DNA from: a virus
Reading direction: 5' to 3' (one strand)
Virus record (IMG/VR): IMGVR_UViG_3300042554_000709
Location: 1 to 36,843 of that record
DNA length: 36,843 nt
How positions within the stretch are numbered: the stretch's first letter is position 1; every line of letters starts with the position of its first letter. Both the position numbers and the translations under genes were made by a program. The notes beneath the pieces were generated by a model. That model had not been told where the DNA came from, did not search any database, and saw only the letters and a program-made list of their open reading frames with translations. Positions 1 to 36,843 of this stretch are shown piece after piece.

Positions 1-68
1 GTCTGATGGGGCGTTTTGGCTTGTGATCGTAACTGCCCCGTACACCTACACTTACGGCATAGACGCCG
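1..68. other. Window-end non-coding stretch
   Basis: No gene is visible between the window start and the stop codon of the first HNH gene. If the molecule is circular, this stretch joins the 47 bp left of the terS start, making an intergenic gap of about 115 bp between the HNH nuclease and terS. A packaging (cos or pac) site would be expected near there, but no specific signal is recognisable. Confidence 0.4.
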
Positions 69-1067
69 CTAGCATCCAGCCAGCCGCATCTGCCCTTTTG
101 CTTGTGCGCCCTTGGCTACGTTGCACTTCCAGCATGCGCATTGCACGTTGTCCCAAGTGTGACCCTTGATGCCGAGAGAGATCGCAATGATGTGGTCAAC
201 TGTTGGGCTCAGCGGATGCGGCATGTCGTTCACTACCTTGAACTTCGCCAAGCACTTGCAGCCGCAAAGCTGGCACTTGTATCCATCACGCTCAAACACG
301 TCGCGGCTTTTGATTGCCGGATCACATGGAACACCATGCCGTCTGCATCTCTTGCGTGGTGTCTTGCCAGCGATTCTTTTCCAATGGTTTCGGCTTTTCC
401 GCTTGCATGCATCGCACCGCTTGACGTAACGCGTGTCGGCGTTTAACTCCGATCCGCAATCACAGCAATTCTGATGCAGTGGCTTTTCAAGGCGATAGCG
501 ACACTTCTCGCTGCACACACGCTGCATACTGCTTTGCCTCTCGACTTTCTTGCTGCACGCCTCGCACTCCATCCACTCGGGACGATGGGCATCCCATTCA
601 TACGCCCAATCCACAAGCCCGGCCCATTCATCCCGCACTCGCCCCCTGAACTGCTGCTCTCCTGCGTCTATCGCTGCGAAATAACACACCCTGTCGCAGT
701 ATTCTTTTTGGTCTTTTCTGGCTAGCTCTTTGCCGCACTTTGAAAACTTGCAAAACCGTTTGTTCTTGGGCTCTCTTGGCAGAACAAAGACACCTACTGC
801 ACGCCTCGCATGTGAGGCAGCCCTAGTCTTCTTGCCTCTGCTCTTTTTGCACTGAGGGTTGTGGCAGAGAACGCGAAGCTTGATGTCGTGCAGGCCAACT
901 GCCGTAAACTTTGCCCCGCACTCCTCGCACACCTTCTCAGCGGTTGGCTCAACCCACCGGCCTTCGCTGCGGGCCTTGTGTCGCTGCTGTTTGCAACAGT
1001 GCGGGCACGTTTTGCAATCGCACCCTAATGCCGTAACCCAATCGCTACCGCATTTCCTGCAAGCCAT
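69..1067 (-). CDS. HNH endonuclease with an N-terminal array of zinc-knuckle modules
   Basis: The protein has about 332 residues. The C-terminal 80 carry an HNH fold: a CxxC pair in YKCQLCGCKC, then VDHIIAIS with the catalytic His, then CWKCNVAKG. Upstream lie at least six further Cys pairs (CRKCG, CKTCPHC, CEECGAKF, CHNPQC, CEACSKK, CCDCGSEL with CDACK), which look like successive zinc-ribbon or treble-clef modules. The ATG at 1067 has GGAGG seven bases upstream; a GTG two codons earlier lies too close to it. HNH nucleases beside terminase genes assist packaging cleavage in HK97-like phages. The zinc array is unusual and may bind DNA (inference). A homing-type nuclease is the alternative. 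Confidence 0.85.
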   Translation of the reverse strand: MACRKCGSDWVTALGCDCKTCPHCCKQQRHKARSEGRWVEPTAEKVCEECGAKFTAVGLHDIKLRVLCHNPQCKKSRGKKTRAASHARRAVGVFVLPREPKNKRFCKFSKCGKELARKDQKEYCDRVCYFAAIDAGEQQFRGRVRDEWAGLVDWAYEWDAHRPEWMECEACSKKVERQSSMQRVCSEKCRYRLEKPLHQNCCDCGSELNADTRYVKRCDACKRKSRNHWKRIAGKTPRKRCRRHGVPCDPAIKSRDVFERDGYKCQLCGCKCLAKFKVVNDMPHPLSPTVDHIIAISLGIKGHTWDNVQCACWKCNVAKGAQAKGQMRLAGC

Positions 1068-1105
1068 CGCCACACCTCCGTGTGACGTTCAGCCTGCATG
1101 CGGTG

Positions 1106-1420
1106 TCAAACTTTCTGGCGTGACTCCTTCGCCGTCTTCCTGCTGTGGCAGTTCACGCACCTGGCCTCGCCATTGGCCACGTCATACCGTGCCCCACCTT
1201 GGCTGATAGGCACGACGTGGTCCGCGTGCATCTCTCTGCCTTGTGCCACACGCTTGCAGTCCACGCATTGCCAGGCACACTTGTTGAGCACAGCCTGACG
1301 CCACAGCCTGTGTGCCTTGTCGCAGTAGCCTCGAGCAGCTGCGTTGGGCCTGCCTGACTCATCACGCCTTGCAGCAGTCCGCAACCGTGGCGGCCTGAAC
1401 GCTGGTATGCGTGCTGGCAT
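1106..1420 (-). CDS. Small phage HNH endonuclease (terminase-associated type)
   Basis: This 104-residue protein has the compact phage HNH layout: basic N-terminus with RPNAAARGY, first Cys pair C52-x2-C55, catalytic MHADHVVPI around residues 64-71, second Cys pair with His in CVNCHSRKT near residue 90. The family (HK97 gp74 type) nicks DNA and stimulates the large terminase at packaging sites. It lies between a structural-type gene and the zinc-array HNH gene, and would be close to terS on a circular map. No strong ribosome binding site is visible before the ATG, so translation may be coupled to the gene ending three bases upstream. Confidence 0.9.
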   Translation of the reverse strand: MPARIPAFRPPRLRTAARRDESGRPNAAARGYCDKAHRLWRQAVLNKCAWQCVDCKRVAQGREMHADHVVPISQGGARYDVANGEARCVNCHSRKTAKESRQKV

Positions 1421-1423
1421 GGC

Positions 1424-1780
1424 TCAGGACTTGAACATCACGAACCCAGTCGTGCCCGTGCTGTTCGTGGTTGCGCTCACGACCTTCAAGAACTCCGTGC
1501 CGAACACTTCATCCGGCAGGCTATACGCCCGGCCTTCCGTGCTCGAGGGGGCCAGGGTCAGATCTGCCACGCTGCCATCAGCCTTGTACAACCGGCGGAA
1601 CGCGCCCGTAGGCGTTGGCCCGGTCCACATCTGGAGCGTGGTGGCGCTGGTGCTGATCGTGCCAATGGAGAGCACAGCCCCAGCAACGTCACGCATATCG
1701 AGCGTGGTGGCCAGGCTCGTGGCCGTGTGCAGTGTGATGTCGAGATCGCGGCACTTACGAAACAGAATGGCGTCGGGCAT
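1424..1780 (-). CDS. Hypothetical protein, probable beta-rich virion protein
   Basis: This 118-residue product is rich in Thr, Ser, Gly and Val, with alternating polar and hydrophobic stretches typical of beta-sandwich phage structural proteins (for example SIGTISTSATTLQMW and VVSATTNSTGTTGFV). The start is well supported by AGGAG seven bases before the ATG. It ends three bases before the HNH gene, so the two are probably cotranscribed. No specific family is recognised. A decoration or minor tail role is possible but unproven. Confidence 0.6.
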   Translation of the reverse strand: MPDAILFRKCRDLDITLHTATSLATTLDMRDVAGAVLSIGTISTSATTLQMWTGPTPTGAFRRLYKADGSVADLTLAPSSTEGRAYSLPDEVFGTEFLKVVSATTNSTGTTGFVMFKS

Positions 1781-1858
1781 AGGGGATCTCCTGTGCTTCT
1801 AGGCTAGGCATGGGGGCCGCAATCCTTGCAGTGCGGCGCGGCCGTCTCTCGCCGCAGT

Positions 1859-1887
1859 AGCGAACCGGGCCAGACGCTAGGTTCGCT
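1859..1887 (-). terminator. Hairpin at the end of the DUF551 gene
   Basis: An 8-bp perfect stem (AGCGAACC / GGTTCGCT) with a 13-nt loop overlaps the stop codon of the DUF551-like gene. No U-tract follows on the transcribed strand, so it may be a weak attenuator or an mRNA-stability element, not a true intrinsic terminator. Nothing else recognisable lies in the gap 1781-1886. Confidence 0.35.
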
Positions 1888-2129
1888 CAGTAGCGCACCG
1901 GCGTCTCGGGCAGCGGCATCCAATGGCTGACCATCGACGGGTGCATGATTGACACGCAGGGGATCGCAAACCGCTTCCATCGGTCGCCAGCCCACTCACC
2001 AAAATCTATTTCGTGGCCGTCCTTTGGCTCGCCGTCGATGACGTAACGGCCCGGAATCCTTGTCGCAATGATGCACCGGACGCCTTCCTGCGGCATCTGG
2101 TCGCTCACCGCAATCCACTCGCTTGGCAT
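1887..2129 (-). CDS. DUF551-like small phage protein
   Basis: The protein has 80 residues from the ATG at 2129, which is preceded by AGAGAGGG at good spacing. It matches the DUF551 pattern: an N-terminal EWIAVSDQMPQEGVRC segment (W-I-x-V-x-x-x-x-P) and a C-terminal HWMPLPETP. This family is common among phage accessory genes and has no known biochemical function. It lies in a block of very small genes between the fibre gene and the HNH nucleases. Confidence 0.8.
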   Translation of the reverse strand: MPSEWIAVSDQMPQEGVRCIIATRIPGRYVIDGEPKDGHEIDFGEWAGDRWKRFAIPCVSIMHPSMVSHWMPLPETPVRY

Positions 2130-2154
2130 ATGTCCCTCTCTGATTTCAAGAGCG

Positions 2155-2454
2155 TCACGCCAGCCGCTCCAGCAACCCGCGCAGGATGTCGGCTTCATGC
2201 CCACAGGCAACGCGGCCTTTTGCGACAACAAACTCCAAAGCCTCCCGCTCCACCGCAGTGAGCCTCAGCCGTTCGATCTCTTGCGCCGCCTGCTCCGGTA
2301 GCGGGTCAGGCAGTCCGCTGTAGGCCCGGTCGCGGAGCCGCTGCACTAGGTCGCCGCGAGTCTCGCGTGGGCAGACGGACTGCTGCCATCGCTGCCGACG
2401 AATAGATTCCATCTGGCTCCACGCTGATGCGGCTTGCTGTGGCTGGATGCTCAT
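2155..2454 (-). CDS. Small accessory protein with RLR/EIERLRL motif (paralogue 1)
   Basis: About 99 residues from the ATG at 2454. An upstream GTG at 2481 overlaps the stop of the preceding gene and cannot be excluded. The C-terminal half reads QEIERLRLTAVEREAL, then ILRGLLERLA. It is closely mirrored by the gene at 3027-3278 (EIEGLRLTDAEREAV, then LRGLLDRLA), so the two are paralogues. The helical, charged composition suggests a coiled coil. Function is unknown. Confidence 0.65.
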   Translation of the reverse strand: MSIQPQQAASAWSQMESIRRQRWQQSVCPRETRGDLVQRLRDRAYSGLPDPLPEQAAQEIERLRLTAVEREALEFVVAKGRVACGHEADILRGLLERLA

Positions 2455-2477
2455 GTCTCTACCTGCGGCGTGTAGTG

Positions 2478-2684
2478 TCACAGTGTGTCACAGCGTTCCG
2501 GCGGCGCGTCCGCCCCGATCAGCGCCCGCCGCTCCTCGCGGAGCGCGGCAATCTCCTGCCGCTGCGTCCGCACCTCCAAGCGTAGGCTGTCGATACGGCT
2601 GGCAGCCTCATCCATGAGATCGCTCGCAGGCGCGGCGTCAGCGGCGTGAGTCCAGCGGCGTAGGCGCGTGGTGATGTCGTCCAT
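2478..2684 (-). CDS. Small accessory protein with coiled-coil, leaderless start
   Basis: 68 residues from the ATG at 2684. The N-terminal half (DDITTRLRRWTHA) and SRIDSLRLEV match the recurring RLR...EIERLRL pattern found in several small proteins of this phage. The rest is a likely coiled coil (QRQEIAALREERRALI). A -10 box ends five bases before the ATG and no Shine-Dalgarno sequence can fit, so the mRNA is probably leaderless. Function is unknown. Confidence 0.6.
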   Translation of the reverse strand: MDDITTRLRRWTHAADAAPASDLMDEAASRIDSLRLEVRTQRQEIAALREERRALIGADAPPERCDTL

Positions 2685-2689
2685 GTCAG

Positions 2690-2717
2690 ACCCTACGTAC
2701 GGTACGGAAACTGTCAA
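2690..2717 (-). promoter_or_regulatory. Promoter with embedded operator (leaderless, gene at 2684)
   Basis: On the minus strand TTGACA (2717-2712), a 16-bp spacer, and TAGGGT (2695-2690). The spacer holds the inverted repeat CGTACcGTACG (2696-2706, centre 2701). The -10 ends 5 nt before the ATG. The arrangement is the same as in the promoters at 3.6, 3.8, 17.6, 17.7, 18.05 and 18.4 kb. The -10 box is poor (3 of 6). Confidence 0.6.
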
Positions 2718-2748
2718 CTTTCGCCAGTTTGTGCATCAAAAATGACAC

Positions 2749-2955
2749 TTATCGCTCCAGTAGTTCCGCCGGGATCAGCTGCCGAATCTCCTCCGCTAGT
2801 TCGCGCTCCGACTGCGTCGGGCTGCCGTGCTTCACCCGGCTGCGACAATGCTGGTCGATCTCCCAGAGCGTGGCGAGCGCCTCGCTGCCCAGCCTCGCCG
2901 CGTCGTACTCAGCCTGCTCGTCGGGCAATCGGTAGCGAACCGTGACAGTCGGCAT
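2749..2955 (-). CDS. Small conserved-type phage protein (unknown function)
   Basis: The 68-residue protein opens MPTVTVRYRLPDEQAEYDAA and continues with ATLWEIDQHCRSRVKHG and ELAEEIRQLIPAELL. It appears to have a short beta strand followed by helices. I have the impression that similar short proteins occur in other phages but cannot name a family. The ATG lies seven bases downstream of a TAGAAT box and has no Shine-Dalgarno sequence, suggesting a leaderless transcript. Confidence 0.6.
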   Translation of the reverse strand: MPTVTVRYRLPDEQAEYDAARLGSEALATLWEIDQHCRSRVKHGSPTQSERELAEEIRQLIPAELLER

Positions 2956-2962
2956 GGCTCAG

Positions 2963-2990
2963 ATTCTACCCGTGCGGCCCAACCGCGCAA
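2963..2990 (-). promoter_or_regulatory. Candidate promoter (gene at 2955)
   Basis: Minus strand: a weak -35 TTGCGC (2990-2985), 16-bp spacer, strong -10 TAGAAT (2968-2963), then 7 nt to the ATG. A minor CCGcaCGG dyad lies in the spacer. It matches the layout of the other promoters of this phage, but the -35 is poor, so confidence is lower. Confidence 0.45.
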
Positions 2991-3026
2991 TGCCATCCCC
3001 GTCGCCACACTGGTGCAAGAGCGCAA

Positions 3027-3278
3027 CTAGGCCAGCCGATCCAGCAGACCGCGAAGCGTGGCGGCTGCCTCGTTGCATGGGCCGTTGATGTCGTCGCGGA
3101 TGGTGGTCTCGGCCAGCATCACCGCTTCCCGCTCCGCGTCGGTGAGTCGCAGCCCTTCGATCTCGGACGCTGCCTGCTCCAACTGCTCCCGCCAATCCTT
3201 TCCCATTCGCTCAACCGCAGCGACAGCCTCATCGCCGCCGTTGTAGATCGTGATGTGCAAGTCTTTCATGCGTCCCAT
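3027..3278 (-). CDS. Small accessory protein with EIEGLRL motif (paralogue 2)
   Basis: 83 residues from the ATG at 3278, with GAAAGG seven bases upstream. A GTG at 3293 is an alternative start. The segment ASEIEGLRLTDAEREAV followed by LRGLLDRLA matches the C-terminus of the protein at 2155-2454, pointing to duplication. The N-terminal part (LHITIYNGGDEAVAAVERM) is different. It is probably cotranscribed with the gene just upstream. Function is unknown. Confidence 0.6.
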   Translation of the reverse strand: MGRMKDLHITIYNGGDEAVAAVERMGKDWREQLEQAASEIEGLRLTDAEREAVMLAETTIRDDINGPCNEAAATLRGLLDRLA

Positions 3279-3289
3279 GCCCGTGCCTT

Positions 3290-3517
3290 TCACTTAGAGA
3301 GAACTTCTGCGACCGTATCGGCCACCATCGGGAATCCGTACACAGATGCCGTACGTGCCACCTTGTCGGCTTCGCTGGCCCAACGCCGCCACGCAGCGCG
3401 ATCCAGCCGGTCGGTAAACGTCCCGTCCTCGGTGGCGTAAAACCGCGTGCCGTTGTGGACGCAGGTCGCCACCCAGCCGCTCATGTAGATGTCACCGGCC
3501 TCGTATTCGCTAATCAT
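3290..3517 (-). CDS. Small hypothetical protein under an operator-bearing promoter
   Basis: 75 residues (MISEYEAGDIYMSG...). The start at 3517 is fixed by a very strong AAAGGAGG five bases upstream; an in-frame ATG at 3559 lies inside the promoter and is rejected. The sequence contains VATCVHNGTRFYATEDGTFTD and many aromatic residues. No family is recognised. It is the first gene of a two-gene unit with 3027-3278, read from the promoter at 3558-3586. Confidence 0.6.
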   Translation of the reverse strand: MISEYEAGDIYMSGWVATCVHNGTRFYATEDGTFTDRLDRAAWRRWASEADKVARTASVYGFPMVADTVAEVLSK

Positions 3518-3557
3518 GTCAGCCTCCTTTGGTTCGTGGCACCATCGCCACGCCACC

Positions 3558-3586
3558 ATTGTATCCAGTCGGATACAGGCTGTCCA
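3558..3586 (-). promoter_or_regulatory. Strong promoter with perfect GTATCC-N4-GGATAC operator
   Basis: Minus strand TGGACA (3586-3581), 17-bp spacer, TACAAT (3563-3558): both boxes match the consensus in five of six positions. A perfect inverted repeat GTATCC-AGTC-GGATAC at 3561-3576 fills the spacer and overlaps the -10. A repressor bound there would block polymerase. A related operator lies at 3790-3805. Confidence 0.75.
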
Positions 3587-3591
3587 GCCCT

Positions 3592-3780
3592 TTAATTCTC
3601 TTTTGGCTTAGGCCGGAATTTCTCGGCGTCGGCCCGCCTGACAAAGTTTTGCCCGTCGATGGCAATGGCAGGGAATCGCCCGCTGGCGATCAGCCGGTTG
3701 ATGTAGGCGCGGGTCACGCCAGCCAGGGCGGCGGCAGTGCCGACGCGGACGTATTCGTCAGGGTCGATTTTCTTAGCCAT
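3592..3780 (-). CDS. Excisionase/AlpA-like helix-turn-helix protein
   Basis: This 62-residue protein is almost entirely one winged-helix/MerR-like HTH domain of the excisionase (HTH_17) type: VRVGTAAALAGVTRAYINRL forms the HTH, followed by the wing (FPAIAIDGQNFVRRADAEKF). Family members act as recombination directionality factors or small transcription regulators. Its own promoter carries an operator half-identical to the one driving the next gene, so autoregulation and control of 3290-3517 are plausible. The -10 ends six bases before the ATG, predicting a leaderless mRNA. Confidence 0.8.
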   Translation of the reverse strand: MAKKIDPDEYVRVGTAAALAGVTRAYINRLIASGRFPAIAIDGQNFVRRADAEKFRPKPKEN

Positions 3781-3786
3781 GCCCCG

Positions 3787-3814
3787 ATTGTAGCCGACCG
3801 GATACGGTAGGCAA
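3787..3814 (-). promoter_or_regulatory. Promoter with imperfect GTATCC operator, leaderless HTH gene
   Basis: Minus strand TTGCCT (3814-3809), 16-bp spacer, TACAAT (3792-3787), then 6 nt to the ATG at 3780. The operator GTATCC-GGTC-GGCTAC (3805-3790, minus strand) has one mismatched pair and shares its left arm with the operator at 3561-3576. Confidence 0.7.
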
Positions 3815-3862
3815 TCGGCACGACCGTCTCTAAAGGTGAAGAGCGCAACTACGGCGACAGCG

Positions 3863-4144
3863 TCACGGCCCGACGTTGGGCAGTACCGCCGCGTACTGCT
3901 CGGCCGTGATCTCCTCCACCGCCCCAGCGGCGATCAGTTGCGGCAGCAACTCGCTCGGCAGGTTGTAGTCGCAGTAGTCGGCCGACACGGCCAAGTAAAC
4001 GCGGCCTTGCCCGTCGCTCGGCAGATCGGCCGTTAGCGGTAGTGTCCGCAGCGTCTTCGTCTCGGCGTTTGGATACCCATACGCTGCGTCCAACTGGGCG
4101 CAGATGTTGGCGTATGCGGCGGGCGTGGAGCGAAAAAATCTCAT
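3863..4144 (-). CDS. Hypothetical protein downstream of the fibre gene
   Basis: 93 residues from the ATG at 4144, which overlaps the stop codon of the lectin-like gene (ATGA). The N-terminus (MRFFRSTPAAYANICAQLDA) and the rest (TADLPSDGQGRVYLAVSADY, ELLPQLIAAGAVEEIT) suggest a small globular alpha/beta protein. The tight coupling to the fibre gene suggests a fibre-associated or assembly role, but no known chaperone family is recognised. Confidence 0.6.
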   Translation of the reverse strand: MRFFRSTPAAYANICAQLDAAYGYPNAETKTLRTLPLTADLPSDGQGRVYLAVSADYCDYNLPSELLPQLIAAGAVEEITAEQYAAVLPNVGP

Positions 4145-4884
4145 GCGATAACAACTCCCCACTTGCTCCTCGCGTACTCCATAAGAGCCTTCACGCTCTG
4201 TGCCGACAGGGCACCGGAGTAAACATGAAACTCCGCAATGTCGCCTTCTAGGCTAGTGGTGTTGTTTGTGAACGCGCCAATCTTGAAATGCGTTGGCGAG
4301 TTGTTAGCGCCTGGCGTCGATGCAAGCGTGGTCAGCGTCCGGCTTTTTGCCGCAGCCTGCGACGATGAACCATTGACGATCACTGCTTTTGCGATGACTT
4401 CCAGGGCAGAGCGCCCCGTAGATGTGTTGACGAACCCGGTGCCTGCCCAGATGTTCGTCACGTTAGAAATAGCGTTTGCTTGCGAGATATGCCTTGCGCC
4501 TGACGCCGCGTCGAAAACTGTGGAACTGACGCCAGACGCGGGCATCCGAAAGACCATGAAGTACGAGCACGGTTGCGCCAGTGCGAAGTTTGTGCCGCTC
4601 GTATCCATCCAAGACGAAGCCTTAAAGAAAACGGTCGGCTTGTTGTTGATGCCGGTTGGCTTGTAGTCCGGCTGGTTTGCGCCGGTGGCCTGCGAGGCTA
4701 GGCGGTTGCTGCCGCTGCGACGGTCGCGCCACTCGCTGACGGTCTGGCTTGGCGCGCTGCCGTTGAGCGTGAGCGTGCTGGTTTCCGAAGAATCCAGCCA
4801 CAACTGGAGGCCGGAAATCGACAGCGGCAGGAGCGGATTGAACCCGCCCGCGCGGGGGCGTAACAAACGGGGCGACATTGGCAT
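4141..4884 (-). CDS. LamG/concanavalin-like lectin protein, probable tail fibre or receptor-binding protein
   Basis: 247 residues. The core resembles LamG-like domains found in phage fibres: LPLSISGLQLWLDSSETSTL near the N-terminus, then VSEWRDRRSGSN, KPTVFFKASSWM, YFMVFRMP and a C-terminal GDIAEFHVYSGALS motif typical of the last strands of the jelly roll. Such domains bind carbohydrate. No clear Shine-Dalgarno precedes the ATG, and a second ATG lies two codons inside. It is followed by a coupled small gene and preceded by the putative holin. Confidence 0.75.
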   Translation of the reverse strand: MPMSPRLLRPRAGGFNPLLPLSISGLQLWLDSSETSTLTLNGSAPSQTVSEWRDRRSGSNRLASQATGANQPDYKPTGINNKPTVFFKASSWMDTSGTNFALAQPCSYFMVFRMPASGVSSTVFDAASGARHISQANAISNVTNIWAGTGFVNTSTGRSALEVIAKAVIVNGSSSQAAAKSRTLTTLASTPGANNSPTHFKIGAFTNNTTSLEGDIAEFHVYSGALSAQSVKALMEYARSKWGVVIA

Positions 4885-4917
4885 GGGAGGTGCGCTCTTG
4901 TGGTGAAAGAGAGAAAT

Positions 4918-5193
4918 TTAGTTCTTCGGCGTGTCGTCTGGCACTGTCACGCTCGAGGTGTAGGTGCCTGCGGCCTTCGGCTGCAGGGCATAGAGCAGGC
5001 GGGTCTGCTCGCGGATCGCCTCGCTGATGTCCTTCTGCGTTGCGCCGAGCTGCTCGACAAACTTCTGATGTGACTCTACCAGTGGCAGCAACACGTCCTG
5101 ACGGAGCACCCAGCCGAAGGCAACCGCAACGAGCGTCGGGAAACCCCACCGCTCAATGATGGCAAAGAATGTTTCCTTTGTGGCGTCTGTCAC
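4918..5193 (-). CDS. Putative holin-like membrane protein
   Basis: 91 residues from a GTG at 5193 that overlaps the preceding stop (GTGA). One hydrophobic segment (GFPTLVAVAFGWVL, about residues 14-28) is followed by a long amphipathic helix (VESHQKFVEQLGATQKDISEAIREQ). This N-terminal anchor plus coiled-coil plan resembles BhlA/UviB-type holins, a comparison by layout only. It is next to other membrane proteins and the papain-like protease, which fits a lysis module. Confidence 0.5.
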   Translation of the reverse strand: MTDATKETFFAIIERWGFPTLVAVAFGWVLRQDVLLPLVESHQKFVEQLGATQKDISEAIREQTRLLYALQPKAAGTYTSSVTVPDDTPKN

Positions 5194-5531
5194 AGCACGT
5201 TCTCCGCTTGCCAGCCTATTAGTAGTGCACGATTGCTGGCAGATTGCCTCCACCACTGAAACAAAGCCTTCACGATCTCTGTGAGCAGTGCCGACAGTAT
5301 CAGCGTGAGTATTACGCCCATCTGGTAATTGGCCCGCTCGGTTCGTTCGACCGCCCGGTGTATCTCCTCGAGCACCGTGGCCTGGCCTTCGGGAGATGCC
5401 TCAGCAAGCACGCCGCACGGGAACCGCTTGGCACAGCGGCGCGTGAGCCGGGCCACGAGCCGCCGGCCAGCCAGTAACCGCATGGCTGGGAGGTTGGACC
5501 ACACGTAGTCCTCGAAGTCGGTGACGCTCAT
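5190..5531 (-). CDS. Small membrane protein of the putative lysis module
   Basis: 113 residues from the ATG at 5531, which overlaps the stop of the lipoprotein gene (ATGA). The N-terminal half is basic and hydrophilic; one transmembrane segment (GVILTLILSALLTEIVKAL) lies near residues 75-95 and is followed by a short tail. The gene sits between the lipoprotein and the holin-like protein with coupled starts on both sides. A spanin-like or holin-associated role is possible but not shown by sequence. Confidence 0.6.
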   Translation of the reverse strand: MSVTDFEDYVWSNLPAMRLLAGRRLVARLTRRCAKRFPCGVLAEASPEGQATVLEEIHRAVERTERANYQMGVILTLILSALLTEIVKALFQWWRQSASNRALLIGWQAENVL

Positions 5532-5776
5532 GGCTTTTTCCCAGTGCCTTTGCAAATTGGGCACACCGTCACAATGCGGCCGTCGCCCAGCTTGCCTGTG
5601 CCGTCGCAGTTTTGGCATTTGTCCGACGCCGGTGCCGGGGCCATCTCTTGGCTGAGCCGCACGGCCATGCGTGCCGTCTCGCAGGCGAGATCCGCCACGA
5701 TGTCTGGCCGGTCACTGGCGGCTGAGCTGACGCAGCCAATGACGAGCACCAGGAGCAAGGCGTGCGAGTTCTTCAC
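5528..5776 (-). CDS. Small lipoprotein with a DnaJ-type zinc finger
   Basis: 82 residues from a GTG at 5776. The N-terminus is a lipoprotein signal: KNSHALLLVLVIGC with lipobox VIGC, so Cys15 would be acylated. The C-terminal third carries two CxxCxGxG repeats (CQNCDGTGK and CPICKGTGK), the zinc-binding motif of DnaJ. The gene overlaps the papain-like protease gene by GTGA. A small envelope-anchored zinc-finger lipoprotein here could act in lysis, like an outer-membrane spanin, or in superinfection exclusion (both inference). Confidence 0.75.
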   Translation of the reverse strand: MKNSHALLLVLVIGCVSSAASDRPDIVADLACETARMAVRLSQEMAPAPASDKCQNCDGTGKLGDGRIVTVCPICKGTGKKP

Positions 5777-6687
5777 AGCGTCACCCCCGTCCAGTCGGGC
5801 AGCATGCGGGGCGGGAAACCCTGGTAGCCGCTAAGGGCAAACGAGTCCTCGCCCGAGAGCATTGAGGTGCAGGTGGCGGCCTCTACCCATCCGGCCGAGC
5901 GCTGAAACTGCACTGGCAGCTGCTTGTCCACGTCGCCGCTGTAGCAGTCGCTCCAGCTGTTCACACAGAGCAGGGCCGGGCGCGGCTTCCAGCGCACGCC
6001 GGCGAACATCATGCAATGTGCCCACTGCCCCATCGGCGTGAGGTAGCCGCCGTCCCGCAGCGTCATTGAGAATCCACGCATGGAGCACACGGCCACCGGG
6101 TAGCCGTTCTGGATCGCCTTGGCGGCGTCCTCAAACGTTTTCACCAGAGCCACGCTGCTCACCTTGTGCTTCGCGGCGTAGGGCTCGAGCTCATCGGGCA
6201 CGCCGTCGCGGCCCCATTCCTTTTCACGGGTGCCGCTGTTGTCGAGAAACTTTTGCCCGCTGTAGTCGATGCCATAGTGCAGGGTGCCGAACTTCGTCAC
6301 GGCTTTGGCCGCAGCGCCGCCGTAGGAGCCGTCGCCGCCAAGGTTGCGGCTGCCTCTCACCTCGACCCTACTCAGGGCGTATATCGACGCCTCGAGCACA
6401 CGGCCGCCGTAGCTCTCAGCTTCGCCCCGCAGGTGAATGTCACATGCGGCGAGGATGTCGCACGACAAGGCCCAGCCCCAGCCCACGCAGCTGCCGATCT
6501 TCTGGGCTCCACGCTTCCACGTCGGATCGCACTTCAGTAGGTAGCTGCCGAGGAACACGTCACGGCTCTCGTCCAGCACGAGATCAGGCCCTGCCTGTGC
6601 CAGCGTCGGCCTGGGCAACGAGGCCAGGAAATCATCCGTGCCCTTACGGTCGGGCACGTATCCCATGAGCGGCAGAAAGTCGGCCAC
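5773..6687 (-). CDS. Papain-like (C1A) cysteine protease
   Basis: 304 residues from a GTG at 6687 with a perfect AAAGGAGG six bases upstream. The C1 peptidase signature is visible: Q62 then GSCVGWGWA with nucleophile C67, H224 in QWAHCMM, and N243 in VNSWSD, matching the Q-C-H-N order of papain. No signal peptide is evident. The gene lies between a two-helix membrane protein and a zinc-finger lipoprotein, suggesting an envelope-degrading or virion-associated role. Papain-like enzymes are uncommon in phage lysis modules, so the substrate (peptidoglycan peptide or surface protein) is open. Confidence 0.8.
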   Translation of the reverse strand: MADFLPLMGYVPDRKGTDDFLASLPRPTLAQAGPDLVLDESRDVFLGSYLLKCDPTWKRGAQKIGSCVGWGWALSCDILAACDIHLRGEAESYGGRVLEASIYALSRVEVRGSRNLGGDGSYGGAAAKAVTKFGTLHYGIDYSGQKFLDNSGTREKEWGRDGVPDELEPYAAKHKVSSVALVKTFEDAAKAIQNGYPVAVCSMRGFSMTLRDGGYLTPMGQWAHCMMFAGVRWKPRPALLCVNSWSDCYSGDVDKQLPVQFQRSAGWVEAATCTSMLSGEDSFALSGYQGFPPRMLPDWTGVTL

Positions 6688-6689
6688 GA

Positions 6690-7304
6690 TCAGCCTCCTT
6701 TGCCAACGCCAGCCCATGCGATTGCCCGGCAAGCCTCGGAGTAAGCCTTCCGAAGTTCTGGCGTGACAGGCTTCACCTCGAGGCCGATGGCCTCGCCCAT
6801 GACTTTCTCGACGGCCTCACGCAAACCCACGTACTTGCCGGGCGGATTGCCGGCCAGCCGCCTCCAGGCGATGTCGAGAGACAGCACGGTGAAGCCCCGC
6901 AGGCTGCGGGTGTCCGTGAATATCACTGGGTCGCTTTCTGGGCACGTCACGACTGTGGCGGCCTTTTCCCACACACTCGCCCATACGGCACGGTCCACTG
7001 GATTCGCCGTAGCCAGGGCAGCCTGCACCTCGCGCACCTTCGCCTGCATCTCCACTGTCGGAACCTCCACGGTGATCGGCATCGACGGTACCGACGCGGG
7101 CAACGCCGGCAACGCCGGCAGCTTGCCCCAAGCCGCAGCGAACAGCAGGCCGATGACAAGCAGACGGCCGATCAAGCCCCGCTGGGCACGGAGGGCTTCG
7201 GCGGCGCGCTCGGCCGCAGATCGGATCTCGGCCCGGTACGGCCAAGCGCCGACAGCAACCGCTGCAGCGACACAAGCGGCGCGAAAAAGGAAATCATGGC
7301 TCAC
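6690..7304 (-). CDS. Membrane protein with two hydrophobic segments
   Basis: 204 residues from a GTG at 7304 that overlaps the previous stop (GTGA), with GAGGG eight bases upstream. Two hydrophobic segments are clear (FRAACVAAAVAVGAWPY near the N-terminus and LLVIGLLFAAAWG near residue 60). A Pro/Ala-rich linker with PALPALPASVPSMP and a soluble C-terminal domain follow. It directly precedes the papain-like protease with a 2-nt gap. It may be the envelope anchor or pore partner of that enzyme (inference). Confidence 0.6.
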   Translation of the reverse strand: MSHDFLFRAACVAAAVAVGAWPYRAEIRSAAERAAEALRAQRGLIGRLLVIGLLFAAAWGKLPALPALPASVPSMPITVEVPTVEMQAKVREVQAALATANPVDRAVWASVWEKAATVVTCPESDPVIFTDTRSLRGFTVLSLDIAWRRLAGNPPGKYVGLREAVEKVMGEAIGLEVKPVTPELRKAYSEACRAIAWAGVGKGG

Positions 7305-7612
7305 CGTTGCATGCCCTCGATTTGCAAGAGCACCCAACGCACGAGGGCCTCACCCTCTTTCGTACGCAGCAACGTGGCCACGTGACGCACCAGCTCGTCG
7401 TCGGCCTGGGCAGAAGTCTTGCTGGCCAGCCACTCGCAAGCGTCGCTTACCACGATTCCCTTTTTGTAGGGATCGGTTTCGTTGACAAATCGCTGAGCAA
7501 AACCAATCAGCGGAGCCCAAGCCTGCAGCAGGGCGAGCTGCTGCCAAATGCTCAGCCGGTTGCCGTAGCGTGCGTATTCGTCCGCCGTGCCTTCATAGTT
7601 GGGCAGAGTCAT
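7301..7612 (-). CDS. Hypothetical small helical protein
   Basis: 103 residues opening MTLPNYEGTADEYARYGNRL. It is predicted mostly helical (IWQQLALLQAWAPLIGFAQRF; DELVRHVATLLRTKEG). It ends ATGCAACGGTGA, overlapping the GTG start of the membrane protein, and its own start overlaps the upstream stop. No family is recognised. Confidence 0.6.
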   Translation of the reverse strand: MTLPNYEGTADEYARYGNRLSIWQQLALLQAWAPLIGFAQRFVNETDPYKKGIVVSDACEWLASKTSAQADDELVRHVATLLRTKEGEALVRWVLLQIEGMQR

Positions 7613-7878
7613 GTTGCGTCCTCCTCACCCGATTCTGCCGCGTCGCCTCCCGCCTCTGGCAGAGGCCACACGCAGGTATCACTGACGAACTGGTACACGT
7701 CCTGCCAGCAATCCCCGGCCTCGTCCCAAGCGTCTTTACGATCCAGCAAAAACGGCTGCGAAAACACTTCCTCAAAGCCGGGTATCAGTTTGCCGCTGGC
7801 GTCCTGCATCGTGAGATACACGTACCGCCGGCCGTACTCGACCACGATCCGCCGCTCAATGTGGTCCTGGTGCTGCAT
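7609..7878 (-). CDS. Hypothetical acidic protein
   Basis: 89 residues from the ATG at 7878; a GTG at 7881 directly before it could also be used. The sequence has a strand-rich start (RRIVVEYGRRYVYLTMQDA), a central aromatic patch (QDVYQFVSDTCVWPLP) and a very acidic tail (GGDAAESGEEDAT). It is coupled to its neighbours on both sides. Function is unknown. Confidence 0.6.
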   Translation of the reverse strand: MQHQDHIERRIVVEYGRRYVYLTMQDASGKLIPGFEEVFSQPFLLDRKDAWDEAGDCWQDVYQFVSDTCVWPLPEAGGDAAESGEEDAT

Positions 7879-8237
7879 CACTCGTCCTCGAACTGTCCAA
7901 GAGCTTCGCGGGCTTCGTCGGTCATCTCGACACGCCGCAGGCTCACGTACTGCGTCTTGATGACCGCCCGCTCCTCACGGGTGCGAGCGTCCCACTTGGC
8001 CTGAATCTCTTTGCACGCCTGGATGATTTCGCGTGGCGTCGGGTCGCGCATGTCGCAGCGCTTCGGCTTGAACCGCAGCCGCCGGTCATTGCGCAACGGC
8101 AGGTGCCACACGTCACGCAGCCGTATGACCTGGTCACGGGTAATCGTGTAGCGCTCGCACAGTGCCCGCATGGGCATGTGCGTGTTCCAATCGGCGCGAA
8201 ACGCCGTCACGCTAATTGCCGCCGTGTTTCCCGCCAT
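7878..8237 (-). CDS. GcrA-like helix-turn-helix protein
   Basis: 119 residues. The N-terminal half is a GcrA/sigma-like HTH pattern: FRADWNTHMPMRALCERYTI and RDQVIRLRDVWHLPLR, where the last helix ends in the typical W-x-L-P-x-R. A basic linker (RRLRFKPKR) and a helical C-terminus follow. The gene at 11267-11584 has a similar HTH plus LPHR ending, so the two are distant paralogues. A transcription or replication regulator is likely; the target is unknown. It overlaps the end of the glycosyltransferase gene by 26 bp. Confidence 0.65.
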   Translation of the reverse strand: MAGNTAAISVTAFRADWNTHMPMRALCERYTITRDQVIRLRDVWHLPLRNDRRLRFKPKRCDMRDPTPREIIQACKEIQAKWDARTREERAVIKTQYVSLRRVEMTDEAREALGQFEDE

Positions 8238-9216
8238 CCGTAGTCTCCGGCGTCCATTGCATCAGCGTCCGTTGTGCAGGGTTGAGCCAGATAGACCAGC
8301 CTTTGGCGATCATGTTGTTGTGCAGGCCGGCGTGCTCGATGTCTCCGTTGATCGACTCGTATTTGCAGGCGAAGAACGGCTCTGCCTTGTAAATCGCCGC
8401 AGCACCAAACGCAGACAAGACGCGAATCGGATGCGCCCCAGGCGGCGGAAGCCAGAACGTAAACCAGGCTTCCATGCGTGCCTTCCACCCATGCCAACGG
8501 AAGGCCCATTGGTCATAGTGGCACCACACCTGCTTGCCATCTACGAAGTTTCCAGGGTGCTGAAAGAGCGAGGTGCTCGCCATGCACGCGGCGTCCTTAA
8601 TTCGTTCGAGCCAGCCGATACCGTTGATTAGCCCGTGAGTGCTCCACCCTCCCCATGCGTCGAGGTCCACGACGATCACATAGTCAGCGTCGCCGAAGTG
8701 TTCCAGGGCAAGCTCTCTGCCTCGATTGCGATACTCGGCATACGCCTGGACTCGGCTCGGCTCAAAGCCATGCAGGTGCGGCCTGCCGTTGTCGCTGGAA
8801 TCCACAACCACCGTCTTGGGGTTGTCGGCCGCAAACGTACTGAGGATCTCTTTCGTTGAGTCTGTCGAATCGTTTTCAACCACCACTACGCAGGTCGTCT
8901 TGAAGTGTTTGCTGAGATCTGAAAGACGGGTGAGCGTCAGCGGCAAAATGCCTCCGAGTTGCCGGGCCATCCCGATAAACACAACCTTGGACCGCGCGGC
9001 TATCGTCGCGCCTTCGCACGTCACGTCGGCATACTGGGCAGCGAACTCATGGTCCACTGGCAGGACTTTGTCAGGCGTGATTGATTGATCGAGCTCGATT
9101 GCCTGCTGCGTGCGTCCCTTTTCAAATCTTGAAAGGGAGGCCGCTGTTTCCTTCGTCAGGTCGTCGATGTCTTTCCGAACAGAGATGCCCTCGAACTCGC
9201 TAGCAATGTCCACCAT
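8212..9216 (-). CDS. Glycosyltransferase (GT-A fold, mannosyltransferase-like)
   Basis: 334 residues. After a helical N-terminal region of about 70 residues, a GT-A domain begins (KVVFIGMARQLGGILPLTL). It includes VVVENDSTDSTKEIL (the nucleotide-sugar loop seen in CAP59-like mannosyltransferases) and a metal-binding DxD in VIVVDLDAWGGW near residue 190. A FGAAAIYKAEPF segment and a C-terminal HNNMIAKG motif follow. It opens a block with a second glycosyltransferase and a methyltransferase upstream. The acceptor could be a virion protein, DNA or a host surface glycan; the sequence does not say which. Confidence 0.8.
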   Translation of the reverse strand: MVDIASEFEGISVRKDIDDLTKETAASLSRFEKGRTQQAIELDQSITPDKVLPVDHEFAAQYADVTCEGATIAARSKVVFIGMARQLGGILPLTLTRLSDLSKHFKTTCVVVVENDSTDSTKEILSTFAADNPKTVVVDSSDNGRPHLHGFEPSRVQAYAEYRNRGRELALEHFGDADYVIVVDLDAWGGWSTHGLINGIGWLERIKDAACMASTSLFQHPGNFVDGKQVWCHYDQWAFRWHGWKARMEAWFTFWLPPPGAHPIRVLSAFGAAAIYKAEPFFACKYESINGDIEHAGLHNNMIAKGWSIWLNPAQRTLMQWTPETTDGGKHGGN

Positions 9217-9261
9217 TTTGAGTGACTCCTGGAATTAAGACTTCAGAGCTACACGAAGCGA

Positions 9262-9879
9262 TCAGGCACCGGCACAGAGCGAGCGGATTTTTCCGAGTCG
9301 GTCGGCATATTGCGTCACGTGTAGGAACCGTGGCGCATCGACTTGCCGCCGGTCAGACGGGTGATGATTCCACGTCGGGTCAAGAAACTTCGTCAGCCCG
9401 TACAGCGTGGTCGGCTTGTCAAGCGTGGCGCGTACGCCGTTGACCCGGTAGCCCATCTGCTCGAGCAGCGCCGCCTGCTCCCACCACGGATGATCGACGC
9501 AGTGCTCGGCGTTCCACACATCCACAAGCACGGGCAGCATTGGCCGAGCGACAACCCACACGCCGCAGTTGGGCACAAGGCCGCACTCTGTCTCGTGCTC
9601 TACGATCCCCTGCCACGCACTGCCCAGCTCGTCCACGATGTTCGTTGAGCCGTCGAGGATCACCACGTCAGCGTCGATCCACACCACACGCTCGTGCGTC
9701 TGCAGCGCCTGCATGATCGCACGCACCTTCATCCAGGAAGCCGGCCGCTCGCCGGCCAGGTTCGCACACCCGCAAGCCAGCCCGTGCCGGGCAGCGTAGG
9801 CGTGGATGCGTGGCAGCGTGTGAGCTGCGATCTGGGCAAACTCCACGCCAGCCCAGCCGGTCAGCACCAGGTCAGGCAT
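9262..9879 (-). CDS. Glycosyltransferase (GT8/GT34-like)
   Basis: 205 residues. The fold is GT-A: an N-terminal helix region (FAQIAAHTLPRIHAYAARHG), WMKVRAIMQAL, then the DxD motif in RVVWIDADVVILDGS near residue 73. NCGVWVVARP and WWEQAALLEQMG follow, as in GMA12/MNN10-type galactosyl- or mannosyltransferases. The C-terminus carries an HVTQYADR segment that could complete the metal site. Its start lies inside the end of the methyltransferase gene (8-bp overlap), so the two are translationally linked. Confidence 0.8.
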   Translation of the reverse strand: MPDLVLTGWAGVEFAQIAAHTLPRIHAYAARHGLACGCANLAGERPASWMKVRAIMQALQTHERVVWIDADVVILDGSTNIVDELGSAWQGIVEHETECGLVPNCGVWVVARPMLPVLVDVWNAEHCVDHPWWEQAALLEQMGYRVNGVRATLDKPTTLYGLTKFLDPTWNHHPSDRRQVDAPRFLHVTQYADRLGKIRSLCAGA

Positions 9880-10393
9880 GGCCGACGAACAACGCCCGCC
9901 CCTGTGTGTCGGTTGTCACCGTGTGCCGTTGGAAGCGTCTAGCCACGGCGTCCTGCGACAAGCTCGAAAGTTGCTCCCAGTCATGTATCGCCAGGATGCT
10001 GGTGATGCCGGCCGCCGTCAGGTACTCGGGCAGCACAGCATCGCCGTGGGCTGCGTCGTGAAAGATCAAATCCCACCGATCGAGATGCAGGTGGCAATCC
10101 CGCAGGAACCGCCCGGCGTCATCGGCCACCGGCTGAATGTTTGCCACGCCAAGAGTTTCCCAATACGCCACGCGGCTTGCCTCGGGCATCGTGTCGCAGA
10201 GATCGACGCTCACGATAGTGGACTCAGGGGCGGCGATTGCCATGGCGGCCGTCGAGATCCCGGCATGGCTGCCGAGCTCGAGCACGCGCCACTCCCGGCC
10301 CTGCACGATCTCGCACAGTTCGCCGATGTGATCGCGGGCCGTGGTCATCTGGTGCGAGCAGTCCACCGTTGCCAGGTACTCTTGCCAGGTCAT
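9872..10393 (-). CDS. Class I SAM-dependent methyltransferase
   Basis: 173 residues. Motif I is clear (RVLELGSHAGISTAAMA, about residues 36-52), followed by an acidic residue after strand 2 (IVSVDLCD) and motif IV (WDLIFHDAAHGD). This matches the Methyltransf_24 type, which often modifies sugars or small molecules. Its coupling to two glycosyltransferases suggests sugar O-methylation on a glycan; DNA or protein methylation is less likely from the motif IV sequence. It overlaps the rusA stop (ATGA). Confidence 0.8.
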   Translation of the reverse strand: MTWQEYLATVDCSHQMTTARDHIGELCEIVQGREWRVLELGSHAGISTAAMAIAAPESTIVSVDLCDTMPEASRVAYWETLGVANIQPVADDAGRFLRDCHLHLDRWDLIFHDAAHGDAVLPEYLTAAGITSILAIHDWEQLSSLSQDAVARRFQRHTVTTDTQGRALFVGHA

Positions 10394-10902
10394 GTGATTC
10401 GCACCGTGGTGCGTGCCTCCGTGCCGTATGACTTCTCCACCACCAGGCGACTCACCTGCGTGTCATCTCCAAGGATCGGGCCGATTGCATCGAGCACCGC
10501 TTTCGCCAGGTTGTCCACGTCTGGCCGTGGCAGCTGCGGTGCGTCTGGCTTCACGCCAGACTTCCGCATGTGCGATTTCGGCCTGGCGAAGACGGCGTCG
10601 ATCACGACCGCCACGGGCAAGCCTTCGTTGCGCAGCCCGGCGTCGATGGCCGACATCTGGATCGAGTGGCGGTACGCATGCACCGGGTGCTTCTTTGGCA
10701 CGTACGCGCGAGCGAATCCGCCCGCAGTCGAGACGCGAGCTCGAGGCTGCGGCACAGGATCGCCGGGAACTGAAAACGTGATTGCGTTCATTGGCGTTGT
10801 CAGCCGCTCCAGCTCGTCAGCGGCCTCCGCGAGAAGCGCCGAGCGGTCGAGCGCACGACACGCCCTGACGCTCTCACGGAGGCGCTGAACGAGTTCGTGC
10901 AT
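10390..10902 (-). CDS. RusA-family Holliday junction resolvase with an extra N-terminal helix module
   Basis: 170 residues. The C-terminal 130 are RusA: FSVPGDPVPQPRARV, KHPVHAYRHSI, then the catalytic RPDVDNLAKAVLDA with its paired Asp residues and GDDTQVSRLVVEK. The first 38 residues (ELVQRLRES, LLAEAADELERL) match a small helical motif that recurs in the accessory proteins at 2.1-3.3 kb, so it looks like a fused module. Translation could instead begin at the internal ATG at 10791, but that has no good ribosome binding site. RusA resolves recombination intermediates and fits with the Bet protein upstream. Confidence 0.85.
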   Translation of the reverse strand: MHELVQRLRESVRACRALDRSALLAEAADELERLTTPMNAITFSVPGDPVPQPRARVSTAGGFARAYVPKKHPVHAYRHSIQMSAIDAGLRNEGLPVAVVIDAVFARPKSHMRKSGVKPDAPQLPRPDVDNLAKAVLDAIGPILGDDTQVSRLVVEKSYGTEARTTVRIT

Positions 10903-11207
10903 CACTCGTACCGGATCACTGCGAAATACGCCCGCCGCGTAGGCGAGTACGCCACGCCACGCTCAACGATTCGGTAGCGGCCGTAGAAGCAGCAGTTTCT
11001 CATCGCCTGGTCGGGGGTGCTGCCCATGCCGATCCCTTCACGGCGGCCACCAGCACGGCCGCAGTGGCGAAGAACTCCGGTGCGCGCCATCTCCTCGGCG
11101 TCATCCTGAGCCGACGAGATCACAACACGGCGGGCGTAGATGTTCGTGGTGTCGGCAAGGGCCGGCACGGCGAACGCCAAGGCGAGCAGGCAAACAATCG
11201 AACGCAT
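10902..11207 (-). CDS. Small secreted protein with signal peptide
   Basis: 101 residues from the ATG at 11207, with AGGAGG nine bases upstream. The N-terminus is a Sec signal peptide (MRSIVCLLALAFAVPALA, cleavage after ALA). The mature part contains Cys residues (HCGRAGGRREG, MRNCCFYGRYR) and would lie in the periplasm or be secreted. No family is recognised. The ribosome binding site abuts a stable hairpin (11218-11249), suggesting translational control. A role in exclusion or envelope modification is possible. Confidence 0.7.
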   Translation of the reverse strand: MRSIVCLLALAFAVPALADTTNIYARRVVISSAQDDAEEMARTGVLRHCGRAGGRREGIGMGSTPDQAMRNCCFYGRYRIVERGVAYSPTRRAYFAVIRYE

Positions 11208-11217
11208 GAGTAGTCCT

Positions 11218-11249
11218 CCTGTGACTGTGGGAAAATCCACAGCCACAGG
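11218..11249 (-). promoter_or_regulatory. Hairpin adjoining the ribosome binding site of the secreted-protein gene
   Basis: A 13-bp stem with one G-U wobble (CCTGTGGCTGTGG / CCACAGTCACAGG on the minus strand) and a 6-nt loop. Its 3' arm ends inside the AGGAGG ribosome binding site of the gene starting at 11207. It could mask that site or act as a weak terminator for the gene above. Confidence 0.5.
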
Positions 11250-11266
11250 ATGGACCACGTGTCAAA

Positions 11267-11584
11267 TCATCGCGGCTGGCAGATGCCTTGCCGCCACTTG
11301 CTGACCTTGCTCTGCGTCGATTCAATCGGTTCGGCGCGCCTCTGCTCGAGGTGCGCAGCCCGGCACTCGTCCATCCGCCGAAGCTGCTCCAAGCGTTCTT
11401 CCTGCGACGGCTCGTCATTCACGGCGAGGTTGGCCTGCACGAAGTGCCTGTGAGGCAGCCGGTGCAGCTTGGCGAGTTTCCGTAGCTCCGCATCGGTCAG
11501 CAGCAGGATGGCGGCAACCTCGTCCGTGGTGAATCTGCGGTTCATCCACACACGCCGCAGCCGCTCGTACGGTATACGTCTCAT
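11267..11584 (-). CDS. GcrA-like HTH protein with coiled-coil tail
   Basis: 105 residues from the ATG at 11584, which has GGAG eight bases upstream just after the clamp gene. The N-terminal 50 residues form an HTH (LRRVWMNRRFTTDEVAAILL, then ELRKLAKLHRLPHR), similar in plan to the protein at 7878-8237. The C-terminal part is a charged coiled coil (SQEERLEQLRRMDECRAAHL). It is probably DNA-binding. Translational coupling to dnaN suggests a replication-linked or regulatory role. Confidence 0.6.
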   Translation of the reverse strand: MRRIPYERLRRVWMNRRFTTDEVAAILLLTDAELRKLAKLHRLPHRHFVQANLAVNDEPSQEERLEQLRRMDECRAAHLEQRRAEPIESTQSKVSKWRQGICQPR

Positions 11585-11588
11585 GGCG

Positions 11589-12692
11589 TCACTCCGCTGC
11601 CATGGGCATGACCACGCCCGTGTGGCAATCCGTACGCAGGATGACCGCCGACTGCCCATCCTTCGCTTGGACGCTCACAGTGGGCTCGCCGTCCGGCGGC
11701 AGCCCTTCAAGCCACTGCCGCACGTAACGCGGGTCCAACTTCACGGTGCACGCCGTGCCGGCCTCCACGAGATCGCACGTCACGCTCGACTCTCCGGCCT
11801 CGCTCGACTGCCCGTGGAGCCACAGCCCCTTGTCAGAGAAGGCAAAGTCGATGCCCCGGCTGGCCTCAGTCGTGACGATCGCCGCCGCCTTGACGCTGGC
11901 CAGCAGCTGCTCGGCAAGCACAGTGGTGGGCTCGCAGTCCAGATCCGGCACCACGTCGCGCCACCGGGGGAATCGGCCTTCAATCAGCCGGGCCGTGACG
12001 GTCGCACTGCCCACCGTGGCAACGATTTCTTTGGCCGTCGCCTCGAGCTGCACGGAACCGTCCGAGTCAGCCATGGCCAGCCGCGACAGGATCGCCATGA
12101 CACGGCTAGGCACCAGAGTCTGCGAGTCATCAACCGCCAGGTCGTGCTCGCACTCCACGAGCGAGAGCCGCCGGCCGTCCGTTGCCACGAAGCTGACCGT
12201 CTCGCCCTTCACCTCGATGAGCACGGCGCCCAAGGCGAACCTGCTGGAGTCATCATCGGTGGCGAACACCACGCCACGCACGGCGCGGCAGAACTGGTCA
12301 GCCGGCAGCCGTGTCACCGGCTTCGCATCGGCCGGCTCCCACATGGGGTATTCCGCCGCCGACTCCGTTGGAAGCGTCCAGGTGCCCGAGCCCGCCCGCA
12401 CTACGCAAGACGTGTCGCCAGGCTGCAGCGTCACCTTGTCGCCAGTGGCGGCCCCGAGGATCTGCGAGAGCCTGCCATGCGGCAGCAAAATCGCATCCCC
12501 GTGGTAGTCCACGGTCACGTCGATGCGCACTTCGCCGTCCGAGCCTGTCAGCAGGCCGTCGCCCAGACGCACGGCCTGGTAGATCGGCTTCGGTGCTCGA
12601 GTTGGCACGGCTGGCGAGACTGCGGCCAACGCCGCCTTCAGGCCGGCAGACGCCAGTTCAATTCCGGTTCTCTTCTTCGTTGCGGTTGCCAT
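11589..12692 (-). CDS. dnaN: DNA polymerase III sliding clamp (beta subunit)
   Basis: 367 residues, the full length of a bacterial beta clamp with three repeated domains. Diagnostic segments are RFALGAVLIEVKG and FVATDGRRLSLVE in domain 2, LIEGRFPRWRDVVP before domain 3, and the C-terminal VVMPM that lines the clamp-binding pocket in host DnaN. The ATG has AAGGGAA upstream. No polymerase or clamp loader is seen in the window, so this clamp presumably works with host polymerase III and may redirect it to phage DNA (inference). Confidence 0.95.
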   Translation of the reverse strand: MATATKKRTGIELASAGLKAALAAVSPAVPTRAPKPIYQAVRLGDGLLTGSDGEVRIDVTVDYHGDAILLPHGRLSQILGAATGDKVTLQPGDTSCVVRAGSGTWTLPTESAAEYPMWEPADAKPVTRLPADQFCRAVRGVVFATDDDSSRFALGAVLIEVKGETVSFVATDGRRLSLVECEHDLAVDDSQTLVPSRVMAILSRLAMADSDGSVQLEATAKEIVATVGSATVTARLIEGRFPRWRDVVPDLDCEPTTVLAEQLLASVKAAAIVTTEASRGIDFAFSDKGLWLHGQSSEAGESSVTCDLVEAGTACTVKLDPRYVRQWLEGLPPDGEPTVSVQAKDGQSAVILRTDCHTGVVMPMAAE

Positions 12693-12801
12693 TGTCAGAT
12701 TCCCTTCGTTTCAAAGAACAACCCACCAAAATCCCAATGCCGAACGTCAGCACTAGGACAATCTCTCCGAGGCTCAGCATCACGAAGTCACGCACGCTCA
12801 C
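12658..12801 (-). CDS. Tiny single-pass membrane protein
   Basis: 47 residues from a GTG at 12801 overlapping the upstream stop (GTGA), with AAGGGGG eight bases before it. One hydrophobic segment (MLSLGEIVLVLTFGIGILVG) is followed by a short hydrophilic tail rich in Asn, Glu and Arg. It overlaps the first 35 bases of dnaN, so it may couple its translation. Function is unknown. Confidence 0.55.
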   Translation of the reverse strand: MSVRDFVMLSLGEIVLVLTFGIGILVGCSLKRRESDNGNRNEEENRN

Positions 12802-13037
12802 GCCGCACCCCCTTTTTGTGAGCCGAAGGCGGCCCTTCGCATCAGCTCGTAGTCGAGCTCCAGCCGCTCGTTGCGGGCCACCAGGCGGCCGTTGTGACGC
12901 AGCAGCTGCTCGATGGTGTCGGCGCACCACTCGTGGTACATCCGCGAGTCGTCGTCGATGCTGTCAGCCCATGCGTGGATGCGAAGCATATGCACGAGCA
13001 CGCTTGGTGCCGGCGGTGGGTACGGGTTGTCGCTCAT
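12798..13037 (-). CDS. Hypothetical protein with Pro-rich start
   Basis: 79 residues starting MSDNPYPPPAPSVLVHML. The C-terminal half is helical and charged (DTIEQLLRHNGRLVARNERL, ELMRRAAFGSQKG), possibly a coiled coil. The start overlaps the stop of the LexA-like gene (ATGA) and its own stop overlaps the membrane-protein start (GTGA). Function is unknown. Confidence 0.6.
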   Translation of the reverse strand: MSDNPYPPPAPSVLVHMLRIHAWADSIDDDSRMYHEWCADTIEQLLRHNGRLVARNERLELDYELMRRAAFGSQKGGAA

Positions 13038-13255
13038 GCCACCACCTCGATTCCACGGGTGATGCCTGGGCGGCGCTTGATAAAGCCCTTCTTCTCCAAC
13101 GCACGCAGATGAGCCACTACGCCGTTTGGCGAGCGGATGCCGAACTCGGCTGCGATCTCTCGTACGGCGGGGCCGTACATGCCAGAGTTCGCGCGGATGA
13201 ACTCGAGCACTTCGGCTTGGCGTGCGGTCAACGGTCGTGGTGTTTGCGTGGTCAT
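13034..13255 (-). CDS. Stand-alone LexA-type DNA-binding domain
   Basis: 73 residues from the ATG at 13255, with GGAGG five bases upstream. It aligns end to end with the winged-HTH N-terminal domain of LexA: LTARQAEVLEFIRAN, REIAAEFGIRSPNGVVAHL, RALEKKGFIKRRPGITRGI. The autoproteolytic peptidase domain is absent, so it cannot be cleaved by RecA in the usual way. It may bind LexA-like operators in the phage or host, either as a constitutive repressor or as a competitor of host LexA (inference). Confidence 0.85.
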   Translation of the reverse strand: MTTQTPRPLTARQAEVLEFIRANSGMYGPAVREIAAEFGIRSPNGVVAHLRALEKKGFIKRRPGITRGIEVVA

Positions 13256-14127
13256 GTGTCCTCCGTGAGTTTCACTGCAGCCGCAAGCGCGGCGACTTCC
13301 TTGGGCGTGCGGTATGGGGCTGGCCTGTACTGATCCTTCCAAGCCTGCGGCTTCGGCTTGTCGTCTGGCCTGACTCCAGGCGTACGGTTTGTGCCGCCCT
13401 TGTCTTGGGAACGTGTGAGCCACGAAACAAGGAACCGCCGCCAGTTCGACTTCTTCGCCTTGGTGGGGTTAGCCAAGAGCCAGGCCGTAGCCTTGGCGAG
13501 CTCTTGGTCGAGTTCGCACGCAGGGAACGCTTGAGCCCACTGCTCGCGGTCCACGGGCGTGATGCCCTGCCATCCTGACGAAACATCCCAGCGGACGGCG
13601 TCGTGGGGCTGCGAGCGTTTCCGCCGCTTCGGCGGATCGCTCGTAGCAACAACCGGCGCAGCCGGTTGTATGTCTTCTGCGCTAGCAGAAGACTCTGTAT
13701 TTGACGTTGACGTTGACGTTGACGTTGGATGGCATGCGTTTGCGATGCGTTTGCTATGCGTTTGCGATGCGTTTGCTATGCGTGACGCATCGCCAGACCA
13801 CCTCCCAGACGCCGCAGAACGCGCAGCCTGTGATCTCTTCTCGCGGATCTCAACGCATCTAGTGCGGTGCTCTTCCAGCTTGGCGTTCCGCCTAGTCCCG
13901 TCATCGCACACCGGGAACTTTCCAACCAGCACGGACCAGCACTTGCAGACTCCGGGCGACAGCCGTTCGAGGTCGTTGGACTCAGCAGGCAGGGATCCGC
14001 GATCCCACTGGATCATCAGCAGTGTGAGGTAGTGCCCTCGCTCCTCAGCAGTCCATCCAATTGTGCTTGTCAGGAAGTCCCTGACGTACAGAGGGAGGTA
14101 CACGTCAACGCGAGTGTCAGCCGACAT
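13252..14127 (-). CDS. DUF1376-type phage replication initiation/primosome protein
   Basis: 291 residues. The N-terminal DUF1376 domain is clear (VDVYLPLYVRDFLTSTIGWT, then HYLTLLMIQWDRGSLP). A low-complexity linker with TSTSTSTSNT and RIANASQTHSKRIANA follows, encoded by two sets of tandem DNA repeats. The C-terminal region resembles helicase-loader or DnaT-like tails (WRRFLVSWLTRSQDKGG). Proteins of this type start phage replication. The embedded repeats may be origin iterons, as in lambda gene O. The ribosome binding site is weak (GAGGG ten bases upstream). Confidence 0.8.
   Translation of the reverse strand: MSADTRVDVYLPLYVRDFLTSTIGWTAEERGHYLTLLMIQWDRGSLPAESNDLERLSPGVCKCWSVLVGKFPVCDDGTRRNAKLEEHRTRCVEIREKRSQAARSAASGRWSGDASRIANASQTHSKRIANACHPTSTSTSTSNTESSASAEDIQPAAPVVATSDPPKRRKRSQPHDAVRWDVSSGWQGITPVDREQWAQAFPACELDQELAKATAWLLANPTKAKKSNWRRFLVSWLTRSQDKGGTNRTPGVRPDDKPKPQAWKDQYRPAPYRTPKEVAALAAAVKLTEDT
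13701..13724. repeat. Tandem hexamer repeat, 4 copies
   Basis: Four exact copies of TTGACG in the linker of the replication gene, encoding the Thr-Ser repeat. It lies 11 bp from a second, 11-bp repeat array. Confidence 0.9.
13736..13779. repeat. Four 11-bp iteron-like repeats (candidate replication origin)
   Basis: Four consecutive copies of GCGTTTGC(G/T)AT, alternating G and T at position 9, so also two exact 22-bp units; a degenerate fifth (GCGTGACGCAT) follows. Because 11 is not a multiple of three, the repeat is conserved at DNA level while its reading frame changes, which favours a DNA-binding role over a protein repeat. Confidence 0.7.
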
Positions 14128-14335
14128 TATTTGTTGCCCTCGTCATGTACCACTCGCGCCGAAACGCATCCCACTTCATCTGACCGCCATCGACGCGATG
14201 TGCGTGATACGCGATAAGGCAAGCCTCCAGCTCATGGTTGCGATTCGCTTCCTGCTTTTTCTTGCGTGCCGCCGTCTCCGCAAACACGCGGGCGCGGCAT
14301 GATTCAACCCATCTGCTTGCCATTGCCGCCTCCAT
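14117..14335 (-). CDS. Small basic hypothetical protein
   Basis: 72 residues from the ATG at 14335, fixed by GGAGG six bases upstream. The composition is helical and strongly basic (ETAARKKKQEANRNHELEA), followed by YHAHRVDGGQMKWDAFRREW. It overlaps the end of the PD-(D/E)XK-like gene and the start of the replication gene. It may bind nucleic acid; no family is recognised. Confidence 0.6.
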   Translation of the reverse strand: MEAAMASRWVESCRARVFAETAARKKKQEANRNHELEACLIAYHAHRVDGGQMKWDAFRREWYMTRATNNVG

Positions 14336-14804
14336 GCAATTCCTCCACCGGCCTAAGAGCCGCGTGCGGGACAAAGTAAGCAGGCGGCCTACCGCCGTAG
14401 CCGTGCAGCCATTGCTTCTGCTTGGCGTCGATACCGACGATCCAGCCGCGCACGCGGTACTCAGGGCAACGGCCTGTGACCAGAACCCACGTGGCCTGGT
14501 GGTCGTCGCCCGGCCGCACCAGTAGCTCGTAGTCGTGGCGGCTGCGTGTGCGAACCTGCAGGCCCGGCAGGTCGTGGGCCTTCCACGTGTTCACGCTGCC
14601 ATCCCAAAAGATGCCAAGCAGCTTGGCTACCGCCATCTCGCCGCAGGCACCTTCGATGTGCTCGCTCCAGCCCTCGCCGTCGTAGCCGTGACAGTCGTGC
14701 TTTCCCGCCTTAATTGCAGCGAGCTGTCGCATCCATCCCACGTGCGAAGCCATAGCGGCCTCGTGCCATGTGAGCGTGACGCTATCTGTTGTCGTGGTGA
14801 GCAT
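14304..14804 (-). CDS. Putative PD-(D/E)XK-fold protein
   Basis: 166 residues from the ATG at 14804, with AAGGA six bases upstream. The order of conserved residues fits a restriction-endonuclease-like fold: Glu in HIEGACGEMAVAKLLG, Asp in KAHDLPGLQVRTR, then beta strands (YELLVRPGD, TWVLVTGRCP, VRGWIVGID). The usual catalytic E-x-K is replaced by QVR, so activity is uncertain. It lies beside the recombination genes, so a nuclease or DNA-end-processing role is plausible. Fold assignment is by eye only. Confidence 0.5.
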   Translation of the reverse strand: MLTTTTDSVTLTWHEAAMASHVGWMRQLAAIKAGKHDCHGYDGEGWSEHIEGACGEMAVAKLLGIFWDGSVNTWKAHDLPGLQVRTRSRHDYELLVRPGDDHQATWVLVTGRCPEYRVRGWIVGIDAKQKQWLHGYGGRPPAYFVPHAALRPVEELHGGGNGKQMG

Positions 14805-14829
14805 TGCGGTCCTTCGCGTTGCTTGGTAA

Positions 14830-15696
14830 TCAGACGAGCGCCGGAGTTTTCGGCGTGTTCTTCCTGAGCTGGGACCAATCGCAATATGCCTGCTCAAACA
14901 ATGCTGGCGACCTGTGGCCCAAGTGCAGACGGCCAGCACCAGGGCGTTCCATCTCGCAGTGCGTCGCGCCGCTTCGGCGCAGCCACTTTGACGAGCCGCC
15001 AACGCCAACGCCGTCAAGCAGCTGCCGCATGTGCCTCATGGCCATGCGCCTCCCGCAGGCCCATCCGAGGATCGTGCCGTTTGGTGACGCCGCCAGCATC
15101 CCGTCGATTGAGTCCAGACAGGCCGGCGTCAGCGGCCGCGACAGAGGATCGCCTGTTTTTGATTGCGTCCATGACAGCGTGTCGCCGTCCAGATGCTCGC
15201 GGCTGAACGACATAACGTCGCCAAATCGAGCACCGCACTCGTAGGCCAGCAGCACCCAGCAGCGGAGAAAAAGCCCAAGGTCTGCGCCAGACCGCAGCCG
15301 CCGGCCGTCGTGTTGTTTGGTGGCCTCAATCAGCAGCCGCAGCTGCTCAATCGTCCAGGCCTTTGTCGGCTTCTTGCGGGCCTTTACACGCATTACTCCG
15401 CGTGGGGCCTCGTCAATCAGGCCTGTTTCGTAAGCCCAGCAGTACAGCGTCAGCAGGATCGTGCGTTCTGAACGCACGGTCGTGCTCTCAAGCTGCTGAG
15501 CCCTATCCCGCAAGTACGCGTTCACACGCTCTACGCTGATTCGTCCGCATCGCTCCGCGATCCTCAGCACGTTGCTCGCGTAATTCCGAGAAACGATCCG
15601 CTCAGCCAAGTACCTGTCAGCAACGCCCTTAAAGTTGAGGATTGCGTCCGCCGTTGCGTCTGCGACGCGACAGGCGAGGTTCTTTCTTCGTGCCAT
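14830..15696 (-). CDS. Tyrosine recombinase (second, leftward)
   Basis: 288 residues. The catalytic set is nearly complete: R157 in CGARFGDVM, K180 in TQSKTG, R240 in KWLRRSG, H261 in LGHRSP and Y271 in EQAYCDW. The HxxR motif reads KxxR (K237). The N-terminal core-binding region is helical (YLAERIVSRNYASNVLRIAE). AAGGGAAG precedes the ATG. It sits in the recombination block, not beside the rightward integrase. It could be the integrase proper, or a Xer-like resolvase or inversion enzyme. Confidence 0.9.
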   Translation of the reverse strand: MARRKNLACRVADATADAILNFKGVADRYLAERIVSRNYASNVLRIAERCGRISVERVNAYLRDRAQQLESTTVRSERTILLTLYCWAYETGLIDEAPRGVMRVKARKKPTKAWTIEQLRLLIEATKQHDGRRLRSGADLGLFLRCWVLLAYECGARFGDVMSFSREHLDGDTLSWTQSKTGDPLSRPLTPACLDSIDGMLAASPNGTILGWACGRRMAMRHMRQLLDGVGVGGSSKWLRRSGATHCEMERPGAGRLHLGHRSPALFEQAYCDWSQLRKNTPKTPALV

Positions 15697-15820
15697 CGTT
15701 CTTCCCTTTCGTGTGTATTGGCCCGTCTCGTGGGCTTACGCCGGTGGTTACTCGCCACTCCCGGTAGGCGACCCATGCGGCCCCGATGCAAGCCGCAAGC
15801 AAGGGTGTGCCGGCTGTGAT

Positions 15821-16072
15821 TCACCATTCCCCGCCGTAGCGGGCCTTCATCCGGTTGCTGTACTCATCCTCGCGCCCTGCTTCCGCAGCCGCTCGAGCGT
15901 GCTGTGAGCCTGGCTTGATAACCAGCGGCGTCTCGATCGCCTTGCCAATGTCCGTAGTAAACGTCGCCTTGGAGGCTTGCTCCTCACGGATCTCGGCGTC
16001 GATGTCCGCCAGGTACTGGTTCCAACGCCTGCGTGCTGCGTAGCGGTCTTCATCGTCGTCGTCGAAAATCAT
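15821..16072 (-). CDS. Small acidic protein coupled to Bet
   Basis: 83 residues from the ATG at 16072, overlapping the bet stop (ATGA). The N-terminus is very acidic (MIFDDDDEDRYAARRR) and the rest helical (QYLADIDAEIREEQASKATF). Its place directly after the annealing protein suggests a Bet partner or modulator. No family is recognised. The 124-bp gap to the recombinase is discussed under findings. Confidence 0.6.
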   Translation of the reverse strand: MIFDDDDEDRYAARRRWNQYLADIDAEIREEQASKATFTTDIGKAIETPLVIKPGSQHARAAAEAGREDEYSNRMKARYGGEW

Positions 16073-16737
16073 GCTCTGGCCTCCGCTGCGATCTCGGCGG
16101 CGTCGAAGTGCTCCACGTCGGTGTCCTCGGCCTCGACCGTGTGGGCGATGCGGGCCACCTGCTGTCGGGCCTGCTGCACGTTCACGGCCACGTTGACGCT
16201 GGGCCGCATGCGGTCGGCCTCGTCTGGATCGACGATGCCGCTGAAGCCGAAGGCGTAGCGGATCGCCTGAATGGCCGCCTTGTGCCGCAACATGCGGGCG
16301 GGCCACTTTTTCCACGGCTCCGTGCCCTGACGGCACTCAGCCAGGTACTCAGTGACTTCCACCGGGTGGCTGCGGTCCTTGCGGTGCACCTGGGCCGTGA
16401 TGGCAAGCAGCTGCCCGTCATCGCTCAGTCGATCCACGAACGTGATGCCGTCGTAGGCCGGGTGGTTGTTAGCCATCGTCATCCACCCGTCGATTCCAAC
16501 AATGGGCTGGATGCCGCCTCCCCGAGTCGGGAAAGCGTAGATCTCCTTCGTCACGGGGTTCAGCCCGTACTCGTTTGCGACCAGGAGAAAGGCAGCGAAC
16601 TGCTCTTTTGTCGCCTTGTCGCACCCGCACGTGGCCCGCACCGTCTGCTCGAAGGCAGCGGGCTCCATACCAAACTTCGTAGCCATTGAGAGCAGGATGC
16701 TCTTGCGGTCCTGCGTGTTTGCAATCTGTGTAGTCAT
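16069..16737 (-). CDS. bet: Bet/RecT-family single-strand annealing protein
   Basis: 222 residues of the lambda Red-beta family. The signature core is ANEYGLNPVTKEIYAFP, then GIQPIVGIDGWMTMANNHP and RHKAAIQAIRYAFGFSGI; length is slightly shorter than lambda Bet (261). The ATG is preceded by AAGGGA. It anneals complementary single strands during phage recombination and repair. No Exo-type partner is certain; the PD-(D/E)XK-like protein at 14304-14804 is a weak candidate. RusA further downstream would resolve junctions. Confidence 0.93.
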   Translation of the reverse strand: MTTQIANTQDRKSILLSMATKFGMEPAAFEQTVRATCGCDKATKEQFAAFLLVANEYGLNPVTKEIYAFPTRGGGIQPIVGIDGWMTMANNHPAYDGITFVDRLSDDGQLLAITAQVHRKDRSHPVEVTEYLAECRQGTEPWKKWPARMLRHKAAIQAIRYAFGFSGIVDPDEADRMRPSVNVAVNVQQARQQVARIAHTVEAEDTDVEHFDAAEIAAEARA

Positions 16738-16761
16738 GGAAGTCCCTTTCGTTAAATGGTG

Positions 16762-17211
16762 CTAGTTGTGAAAGCCGTTGCTCGTCTCGCATGCCGCGTG
16801 GATTTCACGCCGCAGATGCTCTTCGTACTTTGGCTGCGTGGCGATGCTCTCAACCGCAGCGGTCAGCCGCTCCAGCGTTGCCTGCATCAGCGTGATGCCG
16901 TTGTTGATCTCGCAGAGCGCGATCACGGCAGCCTCGTGCTGGCCAGCCGATGGCGCTGAGTCGCTTCGGCGTTGCGTTGATGCCTGCTTGTCTGCAGACA
17001 GCACTTTCTCGGCCGCCTCGGCATCAACCCACACAGGGCCGGTGCGGTCTTCCGTGCTGCGCATCAGCTTGACGGCAGCAATAAGCCCGTCCGTGTGTGC
17101 GTCGCTGAGCTTTTTCTGGTCGCCCAACGAATCGGCCATGGCCGAAATGCGCTTGAATCCAGGCGGCACCTGCGATTCGTCTGTGATTACCTTGGTCTTA
17201 AATCGCCTCAT
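16762..17211 (-). CDS. Hypothetical protein upstream of bet
   Basis: 149 residues from the ATG at 17211 with AAGGA nine bases upstream. The N-terminal part (RRFKTKVITDESQVPPGFKR) is basic, the middle helical (GLIAAVKLMRSTEDRTGP) and the C-terminus ends NGITLMQATLERLTAAVESI, a likely coiled coil. The gene is cotranscribed with bet (24-bp gap). A role in recombination is suggested by position only. Confidence 0.6.
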   Translation of the reverse strand: MRRFKTKVITDESQVPPGFKRISAMADSLGDQKKLSDAHTDGLIAAVKLMRSTEDRTGPVWVDAEAAEKVLSADKQASTQRRSDSAPSAGQHEAAVIALCEINNGITLMQATLERLTAAVESIATQPKYEEHLRREIHAACETSNGFHN

Positions 17212-17290
17212 CTCTCGCGTCCTTTCTGCGTGTGAAAAACAGCCGGCTCCGCGTCCAGTGCCTTGCCGGCCCGATCCCTTCCTTGGCAAT

Positions 17291-17305
17291 CCCGGTTCCA
17301 CCGGG
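17291..17305 (-). terminator. Small hairpin after the 17309 gene
   Basis: A 6-bp perfect stem with 3-nt loop (CCCGGT-GGA-ACCGGG) lies four bases after the stop codon of the gene at 17309-17533. No U-run follows, so at most it attenuates. The rest of the gap 17212-17308 shows no gene. Confidence 0.35.
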
Positions 17306-17308
17306 CTC

Positions 17309-17533
17309 CTAATGCGTGATGTCGTAGAGCGGCACGCTCACCCAAGCGCCGCCGACGTTGACGCAGGCGAACCCGCGCTCAACCCACTCGACGTGGCCGC
17401 TCCAGGGGCGGCCTTCAGTGACGCCAGAAATAAAGTCGCCAACGGCGGGCTCTTGGCATCGAGTGCGTGGCGTCTGTTCGTGGATGGCGGCGGCAGCGGC
17501 GAGGTATTCGGCGTGATGTGCGTCTGCGTTCAT
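17309..17533 (-). CDS. Small protein with SH3-like beta segment
   Basis: 74 residues. A helical start (HHAEYLAAAAAIHEQ) leads to a strand-rich part (AVGDFISGVTEGRPWSGHVE, then FACVNVGGAWVSVPLYDI) that looks like an SH3-like barrel. AAGGAAA lies seven bases upstream of the ATG. Its promoter (17561-17588) carries a palindrome. Function is unknown; such early small proteins are often host-takeover factors (inference). Confidence 0.65.
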   Translation of the reverse strand: MNADAHHAEYLAAAAAIHEQTPRTRCQEPAVGDFISGVTEGRPWSGHVEWVERGFACVNVGGAWVSVPLYDITH

Positions 17534-17560
17534 GGCGATTTCCTTTCGTATGGGTGGCGT

Positions 17561-17588
17561 AATGTACGGCCGTATAGGCCAGAGTCAA
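17561..17588 (-). promoter_or_regulatory. Promoter with TACGGCCGTA palindrome
   Basis: Minus strand TTGACT (17588-17583), 16-bp spacer, TACATT (17566-17561). The perfect 10-bp palindrome TACGGCCGTA (17565-17574) covers the end of the spacer and touches the -10. It drives the gene starting at 17533. Confidence 0.7.
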
Positions 17589-17644
17589 GGGGGCAGATCG
17601 TCAAAATGAGGGGACTCAAACTTCTGTACACTGGTTGGCGTTTC

Positions 17645-17658
17645 TGCCGGTAGCGGTA
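17645..17658. promoter_or_regulatory. Second TACCG-type operator copy
   Basis: TGCCG-GTAG-CGGTA, one mismatch from a perfect inverted repeat, 29 bp from the operator at 17674-17687 (start to start). It may allow cooperative repressor binding. Confidence 0.55.
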
Positions 17659-17669
17659 ATGTGGTGCAT

Positions 17670-17697
17670 AGAATACCGATAGCGGTAAACCAGTCAA
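17670..17697 (-). promoter_or_regulatory. Promoter with TACCG-N4-CGGTA operator
   Basis: Minus strand TTGACT (17697-17692), 16-bp spacer, TATTCT (17675-17670). The operator TACCG-ATAG-CGGTA at 17674-17687 lies in the spacer and overlaps the -10. No gene starts directly after it, so it may add a second promoter for 17309-17533 or make a short leader RNA. Confidence 0.65.
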
Positions 17698-17837
17698 CCA
17701 AGAAATCTGGCAAGGCTGCCGAGAACAAAGTCGATGGAATGGGCGACCGCCTGTGCCAGTTCGCTGGTCGTGCCGAGCTCTTGGCCAAGGCGAACGCAAA
17801 GCAGCGAGTGCAGGGCGGTGTTCCAGTAGCGGTTCAT
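17694..17837 (-). CDS. Tiny hypothetical protein
   Basis: 47 residues from the ATG at 17837 (MNRYWNTALHSLLCVRLG), with GGAGG seven bases upstream; the ATG overlaps the stop of the preceding 55-residue gene (ATGA). The short helical sequence ends AVAHSIDFVLGSLARFLG, an amphipathic or weakly membrane-associated helix. Function is unknown. Its last bases overlap the -35 of the next promoter. Confidence 0.5.
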   Translation of the reverse strand: MNRYWNTALHSLLCVRLGQELGTTSELAQAVAHSIDFVLGSLARFLG

Positions 17838-18001
17838 TGGGCGGCCTCCATGGCTCGCAGGGTGTCGCGGGCTTCGTCCTTCGTGTCGCAGACGGCGACC
17901 GTCTCGGTCTGGCCGGTAGCGGCGTCGCGGGCCTCGATCTCCCACCAGCGGAAGCCAGGGGTGCGGGGGTCTTTGATCGTCAATATGCGGTAGGTTGTCA
18001 T
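17834..18001 (-). CDS. Small 55-residue protein, first gene behind an operator-bearing promoter
   Basis: 55 residues (MTTYRILTIKDPRTPGFRWW, then EIEARDAATGQTETVAVCDT and a helical end). AAGGAAA lies five to six bases before the ATG. A strand-rich N-terminal part and a C-terminal helix suggest a small alpha/beta fold. It follows a promoter with a perfect 18-bp operator and is coupled to the 47-residue gene. Function is unknown; the location fits an early lytic gene under repressor control. Confidence 0.6.
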   Translation of the reverse strand: MTTYRILTIKDPRTPGFRWWEIEARDAATGQTETVAVCDTKDEARDTLRAMEAAQ

Positions 18002-18028
18002 CGCGTTTCCTTTTTGTGATGTGGCTCT

Positions 18029-18056
18029 AGTTTACCGGTATCGGTAAAGATGTCAA
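18029..18056 (-). promoter_or_regulatory. Strong promoter with perfect 18-bp operator
   Basis: Minus strand TTGACA (18056-18051), 16-bp spacer, TAAACT (18034-18029). A perfect inverted repeat TTTACCG-GTAT-CGGTAAA (18031-18048) fills the spacer and overlaps the -10, the best operator in the window. Confidence 0.8.
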
Positions 18057-18099
18057 CAGGGCATGAAAGATTTTTTTGGAACCCGGAAAACGCCGGGAG

Positions 18100-18366
18100 T
18101 TAGCGGGCTTTCCGCCGCTTGCCCTTGGCTTTGGCGGCGGACGCCTGGGATTCCGCCTCGGCCTTCCTGACGTTTGAGTGCGGGGCGAGCTCCGACCGCA
18201 TGGCTTTGCAGCCCTCCACGCTCACCATCCACGCCCGCTCGTTGGCCTTGAAGCCAGCCAGCCGCCCTTCCCTCAGGCGCAGCCGGATAAGACCGTCTGT
18301 GCAGCCGGCGATCTCGACCGCCTCCTCGACGCTGCACCACTTCCCGTCAGGTGTCATTGAAACCAT
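18100..18366 (-). CDS. Excisionase-like HTH protein, likely phage regulator
   Basis: 88 residues. The N-terminal 50 form an HTH_17/excisionase-like domain (WCSVEEAVEIAGCTDGLIRL, then LREGRLAGFKANERAWM), followed by a basic, Ala/Lys-rich tail (AKAKGKRRKAR). The ATG at 18366 lies six bases after the -10, giving a leaderless mRNA; the second ATG at 18357 would instead use AGGAG at spacing ten. Its own promoter carries the same class of operator as the neighbouring promoters, so it may be the autoregulated switch protein or the directionality factor for the divergent integrase. Confidence 0.75.
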   Translation of the reverse strand: MVSMTPDGKWCSVEEAVEIAGCTDGLIRLRLREGRLAGFKANERAWMVSVEGCKAMRSELAPHSNVRKAEAESQASAAKAKGKRRKAR

Positions 18367-18372
18367 GCTCCT

Positions 18373-18400
18373 ACTCTACCGCCAGCGGTAGACAAGTCAA
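18373..18400 (-). promoter_or_regulatory. Promoter with perfect TCTACCG operator (leaderless HTH gene)
   Basis: Minus strand TTGACT (18400-18395), 16-bp spacer, TAGAGT (18378-18373), then 6 nt to the ATG. A perfect inverted repeat TCTACCG-CCAG-CGGTAGA at 18375-18392 sits at the same place in the spacer as in the promoter at 18029-18056. Confidence 0.75.
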
Positions 18401-18479
18401 ACCACGCAATTTGCCCCAGCCCTCCGACCGCCCATACGATCGGTTGGCAAAGGTCAATGTTTGAGTGGAGGCGGCTCCC

Positions 18480-18507
18480 CTTACAGGGTTGTATACTGGT
18501 GTACACT
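18480..18507 (+). promoter_or_regulatory. Integrase promoter with GTATAC/GTGTAC operator
   Basis: Plus strand CTTACA (18480-18485), 16-bp spacer, TACACT (18502-18507). The near-palindrome GTATAC-TGGT-GTACAC (18491-18506) overlaps the -10, and its right half GTGTACAC is itself palindromic. Same layout as the leftward promoters. The rest of 18401-18479 holds no gene. Confidence 0.6.
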
Positions 18508-18529
18508 TACGCGCCAAAGGAGAGGCAGC

Positions 18530-19423
18530 ATGGAACCTATGAAGTTGGCGGAACTGTTTGAACGATACGGCGATCTGCGGAACCTCGACGCCAAGACCAT
18601 GAGGCTGTACGGCATGCTCCTAGAACGCCTGCGAGCGTTTCTGGGACACGAGCCCACAGTGGCCGACCTAGATGACCTGGTCATCAGTCGCTACCTCAGG
18701 GACCGTGCCACGCAGTCCTGCCGTGGGAAGCAGGTGCGGCCGGCCACAGTCCAGAAGGACAAGGTGATGATCCAGGCTGCGTGGAATCTGGCAGCCCGCA
18801 AGCGATGGGCGGCAGAGTTCCCAGAGCTTCCCAGGATCAAGGTGGCCAAGAGCCTGCCAACGGGCCGGGCCTACACGGCTGATGACGTGGCCAAACTCGT
18901 GAGACGGGCGCGGCTCCGCAAGGGCAGCACAGGTGGCAAGCCGTCGTGCTGGTGGTGGTCTACGCTGATCTACATGGCGTACTGCTCGGGAGAGCGCCTG
19001 TCGGCCTTGCTCGCCCTACGGTGGCGTGAGGTGGATCTGGTGCGGCGGCGCGTCCGGTTTCTCGGCGACACCCGCAAGGGCCGCACGCACGACATCGAGC
19101 GGGACTTCACCCAGCAGCTGGCTGACATACTGGCGTCTCGAGAGGGAAAGCCTGACGAACTGGTGTGGCCATGGGACCGACAGCAGGCCAGCCTGTGGAC
19201 GAGCCTTCAACTGCTTTGCCGGCTGGCCGACGTGAAATACCGAGGCTTCCACGGGCTGCGGAGGACGCGGGCTTCCTACGCTGCCCTGGCCGGAGGAACC
19301 GCTGCGGCCACCCAGGTGCTCGACCACAGCGACCCGAAGCTTCAAGAACGATACGTCGATTCAGCGATTTGCCCCAGCGAACAGAGCAGCGTAGACGTGA
19401 TGCCGCCACTCGACATCGGATAA
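18530..19423 (+). CDS. int: Tyrosine integrase (rightward)
   Basis: 297 residues from the ATG at 18530, with AAGGAGAGG just upstream; an in-frame TTG at 18461 lies before the promoter and is rejected. All catalytic residues are present: R156 in CSGERLSAL, K183 in TRKGRT, H241 and R244 in HGLRRTR, H266 in LDHSDP and Y275 in QERYVD. The N-terminal half is a SAM-like core-binding domain. It is the only rightward gene, divergent from the HTH gene and convergent with the late operon. This isolated place beside a regulator is typical of a phage integrase. Confidence 0.95.
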   Translation: MEPMKLAELFERYGDLRNLDAKTMRLYGMLLERLRAFLGHEPTVADLDDLVISRYLRDRATQSCRGKQVRPATVQKDKVMIQAAWNLAARKRWAAEFPELPRIKVAKSLPTGRAYTADDVAKLVRRARLRKGSTGGKPSCWWWSTLIYMAYCSGERLSALLALRWREVDLVRRRVRFLGDTRKGRTHDIERDFTQQLADILASREGKPDELVWPWDRQQASLWTSLQLLCRLADVKYRGFHGLRRTRASYAALAGGTAAATQVLDHSDPKLQERYVDSAICPSEQSSVDVMPPLDIG

Positions 19424-19496
19424 ACCGGGCAAGCGGGGAGACGGCGCGGGGGAAAGGGAGAAAACCCTGCGCCGCACTCAACCCGCCGCCCGGTTT
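19422..19496. terminator. Nested hairpin between convergent int and late operon
   Basis: Outer arms AAACCGGGC (19422-19430) and GCCCGGTTT (19488-19496) pair perfectly. Inside, CGGCGCGGGG (19442-19451) pairs with CCCTGCGCCG (19465-19474) with one wobble. TTTGTTT follows on the plus strand. It probably ends int transcription and, less strongly, the leftward late transcript. A location next to int also makes it an attP candidate. Confidence 0.6.
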
Positions 19497-19666
19497 GTTT
19501 CGTCGCGCTGTTCCCTGCGGGCCAGCTCGACCTTCAGCCGCTGGATCTCGCCCAACGTGTGCATCAGCATGGCCGCCATGCTGCCGCTGGTGCCCGTCCA
19601 AGCGCCCTGAAAACGGCGTGCCGCCTGCTCGCATTGCAACAAGTATTCGTCAGTCAGCGGACCCAC
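19478..19666 (-). CDS. Small hypothetical protein, end of the late operon
   Basis: 62 residues from a GTG at 19666, with GGAGG six bases upstream. It opens GPLTDEYLLQCEQAARRFQG, includes MAAMLMHTLGEIQRLKVELA and ends in a charged helix. It overlaps the end of the DUF1599-like gene. The 3' end lies inside the convergent hairpin. Function is unknown. Confidence 0.55.
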   Translation of the reverse strand: MGPLTDEYLLQCEQAARRFQGAWTGTSGSMAAMLMHTLGEIQRLKVELARREQRDETNRAAG

Positions 19667-20105
19667 TGTGCTCCTCCCGGTAGAGCAGCAAGGCAAGCAG
19701 TGCGTAGGACGCCAGATCCATGAGGTTGTCTTCCACGCCTTCGTGCTCGAGGCGGCCCGTGCGGTTGAACGTGGCGAGGCGCGTGACCTTGTCGCTCAAT
19801 CGAACCATGGCACCCTTCCATGGCTCAATGCCCACGAACAGGGCACCGTTGCGAATGTTGGCCAGCGGGTCGTGTTCGCTCCCGTAGTCCCGGCTCTTGC
19901 TGGAGTGAAGAGCCTTCATCCTGTCGAGCAGGTCGAAGTACGCCTGGCTCGTCGGGTGCACGTAATCCGCTAGGAGCGAGTCGCCGAGCAGCCGCTGCTC
20001 GCGCTGGTAGCCCACCATCTTCGGATCATCGGCCGGCGTGTGGTCCAGCCGAGACTTCACCGCCGCACGCAGTTCCTCGTTCGCCAATTCAAAAGCTGCT
20101 GTCAT
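19650..20105 (-). CDS. DUF1599/Nmad1-like protein
   Basis: 151 residues. The core (MKALHSSKSRDYGSEHDPLA, WKGAMVRLSDKVTRL, HEGVEDNLMDLASYALLALL) matches the all-helical DUF1599 pattern, called nucleotide modification associated domain 1. That helical layout also resembles MazG-type nucleotide pyrophosphohydrolases, but the metal-binding ExxE motifs are not obvious. AAGGGAA precedes the ATG. A role in nucleotide metabolism or DNA modification is an inference from the family. Confidence 0.7.
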   Translation of the reverse strand: MTAAFELANEELRAAVKSRLDHTPADDPKMVGYQREQRLLGDSLLADYVHPTSQAYFDLLDRMKALHSSKSRDYGSEHDPLANIRNGALFVGIEPWKGAMVRLSDKVTRLATFNRTGRLEHEGVEDNLMDLASYALLALLLYREEHSGSAD

Positions 20106-20121
20106 TTGGTTCCCTTTCTGT

Positions 20122-21123
20122 TTATGCCGTTCTCACTGTGCCGTCCTGCATCACACGATAGTTGTGAACGTCAAATGCCCCGCCCTTGTGAACCGTCACC
20201 GTGGCGAAGCCCCAGTTCCAACGGTTCACTCTCGCGTAGTCGGGCCGCAGATCGCACAGGCAGCCGGTGCTCCAGCATCCCGTTTCCTTGTGCCACATAT
20301 CCGATTCGGCATGGTTGCTGGTACGGTGCGAGTGGCCCACCATCACCGTCGATAGCGTCTTCATGAACGCACCACGCGCCACGTTGACAGGCGCGGCCAT
20401 GCCGCTGGGCAGCTCGTGGCCGTGGAGCACGGGCAGCTTTCCGAGCAGCACGGGCCGCTTGTCCTCAACCAGCTCGATGTTGTTCTCAGTGAACCCGAGC
20501 CAGGCCGTCAGGCTCATGCGTGGATCGTCGGAAATCTCGGCGGCGTGTTGCCACAGCCAGTGCTGCCATCGCTCTTCGTGGTTGCCAGTCTTGTAGACGA
20601 TGGGGATGTCGGGGAACTCCTGCCGCAGGTAGGCGAGGAAGTCCCGCACCGCCTCGAGCTCGCCTTTGAAATCCCTCTGCTTGGGATCTTTCATGTACCT
20701 CGAAATGGCATAGAAGTCGGCGATGTCGCCATTGAGCAGCAGGCCCGATAGCTCTTGGTCTTTGAGAAAGCCCACGGCCGCAGCCACTGCGATCTCGGAG
20801 TGATACGGCACATGCACGTCGGACAGAATGCCGACGTTGCCGATGACGTTCATGCGGTGCGGTGTCCACGTCTCGGCCATCGATTTCGGCATAGCCAAGA
20901 TCTCGCCAGCCTTGCGCGGTGCTCGAGGTGCGGCGGCCTTAATGTGCTTGCGGTGCGTTTTCCCGTGGACGCCAAACTGCCGCTGTATCCGCATGCGGGC
21001 CTGGTGCAGCGTGATCGCACCGTTGGCCTCCGTCACTAGGCGGCGGGCCAGCGTGCGTGCTGGTGCGTCTGGGTGCAGCTGCGCAAGCCGCCGGGCCATC
21101 TCCGTGATTGGATCACCCGCCAT
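20122..21123 (-). CDS. Calcineurin-like metallophosphoesterase with N-terminal HTH-like region
   Basis: 333 residues from the ATG at 21123, fixed by AAGGAGG. Residues 95-270 carry the full metallophosphoesterase set: SDVHVPYH (D102, H104), NGDIADF (D133), TGNHEERW (N171, H172), VLHGHELP and MVGHSHRT (H264, H266). The first 90 residues are basic and helical, with an HTH-like stretch (TLARRLVTEANGAITLHQAR). Such phage enzymes may act on nucleic acid or phosphoproteins. The gene is cotranscribed with the HExxH gene, overlapping it by 11 bp. Confidence 0.85.
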   Translation of the reverse strand: MAGDPITEMARRLAQLHPDAPARTLARRLVTEANGAITLHQARMRIQRQFGVHGKTHRKHIKAAAPRAPRKAGEILAMPKSMAETWTPHRMNVIGNVGILSDVHVPYHSEIAVAAAVGFLKDQELSGLLLNGDIADFYAISRYMKDPKQRDFKGELEAVRDFLAYLRQEFPDIPIVYKTGNHEERWQHWLWQHAAEISDDPRMSLTAWLGFTENNIELVEDKRPVLLGKLPVLHGHELPSGMAAPVNVARGAFMKTLSTVMVGHSHRTSNHAESDMWHKETGCWSTGCLCDLRPDYARVNRWNWGFATVTVHKGGAFDVHNYRVMQDGTVRTA

Positions 21124-21400
21124 CCCGCACCTCCTTGTAGCCAAGCGTGGTCAACGTCCGCCGGATGACTCGCGCCGCCTCGGTCACGCTCTCTTCCGAG
21201 ATCGTCGGCCCCAGGCTTGCGTGGAGCAGCTCGTGCACAATCGTTTCAAGTCGAGCCCCGCCACGCAGCCGGTCGTCAATGAGGATTCGAGGACGGGCTG
21301 CGTTGGGAAAGAACGTCCAGCCGGCAGCGTCACCCTTCAGGCGGGTAAACCGCAGCAACCAGCGGCGGCCGTCAATCGTGACGCTGTGATCCTCTGGCAC
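21113..21400 (-). CDS. Small HExxH putative metalloprotease
   Basis: 95 residues from a GTG at 21400 with GGAGG six bases upstream. A strand-rich N-terminal half (RRWLLRFTRLKGD, ARPRILIDDRLRG) leads to a zinc-binding helix LETIVHELLHASLG with HExxH, and a C-terminal helical part (AARVIRRTLTTLGY) that may supply the third ligand. The layout resembles SprT/ImmA-like mini-proteases. The substrate is unknown; phage proteins of this sort may cut a regulator or process virion proteins. Confidence 0.65.
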   Translation of the reverse strand: MPEDHSVTIDGRRWLLRFTRLKGDAAGWTFFPNAARPRILIDDRLRGGARLETIVHELLHASLGPTISEESVTEAARVIRRTLTTLGYKEVRDGG

Positions 21401-21716
21401 GGCGGGCCTCCGCTTTGCGGGCGTTGGCTATCGCCCGTCGCACCAGCAACCTAGCGGCCATGTCAACGAAAGGCAGGCCGCGCTCGGCGGCCGACTCGCG
21501 GAGCCAGCCGACGATGGTGTCCACGTTCTGCTCGCACCACTCGCAGCCGGCGGCGTCCATGTGGGCCGCGTGGCTTTTACATCGGCAGCCCTTTTCGTCA
21601 GCCTTGATGCCGAACCGGCCCAGCAGCTCGGACAGCGCCGTGCCAGCACGGCATGAAGACGCTGCTGGTAGGGACACGCCTCGAATAACGCTATCCCCTC
21701 CAAAAACAAACTTCAT
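21372..21716 (-). CDS. Hypothetical protein with a Cys/His cluster
   Basis: 114 residues. A potential zinc site is visible (KGCRCKSHAAHMDAAGCEWC: four Cys and two His), followed by a helical part (VDTIVGWLRESAAERGLPFV, ARLLVRRAIANARKAEARRA). The ATG overlaps the stop of the upstream virion gene (ATGA). I believe similar Cys-rich proteins occur beside tail genes of other phages, but cannot name the family. Function is unknown. Confidence 0.6.
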   Translation of the reverse strand: MKFVFGGDSVIRGVSLPAASSCRAGTALSELLGRFGIKADEKGCRCKSHAAHMDAAGCEWCEQNVDTIVGWLRESAAERGLPFVDMAARLLVRRAIANARKAEARRARGSQRHD

Positions 21717-22453
21717 GCCACCTCAACGCTGGATATGACAACAACATTGCTACCGGTGTCTGTGTCCGTCTGCGTGTATTCCGTCTCGGTTCCCAGGAGA
21801 TTACTGCTTACTCCTGCAATAGCGAGAGTAAAACTTGCGGAGGTCGGAAGCGTGCTTCTCGCGTTGTTTTGGCAAATCCCCACGAGAAAAATCTGACGGG
21901 CCGACGACCCTGTTACTTTCCAGACGGTGCCATTGTCAGAGAACGAACTGTTACAGGACATATCGTCTAGTGTGTAAAACTGCGTAAGACTTGCGTTTGA
22001 CGACCGCTCGGCGCGCACTGTGGCGCGGATGCCAGAAATTAGCAGGCTAAACTGATACCCTGTGCCAAGCGACGGAAACGGATCTATGATCTTTGATGAG
22101 GGAACGTAAAACAGCTCTAGAGTAATTGTTATATTTCCGCACCCCGAAGGTTGGCCTGTTATCGTTTTGGACCAAGTAGACGACTGAAATCCAGATGTTT
22201 GTTTAGATAGTGAATGATTGCCGTCAAGAAGAGAAGTAAAAATCCCGTGTGATTCTTTTTGAGTAAATTGAGTCGCGCCTCTTTTGTATGTGATCAGCCT
22301 TTGCCGTAAGAAATCCGGCCCGCTTGATATTGTGACGTTTACTGAGGTGACGCCGGAATAATCCTGAGAGCATATGTCGACGCAGCACTCGCACCCCTCC
22401 GCGATCTTGCCGTCTTTGACGATGAGCGAACCGCTCTTTGTCGCAATCGTCAT
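21713..22453 (-). CDS. AT-rich tail-tip or receptor-binding-type protein
   Basis: 246 residues, Ser/Thr/Gly/Asn-rich and beta-type (SVNVTISSGPDFL, NITITLELFYVPSS, ASFTLAIAGVSS). The N-terminus has a Cys cluster (KIAEGCECCVDICSQ). The middle of the gene is visibly richer in A/T than its neighbours, suggesting recent acquisition, as expected for a host-range protein. It is the last structural-type gene after the tape measure. Adhesin or receptor-binding function is inferred from position and composition. Confidence 0.6.
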   Translation of the reverse strand: MTIATKSGSLIVKDGKIAEGCECCVDICSQDYSGVTSVNVTISSGPDFLRQRLITYKRGATQFTQKESHGIFTSLLDGNHSLSKQTSGFQSSTWSKTITGQPSGCGNITITLELFYVPSSKIIDPFPSLGTGYQFSLLISGIRATVRAERSSNASLTQFYTLDDMSCNSSFSDNGTVWKVTGSSARQIFLVGICQNNARSTLPTSASFTLAIAGVSSNLLGTETEYTQTDTDTGSNVVVISSVEVA

Positions 22454-22454
22454 G

Positions 22455-22898
22455 TCAGCACGCCGTTGTTCCGATAAAGCGAAGATCGCCAGACACGATG
22501 ACCATGACTTGCGTGCCGCTCGCCGAGTACCCAGGCAGTTGCGTCACATTCGGCTGCACGAGATACCACGCCGTGCCTTCCTTAGCGATTGAAACATCGC
22601 ACGCTGCCGTTGGGCTTAAGCCGCAGAAAAGATTCACCGCCGCCACGGTATTCGGCGTGGCCGTCTGATTTCGGAACGTCACCGTCTTCTCGGCGTTGAT
22701 CGACCACGCGCCGGTGAAGGTGCAGACGCGGAAGAGCTTGGGATTGCCCGCCACGCCACGGCTGCCAAACGTCAGCGGCCCAGTGTCCCGGTCGCCACCC
22801 TCGACGGCGCGGACCACCTTGGCGATCCGCTCAGCGGCAGGCTTCGTGAATGTTACGCGCTCTGTGCGGGCAGGCTTGCCGTCTGGCTTCTGGGCCAT
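22455..22898 (-). CDS. Tail-tip structural protein candidate
   Basis: 147 residues from the ATG at 22898, with GAGGA seven bases upstream. A basic N-terminal helix (RVTFTKPAAERIAKVVRAVE) leads to a beta-rich body (FRVCTFTGAWSINAEKTVTF, VNLFCGLSPTAACDVSIAKE). It lies between two other virion-type genes downstream of the tape measure. A minor tail protein is likely; no exact family. Confidence 0.6.
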   Translation of the reverse strand: MAQKPDGKPARTERVTFTKPAAERIAKVVRAVEGGDRDTGPLTFGSRGVAGNPKLFRVCTFTGAWSINAEKTVTFRNQTATPNTVAAVNLFCGLSPTAACDVSIAKEGTAWYLVQPNVTQLPGYSASGTQVMVIVSGDLRFIGTTAC

Positions 22899-22900
22899 GG

Positions 22901-23269
22901 TCAGTCCTCGAGCACGGTGAGCACCAGGCGGGAGCCGCCCACGGCAGCCTTTGCGGCGTAGTTGCCAGCCGCCAGCCGCAGGATCGCAGCCTCGCCGGCA
23001 CGCAGGCCGACAGTCTCGTGCAGGTTCGTGCCGTCGAACCGGCCGAACGACACGGTGTGCGTTGTCTCCGTGGCTAGCGAACGGGCGAAGCACAGGCCGA
23101 GCGAGCCCATCGTGGCCGTGCTGATCTGCGTGACGGCCGTGCCGAGGTTCAGCGTAACGGCCAGCATGCCAGCCGTGGCGATGTCGGCAGTGATGCCAGA
23201 CGCGGCGAACTGCTGCGAGAGAGCGCCTTTCTGCACTTGGGCATTGATCGTGTAGTTGATGTCGGGCAT
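22901..23269 (-). CDS. Minor tail protein candidate
   Basis: 122 residues, Ala/Thr/Gly-rich, beta-type (MPDINYTINAQVQKGALSQQ, VTLNLGTAVTQISTATMGSL, AAILRLAAGNYAAKAAVGG). It ends two bases before the next gene starts. Position downstream of the tape measure suggests a tail-tip component. No known domain is recognised. Confidence 0.6.
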   Translation of the reverse strand: MPDINYTINAQVQKGALSQQFAASGITADIATAGMLAVTLNLGTAVTQISTATMGSLGLCFARSLATETTHTVSFGRFDGTNLHETVGLRAGEAAILRLAAGNYAAKAAVGGSRLVLTVLED

Positions 23270-23281
23270 GGGGCTGGCTCC

Positions 23282-24178
23282 TTAGAACGGCGGGGTGCCG
23301 AATAGCGGTGTAAAAGCGACTTCTGGGTGTACTCGACGGTTCAAGATTGTCGGGGCTCCTGAGCCGGTGAAGTCGGTGTTGAATCGGATGCTGCCGTCGT
23401 CGTTCAGGGCCATGACGTTGGCGGACGCCACCTTTTCATCTTCTTCGCTAAACACGTAGCACCGCTTCTTTTTCGCGCTGCCGCCTGATCCGCTGATGTA
23501 GTTCCATCCGACGTTGGGCAGCAGGAGATTCCAGCCGCTTTGGCGATACGCGAGCTCGACGGTCACGCTCCAGTATTTGATCTCCACGCCGTTGACGACT
23601 TCGACTTGCTGCTGGCCACTAATGCCTTGGCACTTCCACTGATGCAGGGCCGCCCCCATAAACGGATCAGAGTTCACGCAGTTTGTCACTTGGGCAGCGA
23701 TTGCGACAGGAAACACAGAACGATTGCCGCTGATGCTGCACCGAAGTTCTGATTCCTCAGTCATGGCCGACTCGAAGAAATCGCCAGCTGTGTTTATCAG
23801 TGCCTTGCGATTGGCGTTGCCGCTGCCCTGGTAGTAGACGAGCGCGGGGATGCCAGCGCCGCCAGTGCTGAAGCTCCACACGTCTTTGCGAGCGAGCGGA
23901 TTTGGCTGATTGTCTTGGCTGCCGCTCTGCGGCACCTCGTAGCGGTACGTTATCTCCGCGTGCTGCCGGTCTGTCTCCGTAACGCTGCCTTCTGTGCAGA
24001 GCAGGTACGAAAACTCCGGGTGCATTGACCCGTGGAAGATGCCAACGGTGTTCAGCAGCAGCTGGTGCGCAACAGGCTCCGTAACCGTAACCACGAACTT
24101 GCGTTCAGCAGTTGGCGACTCGCCAAACTTGTGCGAGAACGTGCGTGGCAGGACTTCGCGGAAGTTGAGGATGGACAT
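23282..24178 (-). CDS. Distal tail-type structural protein
   Basis: 298 residues, the first large gene after the tape measure, where distal tail or hub proteins are usual. The N-terminus (SILNFREVLPRTFSHKFGES) and long beta-rich body (ITYRYEVPQSGSQ, EIKYWSVTVELAYRQSGWNL) fit a tail-tip protein. It starts three bases after the end of the next upstream gene's coding frame reads out, so translation is tightly linked. Family unassigned. Confidence 0.6.
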   Translation of the reverse strand: MSILNFREVLPRTFSHKFGESPTAERKFVVTVTEPVAHQLLLNTVGIFHGSMHPEFSYLLCTEGSVTETDRQHAEITYRYEVPQSGSQDNQPNPLARKDVWSFSTGGAGIPALVYYQGSGNANRKALINTAGDFFESAMTEESELRCSISGNRSVFPVAIAAQVTNCVNSDPFMGAALHQWKCQGISGQQQVEVVNGVEIKYWSVTVELAYRQSGWNLLLPNVGWNYISGSGGSAKKKRCYVFSEEDEKVASANVMALNDDGSIRFNTDFTGSGAPTILNRRVHPEVAFTPLFGTPPF

Positions 24179-24180
24179 GG

Positions 24181-26394
24181 TTACGCCCCTAGGATTTCCA
24201 CAGGGTTCGCGCCCACTGCCACAAGACCACGCCGAATCTCCTCGAGCTTGGCCAGTTGCTGGGCGCGCTGCTCAATCGCAGGATCGGCACGGCCCGTGGC
24301 AAGGCTCAGGAACTGCGAGGCCCCTTGCTGCGTTCGCAGGTCGTTGGCCTGCAGGGCCTGCGTAGAAGGCCGGGCCAACTCGGCGGCAATCTCTTTGCGT
24401 ATCGTAATGCCTTCGGATGCAAGGTTCTGCAGCGCCGTGCGAGCCTGGCCGCCGTCGATCAGCCCGCGATCAAACGCCGTGCGGACCTTCTTAAATTCAT
24501 CCGTGACGGCCTGCACGGGCTTGAGCAGGCCCTGGTCAAGACCCAGGGCCGAGAGCTCGCGCTGGCGGGCCTGCTCCTTGGCAGCGTCGGTGGCTGCTGC
24601 AGCTGTCTGTTGCGTGAGCGCGAGCCGTTGCTGCGCCGCAGAGATTGCCTGTGCGTCTCCTGTTTTCCTTGCGTCTGCCAATGCCTTTTCAGCGTCGGCA
24701 ATGGTCTGCTGAATCGCCAGCAAGTCTTTGGTGTATTCAAACCGAGACTTTTCCGAGTCCGTGATGCCTGAGTCAACAAGCCCTTGCACGCGCTTGCTCG
24801 CCTCTTCGCTGGCCTTGCGGGCTGAGTCCGCAACGGCATCGGTGGCCTTCTTCTCTTCCGCCCGTGCCGCAGTGATGTTGTTGATGGTCGTCAACAACTC
24901 GCTTGCCGATTGAGCCACGAACTGCTGGCCGGCGGCGCTTTCAACCAGGCCGGCGTTGATGTTTTCAACGTCTGTCGTGAGCGTGTCGAAAGCGTCAGCG
25001 ACTTCCTGTGGAACAGCAGCAAGGCCGCCAGCCTCTTGGGCTAACTTGCGAAACGCTGCCGTAGCCTCGTCTACGGTTCCTTGGATGATTGTGGCGTCGG
25101 TGATCTCGGCAGGCAGCTTGAAGGCCAGCTCGGCTTGTACGCCAAACTCTTTTGCCGCACCTGTGGCAGCGTCAATCTGCGTCTTTGTCTCTGCGATAGC
25201 CTGCGTGATTCTGTCGGCGGCTGCAGTGCTTGTGTCGCTGGCTTCGCCTGCGGCGGTCGCCATGTTGATGTACGTGCCAGCGACGGCACCAAGAACGACA
25301 ACCAGCAAGCCCACGCCAGTGCGGGAAAGCAGCGTGGTGACAGCCGCAGACAGGGCTGCCGTGGCAGCCGTCGCAGACACGCACGAAAGGCTGTAGGCAC
25401 CAAACGCGGTTGCCGCAGCAATCGCACCAACGGCAGCCCCTTGAATGTTCTTGCCAATGACTGACAGCGTGTCGGCCACAATCGGCAGCACGGCGCTGGC
25501 CAGCGGGGCTGCGGCCTTGTAGATGATGAGGAACGATTCACCGAGCACCCGGCCGGCGTCGGCCAGGCTTGCGATCGCACCCTCGGCTGCCTTGGCCACA
25601 GCCTGCACGTCAATCGACGCGATGAACTCGGCCGCAGACCGCGACGCCTCCGTGAGTGCCGGGGCGAGATCAGCCGTCACCCGCTGCTTGAACGCCTGCA
25701 CGGTGGCACTCAGCACGCCGAAGGAATCATCGAGCTGGGCGAGGTTTTGCACCTGCGTGTCGCCGAGCACCAGGCCAAGCCCCTCAGCCTGCGTTCGCAT
25801 CTCGGCGAGAAAACCTGCGCCCTCCTGAAACACAGGCACCAGCTCGGCACCGCTCTTGCCGAAGAGCCCAACGGCAGCCGCCGCTTGCTGGGCCGGGTTC
25901 GGCAGCTGCGAGATCGCTGCCGCCACCTTCTCAAATGCCTGCTCTGGCGAGAGCCTGGTGAGTTCTTCGACCGACAAGCCAAGATCCGCGAAAGACTTGA
26001 TTGCAGACCTGTTGCCCGTCTGGGCTTCGCCGAGGTTGATGCCAAGCTTCTGGATGCCCTTGCCAAACGTCTCGACGCTGACGCCAGACTGCTCGGCTGC
26101 GAACTGATACGCCTGGAGCGTCTGGGCTGACACGCCAGTGCGCTTGCTAAGATCGTCCACGGCGGCCACAGCAGACGCGGCCCCGGCCACAAACGACGTG
26201 AACGAGCCGGCCACAGACTGGATCGCAGAGACGAACACCCGAGACAGCTCGATGGTCTTCAGCGTCGAAACATCTTGCTGCGTGCGTTTGGCGGCATAGC
26301 CGAGCTTCTGCAGCTCCACGACGCCAGCGTTAATGCCCGCAGACATCTGCGTGGCATTCGCCGATAGTTGAAAGCCTAGTCCTACGGTTGCCAT
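24181..26394 (-). CDS. Tail tape measure protein
   Basis: 737 residues, the longest gene, Ala/Gln-rich, with helical repeats and hydrophobic stretches (for example FVSAIQSVAGSFTSFVAGAA near residue 60 and GVGLLVVVLGAVAGTYI near residue 380), as typical of tape measures. Phage TMP-like features include LSKRTGVSAQTLQAYQFAAE and GLFGKSGAELVPVFQEG. It follows the paired tail chaperones. Length in such proteins sets tail length; with about 0.15 nm per residue the tail would be near 110 nm (estimate from family rule). Confidence 0.88.
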   Translation of the reverse strand: MATVGLGFQLSANATQMSAGINAGVVELQKLGYAAKRTQQDVSTLKTIELSRVFVSAIQSVAGSFTSFVAGAASAVAAVDDLSKRTGVSAQTLQAYQFAAEQSGVSVETFGKGIQKLGINLGEAQTGNRSAIKSFADLGLSVEELTRLSPEQAFEKVAAAISQLPNPAQQAAAAVGLFGKSGAELVPVFQEGAGFLAEMRTQAEGLGLVLGDTQVQNLAQLDDSFGVLSATVQAFKQRVTADLAPALTEASRSAAEFIASIDVQAVAKAAEGAIASLADAGRVLGESFLIIYKAAAPLASAVLPIVADTLSVIGKNIQGAAVGAIAAATAFGAYSLSCVSATAATAALSAAVTTLLSRTGVGLLVVVLGAVAGTYINMATAAGEASDTSTAAADRITQAIAETKTQIDAATGAAKEFGVQAELAFKLPAEITDATIIQGTVDEATAAFRKLAQEAGGLAAVPQEVADAFDTLTTDVENINAGLVESAAGQQFVAQSASELLTTINNITAARAEEKKATDAVADSARKASEEASKRVQGLVDSGITDSEKSRFEYTKDLLAIQQTIADAEKALADARKTGDAQAISAAQQRLALTQQTAAAATDAAKEQARQRELSALGLDQGLLKPVQAVTDEFKKVRTAFDRGLIDGGQARTALQNLASEGITIRKEIAAELARPSTQALQANDLRTQQGASQFLSLATGRADPAIEQRAQQLAKLEEIRRGLVAVGANPVEILGA

Positions 26395-26395
26395 C

Positions 26396-26674
26396 TCAGC
26401 CTTCCAAGTCTCGCTTCATCTGCTCGAGCACTTCGCGTATCTGGTTCGGATGCTTCGGTGCCTTGTCTTCGATCGGGATGAAGTCGCTTGCCGATGGCAC
26501 CTTGCCGCGTGGGCAGTACGGTGCGAGCATCGCGCTTGCCAGCATCCCGGTTTGCGTCCAGCTGTCGGCCAACGGAGAGAACCACCTGGAGAACGCCAGC
26601 CACCGAGAGAACTCCCGCGAATCCATCTGGTCGATTTCGGCGAGTGTCTTTCCCAGGTGGCCCGCCAGACGCAT
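26396..26674 (-). CDS. Tail assembly chaperone, T-like part
   Basis: 92 residues from an ATG at 26674, but the frame is open upstream to the end of the previous gene, so it is probably made as a -1 frameshift fusion. The sequence (RLAGHLGKTLAEIDQMDS, REFSRWLAFSRWFSPLADSW) matches the DUF4035/gpT-like pattern around helix-forming EFxxWLAF. It ends one base before the tape measure start. Such chaperones coat the tape measure and recruit tube subunits. Confidence 0.7.
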   Translation of the reverse strand: MRLAGHLGKTLAEIDQMDSREFSRWLAFSRWFSPLADSWTQTGMLASAMLAPYCPRGKVPSASDFIPIEDKAPKHPNQIREVLEQMKRDLEG

Positions 26675-26700
26675 CTTGAATTGAAGCGTCGGACGGGCGT

Positions 26701-26712
26701 TTATTCCCCCGC
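26701..26712 (-). promoter_or_regulatory. Putative -1 ribosomal frameshift site (GGGGGAA)
   Basis: On the minus strand the zero frame reads GCG GGG GAA TAA; the -1 frame reads GGG GGA ATA and stays open into the T-like gene. The slip would occur on the five-G run right before the stop. It is not a classic X-XXY-YYZ heptamer. Confidence 0.55.
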
Positions 26713-27042
26713 TAGTTTCTTCAGTTCCTCCTCAGTCAGTGCGTTGTGTTTCATTGCTGACTGCCACAGCTTGTGCATCTGGTCGCTGCTGCGACGCTTC
26801 AGGGCTTCCACGCCTTCCTCGCCTGGATAGAGCAGGTTGCCCTTTTCGTCGCACAGCGTGCGGCTCAGAAGCTCAGAGCGAAAGTCGGGGATCGCCTTGC
26901 CGCCGGCCTCCACCAGCTTCAGCTCGTAGGAGTCGCGTTCGCCTACGCTCATCAACCGCAGGCAGCACTCGCCGCCGAATGCTTGCACCTTGATGATCTT
27001 GGCGTCGTCCGCTGCGTCGATCTGTTCCCGTGTCAGTGGCAT
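26701..27042 (-). CDS. Tail assembly chaperone, G-like part
   Basis: 113 residues (MPLTREQIDAADDAKIIKVQ, then VGERDSYELKLVEAGGK, FRSELLSRTLCDEKGNLLYP, LKRRSSDQMHKLWQSAMKHN). The pattern matches the small acidic phage tail assembly chaperone found just before the tape measure. A run of five G just before the TAA stop allows -1 slippage into the T-like frame. Confidence 0.75.
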   Translation of the reverse strand: MPLTREQIDAADDAKIIKVQAFGGECCLRLMSVGERDSYELKLVEAGGKAIPDFRSELLSRTLCDEKGNLLYPGEEGVEALKRRSSDQMHKLWQSAMKHNALTEEELKKLAGE

Positions 27043-27045
27043 GTG

Positions 27046-27366
27046 TCAGTTGTCCAAAAGTTTGAACGTCACCGTGTAACGGGTCACGCCGTTCACTTCA
27101 TTCGAGACGCTCAGCGACTCCCATACTGCCTGGTTCGTCAAGGATTGGCCGCCGCCAGAAATCACCAACTGCTTGCGCAGGCCGTACTCGGAAACGGCGG
27201 TGTTCGCGCTACCAAGGGCAGTCACAGAGACGCTGCCGGCGTCATCGGTCCACACGACGCTGCGGCCCTTTGGGGCACCGCCGCCGTACGTCCAATCCAG
27301 GCCGACCACCTCAGAGAAGGCAGAGCCTCCCCAGGTCACGCTTACGCCGGTGCTGAAGGTCGCCAC
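27046..27366 (-). CDS. Second tail tube-like protein
   Basis: 106 residues from a GTG at 27366. It is beta-rich (VSVTWGGSAFSEVVGLDWTY, SVSVTALGSANTAVSEYGLR, VNGVTRYTVTFKLLD), as in tube or Ig-like tail proteins, and follows the main tube gene by 18 bp. Its start codon and part of its ribosome binding site are enclosed by a 7-bp hairpin. A minor tube or tail surface protein is likely. Confidence 0.6.
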   Translation of the reverse strand: MATFSTGVSVTWGGSAFSEVVGLDWTYGGGAPKGRSVVWTDDAGSVSVTALGSANTAVSEYGLRKQLVISGGGQSLTNQAVWESLSVSNEVNGVTRYTVTFKLLDN

Positions 27367-27382
27367 GGGATGTCCTCCCGTG
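27364..27382 (-). promoter_or_regulatory. Hairpin over the start of the second tube-like gene
   Basis: A 7-bp perfect stem (CACGGGA / TCCCGTG) with 5-nt loop encloses the GTG start codon and half of the GGGAGGA ribosome binding site. It would lower initiation unless opened by ribosomes on the gene before. Confidence 0.5.
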
Positions 27383-27384
27383 CG

Positions 27385-27756
27385 TTAGCGAGCCACGCGG
27401 AAGGTGGCCGAGCCCCGGATCACGTCGTTCACGGCGAGAGTCACCGACGAGCTCGAGACGGTCGCAGTCTTCGACAGGCTGATGCCGCCAGTGATCGCCA
27501 GCGTGCCAGTGGAACCGTCGTTGATGACCGACGAGCCGATGTAGTCGATCTGCACCTCGCGGCCCGTGTCGTTTGCGGCACCCGTTAGCGGACGGTCGAG
27601 CGTGAGCACCGCAGAACCCGCCGACTGCCCAAGGTGGCTGATGTCGATCGTGTCCGCCGCGTTCACGTCGGTGAGCGTGTACGTGATGTTGGTGACGGTG
27701 AAGTTGGTGCCACCGAAGGAAAACGTCGTGCCCGAGCCGGCATGCGGGGTGCTCAT
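27385..27756 (-). CDS. Major tail tube protein
   Basis: 123 residues, entirely beta-type: TTFSFGGTNFTVTNITYTL, DTIDISHLGQSAGSAVLTLD, REVQIDYIGSS, VTLAVNDVIRGSATFRVAR. The length, position between the tail terminator and the chaperones, and the DISHLG-type loop fit a phage tail tube. AGGAG precedes the ATG. Confidence 0.75.
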   Translation of the reverse strand: MSTPHAGSGTTFSFGGTNFTVTNITYTLTDVNAADTIDISHLGQSAGSAVLTLDRPLTGAANDTGREVQIDYIGSSVINDGSTGTLAITGGISLSKTATVSSSSVTLAVNDVIRGSATFRVAR

Positions 27757-27760
27757 GTGC

Positions 27761-28171
27761 CTATGTCTCCTGCCACCAGATGTCGAAGGAAAGTTTCACG
27801 CTGTACACGGGCGGCATGTCCGCCCCGGCCAGCTGCACGAAATCGTCTTGTTCGTTTTCGAGCGAAGTCTGCTGTACCACCGTATTGTCGAAGGTTCCCC
27901 CGTACCCATCCAGAACGGAGCGGCATCGGTCGGCCAGGTCACGAGCCCCTTCGTAGGTCGTGGCGTACACGTCGAAATCCACGCTCACCTGCGGCACACC
28001 CATCGGCGCGCCCAGCGTCTGCATCCGGCGGATGCCCGTGCGGCGGTAGGTGATAAAGGGCAGCGGCGCGGCCTGCGGGGCAAGCAGCGGATACACGCGG
28101 TTCGACACCACGGACGATACGGCCGTCGTGGTCACGAGTGCATTACGGAGAACGGCTTCGGGGCTTTTCAT
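27761..28171 (-). CDS. Tail terminator/completion protein (DUF3168-like)
   Basis: 136 residues. A typical N-terminus (SPEAVLRNALVTTTAVSSVV, RVYPLLAPQAAPLPFITYRR), then VSVDFDVYATTYEGARDLAD and a C-terminal beta strand (YSVKLSFDIWWQE), match the DUF3168/gpU-like tail-end protein. It overlaps the gp10-like gene stop by 4 bp (ATGA) and precedes the tube gene, the normal order. Confidence 0.8.
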   Translation of the reverse strand: MKSPEAVLRNALVTTTAVSSVVSNRVYPLLAPQAAPLPFITYRRTGIRRMQTLGAPMGVPQVSVDFDVYATTYEGARDLADRCRSVLDGYGGTFDNTVVQQTSLENEQDDFVQLAGADMPPVYSVKLSFDIWWQET

Positions 28172-28941
28172 TTGTCGCCTGCCTTGTTCCTGCGTTCATA
28201 GGCCCGCAATGCCGCCGAGAGAGACTTACGCATCTCGACATCCAGAATGCTTTTCATCGCACCGCGTGACTGATTGAAGGCACGCTCGAGCGGACGCAGC
28301 GCGGGCATCGGGGCGACAGAGCCTTTGGCAATGAAGTCGATCGGATACTTGCCCTGCCACGAGCCCTTGCCGCGACGGTAGTTCCACGAAGAAAGAATCT
28401 GCCGTGGATTGTTCTGGGCCTGCTCTTTTCGACGTTCCCGCTGCGTGATGATCCGCCCGTCCAGGATCACGCGGCGACGCTTCACCACGCGGCTCTTGCC
28501 TGGCGTGCGGCGGCCCGTTGTGCCACGCTCGACTAGGTGCGAGTGATACGCCCGATTTGGCCCCTTCAGCACTGATCCGCCAAATGCCGTCTCGGCTGTC
28601 CGTTGAGCACCGCCACCAACTGGGCGGCGGAAGCCGATGACGATCACCGACACGGGCACCCTGAACTTGTTGTTTGTGTAGCTCTTGCCTCGCTCTGTAA
28701 TGCTCGCCAGAAGGTTGCCCGTAACCTGGCCGATGGCTCGCACGTTGGCTTCTAGGGCAGCCTTGCCGGGCTGGGCAGCCTTCTTCAGTGCCCTGCGCTG
28801 GTATCTGTTGGAGATGTCGGCCGGCAGCTTCTTTAGTTCGGCCACCACGTCATCAAGCGGCGCAAGTGAGAACTGTGCCTTCGCGGCCCTGCCACGACCC
28901 AGGGCCAGCTTGATCAGCGGCTCTCCGGCAAACATGGCCAT
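28168..28941 (-). CDS. HK97 gp10-like head-tail protein
   Basis: 257 residues from the ATG at 28941, in a TAATG overlap with the upstream stop. A helical N-terminal half (DDVVAELKKLPADISNRYQR, RALKKAAQPGKAALEANVRA) and basic, RxRR-rich body match the gp10/tail-completion family, extended compared with the usual 120-150 residues by a middle insertion (RTPGKSRVVKRRRVILDGRI). It lies between the head closure and tail terminator genes. Confidence 0.7.
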   Translation of the reverse strand: MAMFAGEPLIKLALGRGRAAKAQFSLAPLDDVVAELKKLPADISNRYQRRALKKAAQPGKAALEANVRAIGQVTGNLLASITERGKSYTNNKFRVPVSVIVIGFRRPVGGGAQRTAETAFGGSVLKGPNRAYHSHLVERGTTGRRTPGKSRVVKRRRVILDGRIITQRERRKEQAQNNPRQILSSWNYRRGKGSWQGKYPIDFIAKGSVAPMPALRPLERAFNQSRGAMKSILDVEMRKSLSAALRAYERRNKAGDK

Positions 28942-29261
28942 TAGGGCAGCTGCTCCTGACAGATGGCTTCGTGCTCGCTGCGGTTGCCGTGCTCGAGCAG
29001 GCTGACAATATCCAGCGTGCGGGACCGCCACGAGAACCGCATGTTGGCTGACAGGCCTGGCAGATACCGCAGACGCACCCGATGGCTTATGGTCGTTTCT
29101 TGCTGGCCGGCCGTCAGCGATTCGCGGGCCGAGACGCCTTCAACGCTTGCCCACACTTCGGCAAAGTCGCTCCACGACAGCACGGCTTCGCCTAGGCTGT
29201 TGCGCGCCGCAGACGCCTGCTGCACCGTCACCCGCTCGCGGAGTTTGCCGGGGTCAATCAT
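28941..29261 (-). CDS. Head closure / head-tail joining protein
   Basis: 106 residues: MIDPGKLRERVTVQQASAAR, then DFAEVWASVEGVSARESLTA and ISHRVRLRYLPGLSANMRFS, closing with LDIVSLLEHGNRSEHEAICQ. This is the phage_H_T_join (SPP1 gp16-like) pattern, with R-E-R-V, W-A-x-V and H-x-V-x-x-R-Y signatures. It is coupled to the neighbouring genes on both sides. Confidence 0.88.
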   Translation of the reverse strand: MIDPGKLRERVTVQQASAARNSLGEAVLSWSDFAEVWASVEGVSARESLTAGQQETTISHRVRLRYLPGLSANMRFSWRSRTLDIVSLLEHGNRSEHEAICQEQLP

Positions 29262-29680
29262 GTCGGGCCGTATAGCACAATGGTGTAGGTGCCTGTGCCT
29301 GTGCCGGTGCTGATCTCAGGGGTAACAGTGGACGCAGGCACATCTGTGACGGCCACGCTGCCAGCCTTAGAACGCAGAACAAAGTACGTGTCGCTCTGTT
29401 CGTTCAAAACACGCTCGCTGCTGCCGCTCCATGAAAACGCAAGCCGTGTCACCGCACTAAATGAAACGACGCTGCCGCTGGCGTTCCTGTATGTGGTGGT
29501 GCCGAGCGTTCCCAGGTTCACGGCAGAAGTGCCAGCCGTGCCGGTGATGATCGCCACCTTCCCTGTGGTGTACTCCGTAGCGTCTCGCAGCGTGACAGTC
29601 TTCAGCGACTGCACGCCGGTAGACGTGGTCGTGTCGCGGAACTCGACGTTTACGGAAATCGTGCCGGATACGTTGCTCAT
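29258..29680 (-). CDS. Hypothetical beta-type structural protein
   Basis: 140 residues, Thr/Ser/Val-rich beta sequence (TISVNVEFRDTTTSTGVQSL, KVAIITGTAGTSAVNLGTLG, TYFVLRSKAGSVAVTDVPAS). It sits between the connector and head closure genes with ATGA overlaps. A head decoration or neck protein is likely from position and composition. No family is recognised. Confidence 0.55.
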   Translation of the reverse strand: MSNVSGTISVNVEFRDTTTSTGVQSLKTVTLRDATEYTTGKVAIITGTAGTSAVNLGTLGTTTYRNASGSVVSFSAVTRLAFSWSGSSERVLNEQSDTYFVLRSKAGSVAVTDVPASTVTPEISTGTGTGTYTIVLYGPT

Positions 29681-30288
29681 CGGTAAGAGCCCCAGCGTTG
29701 TGAGTCGAGCAGGGATTTCACTGCAAACTCAATTTCTTTCGAGATCGTTCCAGTGAGCACGGCACCACGATACTCGTACCAGTGCGCCACGAGCATCAGC
29801 ATGGCGTGCCGGATCGCCGCCGGCACACTCGTGCCGCTCGCGCCGTAGCCGCCCCACCACGTGACGCTAATGGCGTTATCGTCCTGTAGGTGCGGCGGCC
29901 AGGTCTGGCCGTACAAAGTCTTCACGGTGCCCGGCACGCCGTCGCGGTCCACGCGGTAGCTGGCCGTTGAGTAGGTCGCCGTGGTGCCGTTCTCGAAGGT
30001 GAACGTCAGGGCCACCGCCGTGGTCGTGCCAGCCGTTGCCATCGGCGGGCGTGGCAGCTCAATGTCGTGCGTGCCGTCAGGCGGGAAGCGGTCGAACCGC
30101 ATCACCCACTGCGTATGCAAGAGTGTGCGGTCCAGATACTGCTCGACCCACTCGCGGGCCGCCGTGATAAGCGACCCGATGTAGGCATCGTCGGTGGCCG
30201 TATCGACCCGCAAGTGGGCCTTGGCCTCCGAGAGCGTCACAGGCTCAACGGCTGGTGCGGTCTGGCGAGTCAGGCTTCGATATTGCAC
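29677..30288 (-). CDS. Head-tail connector (gp6-like adaptor)
   Basis: 203 residues from a GTG at 30288. The adaptor signature is at the N-terminus: VTLSEAKAHLRVDTATDDAY, IGSLITAAREWVEQYLDRTL; the C-terminal helix (RHAMLMLVAHWYEYRGAVLT) is also typical. A beta insert lies between them. This forms the ring under the portal. It overlaps the small upstream gene by 44 bp. Confidence 0.85.
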   Translation of the reverse strand: MQYRSLTRQTAPAVEPVTLSEAKAHLRVDTATDDAYIGSLITAAREWVEQYLDRTLLHTQWVMRFDRFPPDGTHDIELPRPPMATAGTTTAVALTFTFENGTTATYSTASYRVDRDGVPGTVKTLYGQTWPPHLQDDNAISVTWWGGYGASGTSVPAAIRHAMLMLVAHWYEYRGAVLTGTISKEIEFAVKSLLDSQRWGSYR

Positions 30289-30481
30289 GGCGGCGTTTCC
30301 TGGGTGTGGCGTCGGCCGTTTCGGCTTCGTGCTCGACGGCTGCCGTCTCGATCAGTTGGCCCTGCGTGTCCTCAACCGCCACGCGCTGGGCGAGCAGCTG
30401 CGTGGCCAGGCCACCGGAAATCTCCACGGTCTGCCCCTTGCGGTAGGACCGCCACGCGCGGGTGAATGTAATCTTCCTCAT
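30245..30481 (-). CDS. Small basic head protein
   Basis: 78 residues from the ATG at 30481, overlapping the end of the broken glycosyltransferase gene (ATGA), with GGAG nine bases upstream. The first 40 residues look like a short beta barrel (RKITFTRAWRSYRKGQTVEI, GLATQLLAQRVAVED); the tail is charged (TPRKRRRAISKPD). Similar small proteins often precede gp6-like connectors. Function is unknown. Confidence 0.6.
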   Translation of the reverse strand: MRKITFTRAWRSYRKGQTVEISGGLATQLLAQRVAVEDTQGQLIETAAVEHEAETADATPRKRRRAISKPDSPDRTSR

Positions 30482-31262
30482 TGAGGCACGCTCCATGCAG
30501 TTTCGGGCTTTTTGCTCGTGTTCGTGAAATCCGTAGTCCACTGGAAAACAGGCTTGCCGAGATCCCTGCCAGGCCACGTCACGACGTACTCGCCGTGGCC
30601 GAGAACCACGCGGGGCGTGACGAACACGCGGTTCCCGCTCTCGCGCCAGTTGCGCCAGAAGTAGATGTCGGGATCGACTCGGCCTTCGTTCCACGAACCG
30701 TCTGGGCCGGGCTTCGACCAGAACCACGGACGCTTCGCACGCTTCAGGGCGGCCGTAGAGATGACTGTGAGCCCGAAGTGGGCCGTGTCCACTTCCTGCA
30801 CAGGCTCGGCGAACCACGACGCAGGCAGGCTTGTGGTGCCGCCCTCGGGCGGATTGTCCAGCGTGCCCTTTAGCGTCAGCATTGGGCGGCCGTCTTCCCG
30901 CTTGGTCTGCAGCCCCGTGATAGCGTCACACTGAAACGTCATCGCCATGGCGAAAAGATGCTCCACGTCTTCCTTCGTGAAAAACGTGTCGTAGTCGATC
31001 GTCAGCAGGTACTCGGCCTTGTCTATGAATTGCTCCATCACCCGCGTGTTGACTTGGTCGCATTTGTCCTAGGGTTGAGCCCCCTGGCATTTAGCCAGAG
31101 GGCTCAACCCCAGAATGCGCCGGTCCCCATAGTCGGGCGAATTCCCAGAGGCATGAGTGCCTGAGCCCATGCGAAGTGATTGGCCGTAAACGACAGCCTG
31201 GGCATCGACAGGATGGCTTCCACCCGAATGTCGGCCTCAGTGCCACCAACCTTGACGATCAT
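30478..31262 (-). pseudogene. Glycosyltransferase gene split by a 41-nt palindromic insertion
   Basis: The 5' part (31262-31104) encodes MIVKVGGTEADIRVEAILSM and ends GTGAFWG, stopping at a TGA inside a palindrome. The 3' part, open from 31068 to 30478, encodes DKCDQVNTRVMEQF, then EYLLTIDYDTFFT with a DxD metal site, and a full GT-A C-terminal half. Removing the 41 nt at 31109-31069 restores one frame (FW-DKC) of about 247 residues. GAGG precedes the ATG. The gene follows capsid, so it may have glycosylated virion proteins. As it stands the product is probably inactive, unless the 3' part is translated alone from ATG 31038. Confidence 0.7.
31072..31110. repeat. 39-nt REP-like palindrome inside the glycosyltransferase gene
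   Basis: Arms GGGTTGAGCCC and GGGCTCAACCC are perfect 11-bp complements; an inner CCTGGC/GCCAGA pair (5 of 6) extends the stem to 17 positions around a 5-nt ATTTA loop. CCTA borders it on the plus-strand left side. No other copy is seen in the window. Confidence 0.85.
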
Positions 31263-31272
31263 GCGTGCCTCG

Positions 31273-31313
31273 CAAAAGAGAGCGGGCGGCCCCCGCTTGG
31301 AAGCCGCCCGCTC
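31273..31313 (-). terminator. Intrinsic terminator after the capsid gene
   Basis: A perfect 11-bp GC-rich stem (GAGCGGGCGGC / GCCGCCCGCTC) with 12-nt loop is followed by TCTTTTG on the minus strand, 30 bp after the capsid stop. It would limit read-through from capsid into the glycosyltransferase and connector genes. Confidence 0.75.
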
Positions 31314-31342
31314 AGAGTCGCACACGAGTCAAGCCGTCAGGC

Positions 31343-32653
31343 TCAGCCAGCCGCACCCACGAGGCCGATGATCGGGCCGGCGACGCTCGAGGAGCCCAAA
31401 TTTGCGTGCGTGATCGCCACGCGAGCCACCGCACGGATCACGGTCTGATCCGACAGGAAATTCACCTGATCCGAGCTGGCGATCTCGATGGCCTGGCGGA
31501 TGCCGTAGTAGGAGCTGTTGGCCATGTTGCCGTACAGCGCCATGATGACACCCGAGGAATCCGCACCGCTCGGGAGCCGGTCGGTGAGAACCACCGGGCT
31601 GCCGAGAAAGGTGAGGCCCATGCCCTGCGACAGACCCACCGACCCGCCCTGGGCGAGGTCGAGGTTCTGCATGCAGGACGCGAAGAAGAACGGCGAGCAG
31701 AACCACTTGGCACCGGCCCGGCTGTGCTGGGGCACTGCGCCCATCATCGCCAGCAGGTTGGCCTTCGTCACCTCGTCGGGCGTATCACCGGCAGCCGTCA
31801 CGAGCGACGCCGTGTAGGCCGAGGACTGGAGCAGGCCACCAGTGTGGCTGGTCACAAGACCGGCCACGCCAGGAGCGTTGCTCGGGTTGCCGCTCCACGC
31901 AGCCGCTTCCACGGCGTTGCTGAGCGACAGGGCGAGCTCGGCAGCGATCCAATCGGCGATCGACACGATGGAGTCCTGCAGGAGCTCCGACGCGATGACC
32001 ACCGCGCCCGTGACCTTCTTCGCCGTCAGCGTGACCTGGTTGGAGGTCGGGTCGCTAGGAGTGATGGCCACATTCTCGTCGATCCACGCCGCCGAGGCTC
32101 CCGCAGTCCTGCGAGGAAAGAGCACCACGTCCGAAGGCATCACCACGTTCGTGGCGTTCTGGGCAAATGCCGAGTACTCATCCACGAGCCGGATGACGGT
32201 CGAGGAGAGCACATCGGGCACGAAGGCCGCACCCGTGGTGCTGCCAGTCGAACCCTGGGCACGAGCCTCGACGCCGTGATCTTGGCACCACCGCTTGGCG
32301 TCGGCGTCGCCCGCCTTGGCCTTGAACCACATGCCCACCGAGTAGGCGTCCTTGGCGTTTTCAAACGCACGGAGCCGACCCGAGAACGGAACCGCCTCGA
32401 TCCGGGTCTTGGGCTCTTCGGCACGCACCTCGGGAGCCGGCGAGCAACGCTCGACCACGCTGCGGAGATTCTTGGCCGACTCGACCACCTTCTTCTCGAA
32501 GTCGATCTTGGCGGTGAGTTCGTCGGCACGCTTGTTGAGGTCGATGAGCTCGACATCGCGGGCGGTCGTGTCTTCGGCCTCGATCGCACGCACGGCGTCG
32601 ATCCGATTGGCAAGGGTTGCCGCCTCGTCCTGAAGCTTCTTGAGATTGTCCAT
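31343..32653 (-). CDS. Major capsid protein (HK97 fold)
   Basis: 436 residues from the ATG at 32653 (GGAG 11 bases upstream); an in-frame start 14 codons earlier is less likely. The first 100 residues are a coiled-coil delta domain (LKKLQDEAATLANRIDAVRA, LIDLNKRADELTAKIDFEKK). The capsid domain starts near GAAFVPDVLSSTVIRLVDEY and includes the usual DENVAITPSDPT and KKVTGAVVIASELLQDS segments. The upstream protease should remove the delta domain. The GPTM-like C-terminus is IIGLVGAAG. Confidence 0.93.
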   Translation of the reverse strand: MDNLKKLQDEAATLANRIDAVRAIEAEDTTARDVELIDLNKRADELTAKIDFEKKVVESAKNLRSVVERCSPAPEVRAEEPKTRIEAVPFSGRLRAFENAKDAYSVGMWFKAKAGDADAKRWCQDHGVEARAQGSTGSTTGAAFVPDVLSSTVIRLVDEYSAFAQNATNVVMPSDVVLFPRRTAGASAAWIDENVAITPSDPTSNQVTLTAKKVTGAVVIASELLQDSIVSIADWIAAELALSLSNAVEAAAWSGNPSNAPGVAGLVTSHTGGLLQSSAYTASLVTAAGDTPDEVTKANLLAMMGAVPQHSRAGAKWFCSPFFFASCMQNLDLAQGGSVGLSQGMGLTFLGSPVVLTDRLPSGADSSGVIMALYGNMANSSYYGIRQAIEIASSDQVNFLSDQTVIRAVARVAITHANLGSSSVAGPIIGLVGAAG

Positions 32654-32702
32654 GTTCGGTGAGACTCCTGCGGCGGTATTGCCGATGGAGTCCACTCTGC
32701 CC

Positions 32703-32873
32703 TTACGGGCGTGGCACCTTGCAGAAGCGGATTTGCGAAAGCGTTGTTTTTACAAACGCCACGGCGCGAGCCCCGCACCTCGGGCAACGCAGATACCGCT
32801 GCCGTTCGTCGCCACATGGACGGCTGGATCGGCACCGGAGTTTTTCGCCGCAGGTGCAGCGTGCTTCAGACAC
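32703..32873 (-). CDS. Small zinc-ribbon protein between protease and capsid
   Basis: 56 residues from a GTG at 32873, overlapping the last bases of the protease gene. The sequence opens MSEARCTCGEKLRCRS and continues RQRYLRCPRCGARAVAFVK, so Cys6, Cys8, Cys30 and Cys33 can form a zinc ribbon like those in phage Com or Ogr-type regulators. No strong ribosome binding site is visible; translation may be coupled to the protease. It fills most of the 212-bp gap before capsid. A late regulator of capsid translation or transcription is one possibility. Confidence 0.65.
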   Translation of the reverse strand: MSEARCTCGEKLRCRSSRPCGDERQRYLRCPRCGARAVAFVKTTLSQIRFCKVPRP

Positions 32874-33537
32874 GGCGAAGCCTCAGAGCCCACGCCGCTG
32901 CGGCGTCACGGACCAGCGAACGCATGGCTTTCTTCACTTCGGCCTCGGCATCCGCATCGGCCTCGACGGCGGCAGCCTGCTCTGCCAGCCACGCCTCGTA
33001 CGAGCGTTGGGCCACAACCGCAGACGTGGCGCTGCCGTAGGCCGGCACGTTCACGGGGCCGACTTCGTATAGCCCGGAAGCCTCCACCACCTCGCGGATC
33101 GCCTTGCCAGTTTCGTCGGTCGTGAACCGTTCGCCCTTCTGGCTCACGGTGAACGCGAACGAGCTGCCACGCAGATTCCGAGAACGCACCAAGGCCAGCA
33201 CGTCACGGCCCGCCGAGGTATCCGGCGGCTCCACGACATACGAAATGCCACGATCGTCGGCGATGATCTCGAGCGTGCCAGCCGATTCCCTGCCCAGCAG
33301 CATATCGCTGTTGTGGTTGTAGTAGCTCAGGATCTCGCCCTTGCCCCGCTGGCGGTTGAGCACCTTATCGAAGGCACCGGGCAGGATTCTCTCCCGAAAG
33401 CCACCAAGGTCGAGGGAAAGCCGGTTGTAGGGCACCGCCAGCCCCCGGATCGCTTCGCGCCCGCTGGAGCGTGTTTCGATCTGCAGCTCGCACTCGGGTG
33501 CCTCGTCTACGGTCAGGCAGCGGCGTTCAATTTCCAT
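32866..33537 (-). CDS. Prohead maturation protease (S78, HK97 gp4-like)
   Basis: 223 residues. The HK97 protease signature is present: GLAVPYNRLS and ERILPGAFDKVL near the start, catalytic H75 in YYNHNSDMLLGR, and nucleophile S125 in NLRGSSFAFTV. An acidic, Ala-rich C-terminal tail follows. AGGAGG lies nine bases before the ATG. It overlaps the portal stop by 11 bp. The enzyme cleaves the capsid delta domain during head maturation. Confidence 0.9.
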   Translation of the reverse strand: MEIERRCLTVDEAPECELQIETRSSGREAIRGLAVPYNRLSLDLGGFRERILPGAFDKVLNRQRGKGEILSYYNHNSDMLLGRESAGTLEIIADDRGISYVVEPPDTSAGRDVLALVRSRNLRGSSFAFTVSQKGERFTTDETGKAIREVVEASGLYEVGPVNVPAYGSATSAVVAQRSYEAWLAEQAAAVEADADAEAEVKKAMRSLVRDAAAAWALRLRRV

Positions 33538-34828
33538 TGGTGGAGTCCTCCTGTGCGGTCGTGCTGTCTTCAGCGTCGTCCTCGGGCGGGCCGTCCATCG
33601 GCTCAGCCGGGGAGTCCTGCGGCATCGGCTCCGGGGCCGGCGGCTCCTGGCCCACCTTGTCGAGCGTTGTCATGTTCAGCTGCACAAAGTGCTTGTCGCC
33701 ATCTGGCCCGATCGGGTTCAGGTTTTCCAGTTCCCGAATCTCGTTGATCGTCATCCACCCATTCTGAAGGGCAGAGACGTAGTAGGCCGACCGGCTCGCG
33801 TGATCGCCACGCAGTAGGCCCGAGACGCTGTGCTCGGCGAAGTACCGCTCATCGTCCACGATCAGATCGCGGCTGATGGCTGCTTCCCATCGCTTCAGAT
33901 GCGGCAGCAGGCAGTGCTGCACAAACTCCGTACCCTGAACTTCGATGTTGCTGTAGGTGCTGCGGGTCAGGTCTTGGATCATGTGCGGCGGCACGCGGAA
34001 CGCTCGGCAGATCTCGATGACCTGGTACTGCCGCGTCTCCAGAAACTGGGCCGCCTCGTTACTGCCGCTGAGCTCGTGGGCCTTCACGCCGTTCGGCAGC
34101 ACGGCCGTGCGGAATGCCCGATCAGCGCCCCGGTGCATCCGCTCCCACTGCTCACGCAGCCGCTCGGCAGCCTCCACGGGGATCGGGTTCTCTGACTCCA
34201 GCACGATGCCGGGCCGGGCACCGTTGCCGAAGTAGGTGGACCCGTGAGCCTCCAACGCCTGGGCCAGGCCGATGGCGTTCTGGAAAATCTTGTAGGTCGG
34301 GATCGCCTTGATGCCGTCCTCGGTGGTGAACCGCAGGGCGAAGATCTGCTCCTGGGGATAGATCGTCTCCCGCCCACTCGGTTCCCGATACCGATACCGC
34401 AGCGTGCCGTCAGAGAGCCGATCGACTTCCATGCGAGACGAGTGCAGCGGCCACAGCTCCGACACGGCACCTCGAGCACCTGGGCGGATCTCTGCGTAGC
34501 TCGCACCGTAGTGCAGATACATGCCCGTCATCCAATCGCGGAACTCTTGGGCAGTCTGCCACGGGTTGGGCTGCTGGTGCAGGAGCCGATACACCGGGTG
34601 GCTCGTGGCCTTCGCCTTGCCGCCGTTCGCCATCCGCTCGTAGACGTGGAGCGGCAGGGCTGATACCGCATCCGATATGACCCGGATGCAGGCCGTGTAG
34701 GCCGAGCACGCCATCGAGTTGTCAGCGTTGACGCGGATGCCCGAAGGCGTGCGGCTCGGCGACACCTCGGGCCAGTCGATGCCTCTTAAATCGAACATCT
34801 TGAAATCGGCGGCGGCGTGTTCGCTCAT
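33527..34828 (-). CDS. Portal protein (HK97 family)
   Basis: 433 residues. Portal features: SMACSAYTACIRVISDAVSA and LPLHVYERM at the N-terminus, VYRLLHQQPNPWQTAQEFRD, then PHMIQDLTRSTYSNIEVQGT and a C-terminal GWMTINEIRELENLNPIGPD. An acidic Pro-rich tail of about 40 residues ends the protein. It overlaps the large terminase by ATGA. It forms the DNA entry vertex of the head. Confidence 0.93.
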   Translation of the reverse strand: MSEHAAADFKMFDLRGIDWPEVSPSRTPSGIRVNADNSMACSAYTACIRVISDAVSALPLHVYERMANGGKAKATSHPVYRLLHQQPNPWQTAQEFRDWMTGMYLHYGASYAEIRPGARGAVSELWPLHSSRMEVDRLSDGTLRYRYREPSGRETIYPQEQIFALRFTTEDGIKAIPTYKIFQNAIGLAQALEAHGSTYFGNGARPGIVLESENPIPVEAAERLREQWERMHRGADRAFRTAVLPNGVKAHELSGSNEAAQFLETRQYQVIEICRAFRVPPHMIQDLTRSTYSNIEVQGTEFVQHCLLPHLKRWEAAISRDLIVDDERYFAEHSVSGLLRGDHASRSAYYVSALQNGWMTINEIRELENLNPIGPDGDKHFVQLNMTTLDKVGQEPPAPEPMPQDSPAEPMDGPPEDDAEDSTTAQEDSTNGN

Positions 34829-36387
34829 ATGCTCAGGATGTCCCAGTTTTGCTCAGGTGCCGGGGCCGTCGCCGTAGCGTGGATGCCAAGGGCCATCGTT
34901 AGCGCCACGATGCCGTCGATGCGTTCGTTGCTCTTTGCCTTGCTGGGCTTGATGTTTCCGGCGTGGTCCTGCTGTATCGCCACGTTCGACGCCTGCCACG
35001 CCAGGACGGGATGCCCGCCGTGGAGCAACTTGCCGCCCACCACCAGGGCCTCGAGCTGCTTGGCGGGCGAACTCATCGAGCCGTAGCCCTGCCCAAAACC
35101 TAAGACATTTACGCCATCGCCTTGCAGTTGGGTAGCGAGCTGCGTGGCGTTCCAGCGGTCGATCGCCACCTGCCGCACGTTGTATTTCTTCGTGATCGCA
35201 AGAATGTCGGCCCGCACCTTGTCGAAGTCCGTGACGTTCCCATGCGTCAGGTGCAGCTTCCCCTCCTTCGCCCACTGGTCATATGGCACGCGGTCACGCC
35301 TTACCCTGTCCCGCATGTTCTCCTCTGGAATCCAGAAGTGGGGCTCGGCCCAGAAAGTGCCATCGTCCATCTGAAACAGCAGGCACAAGCACGTCGTGTC
35401 GTACGTGGTTGCGAGATCAAGGCCCGCGAAACACTCCCGGCCGTCGAGCATCACGGGGCAGGGCTTGTTGCCCTGTGCCCAGTGCTCCATTCGCAGCCAT
35501 CGCGTGTCTTGCTCGGTCCACTGGTTCAAGTGCAGCCGGCGGAAAGTGTTCTCCTCGCTCGGCATGTCCTGTGCACGCTTGCACCGCACCCGCAGATCGT
35601 CAAGCTTCACGCTCACGCCCAGGTTTGGATTCGCCTTCCGCCAGGTGGCTTCCGCCGTCCAATCGTCTTCGGGATCGGCGGCGTAGATCGCAGGCAGGAA
35701 CGTGTCATCCTTGATGGCCCCGTCTCGCACGGCCAAGGCATACCGCCAGATTTCCCAGCAGATGCTCTTGCGGTCAAAGCCCGCCGTGGTGATCGCCACG
35801 CACAACGGCTGCCGCCTGGCCCCGGTGCTCGTGGTCATCACGTCCCACAGCTCCCGGTCGGGCTGGGCGTGCAGCTCGTCAAAGATGATCCCATGAGCGT
35901 TCAGCCCGTGCTTCGTGAACGCCTCGGCAGACAGTGCCTTGTACGTGCTGTGCGTGTCCTCCCGCACGATCGAATTGCGAAACACACGCAGCCGGCTCCG
36001 CAGCTTGGGCGAGTTCTCCACGCAGACCTTCGCCATCTCAAAGACGAGCCGGGCCTGGTCGCGGTCGGCGGCACACGAATAGATCTCGGCACCCGGCTCG
36101 CCGTCGAACATCAGCTTCAGGGCGATGCCAGCACACAGCGTGCTCTTGCCGTTCTTGCGTGGGATCGCCAGCAGGCTTGTGCGGTACTGCCGCACGTCGC
36201 CCTTCATCGTGCCGAACAATCGGCCCACGTATTCCTTCTGCCACGGCTGAAGCAGAAACGCCTTGCCGCCGAGCTCGCCTTTCGCGTGCGTCAGGTTCTC
36301 CTCAAAGAACCGCACCGCGATGGCCGCAGCCTTCGCATCAAGCGAACATGCGAGCGTCGTCTTCGTCTTCTTGCGGGCCTTGGTCAA
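34825..36387 (-). CDS. terL: Large terminase subunit (Terminase_1, HK97-like)
   Basis: 520 residues. ATPase: Q motif region LLQPWQKEYV, Walker A IPRKNGKST (75-83), Walker B IIFDE (167-171), coupling motif TTA (200-202). Nuclease: D324 in GLDLATTYD, VAIDRWNATQL, and a final acidic pair in NERIDGIVALTMAL. The start is a TTG at 36387, overlapping terS by 50 bp; no later ATG precedes conserved sequence. It packages DNA with terS. Confidence 0.95.
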   Translation of the reverse strand: MTKARKKTKTTLACSLDAKAAAIAVRFFEENLTHAKGELGGKAFLLQPWQKEYVGRLFGTMKGDVRQYRTSLLAIPRKNGKSTLCAGIALKLMFDGEPGAEIYSCAADRDQARLVFEMAKVCVENSPKLRSRLRVFRNSIVREDTHSTYKALSAEAFTKHGLNAHGIIFDELHAQPDRELWDVMTTSTGARRQPLCVAITTAGFDRKSICWEIWRYALAVRDGAIKDDTFLPAIYAADPEDDWTAEATWRKANPNLGVSVKLDDLRVRCKRAQDMPSEENTFRRLHLNQWTEQDTRWLRMEHWAQGNKPCPVMLDGRECFAGLDLATTYDTTCLCLLFQMDDGTFWAEPHFWIPEENMRDRVRRDRVPYDQWAKEGKLHLTHGNVTDFDKVRADILAITKKYNVRQVAIDRWNATQLATQLQGDGVNVLGFGQGYGSMSSPAKQLEALVVGGKLLHGGHPVLAWQASNVAIQQDHAGNIKPSKAKSNERIDGIVALTMALGIHATATAPAPEQNWDILSI

Positions 36388-36796
36388 CGGCTGACACTCT
36401 CGCCAGGGCAGACGCTGTCAGGCCAAACTCGGCCGCGAACTTCAGCATCTGATTGCGTGCATCACGCTTCCGGTTCCATGCCGGGTGATTGCTCACCCTA
36501 CCCTTATCGTCCATCAGCGTGGTGCCGCTCGTCTTCAGCTCCTGATCGGCCTGCACCATGTCGGCGAACGAATCGCAGTACGCTGCAAGCGTCTGCTGGT
36601 GGCGCGGGCTCATCACCTTCGACGCCTCGAGCATCGGCACGATCCGCTCCCACTCAACGCGGGCAATGTCAGCCAGCCAGGCCGGGGCCGGCGGAACGCC
36701 AGGCGGCGCGTCAATCCCGGCCTTGTGCGGCCCCCTAACGCGAGAGCCACGCAGGCTAAGGATCGACTTAGGCGTCGGCTTGCGGCCCTTACCCAT
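36338..36796 (-). CDS. terS: Small terminase subunit (P27 family)
   Basis: 152 residues from the ATG at 36796, with GAGGTG upstream; a TTG one codon earlier is less likely. It fits the P27/Terminase_4 pattern: MGKGRKPTPKSILSLRGSR, PAWLADIARVEWERIVPMLE, then TLAAYCDSFADMVQADQEL and a C-terminal FAAEFGLTASALARV. TerS recognises the packaging site and hands the DNA to TerL. It is the first gene of the late operon as displayed. Confidence 0.92.
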   Translation of the reverse strand: MGKGRKPTPKSILSLRGSRVRGPHKAGIDAPPGVPPAPAWLADIARVEWERIVPMLEASKVMSPRHQQTLAAYCDSFADMVQADQELKTSGTTLMDDKGRVSNHPAWNRKRDARNQMLKFAAEFGLTASALARVSAVDQGPQEDEDDARMFA

Positions 36797-36843
36797 CAAG
36801 GCACCTCACCAAAGTTCCAATTTCGGCCGTGTGTTTTTATGGT

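Follow-up and report, generated by a model that had tools for sequence, protein, structure and literature searches.

A probable phage replication origin with 11-bp iterons inside the gene of a DUF1376 initiator

Some phages carry the origin of replication inside the gene for the protein that binds it. The Rep proteins of the lactococcal phages Tuc2009 and TP901-1 bind repeats within their own genes, and these repeats serve as ori (PMC8965321). Similarly, gp38 of phage SPP1 binds oriL, which lies inside gene 38 and consists of direct repeats and an AT-rich region (PMC6316719), although SPP1 differs from the locus described here in its second origin and its AT-rich tract and is likened to it by description rather than by sequence. 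In lambda the origin lies in the middle of the initiator gene O, where iterons, a low-complexity tract and an inverted repeat follow one another. The E. coli Rac prophage encodes YdaU, a protein with a DUF1376 domain whose C-terminus resembles replication protein O of Gifsy phages, and the gene after ydaU encodes YdaV, a putative ATP-binding protein. In the open-access literature we found no published work on DUF1376 origins.

Here, we analyze the 36,843-bp IMG/VR virus contig IMGVR_UViG_3300042554_000709 (the window; all coordinates are those of this record) and report two tandem repeat arrays and three hairpins within a gene of the DUF1376 type (Table 1). Comparative sequence evidence leads us to conclude that positions 13612-13791 most probably constitute a phage replication origin inside the gene of its own initiator. 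This putative origin is of the lambda O/Tuc2009 kind in its functional class, an origin inside an initiator gene, and its protein is not a lambda O homologue. As far as open-access papers show, such an origin is new for the DUF1376 family.

Table 1. Features of the candidate origin, its gene and the neighboring genes in the window
Feature	Position	Strand	Remarks
DUF1376-type initiator gene, 291 aa	13252-14127	-	N-terminal helical domain, presumably disordered linker, C-terminal domain
Coding part, presumed DNA-binding domain, aa 8-122	13762-14106	-	AlphaFold2; long helix runs up to the array
Coding part, C-terminal domain, aa 179-242	13402-13593	-	AlphaFold2; on at least four other N-modules in relatives
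Candidate origin: iterons, 6-bp tract, three hairpins; aa 113-172	13612-13791	-	Synonymously frozen 180-bp block
Iteron array, (A/C)GCAAACGCAT x4 + partial fifth, 11-bp spacing	13734-13783	-	TRF, 4.5 copies
6-bp repeat tract, TTGACG x4.5 (coding AACGTC)	13701-13727	-	TRF, 100%
Inverted repeat 1, GTCTTCTGC-TAGC-GCAGAAGAC on coding strand	13672-13693		Perfect 9-bp arms
Inverted repeat 2, ACAACCGGC-TGC-GCCGGTTGT on coding strand	13649-13669		Perfect 9-bp arms
Inverted repeat 3, CGAGCG ... TCCGCCGAAGCGGCGGA ... CGCTCG	13612-13643		Third hairpin
RusA gene	10390-10905		Close to the phage sliding clamp gene
DnaN-like DNA polymerase sliding clamp	11589-12692	-	PF02767, PHROG 947; few genes downstream of initiator
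Short gene with LexA DNA-binding domain	13034-13255	-	Directly downstream of initiator
Tyrosine recombinase/integrase gene	14830-15696	-	Upstream of initiator; PHROG 1 'integrase', without Pfam match
Tyrosine recombinase/integrase gene	18461-19423	+

The initiator gene and its linker repeats

The window protein matches the DUF1376 profile (PF07120) in its N-terminal domain, at 29.7 bits (E 8.4e-7; cut-off 30.1) in a protein profile search and at 31.3 bits, above the cut-off, in a six-frame search. It also matches PHROG 3992, 'primosomal protein' (E 1.9e-10). No match to the protein was found by tblastn in named phages or by a sequence-profile search of the PDB, and a scan of genome contigs returned no confirmed match. 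Genes for RecT, RusA and a sliding clamp lie near the initiator; the scanned ORFs of the window yielded no recognisable gene for a helicase or a loader.

In the AlphaFold2 model, residues 8-122 are mostly confident, residues 127-166 have pLDDT<50, and residues 179-242 are again confident. The N-terminal domain is helical and ends in a long helix (about aa 82-122) along which confidence drops toward the end. The iterons encode the tail of this helix together with the first part of the linker; the 6-bp tract and first hairpins encode the low-confidence linker, which is presumably disordered. Viral structure matches of the N-terminal domain are to DUF1376, 'Replication protein' and Lin1244/Lin1753-like N-terminal domains. 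A fold search of the PDB gave no significant match, with MarR-type, DtxR-type and ORC2 winged helices among the top entries (all E > 0.5); assignment of the domain to the winged helices is tentative.

Both repeat arrays sit in the linker and are the top-scoring arrays of the 36.8-kb record in TRF, with no other array of similar strength. A preliminary description, made from the sequence, had placed 6-bp and 11-bp tandem repeats in this linker; we find both, at 4.5 copies each and beyond the reach of shuffles. The span given there, 13701-13779, has the right start, and the array runs 4 nt past its end, to 13783. On the coding strand the 11-bp units read AGCAAACGCAT or CGCAAACGCAT, beginning at 13734, 13745, 13756 and 13767, and the 22-bp period is 100% in TRF. 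Run scores are 28, 27 and 21 at lags 22, 11 and 6. When the whole window was dinucleotide-shuffled 20 times, scores did not go above 13, and in 20,000 rounds of synonymous-codon shuffling the gene never reached any of the three lag scores. An 11-bp period is not divisible by three, and the units are therefore read in three frames.

The 6-bp repeats behave differently among relatives, where AACGTC is freely exchanged for CCAACA, CCA, CACCTT or AGAAG repeats. Because their sequence is not kept, they are more likely to be a low-complexity spacer or unwinding tract than protein-binding sites, and this comparison speaks against the earlier proposal that they too are iterons. The tract region has 44-48% GC, against about 62% for the record, and is not A-rich, unlike that of lambda. 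The instability of its DNA ranks at the 97.3-99.0 percentile of the record in windows of 50-100 bp.

Synonymous conservation and hairpins

To compare synonymous positions, ten near homologues were codon-aligned and codon identity was counted wherever two of them share a residue. Shared-residue codon identity is 94.0% in the block encoding residues 113-172 versus 56.9% in the remainder of the gene (0 of 20,000 permutations). The preliminary description had held that the 11-bp unit is kept at the DNA level through changing frames, and the three reading frames together with the frozen synonymous sites bear this out.

Three consecutive hairpins (13612-13693), the first and second back to back, stand on the other side of the 6-bp tract, away from the iterons; the preliminary description had not noticed them. 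Folded as DNA, the 89-nt hairpin strand reaches -36.6 kcal/mol (z -9.6). Among relatives, three pairs of hairpin 1 are altered on both sides and hairpin 2 has one compensatory pair; together the two hairpins covary, with 12 double-change cells versus 3.9 after shuffling (0 of 500 shuffles) and 0-2 with slid partners. Twelve of the 13 pairs of hairpin 3 are invariant, and this hairpin is therefore uninformative on covariation. Hairpin 2 is kept as ACCTGC-TGC-GCAGGT in a locus (L032) whose N-terminal domain has been swapped. We rejected the hairpin tract as a universal part of such loci, as group-B genes have no tract or something different in its place. Given the synonymous freezing and the paired hairpin changes, the alignments indicate that the block is kept as DNA (or RNA), not merely as protein.

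These observations bear on two other explanations. The repeats might be a product of slippage in a disordered linker, harmless at the protein level and without DNA function, as the predicted disorder and the microsatellite-like appearance of the 6-bp, CCA and CCAACA tracts would allow. However, the 11-bp period rotates the reading frame while the spacing holds at multiples of 11, synonymous sites are 94% frozen, the hairpins covary, and out-of-frame arrays, but not in-frame 12-bp arrays, concentrate in initiators; we consider slippage highly improbable. A second explanation, compatible with origin function, concerns the hairpins and not the iterons: they may work at the RNA level, terminating or attenuating transcription, for instance that of antisense transcripts. 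The two perfect inverted repeats have terminator-like scores on the + strand, which is antisense to the gene, but their T-tails are weak, an Rfam search found no match, and the hairpins stand immediately behind the iterons, where the lambda origin has its 28-nt inverted repeat. An RNA role is thus conceivable, though we lean against it.

Arrays in relatives and in other initiators

We collected 80 DUF1376 loci from IMG/VR, reduced to 62 non-redundant ones. In 55 of the 62, the top tandem array of the entire locus falls within the DUF1376 gene, where 9.1 would be expected from gene length. GCAAACG recurs every 11 bp in one DUF1376 clade, and GCATATGCG-like units recur at 12-bp intervals in another. 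In the corresponding part of the gene, Moraxella and Pseudomonas phages have AACGACCGTTC units, a Methylophilaceae phage has CAACGGGCGTT units and a Bordetella phage has CAAC-type units. Several group-B relatives (e.g. L065, L066, L084, L086 and L094) show weak repeats or single dyads only. In one gene that is otherwise a typical DUF1376 gene (L050), a GGTACC-rich array (CAAACGGTACC) replaces the plain GCAAACG array in the linker.

Spacing is the more constant property. Successive GCAAACG copies, counted in loci not selected for arrays, lie 11 (73 times), 22 (17 times), 33 (7 times) or 44 bp (twice) apart with few exceptions, and 11 and 22 are not multiples of three. Linker autocorrelation over 19 divergent clusters is strongest at lag 11 (z 13.4), followed by lags 22 and 33; a control coding region also has a mild lag-11 signal (z 3.8), which probably comes from alpha-helix coding.

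A scan of IMG/VR with the DNA pattern alone retrieved the same class of genes. Three GCAAACG copies at 11-bp spacing occur in 69 stretches, against about 0.03 expected for uniform composition, and in 61 of these a long ORF runs through the array. DUF1376 accounts for 28 of the ORFs. A further 29 long ORFs were scanned; at least 22 of them match DnaD-like loaders, and others match 'replication initiation' families. A spacing unique to 11 bp was ruled out, as 10- and 12-bp spacings were also found. At 10 bp there are 28 stretches, and 21 of the 23 ORFs scanned are DUF6291, 19 of them matching the YdaU 'primosomal' family. At 12 bp, which is in frame, there are 23 stretches, and the ORFs are mixed: initiators occur alongside low-complexity runs, an Erf protein and a capsid protein. 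A concentration in initiators is seen for out-of-frame arrays only. The sole stretch that aligns between the DUF1376 and DUF6291 profiles (DUF6291 ORFs, e.g. L270) is the helix just before the array (aa 87-110 of the window protein, KRSxAxxxAxxRW), which may be part of the DNA-binding surface.

About eight of the 69 arrays at 11-bp spacing lie in no long ORF, and the array is therefore not tied to a gene. Loci L177, L195, L204, L210 and L214 have such arrays without a long ORF across them, possibly representing origins or control sites outside initiator genes.

Repeats of 11-12 bp are also typical of centromeres of the ParR and TubR type, and the array could accordingly be a centromere-like partition site bound by such a protein. 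The scan of window ORFs revealed no gene recognisable as parM, tubZ or parA-like, and the array accompanies replication initiators across families, leaving a partition site very unlikely.

Across 73 genes, iteron content tracks the N-terminus rather than the C-terminus of the protein. Pairs with a similar N-terminus and a different C-terminus share iteron 6-mers in 31% of cases, versus 5.0% for pairs with a similar C-terminus and a different N-terminus and 4.8% for unrelated pairs; in a partial Mantel test, 0 of 2000 permutations reached the observed value. Proximity could contribute to this linkage because the array sits between the two protein parts, but the contrast is still large. When the C-terminal half served as the query, this domain turned up behind at least four further types of N-terminal module (L100, L120, L134 and L155), which match PHROG 'replication initiation protein' families. 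Several of them bring repeats of their own: L032 and L120 have GTCACG clusters, and L137-L139 and their relatives have a CCGGGAAGTCCAACGAYGGAG-like unit of 21 bp. A suspicion by eye that the L134 or L155 modules are homologues of Tuc2009 Rep found no support in BLASTP. When ydaU is compared with its 613R10 counterpart in E. coli Rac prophages, the DNA similarity begins at ydaU nt 485, just behind the repeats. The presumed binding domain and its iterons are seen, in sequence comparison, to be exchanged together, also between sister Rac prophages of E. coli.

This exchange is relevant to the LexA-type protein encoded just downstream of the initiator, for which the array might be the binding site. 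The adjoining position of its gene speaks for such a role, but L032, in which by eye an open frame with a similar start directly follows the initiator, has lost the GCAAACG iterons along with the DUF1376 domain, and many iteron-bearing loci are only distantly related phages. We judge a LexA-type site to be very unlikely.

Comparison with known origins and a proposed mechanism

As positive controls, lambda O, Tuc2009 rep and TP901-1 rep were put through the same test for arrays, and each time the best array fell inside the initiator gene. Tuc2009 and TP901-1 resemble the window in having direct repeats in the initiator gene, with the best locus array at gene nt 312-416, and the Tuc2009 CAACCA repeats start at gene nt 342, 353, 364 and 375, at the same 11-bp spacing as in the window. 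Their repeat sequence is different, the same search found no hairpin tract, and Tuc2009 Rep, like TP901-1 Rep a DnaD-like replisome organizer, has no sequence similarity to the window protein (best BLASTP E 2.6).

The preliminary description had drawn its analogy to lambda, and the layout agrees: the elements come in the same order and at nearly equal gene positions (349-433, 436-475 and 477-504 in lambda; 345-393, 401-427 and 435-516 in the window). The analogy does not extend to the iterons, which in lambda are 18-nt dyads starting 20-24 bp apart and in the window are 11-bp units at 11-bp spacing, as in Tuc2009. Lambda also differs in its A-rich tract; the proteins have no sequence similarity (best BLASTP E 0.86) and the window protein no O-type profile match, and a P-like loader was not recognised among the window ORFs scanned.

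E. coli K-12 ydaU (L098:6479-6550) carries TGTTCA in its linker at gene nt 360, 393 and 426, a spacing of 33 bp or 3 x 11. Unlike the array of the window this one is weak, its score being reached by 83 of 3000 shuffles. The TGTTCA repeats are a candidate for the Rac origin oriJ; in open-access papers we found no statement on whether oriJ lies in ydaU.

GC skew had been suggested as a check, with a minimum elsewhere in the genome counting against the array as origin. When run, it was uninformative. With almost all genes on a single strand, the cumulative curve drops through to the record end, third-position skew has no switch, and a displaced minimum does not apply cleanly as a refutation; we set skew aside as an origin locator since it tracks gene strand and carries no origin signal.

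Plasmid iterons often have control roles, and the array could instead be an autoregulatory or copy-control site that limits the gene's own transcription or titrates the initiator, with the origin elsewhere. The occurrence of some GCAAACG arrays outside long ORFs is in keeping with such a site. Against it, the array lies mid-gene, about 340 nt past the start and thus in a poor place for an operator, the record has no other array of comparable strength, and the Tuc2009 and lambda arrays at equal gene position are origins. We regard a pure control site as rather improbable.

The preliminary proposal that the array is an ori inside the initiator gene is thus supported by comparative evidence, and we favor the origin because of the synonymous freezing, the position of the best array in 55 of 62 loci, the co-inheritance of iterons with the N-terminal domain, the retrieval of initiators by DNA pattern alone and the positive controls. 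It is very likely, on this evidence, that the DUF1376 initiator binds the iterons.

In the model we propose, the DUF1376 protein binds the 11-bp iterons through its N-terminal domain, and their spacing of one helical turn would place protein copies side by side on one face of the DNA. The bound complex would then open the adjacent, less stable 6-bp tract, and the hairpins, once single-stranded, may position helicase or primase loading, the weakest step of the model. With a disordered linker, the gene would be able to accommodate an array that shifts the reading frame from unit to unit. Replisome recruitment is probably the role of the C-terminal domain, as we propose because DUF1376 genes of other phages adjoin a DnaC-type loader or DnaB-type helicase gene.

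More broadly, there is perhaps an even chance that DUF1376, DUF6291 and DnaD-like phage proteins form one broad initiator class. Its members would have a linker origin of out-of-frame iterons one helical turn apart, often with a GCAAACG core common across families, and a DNA-binding domain that is swapped, iterons included, as one cassette while the C-terminal module stays constant; next to a covarying hairpin tract, the initiator would form a polymer on one face of the DNA with a unit at every turn. If the origin is as proposed, DUF1376, a large family of 'unknown function' that includes E. coli YdaU, would acquire a function together with a defined DNA site, and in many uncultured phages the origin could be recognised from sequence by a 10-11-bp array lying out of frame in the initiator's linker.
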